Source: a virus
DNA: 28,973 nucleotides
Direction: 5' to 3' (one strand)
IMG/VR virus record: IMGVR_UViG_3300033148_000167
Location: 1 to 28,973 of that record
Below are positions 1 through 28,973 of this stretch, piece after piece. Within the stretch, counting starts at the first letter, position 1, and every line of letters begins with the position of its first letter. Made by a program: the position numbers and the translations under genes. The notes under the pieces were generated by a model. The model searched no databases. It was not told the DNA's origin and was given only the letters and a program-made list of their open reading frames with translations.

Positions 1-792
1 TGTAATTATCTTATCGGCATCCTTCATGTTACGAAAATCCTCGTAACTTTTGTAAGCTCCATTGGCATCATTAATCTCTGTCTGAATAACAGTAGCCAAC
101 CTGTCAGCCATAGGGGCAACAGTAGCGCTTAAATCAGTTCTATCCTCACGCTGCTGAAGAATATTATTAAGGTAAGCTACAGGCATGTATGCACCAGGAT
201 TCTTGGCACGGTCAGGCAAAGAGCCATCCTCGTTTGGTCGAACTAAAGTTAGACTTCCGTCTAATGGATTTACTATTTGTTTTAAACCATTTACATTACC
301 AAAAGATTGTATCTGTTCGTGTGCCCATATTTCTCTTTCAGAAGCTGTTCCATTCTCAACACGAGTCATAGATTCATTATAAGACTGATCCCATTTCTTT
401 ATGGATTGAGAATATGCTGACCAGTTGTCTTTTGTATTTTGTACAAATCTTTGGTGGTCCTGTGGCTTTATCTCCCCATTAAGCATTCTTTTATTAGACA
501 AAGCTATAGCCTCTGCTGTTTGTGCTGATCCGTCAATTACTAAAGCTCCTAAGCTTTGGTTGTCAACAGGTATCTCAGCATTAACTTCATTGATTGCTGT
601 CCTGGTATTTTCGTAAAGCTCATCCTTTCTCTCCTGCCTGTCATCTCTAATCTTATTTGCTACATCAGTAATATCCTGTGCGGCAGCTGTCCAATCAATG
701 GTAGTTGCTGTTAAATCTTTCTCCCTCTCAATGGTGTATTGATCAGGGCTTACTATATTTTGCTGTGGACTTCCTCCTGTTTCTAATGCCAT
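1..792 (-). CDS. Partial N-terminus of a probable internal virion or ejection protein
   Basis: This reading frame starts at an ATG at 790-792 and stays open for 264 codons to the left edge, so only the N-terminal part is present. It begins MALETGGSPQQN and is hydrophilic, rich in Gln, Asp, Glu, Asn and Arg, and apparently mostly helical, with no signal peptide or membrane segment. I recognise no catalytic motif. It is the last gene of the tail series, 10 bases after the alanine-rich protein at 803-1498. In short-tailed phages the last structural genes after the nozzle often encode large internal proteins ejected with the DNA, so an ejection or internal core protein is my inference from position and composition. 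A tail-associated structural protein is the main alternative. The coding call is firm; the function is weak. Confidence 0.7.
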   Translation of the reverse strand, partial: MALETGGSPQQNIVSPDQYTIEREKDLTATTIDWTAAAQDITDVANKIRDDRQERKDELYENTRTAINEVNAEIPVDNQSLGALVIDGSAQTAEAIALSNKRMLNGEIKPQDHQRFVQNTKDNWSAYSQSIKKWDQSYNESMTRVENGTASEREIWAHEQIQSFGNVNGLKQIVNPLDGSLTLVRPNEDGSLPDRAKNPGAYMPVAYLNNILQQREDRTDLSATVAPMADRLATVIQTEINDANGAYKSYEDFRNMKDADKIIT

Positions 793-802
793 ATTTATAC
801 TT

Positions 803-1498
803 TTATCTTGGCTTACCTAATCCTAAACTTTCTAAAAAATCAAATCCGCCACCTTCATATCTTTCATCTATTAGGCTCATTTTACTTTCGTCAAGTTCAT
901 TTTCTGGTAATACAGACCCTTGAGCCATTTGCAAGTCAAGGTCTCCGCCACCAAACAAAGGAACAGCACCACCTATAGCTGTCATACTTTTTCCTATTCC
1001 AGCTATACCTTCTTTCGTAGCTTTAGCAGCAGCCTCTTCTGCTTGAGCAGCTCTTAGTTTAGCGTCTTTAGATCCAGCCACATCAAAAGCCATTAGCTGT
1101 TGCTTTATATTTTCTTTAGACTGAGCTTTAAGTTTTTGAACATTAAAAAGATCTTGACCCATTTCTTGACGAGTCTTTTCAGCGGCAGCTTCAGTATTTG
1201 CTCCAACCCTACCTACTCCAGCGGCTAACGCACGAGCGTCACCCTCTTGTAGAGCTTCGACCTGTTGTTGGTTGGCAGCTAATGTTGTTTCAAAAGCCGC
1301 TTCATACGCTTCTGTTGGGACCGTAAGTCCCTCAAATGAATCCTTCTCAGCTCTTTTTCGAGCGTCAGCCATAAGTTTTGAAGCTTCCTTATTAGCGTCT
1401 TCCATTAGGCTTTTTTGCTTGGACGCTTCACTAAATGATTTAGCTGTACTTGCTACCGCTGTTCCAATACCTACTACTGCTGCTGTTGTTACCGCCAT
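803..1498 (-). CDS. Alanine-rich coiled-coil protein, possible internal virion protein
   Basis: A 231-aa protein beginning MAVTTAAVVGIGTAVASTAK. Residues 1-20 are a short Ala/Gly/Val segment that could insert weakly in a membrane. Residues 20-175 are a long Ala/Lys/Glu/Gln helical stretch resembling a coiled coil. A second Gly/Ala/Ile patch lies at about 163-185, followed by an acidic C-terminus with a Gly-rich spacer. An amphipathic or hydrophobic N-terminus followed by long helices is known from the small core and ejection proteins of T7-like phages (gp14 type), and the position after the tail genes agrees, but I see no diagnostic motif. The ATG is 2 bases from the stop of the GNAT-like gene, so both are probably on one mRNA. 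An antisense frame here is a codon-bias shadow. Confidence 0.7.
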   Translation of the reverse strand: MAVTTAAVVGIGTAVASTAKSFSEASKQKSLMEDANKEASKLMADARKRAEKDSFEGLTVPTEAYEAAFETTLAANQQQVEALQEGDARALAAGVGRVGANTEAAAEKTRQEMGQDLFNVQKLKAQSKENIKQQLMAFDVAGSKDAKLRAAQAEEAAAKATKEGIAGIGKSMTAIGGAVPLFGGGDLDLQMAQGSVLPENELDESKMSLIDERYEGGGFDFLESLGLGKPR

Positions 1499-1500
1499 AG

Positions 1501-1911
1501 TTAAATTGTTTTTATTAATTCGTGGGTATAAGAACTTCCTTCTTTAAACCCTTGCTTTTTATATACATTAATTAAAGGCTTATTCTTAATTAAAGCATAC
1601 ACATATTTTTTATTTAGCGTTCTCGCTTGCTCACTAATTGTTTTGATAAGCAAAGATAACGCTTCTTTTCTTTTTGTTCTGTCCTTATACTTTGTGTTCG
1701 ATATGATCCAGTCACACCACACTGCTTTTGAATTTGTTTCGTACATAAATCCAGCGCACACAGGCATGTCTTCATCATAAACTATGTATCCACCCGTACC
1801 ATTTTCTGGTAAAAAATCTCTTGAGGGCGGTGTCCATCTCCAATCAAACCACCACTGACAAAGCGTTTTATCATAATCCTCTGCAACTAATGGTCTAATA
1901 TATAAGCTCAT
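1501..1911 (-). CDS. GNAT-like N-acetyltransferase domain protein
   Basis: A 136-aa protein with the outline of a GNAT fold. The N-terminus MSLYIRPLVAEDYDKTL is the usual first strand and helix, followed by a central strand pair (GGYIVYDEDMPVCAGFMYE) and a C-terminal motif-B-like piece, NVYKKQGFKEGS, at 115-126. GNAT proteins acetylate amines using acetyl-CoA. The loop that normally binds the CoA pyrophosphate (Q/R-x-x-G-x-G/A) is not obvious: the corresponding region reads NTKYKDRTKRKEALSLL, so activity is uncertain. Single-domain GNATs occur within virion gene blocks of marine phages, where substrates are generally unknown. A TATCTTTG element ends 5 bases upstream of the ATG. I am fairly sure of the fold and unsure of the activity and target. 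Confidence 0.75.
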   Translation of the reverse strand: MSLYIRPLVAEDYDKTLCQWWFDWRWTPPSRDFLPENGTGGYIVYDEDMPVCAGFMYETNSKAVWCDWIISNTKYKDRTKRKEALSLLIKTISEQARTLNKKYVYALIKNKPLINVYKKQGFKEGSSYTHELIKTI

Positions 1912-1916
1912 TACTG

Positions 1917-1924
1917 CAAAGATA
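1917..1924 (-). promoter_or_regulatory. Bacteroidetes-type -7 promoter element, TATCTTTG
   Basis: On the minus strand the 21-base gap between the tail gene ending at 1933 and the GNAT-like gene contains TATCTTTG, matching the Bacteroidetes -7 consensus TAnnTTTG. Only five bases (CAGTA) separate it from the ATG, so a transcript starting at the usual distance would have almost no 5' leader. I see no TTG at the -33 spacing, so the site rests on the -7 box and its position. Confidence 0.5.
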
Positions 1925-1932
1925 ACAAAAAA

Positions 1933-2760
1933 CTATGGATAACTTTTCATTATGTTACTACCGACAGAGAATAATTCTACTGGAGATGTATTGGTGTTGG
2001 TCATCGTATATTGCATAAAGTATCCACGAGCACCGTGAGATTCTGCTACCGCATCCTTTACTACATATATAAAATCACCAACAATAGGAACAGCTCCAGT
2101 GGTAGAGGTGTCTACCTTTATTCCGTATACAGGGTAAGTTCCTAACACTGTACTAACAGAAGTGTCACTAATAGCAGTTATCGGTCCAAGCTCAGCCTCT
2201 ACACCACCTGAGCTTTTGTAAGCAATATCTCCAATTGAAATTTCAGAAGGTATAGGTATATTATTAAATGCTGTAGTTGTAGCTGTGGTATCAAAATTTC
2301 CAAACCTTATAGTATACACACCTGCAGCAGGACCACTAATATTAGTGGTTGATTGTATCCCTATTACTGATCGTGCTTTTAAGTTTACAGTACCAGCATT
2401 CTCCCTAAGAAATGTAAACCATTCACCTTCTTTTTGAACAAAGTATGTGCTTATCATAGAGCCAGAACCTAAGTCTGTAAACAAAGAATCGCAATTCCAA
2501 GCATCATCACTTTCGTAAAACATTGTTTTGAATAACTTTATTTCAGAAGGAGCTACATTTAAAACTCCTGTTATAGATGAGTTGTGTTGGAAACCATAGT
2601 AGTTGTTTCGTGTTTCATTGGTGTTGTGCCTGTAAAGGTTACCCTCGTGAAAGGTGTAAAAATACTGATTCATACCCATCATAAAGTCAGGAAGGTAATC
2701 ATAGAATGAAGGCCACCCTTTAGATTCATTGCTATATGTTAGTGTATCTGGACTCGCCAT
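1933..2760 (-). CDS. Tail protein with a nozzle/stabilization-like N-terminal segment
   Basis: A 275-aa protein, probably part of the short tail. Residues 12-45 include GWPSFYDYLPDFMMGMN and FYTFHEGNLYRHN. To my eye this resembles the stretch that follows the GGYDPYMDEF segment in the large tail-nozzle (stabilization or tail tubular B type) proteins of crAss-like and related podoviruses, where it forms part of a propeller-like domain. Here the 1581-aa nozzle gene has the GGYDPYMDEF part and this neighbour has the following part. The rest (about 115-275) is beta-rich and Thr/Ser/Gly-rich, as in virion proteins. The ATG is one base from the stop of the upstream gene, in a tight operon. Structural role likely; exact place in the tail inferred. 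Confidence 0.75.
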   Translation of the reverse strand: MASPDTLTYSNESKGWPSFYDYLPDFMMGMNQYFYTFHEGNLYRHNTNETRNNYYGFQHNSSITGVLNVAPSEIKLFKTMFYESDDAWNCDSLFTDLGSGSMISTYFVQKEGEWFTFLRENAGTVNLKARSVIGIQSTTNISGPAAGVYTIRFGNFDTTATTTAFNNIPIPSEISIGDIAYKSSGGVEAELGPITAISDTSVSTVLGTYPVYGIKVDTSTTGAVPIVGDFIYVVKDAVAESHGARGYFMQYTMTNTNTSPVELFSVGSNIMKSYP

Positions 2761-2761
2761 A

Positions 2762-3736
2762 TTAAGTACATATCGTTAAACTTGTTATTACTCCGTTTGC
2801 TACCGTTATACAGTAGTTGTTTCCGTTAAAAGATATTCCCCAGTGTGCATCAGCTAAAGGAGTTACACCGTTAGCATCTGCAAATATCCAGTCGTTTACC
2901 GCTGGTTGACCAGCTATTCCCGATACAGGAGCTGTATAATATGTAGTATCAAAATCTGCAGAACATACTTGAGTACACGAAGAGTGACTTGTTGTTGTGC
3001 CTGGTATACCAGTTAATGGAGCTGGGCAAAATGGTTCTAACTCAAAGTCAGCATATAAGCAGGTTATGTCCATCTGAAAGGTGACAGTTGTAGGGAATGC
3101 ATTAGGTTTTGGTATAACCATATAGGAGTTTCCTGGAGCTGTTGCTGTAAGAGTTACCCCTCCCGCTGCTTCATTAGCGTAGGGTCCAAGCGTTACGGCT
3201 ACACCTGTGTTTTCCCATTGAGTCAGACCTGCATCAGGAAAATTAGCGTTGTAATTATATACCTCACCAGCCAAAGTAGCTGCGTTACTACCATTAGCAT
3301 TTGTTAAAGGTAATGCGCTACAATCTCCTGTTGGGGAAACCAATCCTATCACACCTTGAAGGTATCCGTGTTGAACGCTGGAATATTCAGAGGCTGTAGT
3401 TCCATCATAAGTCCATTGGAATTTTACATTAGAATCATAAGGATTTGTTCTAACTATAATAGCTCCAGTCGCTTCGCCAAGATCTACAGTAACATTATAT
3501 GTACCAGAATTTTCATATAATTGATATTCTGGTGAAACAGTAGATGCTCCGCAAGATGGGTCGCAAGCAGAGCACGGCAGTATCGCCCCTAAAACTCCAC
3601 TAACTTGCTCTCTATATATGCCTCCAAATCCATAGAAACCATCAGGTGCTACAGTTTGTAAAGAAGCATCCGTATATATTGTCGATGCATCAGTAAAAGA
3701 TGTTTGATCAAAATAATATGTTCCTGTTGTTGCCAT
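2762..3736 (-). CDS. Cysteine-rich distal tail protein, unknown fold
   Basis: A 324-aa protein, beta-rich with many Gly, Thr, Ser and Asn and about 14 cysteines, which is unusual for a virion protein assembled in the cytoplasm. Residues 9-59 (FDQTSFTDASTIYTDASL onward to CSAC) and the last 50 residues (from VNDWIFADANGVTPL to the final Cys-Thr) look like copies of one small module: an acidic 'TD/AD' turn, a TPL/APD step, an aromatic strand, a nearly invariant Gly-Val/Ile strand and a terminal Cys. The same module ends the nozzle protein encoded 9 bases upstream. A receptor-facing or tail-tip role is plausible from position and cysteine content but not shown. No enzyme motif seen. Coding confidence is high, function low. 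Confidence 0.75.
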   Translation of the reverse strand: MATTGTYYFDQTSFTDASTIYTDASLQTVAPDGFYGFGGIYREQVSGVLGAILPCSACDPSCGASTVSPEYQLYENSGTYNVTVDLGEATGAIIVRTNPYDSNVKFQWTYDGTTASEYSSVQHGYLQGVIGLVSPTGDCSALPLTNANGSNAATLAGEVYNYNANFPDAGLTQWENTGVAVTLGPYANEAAGGVTLTATAPGNSYMVIPKPNAFPTTVTFQMDITCLYADFELEPFCPAPLTGIPGTTTSHSSCTQVCSADFDTTYYTAPVSGIAGQPAVNDWIFADANGVTPLADAHWGISFNGNNYCITVANGVITSLTICT

Positions 3737-3745
3737 AATTTAATT

Positions 3746-6700
3746 TTAACAAGTTCCGTTTTCTACGACTATTCCATAACTATTTACATAAATCCACTGC
3801 TTAGGAGATGGAGATGGTTGAGATACTCCAACAACATAATATCCAGCCCCAAGAGGTGTTGATCCATCGCAGTTTGTGCCGCTGAAACAAATGTCTCCAG
3901 TAGTAGGAATATTGTTTTCTCCATAGAATGAGTTTTCAGACCATCCATTACTATTGGTATTTGTTAGGCAAGCGCCAGACTGAGTGACCTCAACTGGACC
4001 AAAGAAAGCCTGCTTACAGTCTTGACTGCAACCACAACAAGCTTCGTCTGAAGAGGTGGCATCGTAGCACAATGATGAAGATGTTATACTTCTTAGATCC
4101 CATACTAAATATAAGTACTGATTTTCAGAAGGTATACTTAAAGCTGAAACAGTATTTGTATACACACCAAAAGATGGGTTTGATATAGCTCCTGTAATTT
4201 CATTTAATAAAGGTAGTAGATCCAGCACTTCTTCTTCTGTATACAATGTGTTTGAAGATAAGTACTTGAAAGAATTGTTAGACTCGTTGAAGTTAAAAGT
4301 GTCCGAACCCTCTTTCATTATTGACATTGTTAGGTCAACTCCATCGTAAGGGAATGTACCAACAGACCTTTGTCCTGTTGAAGAAATATATTCAGAAGGT
4401 ATTGACAATCCCAACGAAGCTAATCCATTTGTAGATGGGCTTGATGTCAATCCGTCCGACCAGTTATATCCAAAATGAGTAAACTGTCCAGCCACATCTT
4501 GACTATTTACAACAACCTGCACCACTGTTATCTCTGATACTGGAGGGCATTTTACTGTAGCCGAATATGTAGCTGTTGATTCAGCAGGAGTTATAGTAAC
4601 ATCAACCGTGTTTGGTGAAGCGGATGTTTTATCGAACGATAAGGTTCCTCCTCCACTCACTGGATCTGATGGGCCATAATTTGTGCCATTCCAAGAAAAA
4701 ATAATATCTACGCTGCCCTCTGAAACATTATAATCGAAATCAATTTCACCAACTGATGATCCTAAATCTACACTATACGAAAGTGCTCCAGCTGCATCTG
4801 ACTGCTCTACCTCAGTGCCACATCCAACTATGTTATCCTCTGACGGTATTTCTCTATTGTTTGTTGACAAAACAAACTCATCCATATAAGGATCATATCC
4901 GCCTAATTTCTGAGTGTTAGACTGTTCGATAAATTGGTCTCTAAACCAAGACCTCATTCCCATGTCTGATATTACCGTTAGCTGATCACTGTTGGCACTT
5001 GCTCCCTGAAGCATTAGAACAGCGCTTCTTTTTACATCAGTAAAGAACATCTTACTTCCCCAAGAAACAAAACTTTCTGGGTTAAAACTTATTCCGTACT
5101 CCTCTATTCTTGCCACTTGAGTTCCAAGAACTTCTGGAACAGAAGCAATAGCACCACCGCCTGTGGAGTCTGTTATAACATTCTTTTTAGACAGAACATA
5201 TGATATTCTATCTTCCTGTAAAACAAGTATATCTGTTTCACGAGAGTGAAGCTTCATTACTGGTCCGAAGGAAGATTCTAAATCTTTATAGTTAACTAAC
5301 CCTAAATTGAACTCATTTAGATTGTTTACATTCGAGCTTGGCTGTATCACTCCGCTGTATGTAAGAGAGTTGAATCTGTCAGCCTGAGCAAAATCTTGAT
5401 TAGAAACAGCTAAAACTCTTTCTCCTAATTGAAAGGGCATAGCCACCCATCTATCTTGTATCTTATAACTTTCTACTCCGTTTCCAAAACTATAGCAATC
5501 TGCATTACTAAGCAATGCCTTAAATGCAACATCAGCCGAAAGGTCTTGGTCTTGATCACCATCTCTTGTACCTGACATATGGTTTCCATTAACAATATCA
5601 TATGTCTCTGATGCGTCATAAAATAAATTAGGATCTGCTTCAGTAGGCTCTGTTTCAAAAATAAGTAAGCCTCCTGTTCTTTGAACCTCTATTAGCAACT
5701 CAGTATTACCTGGTCTCTTATCAGTTCCATTCCAGTTAGCGCACTTAGGTATACACCCTCTATTGTAAAAGTATTGTAATCCAGATGCGTTTTCATATAT
5801 AAAAAGTTTAGTGTGAAAACAAGAACAAGGATTAGATGCGTTTGAAGAATAAGGACCTGTTCCTCCATTATCAAACCATGTAGCTGATGTTTCGTTAGTA
5901 TAGCCAGTGGACGGGTCTATACCATCCCCTATCATCCATTCATAAAAGTTCGGATAATCTTGAGTAACGGTAAATGTTTCGTCAAACTTATACTGCTTCG
6001 CATCACAAGTATCGTTTTTATGACCTCTCCAATTGTTAATATAAATTCTTACTTTAGATCCTGCTGGCAAATCTACATTAACATTACCCGCTCCATCATT
6101 ATAAAAAAGAGGAACATTTACAGTTTTATTTGTAGAGCAGCTTGTTGAATATGATTTTATTTTTTCAATTCCAAAATTCAAATTAGCAAATGGTATCTCT
6201 GAAGTAGCAAATCCACCTGGCTTAGCTATCATATAAAGACCTGGTAAACTATCTGCGTTTCCTGGAACCTCTCCGCCTGCAAAGGCTTTAACCTCCAACA
6301 CCACAACCTCTGTGACGCTATTGACAACACCTTCAGTGTCGCTTTTTACATATAAAACATCACCAGCCTTTACAAATGAGGTTGAATCTCCTTCAAGTTT
6401 AAAATAAACTATTTGCGGAGCGTTATCATCTTTATAAAAAGTAGTTACATATAAAGTATTGTACTCACCTTTACTTGGCTTTACAACAAACTTAAATTTT
6501 TTAGCCCAGTATGGAGGAGGACTACTTACTGTTGCTCTTATTTTATTCTGTAATATACTTGTTTCAGGACCAAAGTTTACCGTGTTGTCCTTAGAAACCA
6601 AAACTGTAGATGCTCTTCCGTAGTCATCCATGTAAACTATTCCTGTTTCGTAATTTCTATTACTATGTAAGCTTAGTGTATTTTCGGTTTTTGTATATCC

Positions 6701-8491
6701 TGCTGAAGAACCAAAAGCATTGAACTCAAAATACTCCCATTGATTACTAACATCCCCACTAACAGGGTCTTCGTAATAGTACTGTACAGCTGGAACCTGT
6801 AAGTTAAATGAAGTTCCACCTCCACTGGTTCCAAAAAGAAATCCTTGCTGAACACAGTTTCCAACAACGGTTGGATCTCCGCAGTTTCCTGTTATAGAAG
6901 AATTTATTAATTCTAAATCTGTACCAGGGATTGGTGACTGAATAGCTTGATTAAACCTATCTGTTAAAGTGACACCTTCATCTAAGGTTGCTATTGGCTG
7001 ATAGTTTCCGATTGACTCCGCACCTATAGCCTCTTTAAATTCCAAGCTATTTATCATAGCTGAAACGGAATTGTATACTTGAGTAGCTGTAAAACTAAAA
7101 GATATATCAAAAGGTATACCTCCATTTTGCTGAAAGGATAAGTCTATATCTGGACCATTACCTTGAGGTGTAAAGTTTGGGGAAGATACCAACTCAAGAT
7201 TAAATCCAAATGTAGTTCCAGCAGCTATAGGTGTTTCAACAGCTGATAAGTCGAATGATATTTTTGCGTCAGGAACATTAGGATTTGAGGATGGGTTTAT
7301 AGTGTATGTAATACCATTAAAAGTAAACGGCTCATCTAAATCAACTCCGCTTACAGATTCACTGACTGGAGAAGTAGAGTAAGATATTTTTATATCTGTA
7401 CCTGGAGAACTCTGTATATCAAACTGATCTACATAATTTCCATATATCAATCTATTTCCTTGTATTGTTTGTGCTTGAGCCTTTTGAGGAACATTATCAT
7501 AAAGTCTAAGAAGTTCGTCAGAACCCAATACTGTGTATATCTTAGAGTTGTCAAAAGTAATTGTCTGAGTAGTATTGTCAGACCATCCATTATCTTGCTT
7601 ATTAAATCTTTCAATAACATATATGGTATTAGTGTTCGCTGGCTTATACAAAAGATCTACCTGCTTAACTCTTTTTGACCCAGTAGAAAAACTAACAAAC
7701 GCTGCGTTATATGCATTAACCATTCCAGCGTTGTAGAAGTTTAATGAGTCAAAACGAAAAAGTCCAGGCTGAAAAGCTGGCTGTGTAAATAAAGATGTTG
7801 CTGAGTATTCTCCATCTTCATATCTATATCTATAAGCAAAAGATATAAATTTGTTTACAATATAATTTTCATCTCCTGGTAAAATAGTAAGCTCTACATC
7901 TGGAGCTGTTAAAGGCTTGTATCCTCCAACTGACTTTTCGTATCCTGGAGGTTTTTTTATTACAGACACATCTTCTTCTTCTATCCCATCTACACCAGCT
8001 GAAGGATCGTCATAATTTCTTTTTACATTTACACACCTGGGAGGATTTAGATTATCAGTAAAAAACAAAAGATCGTCTATCTTATTCACTCCTGTTATTA
8101 AGTGCTTAGGACTGAAGTTTAAAACAGAAATAGATGTTACATGATATGTAATGACATTGTTATTTGTATTGTAAGAAACTATCATATCTACCTTTCCAGT
8201 AGGAGAACTGGTATTTGCAGGGTCGTGAACAAACCAATACATAGTTTCTGATATACCTTCTTGAAAAGCTCCTACGCAAACAGCTGATCCGCTTAAGGTT
8301 GATCCTGCATAAGAAAGTGTAGTAAGACGAGTATTGCCTTTAGAGTTTTCTACAGCCCCAATCTCTGTGGTTTCTGTAGAACCCAATCTAACATTACGAG
8401 CATCCACATACTCTCCTTTAGGGACTAAGCGTTCATCAACGCTTTTATTCATCCTCCCTAATATAAAATTACTTGAGATGTTTTTACTCAT
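3746..8491 (-). CDS. Giant tail nozzle/stabilization protein (tail tubular protein B-like)
   Basis: At 1581 aa this is the largest gene in the window. The N-terminus, with FILGRMNKSVDERLVPKGEY, VDARNVRLGSTE and GAVENSKGN, has the hallmark opening of the large tail nozzle or stabilization proteins of crAss-like and related Bacteroidetes podoviruses, functionally comparable to T7 gp12. Around residues 1040-1200 come propeller-like segments such as LVLQEDRISYVLSKKN, WGSKMFFTDVKRSAVL and GGYDPYMDEFVLSTN. After that is an Ig-like beta domain bounded by cysteines (about 1210-1310) and a Cys-rich C-terminus (about 1470-1581) ending in a module shared with the next protein. T7 gp12 is about half this length, so roughly the second half of the mass is added material. 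It probably forms the DNA-conducting tube below the connector. The ATG is one base from the upstream stop. Confidence 0.85.
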   Translation of the reverse strand: MSKNISSNFILGRMNKSVDERLVPKGEYVDARNVRLGSTETTEIGAVENSKGNTRLTTLSYAGSTLSGSAVCVGAFQEGISETMYWFVHDPANTSSPTGKVDMIVSYNTNNNVITYHVTSISVLNFSPKHLITGVNKIDDLLFFTDNLNPPRCVNVKRNYDDPSAGVDGIEEEDVSVIKKPPGYEKSVGGYKPLTAPDVELTILPGDENYIVNKFISFAYRYRYEDGEYSATSLFTQPAFQPGLFRFDSLNFYNAGMVNAYNAAFVSFSTGSKRVKQVDLLYKPANTNTIYVIERFNKQDNGWSDNTTQTITFDNSKIYTVLGSDELLRLYDNVPQKAQAQTIQGNRLIYGNYVDQFDIQSSPGTDIKISYSTSPVSESVSGVDLDEPFTFNGITYTINPSSNPNVPDAKISFDLSAVETPIAAGTTFGFNLELVSSPNFTPQGNGPDIDLSFQQNGGIPFDISFSFTATQVYNSVSAMINSLEFKEAIGAESIGNYQPIATLDEGVTLTDRFNQAIQSPIPGTDLELINSSITGNCGDPTVVGNCVQQGFLFGTSGGGTSFNLQVPAVQYYYEDPVSGDVSNQWEYFEFNAFGSSAGYTKTENTLSLHSNRNYETGIVYMDDYGRASTVLVSKDNTVNFGPETSILQNKIRATVSSPPPYWAKKFKFVVKPSKGEYNTLYVTTFYKDDNAPQIVYFKLEGDSTSFVKAGDVLYVKSDTEGVVNSVTEVVVLEVKAFAGGEVPGNADSLPGLYMIAKPGGFATSEIPFANLNFGIEKIKSYSTSCSTNKTVNVPLFYNDGAGNVNVDLPAGSKVRIYINNWRGHKNDTCDAKQYKFDETFTVTQDYPNFYEWMIGDGIDPSTGYTNETSATWFDNGGTGPYSSNASNPCSCFHTKLFIYENASGLQYFYNRGCIPKCANWNGTDKRPGNTELLIEVQRTGGLLIFETEPTEADPNLFYDASETYDIVNGNHMSGTRDGDQDQDLSADVAFKALLSNADCYSFGNGVESYKIQDRWVAMPFQLGERVLAVSNQDFAQADRFNSLTYSGVIQPSSNVNNLNEFNLGLVNYKDLESSFGPVMKLHSRETDILVLQEDRISYVLSKKNVITDSTGGGAIASVPEVLGTQVARIEEYGISFNPESFVSWGSKMFFTDVKRSAVLMLQGASANSDQLTVISDMGMRSWFRDQFIEQSNTQKLGGYDPYMDEFVLSTNNREIPSEDNIVGCGTEVEQSDAAGALSYSVDLGSSVGEIDFDYNVSEGSVDIIFSWNGTNYGPSDPVSGGGTLSFDKTSASPNTVDVTITPAESTATYSATVKCPPVSEITVVQVVVNSQDVAGQFTHFGYNWSDGLTSSPSTNGLASLGLSIPSEYISSTGQRSVGTFPYDGVDLTMSIMKEGSDTFNFNESNNSFKYLSSNTLYTEEEVLDLLPLLNEITGAISNPSFGVYTNTVSALSIPSENQYLYLVWDLRSITSSSLCYDATSSDEACCGCSQDCKQAFFGPVEVTQSGACLTNTNSNGWSENSFYGENNIPTTGDICFSGTNCDGSTPLGAGYYVVGVSQPSPSPKQWIYVNSYGIVVENGTC

Positions 8492-8492
8492 A

Positions 8493-9416
8493 TTACTTCA
8501 TCCATTTATCCTGACCTCTCATGTTCATTAAGAGTCTGCCTGGGTGTATATTACTTAATCTTAATTTAGCATTTCTAAGGAGAGACGATTTGTCTTTTCT
8601 CGCTCTGTTAACTATATATTCCTGAACTCCAAATTTGGAATTTAATATAGAGTATTTTATATAAGCGTATATAAACTCTTCAAACATTTTATTAACACTG
8701 ACCGAAGAGTCATCTCCTGTTTCCATGCCGTCCGAAACATACTCTAATACAATAAACCTGCTTTCGAGTCCTGAGCTAAAGTTAATAACACCACCTCTTT
8801 TATCTATACTAAAGGTTGGGTTTGAGTTTGCTGTCTCTGTGTTCAATCCGAATCGTGTCCCTATACCATAATCAAAATACCAACACCCGTCTATACAATA
8901 TCCAAGCTCACCGCTATAAGCACCTCCGCCTGGATAGATACTTGGAGCTGTACCAGCTATTCTATCTATTGTTAATTTTGAATCCTTTGGCTTCAACACA
9001 TTACCATCTATATCAAAAAGTATTTTGTACTCATTATCTTGAAGGTAAGCTCCACTCCAGTTAGTTTGAATATTTTCCGTTAATGGTCTTAATACTTGAC
9101 CATCTGTATACTCAGATATTCTCACCCAATTGACATAATCTTGCGGCAATATAAATCTTAACTGACTATCCACCTGAAGCTGAAGGATTTTAATTTCCTT
9201 CATAGCGTCATAGTTCAATTCTTGTATGCCACGCTTAGCATGAAAAAGAACTTGATACCTTTCTACATTGTTAATCAACTCGTTGTTACCTTGATACATC
9301 AACATAAAATTGTTAACAATATCATCAAGACCAACATACTGGTACGACCCCCAGTTAGCATCTTCAGGAACAAGTCCTCCATTTTCGTAATATTGATAAT
9401 CTGTTATATATGACAT
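8493..9416 (-). CDS. Head-tail connector / tail tube A-like structural protein
   Basis: A 307-aa protein. The N-terminal half contains the strongly helical segment RYQVLFHAKRGIQELNYD followed by MKEIKILQLQVDSQLRFILP, then DYVNWVRISEY, a pattern I associate with connector (adaptor, tail tubular A-like) proteins encoded before the nozzle in podovirus-like Bacteroidetes phages. The middle has an insertion with two close cysteines (GYCIDGCWYFDYG, about 167-180), which could be a late addition. The C-terminus is again helical, ending in KLRLSNIHPGRLLMNMRGQDKWMK-like basic residues. It sits between another connector-like gene and the nozzle gene, with one-base gaps on either side, which supports a role at the head-tail junction. 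Structural role likely; assignment to a specific connector ring is inference. Confidence 0.75.
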   Translation of the reverse strand: MSYITDYQYYENGGLVPEDANWGSYQYVGLDDIVNNFMLMYQGNNELINNVERYQVLFHAKRGIQELNYDAMKEIKILQLQVDSQLRFILPQDYVNWVRISEYTDGQVLRPLTENIQTNWSGAYLQDNEYKILFDIDGNVLKPKDSKLTIDRIAGTAPSIYPGGGAYSGELGYCIDGCWYFDYGIGTRFGLNTETANSNPTFSIDKRGGVINFSSGLESRFIVLEYVSDGMETGDDSSVSVNKMFEEFIYAYIKYSILNSKFGVQEYIVNRARKDKSSLLRNAKLRLSNIHPGRLLMNMRGQDKWMK

Positions 9417-9417
9417 A

Positions 9418-10416
9418 TTAGCTTGTTTCTTGTGTATCTAATCCTTCTTCTTTTGCTCCGAAATTGTAAACATCTGATTCTCTAATCTCTATACCAACGT
9501 ATTGACATATCTTGGCAATCAATGTAGGCTCGTCTGATAATGGCAACTCAAAGTCTTGATAATCTGGTTGAGAGCTATCAAAAACAGGAGCCCCCATAGA
9601 GCCTATAGACATATAAGTCCACTTTGGATCTTTAGGATACCTAATGTATTGACAGTGAATATCTCCTTGTCTCTGTATGCTACCTGGATAAACAGTGATA
9701 AACTCTTGGGAGTTAGTTGTACCATCCAAGGTGTACGCTGGGAATTGTTTGGTTGGAGCGGTAAGATTAGAGCTTGTTAAATTAAATATTTTATTTTGAC
9801 TAACTCTTTCTACCTGAACTATATTTGTATTTGCGTATATGTAATATATATCATCAGTAGCAAAAGCTAAGTCTTGGTCGGTATTTAAACTTGTGTCGCT
9901 CAAAACTTCAACCACCCTTGCTTGTCTTAAGTTGTTATTATTTACCACTATACTATTTAAAGACGGAGTAGGTGATGAAACTGGTATAGTAGAAAATGGT
10001 GCTGTAGCATCATTAACATCTCCAACGGCTGGACCACTTATTGATCCAGAAAAAAGTAAGCTTGGGTAATAGAATATTTTATTTATTAAATAATAATCAT
10101 TAGGAAGATAAAACCTGTTGCTTATAATATCTAAACCAAAGGAGCCTCCTGGAGAGTAAGTTCCCTCTTGCATTAAAAACTTACTTTCTGAAAAAGAATC
10201 TATAACCTCTTCAAGTCCTTTAACAATATTAGCGTATCCTATCCCTGATGTTCTTTGATTTTCCCTAACTATCCAGTTGTTATACTGATAGAAATAATCT
10301 TCAAACATATCCATCTGAGCTTGCTTAGCATATAGATTAAAATCCTGTGGGGATATATATCCATAGTTCTCTTTATTAGCTATTGCTAAGACTGTATTTC
10401 TAACTGAGTTAATCAT
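9418..10416 (-). CDS. Probable head-tail connector / tail structural protein
   Basis: A 332-aa protein that opens the tail operon. It begins MINSVRNTVLAIANKENYGY, continues with ISPQDFNLYAKQAQMDMFED and FYQYNNWIVRENQRTSG, and later becomes beta-rich with a hydrophobic strand series around RFYLPNDYYLINKIFYYP. The short acidic C-terminus ends DTQETS. I recognise the general look of a structural protein encoded next to the connector and nozzle genes of marine Bacteroidetes phages but cannot name a Pfam family. It follows a strong terminator and a TATCTTTG element that lies only four bases upstream of the ATG, so it is likely the first gene of a new transcript running through the tail genes. Coding confidence is high; the connector role is inferred from position. 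Confidence 0.7.
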   Translation of the reverse strand: MINSVRNTVLAIANKENYGYISPQDFNLYAKQAQMDMFEDYFYQYNNWIVRENQRTSGIGYANIVKGLEEVIDSFSESKFLMQEGTYSPGGSFGLDIISNRFYLPNDYYLINKIFYYPSLLFSGSISGPAVGDVNDATAPFSTIPVSSPTPSLNSIVVNNNNLRQARVVEVLSDTSLNTDQDLAFATDDIYYIYANTNIVQVERVSQNKIFNLTSSNLTAPTKQFPAYTLDGTTNSQEFITVYPGSIQRQGDIHCQYIRYPKDPKWTYMSIGSMGAPVFDSSQPDYQDFELPLSDEPTLIAKICQYVGIEIRESDVYNFGAKEEGLDTQETS

Positions 10417-10420
10417 ACTA

Positions 10421-10428
10421 CAAAGATA
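10421..10428 (-). promoter_or_regulatory. Promoter element TATCTTTG for the tail operon
   Basis: Directly downstream of a terminator T-tract, the minus strand reads ATTATCTTTG, then TAGT, then the ATG of the first tail gene. It matches the Bacteroidetes -7 box TAnnTTTG. The four-base distance to the ATG predicts a leaderless or nearly leaderless mRNA if transcription starts at the usual spacing. Confidence 0.6.
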
Positions 10429-10431
10429 ATC

Positions 10432-10463
10432 AAAAAAAAAGAGGTCTATATTTTTTAGACCTC
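10432..10463 (-). terminator. Intrinsic terminator after the decoration-like gene
   Basis: On the minus strand a perfect 8-bp stem, GAGGTCTA / TAGACCTC (10441-10448 with 10456-10463) with a 7-base loop, is followed by nine T residues. It lies 24 bases after the stop of the gene at 10487-11296 and directly before the tail-operon promoter element, so it separates two transcription units. Confidence 0.85.
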
Positions 10464-10486
10464 CTCTTTAATACATAAAACAATTG

Positions 10487-11296
10487 TTAGCTATAAACGA
10501 CTGATGCCGTCCACTGTAAAGCAAAGTTGCCTCCGCCAGTTTGTGTCATAGGCATTTCAACTCCAACGTTTCTCCACTTGGAACTCCAAGCTTCTTCGAT
10601 AGCTACATAGAATGCGTCACCGAATACAGTCTCGTTAGAAGCCACTACAGTTTGACCAAGAGCAATTACACATTTGTCAATACCTGTTGCTGAGGTTTTG
10701 TAGTGTAAAGTAACTTGACCATTAGTACCGTTAATGTTAACATCAGATACTTCATCTAAAGATACTGCAGCGCAGCCTTTTCCATTTTGTGAAATCACAA
10801 AGAAACTATCACCTACTAATACAGCTACAGGACTGTGTAATAATAATTCAGTAGCAGACAAAACCTCATCCACTTTTGTTATTACATTAGATGTAGAGTT
10901 GAATAGTAAGTCACCTGGTCTAATGTCAATTCTAAAATCAACACCAGCAAGAACGGCCTTATATGCATCTGCAGCAGAAACAACAGAATAAACTGTTCCA
11001 CTCGCTGATAAACCACCAGTTCCAGAAGCAGGAGCACCTGATCCAGCACTAATACTTAGAACGGTTTCTGAATCTACTCCAGTAACAATTGCATAGCTTC
11101 TATTTGGGTATCCTGAAATACCAGTTGTAATTACAACAAAATCTCCAACCTCAATATTGTTAGCAATAAAAGTTGCGGAAGAGTCGGTTACTTTTAATTC
11201 AGCCGCTGCAGTAGTAGTGCCAGATTCTAATACAGCTGGATTGGTAGCTGTAGAACTTGCATACATCTGCATAGGCATTTTTATATACTTCTTCAT
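10487..11296 (-). CDS. Probable head decoration or minor capsid protein
   Basis: A 269-aa protein with a short basic N-terminus (MKKYIKMPMQMY) and a Ser/Thr/Ala/Gly/Val-rich beta body. Two repeats of a small beta-barrel-like pattern are visible: NIEVGDFVVITTG followed by A-I-V-T-G-V at about 46-70, and DIRPGDLLFNSTSN followed by TKVDEVLSATELLL at about 128-155. The C-terminus WSSKWRNVGVEMPMTQTGGG is polar. No enzyme motif. It lies downstream of the capsid gene, shares a restart promoter with the 92-aa gene 4 bases upstream, and is followed immediately by a strong terminator, the arrangement expected of a protein made in many copies. Decoration or head-fibre base protein is my inference; a tail-tube subunit is a weaker alternative. 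Confidence 0.65.
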   Translation of the reverse strand: MKKYIKMPMQMYASSTATNPAVLESGTTTAAAELKVTDSSATFIANNIEVGDFVVITTGISGYPNRSYAIVTGVDSETVLSISAGSGAPASGTGGLSASGTVYSVVSAADAYKAVLAGVDFRIDIRPGDLLFNSTSNVITKVDEVLSATELLLHSPVAVLVGDSFFVISQNGKGCAAVSLDEVSDVNINGTNGQVTLHYKTSATGIDKCVIALGQTVVASNETVFGDAFYVAIEEAWSSKWRNVGVEMPMTQTGGGNFALQWTASVVYS

Positions 11297-11300
11297 ATCC

Positions 11301-11579
11301 TTATGCTATTACAATTCCTGAAATATCTTTTGAAAAAGCGTATGGGTAAACCACGTCAGTCCAAGATGTAGCTAAAGCCTTAATCATTGCTTCCTGAAGA
11401 GAATCTCTAAATTCGTTTGTTGCGCCCTCAGCAGATCCTAAAGTAATTGTAGCAGTGTTACCGCTTAGGTAATTGATAACAGATACAGTAGAGCTTGTGC
11501 GTGTAATAGATAATACGTCAGCAACACTTACTAAAGCGTTTGACGCTCCCGATACAGGGATGCTTAAAAATTTGTCCAT
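11301..11579 (-). CDS. Small structural protein, possible decoration protein
   Basis: A 92-aa protein read from the ATG at 11577-11579 (MDKFLSIPVSGASNALVS). An upstream in-frame TTG at 11612 overlaps the promoter element and is unlikely to be used. The sequence is small-residue-rich and looks like alternating beta strands (VADVLSITRT, VINYLSGNTATITLG) followed by one helix (NEFRDSLQEAMIKALATSW) and a final strand. A TATCTTTG element lies 30 bases upstream and the next gene starts 4 bases after its stop. The layout, a restart promoter right after a terminator, suggests high expression together with the 269-aa neighbour. Virion decoration or assembly role is inference. Confidence 0.65.
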   Translation of the reverse strand: MDKFLSIPVSGASNALVSVADVLSITRTSSTVSVINYLSGNTATITLGSAEGATNEFRDSLQEAMIKALATSWTDVVYPYAFSKDISGIVIA

Positions 11580-11609
11580 AGTTAAAAAATTTAATGGGTT
11601 AATAAAAAG

Positions 11610-11617
11610 CAAAGATA
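11610..11617 (-). promoter_or_regulatory. Promoter element TATCTTTG, restart after terminator
   Basis: On the minus strand TATCTTTG lies three bases after the T-tract of the preceding terminator and 30 bases upstream of the ATG at 11579, leaving room for an AT-rich leader. It matches TAnnTTTG. No -33 TTG is seen; that region is occupied by the terminator stem. Confidence 0.6.
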
Positions 11618-11620
11618 GTT

Positions 11621-11650
11621 AAAAAAAAAGCACCCATCTCTGAGTGCTTT
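11621..11650 (-). terminator. Intrinsic terminator after the 248-aa gene
   Basis: The minus strand reads AAAGCACTC, loop AGAGAT, GGGTGCTTT, then more T residues. The 9-bp stem contains one G-T pair. It lies 22 bases after the stop of the gene at 11672-12418 and just ahead of a promoter element. Confidence 0.85.
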
Positions 11651-11671
11651 CTTGTTGTAAGTTGTTGTGGC

Positions 11672-12418
11672 TTACTTTTTTAGTTTCTTACAAAGACTCT
11701 TGTAAGTTTCTAATCCTTCATCGCTCTTCATCCAGGATGACAATATATACATAGGGTCTTCTCCAAATGGTAAGCTTAAAAGTTTTCTATATGCTTTACC
11801 AGTCTTTATGCTTACAGACTTGGTGTCAACTGTTAAAAATCCTTGAGAAATAAATTGAGCAATATTGCTTTCAATCTCCAAGTTTGGATCATCTAATATC
11901 TCTAAAAGATTAGATGGATTGTTTTTAGCGAAATATAAAACATCACGATTAATCTCAGCTGTACTCATATTTTCAACTTGAGATCCGAATATAACTCTTG
12001 CTACAGCTAACTTGGTTTCTAAGTCCATCTCTCTTGCCGCTAACAATGCGTCAATCTCAACCTGCATATCATCTACTAAATCTTGAGCTTCTTTAGCTTT
12101 GTCTAATTCAGAAAATACAGTTCCATTACCTGGATGTAAACTTAAAAATTGTTGTAAAACTTGGTTTTCTTTTTGGACATTTAAAAATCCGTCTTCAAAA
12201 ATAATAGGCTCTAATATAGCGTTACCATCTTGCTCATCCATAAAAGCACTCTTCTGATTACGAGCGTAACGAAGTGGACGGTTTACACCAGTCTCTTCAT
12301 CAAAATGTAATAAAGGAAATCTTCTACTGTGTTGGGATGCTAAAATGTAAGATAGTGGAGCCACTTCTCTTTTTAAGATGTAAATTTTATTTACAAACTT
12401 TTCTTGTGTTTTTTTCAT
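11672..12418 (-). CDS. Conserved-looking head-module protein of unknown function
   Basis: A 248-aa protein read from the ATG at 12416-12418 (MKKTQEKFVNKIYILKRE). A longer frame back to 12517 would run through the capsid terminator and is rejected. Notable stretches are APLSYILASQHSRRFPLLHF, RPLRYARNQKSAFMDEQDGN and LQQFLSLHPGNGTVF in the N-terminal half. An acidic helical middle (AKEAQDLVDDMQVEIDALL) and a Lys-rich C-terminus follow. It has no membrane segment or recognised catalytic motif. It is the only gene between two strong terminators, with no clear TAnnTTTG element, so expression probably depends on read-through from the capsid transcript. The motif-dense N-terminal half suggests a conserved structural or assembly role in the head, but I cannot name it. 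Confidence 0.7.
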   Translation of the reverse strand: MKKTQEKFVNKIYILKREVAPLSYILASQHSRRFPLLHFDEETGVNRPLRYARNQKSAFMDEQDGNAILEPIIFEDGFLNVQKENQVLQQFLSLHPGNGTVFSELDKAKEAQDLVDDMQVEIDALLAAREMDLETKLAVARVIFGSQVENMSTAEINRDVLYFAKNNPSNLLEILDDPNLEIESNIAQFISQGFLTVDTKSVSIKTGKAYRKLLSLPFGEDPMYILSSWMKSDEGLETYKSLCKKLKK

Positions 12419-12440
12419 TATATAATATTTAATTAAAGTT

Positions 12441-12469
12441 AAAAAAGAGGAGGGAAAAAATCCCTCCTC
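12441..12469 (-). terminator. Strong intrinsic terminator after the major capsid gene
   Basis: On the minus strand a perfect 9-bp GC-rich stem GAGGAGGGA / TCCCTCCTC (12447-12455 with 12461-12469) with a 5-base loop is followed by TTTTTT. It starts 17 bases after the capsid stop. It is the strongest-looking hairpin in the window and should leave the capsid gene as the 3'-most gene on most transcripts. Confidence 0.9.
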
Positions 12470-12485
12470 AATTATTGTTATCTGC

Positions 12486-13943
12486 TTACGCTGAGAATAA
12501 GAAGAAGTTGTTTGCACCTAAAGTACATACAGCTCTTTCACTCAAGAAGTTAACAGTCATTGCATCTAAATCAGATGTTCTTGCTCCACCAGCAGAACCA
12601 GTGATCCAAGTTTTGTAACGTCTATCTTCAGTCTCTGAAGCTCTATAACGAACATGTAAGAATGGACGCTTAGCGTTCTTTCCTAATACTTGATCGTATA
12701 CAGTTGTAGATCCAGCAGGAACTAAAAGTCCGTTTACTGCACCGCCTACTAAACCACCTCTCATTGTAGGATCGTTTAGATATTTCCAGTCAGACTTATA
12801 GAAGTCATAACCTCTACGGAATCCTGTGAAGCCTAAGTTCAACGCCATGTCAGCATCATTGTCAAACAAACCGTAAGAAGTACCACCTGCTCCGTAAGAG
12901 TTTTGAGCAGCTAACATATCATCAATATCGAAAGAGAACTGACGATTAACGAATAATACATTTTCTTCAATAGAACCTTGCTTGTCAAGTCTCTGGATAA
13001 TAGAGTCAAAACCTGCTAATGCAGTTGGGTTACCACCGCCCCAAACGTTTCCTCTGTTGTTTACAACATAGAAGATACCTTCAGAACCTTTGTTACCAAC
13101 AGTTAGGTCTGTAGCTTGTGTAGCAACACCTGAACCTGCAGCAGCTGGAACAGCTTCTACCATAGCAGTTTCTAAATAGTCTTCGAAACGCATTCTTGTT
13201 TCAGCTTCGGCTTTTAGATACCATAAGTATCCAGACTCACCGTTCTCAGTTGATACTTCAATCCATCCAATCTGAGCCATGTCAGAACCACTTACCTCGT
13301 AAGTATCCTTAATGATGATTGGAGAGTTTTCAAATATCAAGTCAGCTGGCTCAAGAGAACCTTGCATTCCATATTGTCCTTTCTTAAACTCAGAACCATA
13401 AGCCCATACAGTTAAAGTTGCTGGAGCAACTGGAATTACAGGAGCTTCATAGAAAGCAACAGTGAAAGTGTTAACACCTGTAACAGATGTAACAATAGCT
13501 TTGTTGCTTAAAACTGAACCTGAGCTTTCGTCAGAAATCATAATAGTTTGACCAACTCTAAATGCAGGACCATCGATAGCAGTAGTGTTTGGCATCTGTG
13601 AACCTGGAGGTGTACCATCTGGTGCATTGTTTACTTGTCCAATAGGGTTAATAGTAATCGTTGCTTCTCCACCTACAATTGCTGATGAAGTACATCCTGT
13701 GTACTTAGTGTGTAATCTTCCTTGCTCAGCCCACTTTATTAAGTCGGACGCACAAGGCATTTCAGCACCCACCATTCTTAAGAATGATGCTACTGATCTA
13801 TTACCGTAACGCTCAAATTCCTTTTCATAAGTATCAGGAAGATACTGATTTAAGAAATCAAAGTTTGTTAGGTAATTAGTTGCTGTAGGGACCTGAGCCG
13901 ATGATGGCTGTAATTGGAACCCTGGTGTAGCTAATACGCTCAT
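12486..13943 (-). CDS. Major capsid protein
   Basis: A 485-aa protein in the classic position after terminase, portal and scaffold genes. It starts MSVLATPGFQLQPSSAQ, followed by NFDFLNQYLPDTYEKEFERY, which fits an N-terminal arm and first helix. Residues about 95-180 are a beta-rich insertion. The long helical segment SGYLWYLKAEAETRMRFEDY fits a spine helix of the HK97 fold, and later come NVLFVNRQFSFDID and VRYRASETEDRRYKTW-like strands. Cleavage of the N-terminus cannot be judged. It is followed directly by the strongest terminator in the window and preceded by the scaffold gene. Fold assignment rests on size, order and the general pattern; I am confident of the role. Confidence 0.85.
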   Translation of the reverse strand: MSVLATPGFQLQPSSAQVPTATNYLTNFDFLNQYLPDTYEKEFERYGNRSVASFLRMVGAEMPCASDLIKWAEQGRLHTKYTGCTSSAIVGGEATITINPIGQVNNAPDGTPPGSQMPNTTAIDGPAFRVGQTIMISDESSGSVLSNKAIVTSVTGVNTFTVAFYEAPVIPVAPATLTVWAYGSEFKKGQYGMQGSLEPADLIFENSPIIIKDTYEVSGSDMAQIGWIEVSTENGESGYLWYLKAEAETRMRFEDYLETAMVEAVPAAAGSGVATQATDLTVGNKGSEGIFYVVNNRGNVWGGGNPTALAGFDSIIQRLDKQGSIEENVLFVNRQFSFDIDDMLAAQNSYGAGGTSYGLFDNDADMALNLGFTGFRRGYDFYKSDWKYLNDPTMRGGLVGGAVNGLLVPAGSTTVYDQVLGKNAKRPFLHVRYRASETEDRRYKTWITGSAGGARTSDLDAMTVNFLSERAVCTLGANNFFLFSA

Positions 13944-13967
13944 TTTTTAAAATTTTTTAGTTTATAA

Positions 13968-15092
13968 TTATTTTCTACTTTTAATCTTGAGACCTCTACT
14001 GCTTTCTGAGCTAATAGCCCTAATTGTTTGACCACCTTTAGTTACGCTTTGGTTGGCTGATCGCACATCCATATTAATGTTTTTAGATTTCTTAGAAACA
14101 TTATCTACGGTTGCGGCAACTCCTTGTTCGTAAAAAAACTGAGCAAACTTATCTGGGTTCATCGCCATTGCTAAAGCTCGATGGTATCCTTTAGGATCGC
14201 TCATCAAACCACTTTCGCTATCTATGTATTTGTTTACAAAGTTAGCTACATCTGACTGCTTACTGTACAATTCTTTCGAATCTCCAGGTTTAAATGTAAT
14301 TTTATTTCCTCCGACCTCGAACTCAAAACCTTTGAACTCATCGTTAAAAACTTCTTTAGTTTTATCTAAGAAATAATCATACCTTTTTTCGCTTTGCTCT
14401 TTAGCACTTTTGGACTCGTTAATATAACTTCTATAGCTATCAAGCTCTTGTTGAACATCTTGAGATAAATCATTCCCGCTTGACTCAAGAGGAATTTTAT
14501 ACTTATCTTTCTGTTCGTTAAAGAATTTTTTAGCTTTAACAAGTTCTCTTTTCTGTGCTAACTTTTTTTTCTTGATGTCTTTTTCTTCATCAAGATCTTC
14601 ATCATACCCAAACTTATCTTCAATCATGTCTTGAATGTCAATGTCATCCAACCCTTCTTCAATTGCTGAGTAATATTGAGTTAGCAAATCAGAAGCATTC
14701 ATACTGTCGTAATCCTTTTGTAGTTTTACGAAATCATCAATACCTCTGCCCGTCTCTCTTTTATATTCAAAGAACGCTTTTACATCATCTGGCAAATCTT
14801 CGTTTGACTCTTTTTGAGTCAGCAAATCATCTACCGATGTAATCTCTTTATTGTATCTATCTTTAATGTAAGATAGAACATCTTCATCTTTTAATCCTGA
14901 CTCTTGTGCTTCCTCTTTCGGCTGTACACTTTCTTCGGTGTTCGTGGTGGAGGCACTTTCAACGCTTGCTTCCACTCCCTCAGAGTCAGTTGTACTGTTT
15001 TCAATTTGTTGCTCATGTTCTTTTAAAAGTTTTTCTTCTACCTCAGCGACAGACTTTTGTTCAGAACTTACTTCTTTTACTTTAATTTCCAT
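13968..15092 (-). CDS. Scaffolding protein
   Basis: A 374-aa, highly charged protein. The N-terminal 75 residues are very acidic and Ser/Thr/Glu-rich (VEASVESASTTNTEESVQ), the middle is helical with alternating acidic and basic coiled-coil stretches (DKFGYDEDLDEEKDIKKKK), and the C-terminus is basic (ESSRGLKIKSRK). Scaffolding proteins commonly end in a small basic helix-rich tail that binds the inner face of the capsid. It lies 24 bases upstream of the capsid gene and downstream of the portal, the standard place for the scaffold. No protease motif is visible, so scaffold removal would have to be by exit or another protease. A TAACTTTG element is 15 bases upstream of the ATG. Confidence 0.75.
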   Translation of the reverse strand: MEIKVKEVSSEQKSVAEVEEKLLKEHEQQIENSTTDSEGVEASVESASTTNTEESVQPKEEAQESGLKDEDVLSYIKDRYNKEITSVDDLLTQKESNEDLPDDVKAFFEYKRETGRGIDDFVKLQKDYDSMNASDLLTQYYSAIEEGLDDIDIQDMIEDKFGYDEDLDEEKDIKKKKLAQKRELVKAKKFFNEQKDKYKIPLESSGNDLSQDVQQELDSYRSYINESKSAKEQSEKRYDYFLDKTKEVFNDEFKGFEFEVGGNKITFKPGDSKELYSKQSDVANFVNKYIDSESGLMSDPKGYHRALAMAMNPDKFAQFFYEQGVAATVDNVSKKSKNINMDVRSANQSVTKGGQTIRAISSESSRGLKIKSRK

Positions 15093-15107
15093 TTAATTTA
15101 ATTTTTA

Positions 15108-15125
15108 CAAAGTTAATACTTATTT
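15108..15125 (-). promoter_or_regulatory. Promoter element TAACTTTG, first copy of an 18-bp repeat
   Basis: On the minus strand AAATAAGTATTAACTTTG ends 15 bases before the scaffold ATG and includes a TAnnTTTG match (15108-15115). The same 18 bases occur exactly at 17934-17951 ahead of the portal gene. It overlaps the stop codon of the basic protein at 15124. It probably starts a scaffold-capsid transcript. Confidence 0.65.
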
Positions 15126-15453
15126 ATTTATTTCTTTCAGACTTCTTTTTAGCTCTATATGCTTTCATAGCTTCTCTTTTAGCTTTACCCTTTTTCCAAG
15201 ATCCAGCCGCAAATTTTTCAGCCCTCTTCTTTCTTTTAAACTCATAAACCTCCCCAGCCTCTAAAGCCTCTTTATAACTCTGTGGTTTAGCTTTTTCTTT
15301 TCCCTTGAAGGTTATAGAAGGATGAGCTCTGTAAACTTTTTTACCATCTACTTCGCCTGATCCATAAGTCATTTTTACAGTAGCATTTCTGCCAGACTTA
15401 TTTCTTTTTAAGTTTCTTAAATGTTTTTTTCTTTTCTTTTTTACAACAGTCAT
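15124..15453 (-). CDS. Small, extremely Lys/Arg-rich protein
   Basis: A 109-aa protein read from the ATG at 15451-15453 (MTVVKKKRKKHLRNLKR), one base after the portal stop; an upstream in-frame ATG at 15489 would overlap the portal gene by 35 bases and is less likely. I count about 38 Lys/Arg residues, roughly a third of the protein, concentrated at both ends, with a less charged centre (KKVYRAHPSITFKGKEKAK). There is no membrane segment or known domain. The composition suggests binding to nucleic acid or to an acidic partner; the very acidic N-terminus of the scaffold encoded next is one candidate, and packaged DNA is another. Both are inferences. The position between portal and scaffold suggests a head assembly role. 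Confidence 0.7.
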   Translation of the reverse strand: MTVVKKKRKKHLRNLKRNKSGRNATVKMTYGSGEVDGKKVYRAHPSITFKGKEKAKPQSYKEALEAGEVYEFKRKKRAEKFAAGSWKKGKAKREAMKAYRAKKKSERNK

Positions 15454-15454
15454 A

Positions 15455-17890
15455 TTATCTTGGATTAAATTCCGCAAGATCAAAACCATCTAAGCTATCT
15501 TCATTGGATTCGAAGCTAACTGGAGGTAGGTTATTTTTTCTTTGCTGAATAAGCTTTGACTGTTCAGTGTTGGCTTGACTAATACGCTTAGCCTTCGCAT
15601 CTTCACGCTTGTCTTCTCTTTGGTTTATAGCTGACTGCTCTACACCTTTTAAAGACATTTGCATTTGGAACTCAACCTGCATCAACTGCTGTTTTAGCAT
15701 AGCTTCATTCTTTTGTTTCTCAATTTCAAAAGCAATCTCAGCCTGCTTGACCTGTATCTTAGATTGAGCTTCTGCTTGCATCTTTTGCATAGCAGCTTCA
15801 GCTGCAGCTTGCTGTGACTGCATATTGTTTTGTTGCTGCATTTGCATCTCAGTAGCTTTTTGTTTTTGAGCCGCATCTTGCTTTTGCTTTCTCTTAAGCT
15901 TAAGAAGTTGGTTAGCCATTTTTAAGTTCTTAAGCTCTCTAATATCTATAGCGTCTTCGAGATCTATTCCTCCTTGCTGTAAGGCCATTTGAATATTCTG
16001 CTCTAACTGCTGCTTCTCCTCTTCATCAGGAGCAACCTCTATGAATATGCCGAAGTCATGTAAGTATAAGTTTTTAATTTCCTCTAACAACTTCATATTG
16101 TATTTTCCTATCTGCATAGCAAACTCATCCTTAAAGTCTGCATACTCTAAAACATCTGCCGTTCTTATAGATAAAGCTTCCGCTAATCTTTTTGTTAAAT
16201 ATAAACTTCCTTGAAGTATATGGCGTGTTGCTGTATTAGAGTTTAGCGCAGCAAGTTTCTGAACGCCAACCAATGAGTTAGGATCTGGAGTAGATCCGTC
16301 ACGAGCTTCGTTTAATCCCGTCACAGACCTAATCATATCTAAGTAGTGATTATAGTTTCCTATTAACATTTGCATTTTAGAAGCACCACTGTTAGATGTT
16401 AATTGCTGAATAGGAACTCTGGCATTGTTAAACTCACCATCCTGAGTATAGCTTCTTCCTACAACACTACCAGTTTGAAAGTATAGTCGTAAAGCGTCAG
16501 AAGGATCATAAGCATTTCCTGTTCCTAAGTCCACCTCGTTTAATCCATCAGCATCAATAAATACACCATCAGGAACAACTCTTGAAACCACTTGCTGTAT
16601 CTTTAAATGAGTCATCTGTATAAGATCTGCAAATGGTATCATTCTTCTAACTAAAGACTCTACTGCTCCTTTATACATTCTTGGAGCTACAGCCACATAG
16701 TTAGGCATTGCAAACTGATTAGACGAATTAGGTCTTACCATATTCTCCATCATCTTCCATTCAAGTAAGAAGTTGGTTCCCATAACCATCACACCCTCAT
16801 ACCAAACATCAATTGTCTTTTCAACCTTTTCGAATCCACCTTCGTCCATCATTTCTTGAGGGGGATTAAACTGATCGTCCTTCTCTACAACCTTAAAGTT
16901 TCCATCAGCTGTAGATTTCTTTTTATATACAAACTTATTTGTTGTCTTGTAATTAAAATACATGAGAGTACAAGTGTCTCTGGCAAACATACTATTCTCA
17001 TATATAGACGCTACATTATAATAGTTGTACCAAGCTTGACTGTATTTTGATATTTCCTCTAAGTCTTGATTTGTTAAATCTGGATTTATTTTTAACAGCT
17101 CTGTCATTGGAACTGTTTTTACTTCTCCCCAATAAAAGCAATCCTTGAAGTAAGGGTCCTCTGTATAGCTATACACCACATTTGCTGGATCAACATACTC
17201 AACTCGTATACCATCTCCTTTTTGAAACACATGCTTACATACACCTAATCCTAAAGTAGTAATGTCCATGTCACACCTTTTTCTCAAGTGATTATAGTCA
17301 TTCTCCTCAAACATAGTATTGATCGCTTCCTCAGCAGCTATCTCTATAGCAGGCTTGTAATTCATCTGCATAAACAATTCCAGTTCAGCATCATTTTCTG
17401 GAAGCTGATCTTCATTTATCTGAAACACCTCTATTCCAAAATCTTTTTCAATCTGACTAAGAACTGGTCTCGCAACCATTTGAGTCTCAACCATAGTTTG
17501 AAATTGATTTCTTTTCTCAGCAGACATTGCGTCTTGAGCAAAACAATTTATCTTAAATAATCTATCAGACATTCCGTTTACAACGATGTCTACAAACTTG
17601 GGTATAATTGGAACTGGTGTCCAATCTAAATTTAGATATGATAAATCACCATCAATAGCAAGTTCGGTTTTGTATTTAGCTATTGACTGCTCTCCTCTTG
17701 CATAAAGTCTTAATCTATTAAACTCTCTCCACTGACTGTAGAACCTACAATTACCTCCATCCTTTCTAAACCACTCGTATTGTATGGCTTGACCTATTTG
17801 AAGACCATACTCTTCAGTCTTCTTCTCCGCATCTGAAACAAATTGATCAGGGAATGCGGCAGCCTGTATATCTATTTTTACTGACTTCAT
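15455..17890 (-). CDS. Portal protein
   Basis: An 811-aa protein that would form the 12-fold ring at one capsid vertex through which DNA enters and leaves. Typical portal features include FYSQWREFNRLRLYARGEQS near residue 50, the segment PVPIIPKFVDIVVNGMSDRL, and a long central domain with YVDPANVVYSYTEDPYFKDC and GLNEARDGSTPDPNSLVG. The C-terminal 150 residues are a Gln/Met/Lys-rich helix, repetitive in alanine and glutamine (MQMQQQNNMQSQQAAAEAAM). That is longer than in most portals and probably forms a barrel extending into the head. It overlaps the terminase gene by four bases (ATGA type). A promoter element lies inside the terminase gene 43 bases upstream. Length and order match large Bacteroidetes podovirus portals. 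Confidence 0.85.
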   Translation of the reverse strand: MKSVKIDIQAAAFPDQFVSDAEKKTEEYGLQIGQAIQYEWFRKDGGNCRFYSQWREFNRLRLYARGEQSIAKYKTELAIDGDLSYLNLDWTPVPIIPKFVDIVVNGMSDRLFKINCFAQDAMSAEKRNQFQTMVETQMVARPVLSQIEKDFGIEVFQINEDQLPENDAELELFMQMNYKPAIEIAAEEAINTMFEENDYNHLRKRCDMDITTLGLGVCKHVFQKGDGIRVEYVDPANVVYSYTEDPYFKDCFYWGEVKTVPMTELLKINPDLTNQDLEEISKYSQAWYNYYNVASIYENSMFARDTCTLMYFNYKTTNKFVYKKKSTADGNFKVVEKDDQFNPPQEMMDEGGFEKVEKTIDVWYEGVMVMGTNFLLEWKMMENMVRPNSSNQFAMPNYVAVAPRMYKGAVESLVRRMIPFADLIQMTHLKIQQVVSRVVPDGVFIDADGLNEVDLGTGNAYDPSDALRLYFQTGSVVGRSYTQDGEFNNARVPIQQLTSNSGASKMQMLIGNYNHYLDMIRSVTGLNEARDGSTPDPNSLVGVQKLAALNSNTATRHILQGSLYLTKRLAEALSIRTADVLEYADFKDEFAMQIGKYNMKLLEEIKNLYLHDFGIFIEVAPDEEEKQQLEQNIQMALQQGGIDLEDAIDIRELKNLKMANQLLKLKRKQKQDAAQKQKATEMQMQQQNNMQSQQAAAEAAMQKMQAEAQSKIQVKQAEIAFEIEKQKNEAMLKQQLMQVEFQMQMSLKGVEQSAINQREDKREDAKAKRISQANTEQSKLIQQRKNNLPPVSFESNEDSLDGFDLAEFNPR

Positions 17891-20175
17891 CTATTAATTA
17901 TTTGACTTATTGAAGACTTATTATCGTATCTTGCAAAGTTAATACTTATTTTCGATTTTTGTTTAGAAGGTGTGTATAAGTGCTTCTGATTAGCCATAAT
18001 AGCCAAGCCAGAGCTTATAGCGGCATCAAACTTAGTTCTGTTAGTAATATCAAACTTAGCCCAATCTTCTAATGTTTTAGAAAAGTACATCTCTCCCATC
18101 TCTTCTGGATCTCTATATTCTTCTGAGAAATCCAAACCAATATGCTTCTCAATGTAAGACTCAATAGCTGCTGCGTGAGATTGTTTTACATCCTCAGAAG
18201 TGTTTGGTATACCCCCTAATTCCCTCTCTGTTTTAGATAACTTGTTGTATGTTTTGTCGGGACGATTCATTGAAAATCCTCTGTACCCTCTGTTCTTAAA
18301 ATGATACAGCAACCTTGGTTTGTTATTCTCTGCGAGTATTGGCATACCATAAAATACACAAGCCATTAAAACTTCCTCAAAGAATATTTCAGCGGTCTGT
18401 GGTCTCGCAATATATTCTAAAAAGAAATGATTACTTGGAGCGTTATCCATATTAAACTTAGTCATTCCATGTAAAGCTCCGTTAGAACCTTTACCAACTA
18501 CAACGCCAGATATATCGTAAGAGTCACAACCAAAGGATCCGAGATGCTCATTGCCAGGATACTTCTTTCCGTTTCTAACTTCTACTCTATTCCTCATGCC
18601 AGCTTCAGGTATCCATGTAACCAAAAACCTTCCATTCTTATTAGGGTGCCATACAACCTTACTGTCTTTTATCCCGTCCTTCCAAGCAAATGAACCCTGA
18701 GTTACTTGGTGCTTTAAATTAATGGAATCATTATAATCTATTTGTTGGTATATTTTAGTTAGATTAAATATTGATTGCTTGCTTTCGTCTCTAAAAGCGT
18801 GGGACTCCGTTCTTGGAAACTGTCTGTAAAATTCATTAAGAGCATCAGCATCTTGAGCTAAAGACTCTACTTCATTCTCCCAATAGTCTATAGCGCCCAT
18901 ACTAATATCTTCTCCATCAATACCTATTATTGGTTCTTTAGGAGTTCTTAGCACTGGCATCCCATACATATCAATATAACCTTCAAAGTTCCACTCCATA
19001 GGAATAAACAAACAATACAGTCCACTTTTAGTTTGACCGTTTGAGTTTCTTTTAGATGGTAAAGAGTCTTCGTAAAGCTTTTTAAAATTACTACCACCTT
19101 TGTCTAATGCATTTGATGTTGAACCCATCATACACTTTCCTATAACTTTACTACCTAATCTTAGACATGTCTTAGTTACACGCCAGTTGTTTAGAATGTT
19201 ATCAGGCTTCTCCCACTTACCGCTCTCATCGTGTAAAAGTAATTGTAGCTTCTCACCATCATAGCTATTATCCCCAGTATTCTTCCAATCAATAGTAGTA
19301 TCTAATCCTTCAAGTTCATTGTCCTCTATCTCATACATGTTCTTTTTTGTAATCTTAGAAGCAGGAACACGATATGCTAATTCTGTCTTTGGCTTGTCCA
19401 TACCATCTTGTATGGGCTTGAAAAAAAACGGGTAGTTGTTAGATATAGGAACAACCTTGTCGGTAAACATTTTCTTAGCATCCGAACCAGTCTTAGATAG
19501 TATTCCTATACGAGCATCCTTGGTTATGGTGGCTGCGTTAACTCCTTCTGAAGAACTCATAAAAGAAAATCCAGAACGTCTAATCTTTAGGTAGCACATT
19601 CCAAAGCTTCTCTTGTCTGCCTTACACGCTTCCCAAAATATATAGAATATTCTGTTTGCTTCACGAAAGTCTGGCAGACCAACATCAATCTTAGTCCATT
19701 GTAAATACATATAGTGAGTTCCAGTAATGTATGTAGGATTTCCATTATTCATAAACCAGAAGCCTTCTTCTCTTCTATCAAACTCTGACTCTATATAGTC
19801 TACCCATTTGCTTTTGAATTGGTCAGGAACCTCATGCCACTGAAATATAGACTTAATACGAGACAGCTCTTTGGGATAGTCAGAAGCTTCCCAGTATTGT
19901 TCCTTCTTTGTTGAGCTTCTTTTATAAACATCCTTTGGAGGTTTAGGTAGAGCAATCTTTAAACCATTAATATTTATTATATCGCCAATCTCTCCAGTCT
20001 TAGATATTACAACAATATCATACTTTGGGTCGTAACCATACTTCCATGACCTGGCTCTATTCTTGTTGGTTACAACAGACTTAGATACAATACCCTTTAG
20101 CGTAGTATATAATTTATTTTGATCTTGACTCTGCAAATCCCTTTGGCTTACTTGATTTAGATTCAACAACTCCAC
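17887..20175 (-). CDS. terL: Terminase large subunit
   Basis: A 762-aa packaging motor. The ATPase half has a divergent Walker A-like loop RRSGFSFMSS at 199-208, in which the usual Lys of GK(S/T) is Phe. The Walker B strand is LQLLLHDES with D316-E317, and MMGSTSNA at 349-356 fits the coupling motif. The nuclease half has SFGCDSYDISG with D551, and LAENNKP with E616, as probable metal ligands, followed by RPDKTYNK. The start is a GTG at 20173-20175: an in-frame TAG lies two codons upstream, and the next Met is near residue 142, inside the conserved region. Using it gives a 62-base overlap with the upstream gene. Portal and scaffold follow. The role is clear; the start is less so. Confidence 0.85.
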   Translation of the reverse strand: MELLNLNQVSQRDLQSQDQNKLYTTLKGIVSKSVVTNKNRARSWKYGYDPKYDIVVISKTGEIGDIININGLKIALPKPPKDVYKRSSTKKEQYWEASDYPKELSRIKSIFQWHEVPDQFKSKWVDYIESEFDRREEGFWFMNNGNPTYITGTHYMYLQWTKIDVGLPDFREANRIFYIFWEACKADKRSFGMCYLKIRRSGFSFMSSSEGVNAATITKDARIGILSKTGSDAKKMFTDKVVPISNNYPFFFKPIQDGMDKPKTELAYRVPASKITKKNMYEIEDNELEGLDTTIDWKNTGDNSYDGEKLQLLLHDESGKWEKPDNILNNWRVTKTCLRLGSKVIGKCMMGSTSNALDKGGSNFKKLYEDSLPSKRNSNGQTKSGLYCLFIPMEWNFEGYIDMYGMPVLRTPKEPIIGIDGEDISMGAIDYWENEVESLAQDADALNEFYRQFPRTESHAFRDESKQSIFNLTKIYQQIDYNDSINLKHQVTQGSFAWKDGIKDSKVVWHPNKNGRFLVTWIPEAGMRNRVEVRNGKKYPGNEHLGSFGCDSYDISGVVVGKGSNGALHGMTKFNMDNAPSNHFFLEYIARPQTAEIFFEEVLMACVFYGMPILAENNKPRLLYHFKNRGYRGFSMNRPDKTYNKLSKTERELGGIPNTSEDVKQSHAAAIESYIEKHIGLDFSEEYRDPEEMGEMYFSKTLEDWAKFDITNRTKFDAAISSGLAIMANQKHLYTPSKQKSKISINFARYDNKSSISQIINR
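17934..17951 (-). promoter_or_regulatory. Promoter element TAACTTTG inside terL, second copy of an 18-bp repeat
   Basis: AAATAAGTATTAACTTTG on the minus strand, identical over 18 bases to 15108-15125, lies within the last 20 codons of terL and encodes K-I-S-I-N-F there. It is 43 bases upstream of the portal ATG and would start a portal-first transcript independent of the terminase. Confidence 0.6.
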
Positions 20176-20392
20176 CTTCTAATAAGGCCTTCTCCTCTTC
20201 TATTCTTTTTAATATTTCAAAAGCATCCATAATACAAAGCTTCTTAGTGGCTGCAGCATTCTTTAATCTGTCGGCAGCTAACTCATCATCCTTGTCGAAC
20301 TTAATAATATCTTCCTTAGCCACCTTAACTAATTGCTTAACAGCTTTTTCTCCAGCATCTATAATGCTTAACTTTAATTCTTTACTACTCAT
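20114..20392 (-). CDS. Small helical protein, possible small terminase subunit
   Basis: A 92-aa protein predicted to be almost entirely helical: DAGEKAVKQLVKVAKEDI, then KFDKDDELAADRLKNAAATK, then DAFEILKRIEEEKALLEGG, ending in a polar tail. Its place directly upstream of the large terminase gene, with a 62-base overlap, and its small helical form suggest a small terminase subunit or terminase accessory protein, which bind the phage DNA ends. I see no clear helix-turn-helix, so this is positional inference. It overlaps the oxygenase gene by 8 bases. The ATG (MSSKELKL) is well placed. A host-takeover protein is also possible. Confidence 0.7.
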   Translation of the reverse strand: MSSKELKLSIIDAGEKAVKQLVKVAKEDIIKFDKDDELAADRLKNAAATKKLCIMDAFEILKRIEEEKALLEGGVVESKSSKPKGFAESRSK

Positions 20393-20957
20393 ACTTATAA
20401 AACATTACAAAAACATTTCTACCTTCTTTCCATGAAACATTAGGATACTTACTATGAAAGTAACTGGATGGATAAGAAACTAATCTATTCTCTTCGTACC
20501 CAACAACAGTGCTCAATCTCCATCTATCTGTATCCTCAGCATCTACATCTATCATACGGTCATAATCCTCATCTGTTATGTCTTTAGGGATTTCTCTTCC
20601 GTAAACATCATGCTCCCATAAAGCTGTTCCGTGTAAATCTTCTTTCTCTCTGGGTGACATATAAAGAACTAAAGCTCTATCAGGCTTCTCTCCATTTATG
20701 TTTAAATCAGAGTGTATTCTCCATGTTGTATCTAAGTCATCATTAGATGTCCTGAAGAAACTTAATATATTGTATAACTTTTTTCCTTCAATCTTAGACA
20801 AGGCATGCAATACATATTCATCAAAGTCAGGCAAAGATTCTTTTATATGAAAGTCTTTTCCTCCAGAAATAACTTCATTAAACTCTCCACTATTTAAGTA
20901 TTCTTGCAGAATATTAAACAATCCTTTGGGAACAAAATCATCTACAATATATATCAT
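20385..20957 (-). CDS. 2-oxoglutarate/Fe(II)-dependent oxygenase
   Basis: A 190-aa protein of the non-haem iron oxygenase type. The metal ligands are readable: the H-x-D pair RIHSDLN (H82, D84) and the distal His in SYFHSKYP (H168), with R180 in KEGRNVFVMF suitably placed to bind 2-oxoglutarate. Between them lie the double-stranded beta helix strands, including ALVLYMSPRE. Such enzymes hydroxylate proteins, nucleic acids or small molecules; in phages they are often near virion or packaging genes, and the substrate is usually unknown. The ATG overlaps the stop of the GroES-like gene by four bases and its end overlaps the next gene by 8, so it is translated in a tight cluster. I am confident of the fold; the substrate cannot be told. 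Confidence 0.8.
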   Translation of the reverse strand: MIYIVDDFVPKGLFNILQEYLNSGEFNEVISGGKDFHIKESLPDFDEYVLHALSKIEGKKLYNILSFFRTSNDDLDTTWRIHSDLNINGEKPDRALVLYMSPREKEDLHGTALWEHDVYGREIPKDITDEDYDRMIDVDAEDTDRWRLSTVVGYEENRLVSYPSSYFHSKYPNVSWKEGRNVFVMFYKYE

Positions 20958-21520
20958 AATAGCATAGTAATATTATTAGTAAACATTCTATAAAGCTTTT
21001 CATCCTCAACCGTAAACTCATACTCGCTGTCTGGCTGGAATCCTATTTGATCTCCAACCTTTAAACCTTTATCAATAAGCTCTTGGTTTATATACTTTAT
21101 AGTTCCAACCAAAGGCTCCTCCTTGATTCCTGTAAACAAAAAGAAATCTTCTTTATTTTCAACTGGTTTTACAAAGCAATACTTTCCGTGAGCGTGCCAT
21201 TGTTTTCCATCATTAAATAAAAAGAATTGATCAGGGTCTATAAAGAATAAGTCTTCTTTGAAATAACTCTTACCGCTCTTTTGTATTCCATACATATTGT
21301 AAAAAAACTTGAACACATTGTGGTGAACAAGTAGAGTGTCCCCTTTTTTAATAGGACCCTTATAAGCTAATGGAGTAGAAACAACCTCTGCAAATCTATT
21401 AGATACAGTGTGGTCTTCCTGTGAAGAACTAATAATAAACTCCACATCTCCTATGTCTTTAGTGTTATCATATCGCTTTCCCTTCATGGGTCTAACGATA
21501 AACTGATATGGTGACCTCAT
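20954..21520 (-). CDS. Tandem GroES-like (co-chaperonin fold) protein
   Basis: A 188-aa protein that reads as two GroES-like barrels in a row. Domain 1 (about 4-102) begins FIVRPMKGK, has FAEVVSTPLAYKGPIKKGDT then LLVHHNVFK, and finishes YFKEDLFFIDPDQFFLF. Domain 2 (about 113-188) has CFVKPVENK, VGTIKYINQ, GLKVGDQIGF and KLYRMFTNNITMLL. Each follows the co-chaperonin pattern of an N-terminal strand, a G-x-V-x-x-V strand, V-x-x-GD-x-V-x-F, and a final strand after an Asp or Asn. Standard GroES has one such unit of about 97 residues; T4 gp31 and similar phage proteins assist capsid folding with host GroEL. The tandem form and the long insertion in the mobile-loop region of domain 1 are unusual. 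Fold call moderate; cooperation with GroEL is inferred. Confidence 0.6.
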   Translation of the reverse strand: MRSPYQFIVRPMKGKRYDNTKDIGDVEFIISSSQEDHTVSNRFAEVVSTPLAYKGPIKKGDTLLVHHNVFKFFYNMYGIQKSGKSYFKEDLFFIDPDQFFLFNDGKQWHAHGKYCFVKPVENKEDFFLFTGIKEEPLVGTIKYINQELIDKGLKVGDQIGFQPDSEYEFTVEDEKLYRMFTNNITMLL

Positions 21521-21738
21521 TAAAAATTAATATTAAATTCAACTGAAATTGGAAGAGTAAACAAAAACTCTTTCCACAAATATACAGCGTCATCCTTTAC
21601 AATCCAAATCTTATATGATGTCTCCTTTGCTTGAATAAGATGTATCTTGTAGTTTCCACCAAGAACATCTTGCCCAACTATGTAGTGCATAGCGCTATCT
21701 TTGTAGTCAGCGCCAATTGATATTTTTCTAATATCCAT
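21520..21738 (-). CDS. Small protein of unknown function
   Basis: A 72-aa protein, MDIRKISIGADYKDSAMHYI, apparently a small beta-sheet protein with alternating hydrophobic residues (YKIHLIQAKETSYKIWIVKD, then YLWKEFLFTLPI). No cysteines, membrane segment or known motif. Its stop overlaps the ATG of the GroES-like gene by one base and it starts 6 bases after a 44-aa ORF, which places it in the same co-transcribed cluster. I have no basis for a function. Confidence 0.65.
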   Translation of the reverse strand: MDIRKISIGADYKDSAMHYIVGQDVLGGNYKIHLIQAKETSYKIWIVKDDAVYLWKEFLFTLPISVEFNINF

Positions 21739-21744
21739 TTGATT

Positions 21745-21879
21745 TTATTTTTCATCAACAACTATACAGCTATTCATAATTTCTGTAATTTCCTTTACAG
21801 TGTCTAAGTGACTTATGGGTAGTGTTTGTAGTAGTTTATTGATTTTATTAATTACTTCTTCAGTTAATTTAATTTCCAT
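21745..21879 (-). CDS. Hidden 44-aa helical protein
   Basis: The 145 bases between the large fibre gene and the 72-aa gene are not empty. An ATG at 21877-21879 opens a 44-codon frame that ends with TAA at 21745-21747 and reads MEIKLTEEVINKINKLLQTL and onward to IVVDEK. It is probably one or two helices, acidic and hydrophilic. Gaps of 4 and 6 bases to its neighbours match the tight spacing elsewhere, which is the main support. Function unknown. Confidence 0.55.
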   Translation of the reverse strand: MEIKLTEEVINKINKLLQTLPISHLDTVKEITEIMNSCIVVDEK

Positions 21880-21883
21880 TTTA

Positions 21884-24800
21884 TTATGCTAATAATATTC
21901 TTTCAAGCGTTCCATTTATAAATACCTCCCAGTACTTCCCTTGCGATACTGATGATGTTACAACATTTCCAGATGGGATGGCTGCTGAACCAATGTGTAT
22001 CGTGTTGGGTCCATTGGTATTCTGAGCGCCTTTACCTATAACTATAGATCCCTCGTAATTTGTATAAGCATTAGCTCCTATAACAATTGAGTTTGAATGC
22101 TGATTTCCGCTCGTTCCATTTTGCACGTCATAACCTATAAGAACAGAGCTCTGAACTTGAGTTGTATATCCAGCGTCTGAAGCTGCGTCCTCACCAATAA
22201 TAACAGATCCTAAGTGGTTAGTATTGTATCTTGCTGCATTAGTACCAATAACAAGAGCGCTTTGATTTCCTCCTGAATAACCTGCATAAGAACCGATTAG
22301 AACTGAAGCGCTTTTTTGTCCAGACCCAGAATTTTTTCCTGCTTGATAACCTATGATAACACTCGCCTCTCCTCCTGTAGAGTTTAAGTTTTGACCAGCT
22401 AAAGCTCCGATAATAACATCTCCTGATGTCAATCCGTTAGTGGAATTTTCTGCGACACCAAATCCCATAAGAACGGTTGAGGCTTCGTCAGTCATTGTGT
22501 TGCCTATTCGAGCTCCTACAATTGTATTAGACTCAAAATCTCCTGCAGCAGAAGTTGGGTCTGCCAGGTTTAATCCATCTGAAGTAACTATAATGTTATA
22601 TCTTCCAAAGGCATTTTGATTTAATTTATTATCTAAAGTGTTAACACCAAAAGAAGGAGTTGATGTATATCCGCCACCTGCGTTAAGCTTGAATCCGTTC
22701 AATCCTGCACCTGCTGAAATTGCATAACCAAGAGTGTCAACTGTATTTTCAAATCCTATAGATTTACCTTGATTTCCATTATCTACAATTCTACTATCAC
22801 CAACAGATGTTCCTGCTGGATTATCAAACTTAGCTATAAAATTCTGCGTTCCTGATATTGGAAAGCTACCAAGGTTTATAGTAAGATAATAAACTCCTCC
22901 AACCTGTGAAATAGCCGTGCTTATTCCTGTTCCTCCAAGTATTTGAAGATCGTTATTTGTTGGGTCTATTGTTGCGGAACCCACATCAGCAGCTAAATTC
23001 CATGATGCTAACCCTGTCCCAGATCCTGTGTAATCAATTGTAAACATTCCAGCGTCCGTACCATCTGGAGTGACAGTTATATCTGTTCCTCCAACAAGGC
23101 TTGTAACACCAGTGTTTTCTATAGTAATTGCTCCAGTGTTGGCACTTAAATTCAATCCATTACCAGTAGATGTTAAGGAAGTAACACCAGTGTTTGTAAT
23201 GGTTGCTGATTTAGTTCCAGCTACATTACTTAAAACAACATCAATTCCAGCTCCGTTATTAAGGTTAAGAGTGTTCCCATCATTCATACCAAACTGAGAT
23301 GTTCCTGATCCGTCAGAGGCAACAATAAAATTACTCATTGATCCAGTTGGCCCAGTGTAAGCTATTGTTACATCTCCAGTATAATTACCAGCACCTTGGT
23401 CAGATCCAGTAGTGATTTCTAAGTTAGCTCCTGCTGTTAAGGTATTCACCTGATTTCCTGCAAGTGTCGGTACAGCCCATGTATTATCCCCTCTTAAGAA
23501 TGTAGTAGCGTCTGTAGTTCCAGTAGCTGACAAGTCAGCTGTTACCGTAACGCTTCCTGAAGTAGAGGAGGTAGGAGACATATCTATAAATGTTCCGTCT
23601 GTAGTAGAAACATCTAATACTCCATCATTAGTTAGTGTTACACTTCCTGTTGATGCAGAGGCGGTTATGCCACTGCCTCCAGTAATATCAAGAACACCAT
23701 TGTTTTGTATTCCAACAACGTAAGGACTTGCAAAAGTTCCCAGTCCAGAAAGAGCACAAATAATACCACTTCCTATAGAATTAAAAGTAACATAGTCGCT
23801 ATCTTCAATATCGCTATAAACTCCAGTTGCACCAGCTGCAAGCTTCCAAAGACTCATTGTTCCAGGAGCTGCTCCAGCAGTAATAGCGCTAACATGTCCC
23901 TCAGCTGTAACCGTAACTGAACTTGGGTAACTGTAAGCGGCAGCCGCAACACCTGATGCATCGTGAGATATAGTAACATTGTTTGTTGCTGTGACAGCAG
24001 TACTAATAGGAGCTGTTCCTAATATGCTAAGCGTGTTATCTGTTGTGTCTACAGTATCCGTACCTGAATCGCCTGCTATACCAAATGATGCCATACCAGC
24101 AGTGTTGGACACCCAACTACCATCTCCAGCAAGAACAGTACCTGCTGTTCCACCTGTTGGAACATAACCAACATTAGACCCTCCAGCATAAGCATAAGAT
24201 GTAAGCTGAAGGTTATTTGTATTTATTGAAGCGGCCAAAGGAAACCCTGTAGATGTTGATGTAGCTATTGACTGCGTAAGAACAGCAGCTGTGCTTAAGG
24301 TTATATCATCACCAGATAAAGTAGATGTAATCCCTGTTCCACCGATTATGTTTACGGTATCGCCATTAGTTATAGATGATGTGCTTGAGTTGTCACCTAT
24401 ACTCCAGCTGCTCATACTTCCACCTCCGCCAATAAAACTTAAGGCAGCTTGACCATCAGCGCCAATAGTAACTGATATATCAGGTGAGCCTGTTATGTTT
24501 GTAATACCAGTGTTTACAAAAGTGACTACGTCTGTAGCTGATACAGTGGCTGTCATACCAGTGCCTGCGCTAAACGCTGGAGTACCAACTAAGAAACTTA
24601 TTATGTTTCCGTCAGTAATTGTTGCAGTGTTTGCTGCTCCGTCTCGAATATCAAAGCTACTCATTGTACCGCCACCAGAAGGTAGTGCGGTCCAAGCTCC
24701 TGAAGCTCCATCAAGATACTGACCAGCTGCTCCTCCTGCAGGTACATGACCTACATTAGATCCACCAGCATATGCATTTGAAACAACACTTACAGCTCCT

Positions 24801-26149
24801 GTAGTAGGGCTAATAGTTAATGGTGTTCCAGTAGATGTTCCTGCTGCACCAGCTGAAACAGAGCTTACTGCTGAACCACCAGAGGCAGCCTGCCACTCTA
24901 TACCTGTCGCTGTGGATGTAAGAACATATCCTACAGCTCCATTAGTTCCTAAAGTGTCTTGTATGTTTGTTGGTATAATTGTTGGAGCGGTAACAGAAGC
25001 TGATCCTGTTAACACTATACTTTGAGCGGAACTGTTTCCGTTAGTAAGTACATCGTTAAGATCAGGATTTACAGAAACATCTGACCATGTAACTCCTCCT
25101 CCAGTTGAGGTTAATACTTGTCCGTTTGTGCCAATATTTCCTCCAGCATTTATAGTGCTTGAAGCTTGAAAGTAAAGCTGCCCTGTAAGATCTATGTCAC
25201 CAGTAAGGTTTATATCTTCAGTTGCAGTATTATTAGCAGTTAAGACAGATTGTAATGTTGCGGCTGTAGCAGAAGCTGCATCCACCCACTGAACACCTGT
25301 TCCAGTTGAGCTTAGAACTTGACCTGCTGTTCCAGAGGAACCTGCTCCGTCTTCTATCGTTCCATCAACTTCAATATCCGCAGTAAATGTATTAGTTCCT
25401 GAGAATGTATTGGTTGAAGCCAATGTCATAGTATTGGTAGCTGAAGTCGTGAAAGCTCCAGTGCCAGCCATATTTATTCCTATGTTGGTTGCCGTATTGC
25501 CTACATTTAAAACTTGCTGTAAACTTGGTGTTGTGCCAGCAGCACTTGACCACTCCACTCCTGTTCCTGCTGAATTGACAGTAAGAACCTGTCCAGCCGT
25601 ACCGACACTACCGCTGTAATCACTTATAGATGTTGTTGCTCCAAAGTCTAAAACAGTTCCTAAATTTACAGAGCTACTAAATGTAGCTACACCACCTACC
25701 GAAAGGTTGGATGCGCTGTCTAAGTTTAATCCGCCTGATGTTACATTGATCGTTCCTTGATCAATATTCATATCCACTAAGGTGGAACTGTTACCGTTAT
25801 CTAAAGTCTGTTGTAGTGTCTGTGTGTTTGATACTGAACTCCACTGTAGTCCAGTAGCTGTAGATGTAAGTACCTGACCTAAAACACCTAAAGAGCCAGA
25901 GTTATCCTGAATGGCAGTCGGAACTAAATTACCATTAACAATCATGTTTCCAGTAAGGAACATATTTGCTACCGCACTGTTACCCTCATTCAAAACAGAC
26001 TGAAGGTCTTGCAATGTAGAGCCGCTTAACAAGTCGCTTACCTTAAATGTAACCGTCTTATTGTTATCGCTAACATCTGTTGCTATAAGTAAGTCGCTTG
26101 CTGTGGGTGTGACCGTGGGGTATACCGAAGTATTTTCAATTTTTGCCAT
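21884..26149 (-). CDS. Giant tail fibre/adhesin with repeat domains and beta-roll C-terminus
   Basis: A 1421-aa, Thr/Ser/Gly-rich protein. The N-terminus (MAKIENTSVYPTVTP, ATDVSDNNKTVTFKVSDLL) matches that of the 185-aa neighbour and is probably a virion-anchoring domain. Residues about 45-420 hold five copies of a unit with G-Q-V-L-T-S-T-x-T-G-x-x-W (near 91, 186, 276, 343 and 407), each usually followed or preceded by a L-Q-x-V-L-x-x-G-N-S/T-A element. Middle units carry YAGGSNVGHVPAGGAAG and a similar copy, plus LRGDNTW, typical of phage fibres. Residues 1208-1390 are eleven V-x-I-G-x-x-A repeats, like YadA/beta-roll heads. The C-terminus KYWEVFINGTLERILLA lacks a recognisable S74 chaperone domain. 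Gaps of 4 and 8 bases to its neighbours. Confidence 0.8.
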   Translation of the reverse strand: MAKIENTSVYPTVTPTASDLLIATDVSDNNKTVTFKVSDLLSGSTLQDLQSVLNEGNSAVANMFLTGNMIVNGNLVPTAIQDNSGSLGVLGQVLTSTATGLQWSSVSNTQTLQQTLDNGNSSTLVDMNIDQGTINVTSGGLNLDSASNLSVGGVATFSSSVNLGTVLDFGATTSISDYSGSVGTAGQVLTVNSAGTGVEWSSAAGTTPSLQQVLNVGNTATNIGINMAGTGAFTTSATNTMTLASTNTFSGTNTFTADIEVDGTIEDGAGSSGTAGQVLSSTGTGVQWVDAASATAATLQSVLTANNTATEDINLTGDIDLTGQLYFQASSTINAGGNIGTNGQVLTSTGGGVTWSDVSVNPDLNDVLTNGNSSAQSIVLTGSASVTAPTIIPTNIQDTLGTNGAVGYVLTSTATGIEWQAASGGSAVSSVSAGAAGTSTGTPLTISPTTGAVSVVSNAYAGGSNVGHVPAGGAAGQYLDGASGAWTALPSGGGTMSSFDIRDGAANTATITDGNIISFLVGTPAFSAGTGMTATVSATDVVTFVNTGITNITGSPDISVTIGADGQAALSFIGGGGSMSSWSIGDNSSTSSITNGDTVNIIGGTGITSTLSGDDITLSTAAVLTQSIATSTSTGFPLAASINTNNLQLTSYAYAGGSNVGYVPTGGTAGTVLAGDGSWVSNTAGMASFGIAGDSGTDTVDTTDNTLSILGTAPISTAVTATNNVTISHDASGVAAAAYSYPSSVTVTAEGHVSAITAGAAPGTMSLWKLAAGATGVYSDIEDSDYVTFNSIGSGIICALSGLGTFASPYVVGIQNNGVLDITGGSGITASASTGSVTLTNDGVLDVSTTDGTFIDMSPTSSTSGSVTVTADLSATGTTDATTFLRGDNTWAVPTLAGNQVNTLTAGANLEITTGSDQGAGNYTGDVTIAYTGPTGSMSNFIVASDGSGTSQFGMNDGNTLNLNNGAGIDVVLSNVAGTKSATITNTGVTSLTSTGNGLNLSANTGAITIENTGVTSLVGGTDITVTPDGTDAGMFTIDYTGSGTGLASWNLAADVGSATIDPTNNDLQILGGTGISTAISQVGGVYYLTINLGSFPISGTQNFIAKFDNPAGTSVGDSRIVDNGNQGKSIGFENTVDTLGYAISAGAGLNGFKLNAGGGYTSTPSFGVNTLDNKLNQNAFGRYNIIVTSDGLNLADPTSAAGDFESNTIVGARIGNTMTDEASTVLMGFGVAENSTNGLTSGDVIIGALAGQNLNSTGGEASVIIGYQAGKNSGSGQKSASVLIGSYAGYSGGNQSALVIGTNAARYNTNHLGSVIIGEDAASDAGYTTQVQSSVLIGYDVQNGTSGNQHSNSIVIGANAYTNYEGSIVIGKGAQNTNGPNTIHIGSAAIPSGNVVTSSVSQGKYWEVFINGTLERILLA
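21986..22528 (-). repeat. Beta-roll IG repeat array at the fibre C-terminus
   Basis: Residues 1208-1388 of the fibre contain about eleven repeats of a V-x-I-G-x-x-A core (TIVGARIG, VLMGFGVA, VIIGALAG, VIIGYQAG, VLIGSYAG, LVIGTNAA, VIIGEDAA, VLIGYDVQ, IVIGANAY, IVIGKGAQ, IHIGSAAI), with spacers of variable length. This pattern is like the left-handed beta-roll heads of trimeric adhesins. It is a protein repeat, not exact DNA repetition. Confidence 0.75.
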
Positions 26150-26157
26150 CTCTTATA

Positions 26158-26715
26158 TTATGTTGTGGATATTAATCTGTACTGAAAGCTTATCCTAATA
26201 CTTCCGTCTCCCTGAGTAGATGGACTCGTTCCCTGAACGAATGTCTCCGCATTAGAAGGAACTGCAAAAGGATAACTTTTAGATATGTCTGAAAACTTAT
26301 TTGTAGCAGAAATAAGAGTTGATGTTGCTGTGTTTAAAAGGGTTGCGTCAAACTCAAAGTAACATGTGGTCGATGAAGGATTGGTATACCCTTGCGGTTG
26401 TATTCTAATCTTAGTTCCAGCAGGAAAGTTAAAAGGTTCAGCTCCCGCTTTATAATAAATAGCTGCGCTTATAGGAACAATCAACGCTGTCCCTTGATCC
26501 AACACAGGTAGTAGTTTTGCTACCGTGTTAATATTTTTTACTTCAGTTGAATCTAAAACCACCTCAGCCTCCGCACCTCCATTTAGAAAATTAGATAAAG
26601 ATCCAATAGTTACTGTTTTGGTAGCGTCACTATTAGTAACATCTGTTACTACAAAGTAATCGCCTGATGTAGGGGGTATATTCGGATAAGCCGAGGTGTT
26701 TTTAATTCTTGCCAT
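26158..26715 (-). CDS. Short fibre-like protein sharing the anchor of the long fibre
   Basis: A 185-aa protein whose first 45 residues (MARIKNTSAYPNIPPTSGDY, FVVTDVTNSDATKTVTIGSL) match the start of the 1421-aa protein encoded 8 bases downstream: MA-K/R-I-x-NTS-x-YP near the beginning and D-V-T/S-(N/D)-x-KTVT after it. The remainder (about 50-185) is a different beta-rich domain, with AALIVPISAAIYYKAGAE-like and KIRIQPQGYTNP stretches and an end IRISFQYRLIST. It may be a short fibre, or an adaptor using the same attachment point. Its ATG overlaps the stop of the coiled-coil gene (TAATG). Confidence 0.7.
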   Translation of the reverse strand: MARIKNTSAYPNIPPTSGDYFVVTDVTNSDATKTVTIGSLSNFLNGGAEAEVVLDSTEVKNINTVAKLLPVLDQGTALIVPISAAIYYKAGAEPFNFPAGTKIRIQPQGYTNPSSTTCYFEFDATLLNTATSTLISATNKFSDISKSYPFAVPSNAETFVQGTSPSTQGDGSIRISFQYRLISTT

Positions 26716-26960
26716 TAGTCTTGTGCTTCTAACTCTTTTTCTGTTACCTCGCCAGTTTCAAGATTAATCACAGCAGTCTCACCATACTTTTCCATAAGGC
26801 TTAACTCATGATTCTTAAATTCTGACTTGATTTCTTCTATTCTTTTACATAGAGTATACTCTTGTAAACTCAAATCTCCCAACTGAGCTTTTAACTTATT
26901 GAACTCAGTGTTTAGTGCTTGAATTGAATCAAGCGTTTCTTTTGCTATTTTCTTAGCCAT
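26715..26960 (-). CDS. Small coiled-coil protein
   Basis: An 81-aa acidic protein, MAKKIAKETLDSIQALNTEF, with a continuous heptad-like helix over about residues 8-60 (LKAQLGDLSLQEYTLCKRIE, IKSEFKNHELSL), then a short turn with NLETGEVTEKE. No membrane segment or enzyme motif. It is the first gene of the fibre transcript: a TATCTTTG element lies 30 bases upstream of its ATG and the short fibre-like gene starts at its stop (TAATG). A fibre assembly helper or virion spacer is possible, but this is guesswork from position. Confidence 0.7.
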   Translation of the reverse strand: MAKKIAKETLDSIQALNTEFNKLKAQLGDLSLQEYTLCKRIEEIKSEFKNHELSLMEKYGETAVINLETGEVTEKELEAQD

Positions 26961-26990
26961 TGCATTAAAATTTAAAAATTAATATTAATG

Positions 26991-26998
26991 CAAAGATA
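26991..26998 (-). promoter_or_regulatory. Promoter element TATCTTTG for the fibre operon
   Basis: TATCTTTG on the minus strand, 30 bases upstream of the ATG at 26960 and 21 bases after the stop of the holin gene. It matches TAnnTTTG; the 30-base distance equals that of the element at 11610-11617. The leader is very AT-rich (for example AATTTTTAAATTTTAATGCA) and lacks a Shine-Dalgarno sequence. Confidence 0.6.
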
Positions 26999-27019
26999 AG
27001 AAAAGTATTGTAATGGTCT

Positions 27020-27427
27020 TTATTTGTTTTCTTTGCTTGATCCTCCAAAGAAGAAGTCAACAATGGTGTTGACCTTACTGGACATAGCTCCAAAGACTGT
27101 GGATATAAATCCTATCTCATACTCTGTAAGAACTACAGTATGAAGAACGAAGTAACTGAACATGGTATAGGTTAAGGCAAAGTAAGCCACAGTAAATAGT
27201 GCGGCTAATATTTTTTGTATAAAGGCATCATCCTTATATAGTGATCTGGCATCCTTTCTATCCTCCACTTCTTTAGCAAAAGCTTCACGCTCTGCTTCAA
27301 GCATTATCTTCTTCAGCTCTAACTTTACCTTCTCTCTTTCCTCGTCTGTTGTAATAATCTCATCAAGTATGCCCTCAGCATTCTCAACTACTTTTCCAAA
27401 CAAACCCCCTAACACTTTATTAATCAT
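27020..27427 (-). CDS. Holin family protein (GTA-type 3TM holin-like)
   Basis: A 135-aa protein. The N-terminus (MINKVLGGLFGKVVENAEGI) is amphipathic, followed by a charged helix with LKKIMLEAEREAFAKEVEDR. Hydrophobic segments lie at about 71-98 (ILAALFTVAYFALTYTMFSY region) and 104-126, then the tail DFFFGGSSKENK. The Asp-Ala-Arg just before the first strong segment, the hydrophobic hairpin and the FFFG-S-S end are typical of the holin family first described for gene-transfer agent release. Such proteins form lesions in the inner membrane that let the wall hydrolase out. It overlaps the DUF5675 gene by 8 bases, as expected in a lysis cassette. Confidence in the family is fairly good. Confidence 0.75.
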   Translation of the reverse strand: MINKVLGGLFGKVVENAEGILDEIITTDEEREKVKLELKKIMLEAEREAFAKEVEDRKDARSLYKDDAFIQKILAALFTVAYFALTYTMFSYFVLHTVVLTEYEIGFISTVFGAMSSKVNTIVDFFFGGSSKENK

Positions 27428-27887
27428 AGTCAGTATATTTTATTGTTACCTCTTCTCCGTTAGCTATTGCTTTTGCGATAGACGGATAAATCCTTTTATA
27501 CGCATTAACACTTTTACCCACGAATCCATCAGGGAGGATTTGATTATTTTCTTGTGCGTCCCCCACAATAAGGCATCCTGCAGTGTGTTCGTCAGTGTTG
27601 CCAGTATGTATAAGGATATACTCAAAATTAGGAACATCAACGATATGCAACATACCACGATGAAGACCAGGATATTTTTTACTATATCTTTCATGAAACC
27701 CTCCTTCTTTTCTTAATTCTATACAATACGTTCCAGCAGGCACTCGTGTTTCACCACGAACTTTTAACACTCTTCTTTCGTCTTCTAAGGTATAACAAAG
27801 AAATCGTCTACCCAGTGGCGTTAACTCAAAAAGCAGACCACTTGTAGAGTCTGCTTCTGAACTAAATCTTAATACTTCTAATTCCAA
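27420..27887 (-). CDS. DUF5675-type protein, candidate cell-wall hydrolase
   Basis: A 155-aa protein of the DUF5675 family, as judged from VPAGTYCIELRKEGGFHERY, then GMLHIVDVPNFEYILIHTGN and HTAGCLIVGD. The combination H94-T-G-N, H101 and T-A-G-C105 resembles the His and Cys active-site arrangement of L,D-transpeptidases (YkuD: H...HGC), which suggests a cysteine-based peptidoglycan enzyme; this is an inference from the motif and not established here. Placed between a 52-aa single-helix protein and a holin, it is the only candidate endolysin in the window; no lysozyme, amidase or other hydrolase gene is seen. It starts 3 bases after the stop of the 52-aa gene. Mechanism unproven. Confidence 0.75.
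   Translation of the reverse strand: MELEVLRFSSEADSTSGLLFELTPLGRRFLCYTLEDERRVLKVRGETRVPAGTYCIELRKEGGFHERYSKKYPGLHRGMLHIVDVPNFEYILIHTGNTDEHTAGCLIVGDAQENNQILPDGFVGKSVNAYKRIYPSIAKAIANGEEVTIKYTDYD
27464..27694 (-). CDS. Possible overprinted membrane protein inside the DUF5675 gene
   Basis: A 76-codon frame in the same direction as the DUF5675 gene but shifted. It starts MKDIVKNILVFIVVCCISLM and has a hydrophobic stretch over about residues 7-35, followed by a polar region rich in Lys. The ATG is preceded by AAGGAGGG with TTTC between, a near-perfect Shine-Dalgarno, although such sites are generally absent here. The bases are constrained by the conserved R-K-E-G-G-F-H codons of DUF5675, so chance is a serious explanation. 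If real, it would be a second holin, antiholin or spanin-like protein of the lysis cassette. Confidence 0.3.
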   Translation of the reverse strand: MKDIVKNILVFIVVCCISLMFLILSISLYILATLTNTLQDALLWGTHKKIIKSSLMDSWVKVLMRIKGFIRLSQKQ

Positions 27888-27890
27888 ACT

Positions 27891-28049
27891 TTACTTTTTA
27901 AGTATTCGGTATATTTTAAAAGCGGTATACCCTATTGCGAGTAGTAGTGATATAAATGTTAGAACTTCGTTGCACTCTGTTAATGTAAGTCCAAGCGCCC
28001 CTGCGTTGGCACCCACTACTGCTGCGGTATCTTTCACTTCGTTATGCAT
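27891..28049 (-). CDS. 52-aa single-helix membrane protein, possible holin or antiholin
   Basis: A small frame starting at ATG 28047-28049 and ending at TAA 27891-27893. It begins MHNEVKDTAAVVGANAGALG, has one hydrophobic helix over about residues 30-45 (LTFISLLLAIGYTAFKIY) and ends with the basic tail RILKK. The N-terminal half is polar to mildly hydrophobic (Ala/Gly/Leu), so a second weak helix is possible. It is 3 bases before the DUF5675 gene and shares a promoter with the rest of the lysis cassette. A pinholin- or antiholin-like role fits the size and place; a structural membrane anchor is an alternative. Confidence 0.65.
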   Translation of the reverse strand: MHNEVKDTAAVVGANAGALGLTLTECNEVLTFISLLLAIGYTAFKIYRILKK

Positions 28050-28110
28050 TTGTATTTGTTGAGACGTATGTAAAGTCCCCCATCCATGTTGTAGTTTGTG
28101 TCCAAATCAT
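28042..28110 (-). CDS. 22-aa micro-ORF upstream of the lysis cassette
   Basis: Between the promoter element and the 52-aa gene lies an ATG at 28108-28110 followed by 22 codons (MIWTQTTTWMGDFTYVSTNT, then N-A), ending with TAA that overlaps the ATG of the next gene by 8 bases. The motif TAACTTTG is 5 bases upstream, the same distance as at the GNAT-like and tail genes. It could be a leader peptide that times the onset of lysis by translational coupling, or simply noncoding leader; the evidence is only spacing. Confidence 0.3.
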   Translation of the reverse strand: MIWTQTTTWMGDFTYVSTNTNA

Positions 28111-28115
28111 AGTGG

Positions 28116-28123
28116 CAAAGTTA
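28116..28123 (-). promoter_or_regulatory. Promoter element TAACTTTG for the lysis cassette
   Basis: TAACTTTG on the minus strand, in the gap after the leucine-rich repeat gene, 5 bases before a 22-codon ORF and 66 bases before the ATG of the 52-aa membrane protein. It matches TAnnTTTG. No terminator hairpin is visible between the repeat gene and this element. Confidence 0.55.
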
Positions 28124-28132
28124 CAAAAAATA

Positions 28133-28973
28133 TTATACAGATCCTCCGTCACTGATTGTCCAGTTATTAGGAGCTGATGTTAGTATGTTTCTTGATGCTG
28201 CGGCTGCACCACCTGCGCTATATTGAGACCCTCCAAAGTCCACCGTCAGTCCGCTATTTACATTCTGATGAGCCCAGCTAACTAAAGTTAGGTTGTAGTT
28301 AGAAGTGCTTAGACCAGTAGCCGATAACATAAATCCTAAATTTACATCACCAAAGTTAGTTATACCCTCTATATTCCAAGCGGCTAAGGATTGGTCGAAG
28401 CTATCGCAGTTGTAGAACATTAAAGCCATATTCCATACCTTAGAAGTGTCCCAGCTATATATATCACCATTAAAATTAAAGCAGTTATAAAACATAGCAT
28501 ACATGTTTACAATTTCAGAATTATTTATTTGCCAATCATTTAAGTCTTGAACAAAATTTCCGCAGCTATTAAACGCTTGAGCAAAAACGTTTATATTGCT
28601 TACGTCCCAACTATTTAAAGGCTGATTAAATGTAGAGCATCCTTTAAAACATTCATCTATTCTTGTTACACCACTTACATCCCAGTTGCCTATAGGTCCG
28701 CTAAAGTTACTACAACCTCTAAACATTCTATAAAAAGAAGTAGTAGAAACAGTAGGAGCGTCTGTAGCTGTACAGGTCATATTAGCGCATCTAAAGAACA
28801 TTGCAATATTATGTATATCTAAAGCTCCCCATCTATTGATATTGTTAAGCTTGAGGTAATCTCCAGGGGCATTAAACTGCCATCCCTGAATAGTACCATC
28901 TATAGATATAGTCTTAGGTGTAGTGTCTGGGGTTTGTAGTTTTACAGATACACTTTCTATTTCTATGTTAGTA
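28133..28973 (-). CDS. Partial BspA-like leucine-rich repeat surface protein
   Basis: The frame is open from the right edge (280 codons visible); the start lies outside the window, and the ATG at 28801 is internal to the repeats. It carries tandem units of about 25 residues with the BspA/DUF285 pattern W-D-V/I-S-x-V-x-x-M-x-x-M-F-x-x-C-x-x-F-(N/D)-x-x-L: GNWDVSGVTRIDECFKGCSTF, NSWDVSNINVFAQAFNSCG, YSWDTSKVWNMALMFYNCD and AAWNIEGITNF. The last 60 residues are a non-repeat cap with LVSWAHQNVNSGL. The upstream part reads TPKTISIDGTIQGWQFNAPG, a typical cap before the repeats. BspA-type proteins bind host surfaces or matrix, and in phages are usually virion-associated adhesins or secreted surface proteins. 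It is likely the end of the structural gene preceding the lysis cassette. Confidence 0.8.
   Translation of the reverse strand, partial: TNIEIESVSVKLQTPDTTPKTISIDGTIQGWQFNAPGDYLKLNNINRWGALDIHNIAMFFRCANMTCTATDAPTVSTTSFYRMFRGCSNFSGPIGNWDVSGVTRIDECFKGCSTFNQPLNSWDVSNINVFAQAFNSCGNFVQDLNDWQINNSEIVNMYAMFYNCFNFNGDIYSWDTSKVWNMALMFYNCDSFDQSLAAWNIEGITNFGDVNLGFMLSATGLSTSNYNLTLVSWAHQNVNSGLTVDFGGSQYSAGGAAAASRNILTSAPNNWTISDGGSV
28351..28855 (-). repeat. BspA/DUF285 leucine-rich repeat array
   Basis: About six protein repeats of roughly 25 residues with conserved Trp-Asp, Met/Ile-Phe and Cys positions. The units are diverged at DNA level, which suggests the array is old; no exact tandem DNA copies are seen. 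Confidence 0.75.

Follow-up and report, generated by a model that had tools for sequence, protein, structure and literature searches.

In the sections of the cryo-EM report on crAss001 drawn on here, the muzzle is a hexameric plug at the tail end (the hexamer is known for crAss001 only), its protein comprises a ring-joining domain, a propeller, two Ig-like domains and a crass fold, disulfides are present in the tail outside the muzzle protein, and a gatekeeper role in crAss-type phages is ascribed to the muzzle (PMC10172136). Here, we analyzed a virus record of 28,973 bases (the whole stretch is called the window below), in which a muzzle of this type appears to be split and to carry an accessory protein that starts with a small cysteine-ended module (the N-module). 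crAss001 gp44 shares with the window the MUZ_C region (residues 1198-1290) and an equal place in the structural gene block, but it is one chain of 1371 aa and has neither the N-module nor the Cys-cluster motif and accessory open reading frame (ORF) of the window. In Cellulophaga phage phi19:3 (gp120/gp121), the main chain is separated from MUZ_C at the same point as in the window and also bears an extension; however, the two pieces are encoded by neighboring genes, with no accessory ORF, N-module or strict motif. Main chain and MUZ_C of phi40:1 form one chain, unlike those of the window, and the record of this protein gives mass spectrometry as the basis of its annotation. The slot of the accessory protein has a counterpart in MW202828.1, a phage genome from Manatee Spring, where a 183-aa protein labeled 'putative glycosidase' in the record has an N-module 43% identical over residues 1-58; beyond these residues it is unrelated to the 324-aa accessory protein of the window, the part behind the N-module (the payload) having been replaced. 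In addition, the predicted folds of the payload and of the extension of the muzzle main chain resemble the PPC/collagen-binding sandwich (1nqj), to which the window proteins have no Pfam match. In the literature searched, which consisted mostly of abstract openings with few subscription papers, we found neither the N-module nor the Cys-cluster motif nor a muzzle split in this way described.

The structural genes of the window form one block on the minus strand, made up of terminase, portal, head proteins, further virion proteins and three proteins of 1581, 324 and 275 aa. The 1581-aa protein (3746..8491, minus strand, as are all features below) matched phrog_14478, a virion structural protein (E=4.3e-224), and its relatives were found in Cellulophaga and Flavobacterium phages. 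The 275-aa protein (1933..2760) matched Pfam PF25729 (crAss_MUZ_C; E=9.2e-10, 39.3 bits, cut-off 27), and the MUZ_C family profile matched gp44 at 1198-1290 (E=3e-13). In phi40:1 and the elemo phages, a single chain comprises both the main-chain family and MUZ_C; in phi40:1 the main-chain (blade) profile (9.2e-62) and MUZ_C (2.9e-59) matched the same chain, and the direct match of the blade profile to gp44 was weak (best domain E=0.0018). Given these matches and the one-chain state in phi40:1, elemo phages and crAss001, the protein that had been called a nozzle in the preliminary description is, judged by homology, the muzzle main chain. As in Crassvirales-type muzzles, a C-terminal muzzle domain is present and the main body is homologous to known muzzles; instead of a single chain, three ORFs are found in the window, a variant as in phi19:3. 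Sequence comparison places the break at a point matching gp44 residue about 1197, and the strand pattern around it suggests a position inside a propeller blade. Readthrough or frameshifting that would join the ORFs was rejected as a general rule, since the distances from the muzzle stop to the first Met of the N-module ORF fell in all three frames (remainders 0/1/2 in 24/19/25 and 30/29/19 loci; 146 loci); in the window, two in-frame TAA codons (read by eye) precede the ATG of the N-module ORF. Sequence searches against solved structures gave no match for the 1581-aa protein, the 324-aa protein or the MUZ_C profile, and only three chance matches (E about 0.2) for the 275-aa protein.

Between the two muzzle pieces lies the 324-aa protein (2762..3736), for which neither Pfam nor PHROGs gave a match at E<=0.1; among the 47 aligned proteins of alignment A7, 6 and 5 matched two function-less PHROGs and one matched a Pfam Ig model (E<=0.01). 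A module copy was found at both of its ends, namely the N-module (residues 1-55 with Cys55 last, 3572..3736) and the C-module (residues 254-323 with Cys323 last, 2768..2977), and the third copy is the C-terminal end of the muzzle main chain (3749..3982). These three segments had been described earlier as one fold; they were located at the places given there, and we confirmed that they are real and homologous. By single-sequence Smith-Waterman comparison against 5000 shuffles, the N-C (P=0.029) and C-muzzle end (P=0.0098) similarities were both weak, and that of N and muzzle end was not significant (P=0.72). A ten-seed model found the copies in related loci; because it had been built from these copies themselves, disjoint profiles were made from N copies only (100 sequences), C copies only (94) and muzzle ends only (65). 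All three pairs were then significant by hhalign (N-C, E=1.5e-6; N-muzzle end, 1.6e-4; C-muzzle end, 6.8e-19). Six comparisons with reversed profiles gave E values of 0.064-0.27, and with slices of the neighboring beta-domain as a control, 19 of 21 comparisons fell at 0.054-0.78. The two lower values (2.3e-5 against C and 0.0062 against the muzzle end) both came from the last slice, which at its end overlaps with the beginning of the C copy. Slices of the alignments around the window proteins gave E=0.0049 for N-muzzle end, 2.7e-5 for N-C and 1e-12 for C-muzzle end, and an unfiltered iterative search seeded with the window C copy alone had recovered all 120 N copies by its final round.

The secondary structure of two AlphaFold models (the 324-aa protein, mean pLDDT 91.8; the C-terminal 385 residues of the muzzle main chain, 92.1) agreed with the profile comparison, as the strand order was identical in all three copies: a strand (YY), a strand (IY/IF), a bridge, and strands up to the final Cys. 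An extra strand and a helix precede the C and muzzle-end copies; the N copy, which lacks these, is a divergent, shorter form of the module. The picture of one duplicated module in adjacent tail proteins was thus upheld, the module lying within a variable cassette, and the duplication extends further than had been noticed: the muzzle extension contains a homologue of the sandwich that precedes the C copy (E=2.4e-7). When relatives in named phages were sought by tblastn, a C-module had none and an N-module had only MW202828 and one chance match; the whole 324-aa protein matched MW202828 at E=2e-7, followed by six matches at E 0.8 to 7. As to a cellular origin, a first narrow-pattern scan of genome contigs yielded no relative among 11 stretches; in a second such scan, one of three stretches (L171) showed an 18-residue match within an otherwise unrelated 766-aa protein, which was taken as chance.

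The occurrence of the module was examined in related viral loci. A scan with the conserved muzzle region found at least 578 relatives, the best 80 of which were analyzed; 10 of these had no muzzle stop, so 70 were judged. In 68 of these 70 the N-module ORF came next to the muzzle, in one it was fused (L090) and in one there was none (L069, 601 nt). The N-module scan found 253 loci, and among the best 80 the muzzle lay just upstream in 78 and the module was inside the muzzle in one (L166). An N-module ORF on a 202.9-kb contig (L112) had no muzzle within its 8 kb and showed a weak second module match. MUZ_C was present in all 24 loci of the C-module scan, and the muzzle and N-module ORF in 23 of them; the odd locus (L175) is a 1.9-kb fragment. 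It should be noted that some contigs were shared between the three scans. The N-module ORFs varied in size (55 aa, about 81, 120-130, 310-350, 400-600 and over 700 aa), the longest open frame with an N-module being 858 aa. After duplicate removal there were 120 N-module proteins, 89 of which had at least one payload-sandwich match, and up to three module copies per accessory protein were found in one locus (L005). Eight loci (L036, L037, L038, L040, L041, L049, L052 and L053; five distinct sequences) encode the bare 55-aa module with no payload. Such bare versions could act as small assembly factors, and N-module proteins in general might be assembly factors or decoys made beside the muzzle and kept outside the virion. 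We consider this very improbable, because the N-module resides within the muzzle chain itself in three loci (L074, L090 and L166) and payloads reach over 700 aa; the accessory proteins would rather be located in the virion.

A second conserved element was found in the muzzle extension, where the Cys-cluster motif LCYDATSSDEACCGC (4028..4072), the proposed first half of a joint, precedes the module copy of the muzzle end. The Cys columns of the muzzle extension were invariant or nearly so in 52 sequences. In phages with tandem N-module ORFs (two or three), the short first ORFs end in YS..CCNC, resembling the end of the muzzle extension. We therefore sought a strict pattern, C[YFL]x(6-10)Cx(1-2)C, which was drawn up once some tandem cases had been seen, after the conserved muzzle region or the N-module in the distinct chains of the window and loci. 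Where an N-module ORF comes next, the pattern was present in 114 of 121 muzzle chains and in 10 of 12 N-module ORFs; where MUZ_C comes next, it was absent from all 117 N-module ORFs. The Fisher test for 10/12 vs 0/117 (P=2.7e-13) overstates the difference, as related chains were counted, few lineages contribute the tandems and the pattern was post hoc. Shuffled sequences carried the strict motif in 36 of 3640 cases; a looser pattern gave 115/121, 12/12 and 3/117, but also matched 681/3640 shuffles, and an earlier, different pattern gave 98/121, 10/12 and 1/117. Five of the muzzle chains that were missed (L002, L022, L114, L190 and L193) have, by eye, a Cys cluster with other spacing, the muzzle ORFs of L120 and L121 end early, and among the tandem ORFs the pattern was missed in two, the second ORF of L045 and that of L047. 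Among muzzles without an N-module, the strict motif was found neither in gp44, phi40:1 and elemo nor in the phi19:3 main chain, and gp44 had one match to the loose pattern; both muzzle pieces of Maribacter phage Panino were also without the strict motif. N-modules that lie inside a chain followed a Cys cluster in 6 of 6 cases (LCY..CCxC in L074, L090, L120 and L166; CC in the related L045 and L047). The cluster is not at the chain end in the window and many relatives, since a Cys-module follows it inside the muzzle chain; this counts against the joint proposed below.

Such pairing could in principle be a linkage inherited in one lineage with no joint behind it, the module being a generic mobile domain of Bacteroidota phages spread by duplication. 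The isolated N-module ORF of L112 would fit this explanation, as would similarities in other phages: among predicted viral structures, eight proteins matched the 324-aa model with E values of 9e-21 or lower, with weaker matches in other phages such as Flavobacterium phage vB_FspS_tant8-1 (E=1.7e-8) and Cellulophaga phage phi17:1 (E=1e-3), so that, as far as the models go, some elements of the architecture may also be present outside muzzles. It would also be in line with the lack of profile similarity between the Cys-cluster tail and the strand-helix preceding the C-modules (E=0.15), which leaves descent of the cluster from the missing strand-helix of the N-module without profile support; that the N-module is a C-module with its first part supplied by the previous chain is only an idea. 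However, a freely spreading domain would not readily account for the difference between non-final and final N-module ORFs or for the clusters before every internal N-module, and other module-bearing ORFs in the loci were few (L112 and one interrupted ORF seen twice). We thus regard the mobile-domain explanation as unlikely. Given the muzzle, the partial correlation of N-module distances (75 loci) was 0.48 with the second extension domain, 0.44 with the Cys-cluster tail, 0.37 with the sandwich and 0.36 with MUZ_C; genome order alone could produce the slightly closer tracking of the tail and second domain.

Taking these data together, we lean towards a split muzzle in which a joint of N-module and Cys cluster anchors an exchangeable payload. 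The muzzle would be assembled from several polypeptides rather than one: the main chain would exit the conserved core at the break and bear the beta-sandwich, a second domain and the Cys cluster, and the core would be resumed by the separate protein MUZ_C. Between them there would be, as a rule, at least one accessory protein starting with the small Cys-ended module, which may dock on the Cys cluster of the chain encoded immediately before, the two halves forming one joint that is a single chain in some phages and two chains in most. In a further version, which we put forward more tentatively and think somewhat doubtful, the scaffold is naturally cut into at least three polypeptides at dedicated Cys joints of this kind, with the cluster on one chain, the N-module at the start of the next, and both co-folding as one module irrespective of whether one chain or two are involved. 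If this version were true, it would amount to a plug-and-socket code by which receptor-binding payloads are exchanged with the muzzle core undisturbed. A real joint would also provide a short signature that marks an exchangeable tail-end part in many uncultured phages, predict which ORFs belong to one tail-end complex, and offer a natural docking pair that could be tested with short proteins.

The joint may be locked through an interchain disulfide. A Cys stood at the end of the profile match in 118 of the 120 N-modules, with a CxxC continuation in 104, and was among the last three residues in 95 of 118 distinct muzzle ends; in complete N-module ORFs (n=114), Cys occurred in the last 3 residues of 68 and the last 8 of 110. 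The preliminary description had suggested that the module is stabilized by disulfides. Each of the five distinct bare modules contains a single Cys, the terminal one, for which an intrachain bond is therefore excluded in these proteins. An interchain disulfide formed by this residue is possible and would be an attractive arrangement.

Divergence was compared in 68 distinct loci that contained all parts. At muzzle distances of 0.05-0.15 (91 pairs), the mean distances were 0.18 for the N-module, 0.19 for MUZ_C and 0.38 for the payload, and at 0.35-0.5 (943 pairs) they were 0.55, 0.50 and 0.69, respectively. The rank correlation with the muzzle was 0.79 for MUZ_C, 0.56 for N and 0.435 for the payload. 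The payload out-diverged both the N-module and MUZ_C at every muzzle distance, its sandwich (residues 58-240, 3017..3565) diverging about 1.25 to 2.8 times as much as the N copy, which was similar to MUZ_C. These results bear on the earlier proposal that the modules themselves are swappable, receptor-binding tip domains, with copies added to widen or strengthen binding. Their presence in tail-end proteins, at chain ends and in up to three copies per accessory protein would suit such a role; however, the N copy is retained in 69 of 70 judged loci and diverges about as MUZ_C does, below the sandwich behind it, the five distinct bare proteins consist of the module without any payload, the module adjoins the muzzle in nearly every judged locus among the best 80, and a motif in the preceding chain predicts it. 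A tip-domain role thus seems quite improbable. Most likely, the swappable part is the payload, and the modules are connectors of the split modular muzzle. At the sequence level, the pattern is that expected of an anchor bearing a domain that changes fast and can be exchanged. Phages usually carry such domains for receptor binding. In the joint model, the payload anchored on the muzzle (in the window, a PPC-like beta-sandwich plus the C-module) would most likely serve host-surface binding.

Payload families, represented by 10 proteins, had no match in Pfam; in PHROGs there was one match, in which the L112 ORF hit a family with no assigned function. Structure comparison (VIA), in which the aligned rows lay mostly on the sandwiches so that the fold match concerns these rather than the module, related both sandwiches to 1nqj: the payload with Z 7.9 (rmsd 2.6, 93 aligned) and the muzzle extension (4541..4834, model residues 24-121) with Z 10.8 (rmsd 2.4, 92 aligned). 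SIDT1 chains outranked 1nqj (Z 8.7 for the payload, 11.8 for the muzzle extension) and GOLD-type sandwiches scored alike; the PPC-like appearance of the models is therefore a common sandwich fold and no proof of function. At E<=0.001, Foldseek against the PDB returned no chain for the 324-aa model and seven for the muzzle extension.

Among the 70 muzzle loci judged (from the best 80 of at least 578 relatives), L069 was the sole one that lacked, in the stretch following the muzzle, the N-module, that is, the Cys-ended module of ∼55 aa that starts the accessory ORF between the muzzle main chain and its separate C-terminal piece (MUZ_C). At this locus, the module was absent from the 601 nt past the muzzle stop, downstream of position 9818. 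At L112, located on a 202.9-kb contig, a 559-aa ORF (3992-5671) opened with an N-module and carried long PT repeats, and the muzzle was absent from the 8 kb examined around this ORF. Two loci of one contig, L086 (9757-10715) and L094 (3980-4938), showed an interrupted N-module ORF, with the homologous C-module located on an overlapping 128-aa ORF.

The annotated muzzle of Maribacter phage Panino (L198; PP540027.1, 4777-8690) consists of 946 aa and 320 aa pieces. On the basis of profile comparison, the break fell within the conserved region, with a 110-nt gap and ∼40 profile positions missing between the pieces; here the chain may be broken at a different point, or the split may stem from an intron or an error. 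In L120, the muzzle ORF stopped shortly past the conserved region; the extension, two Cys clusters, the N-module and two further Cys clusters lay in a 466-aa frame (2577-3974).

In the window, a 136-aa ORF (1501-1911, minus strand) lies directly downstream of MUZ_C. Similar ORFs occupied the same place in L002, L003, L007 and L008, the L007 copy being annotated as an N-terminal acetyltransferase subunit. Other minus-strand ORFs included one open at the window edge (28133-28972) that matched DUF285 in Pfam (E=4.6e-36), and two neighbours, a repetitive 1421-aa ORF (21884-26149) and a 185-aa ORF (26158-26715), which had no match in the Pfam search and share a similar N-terminus.
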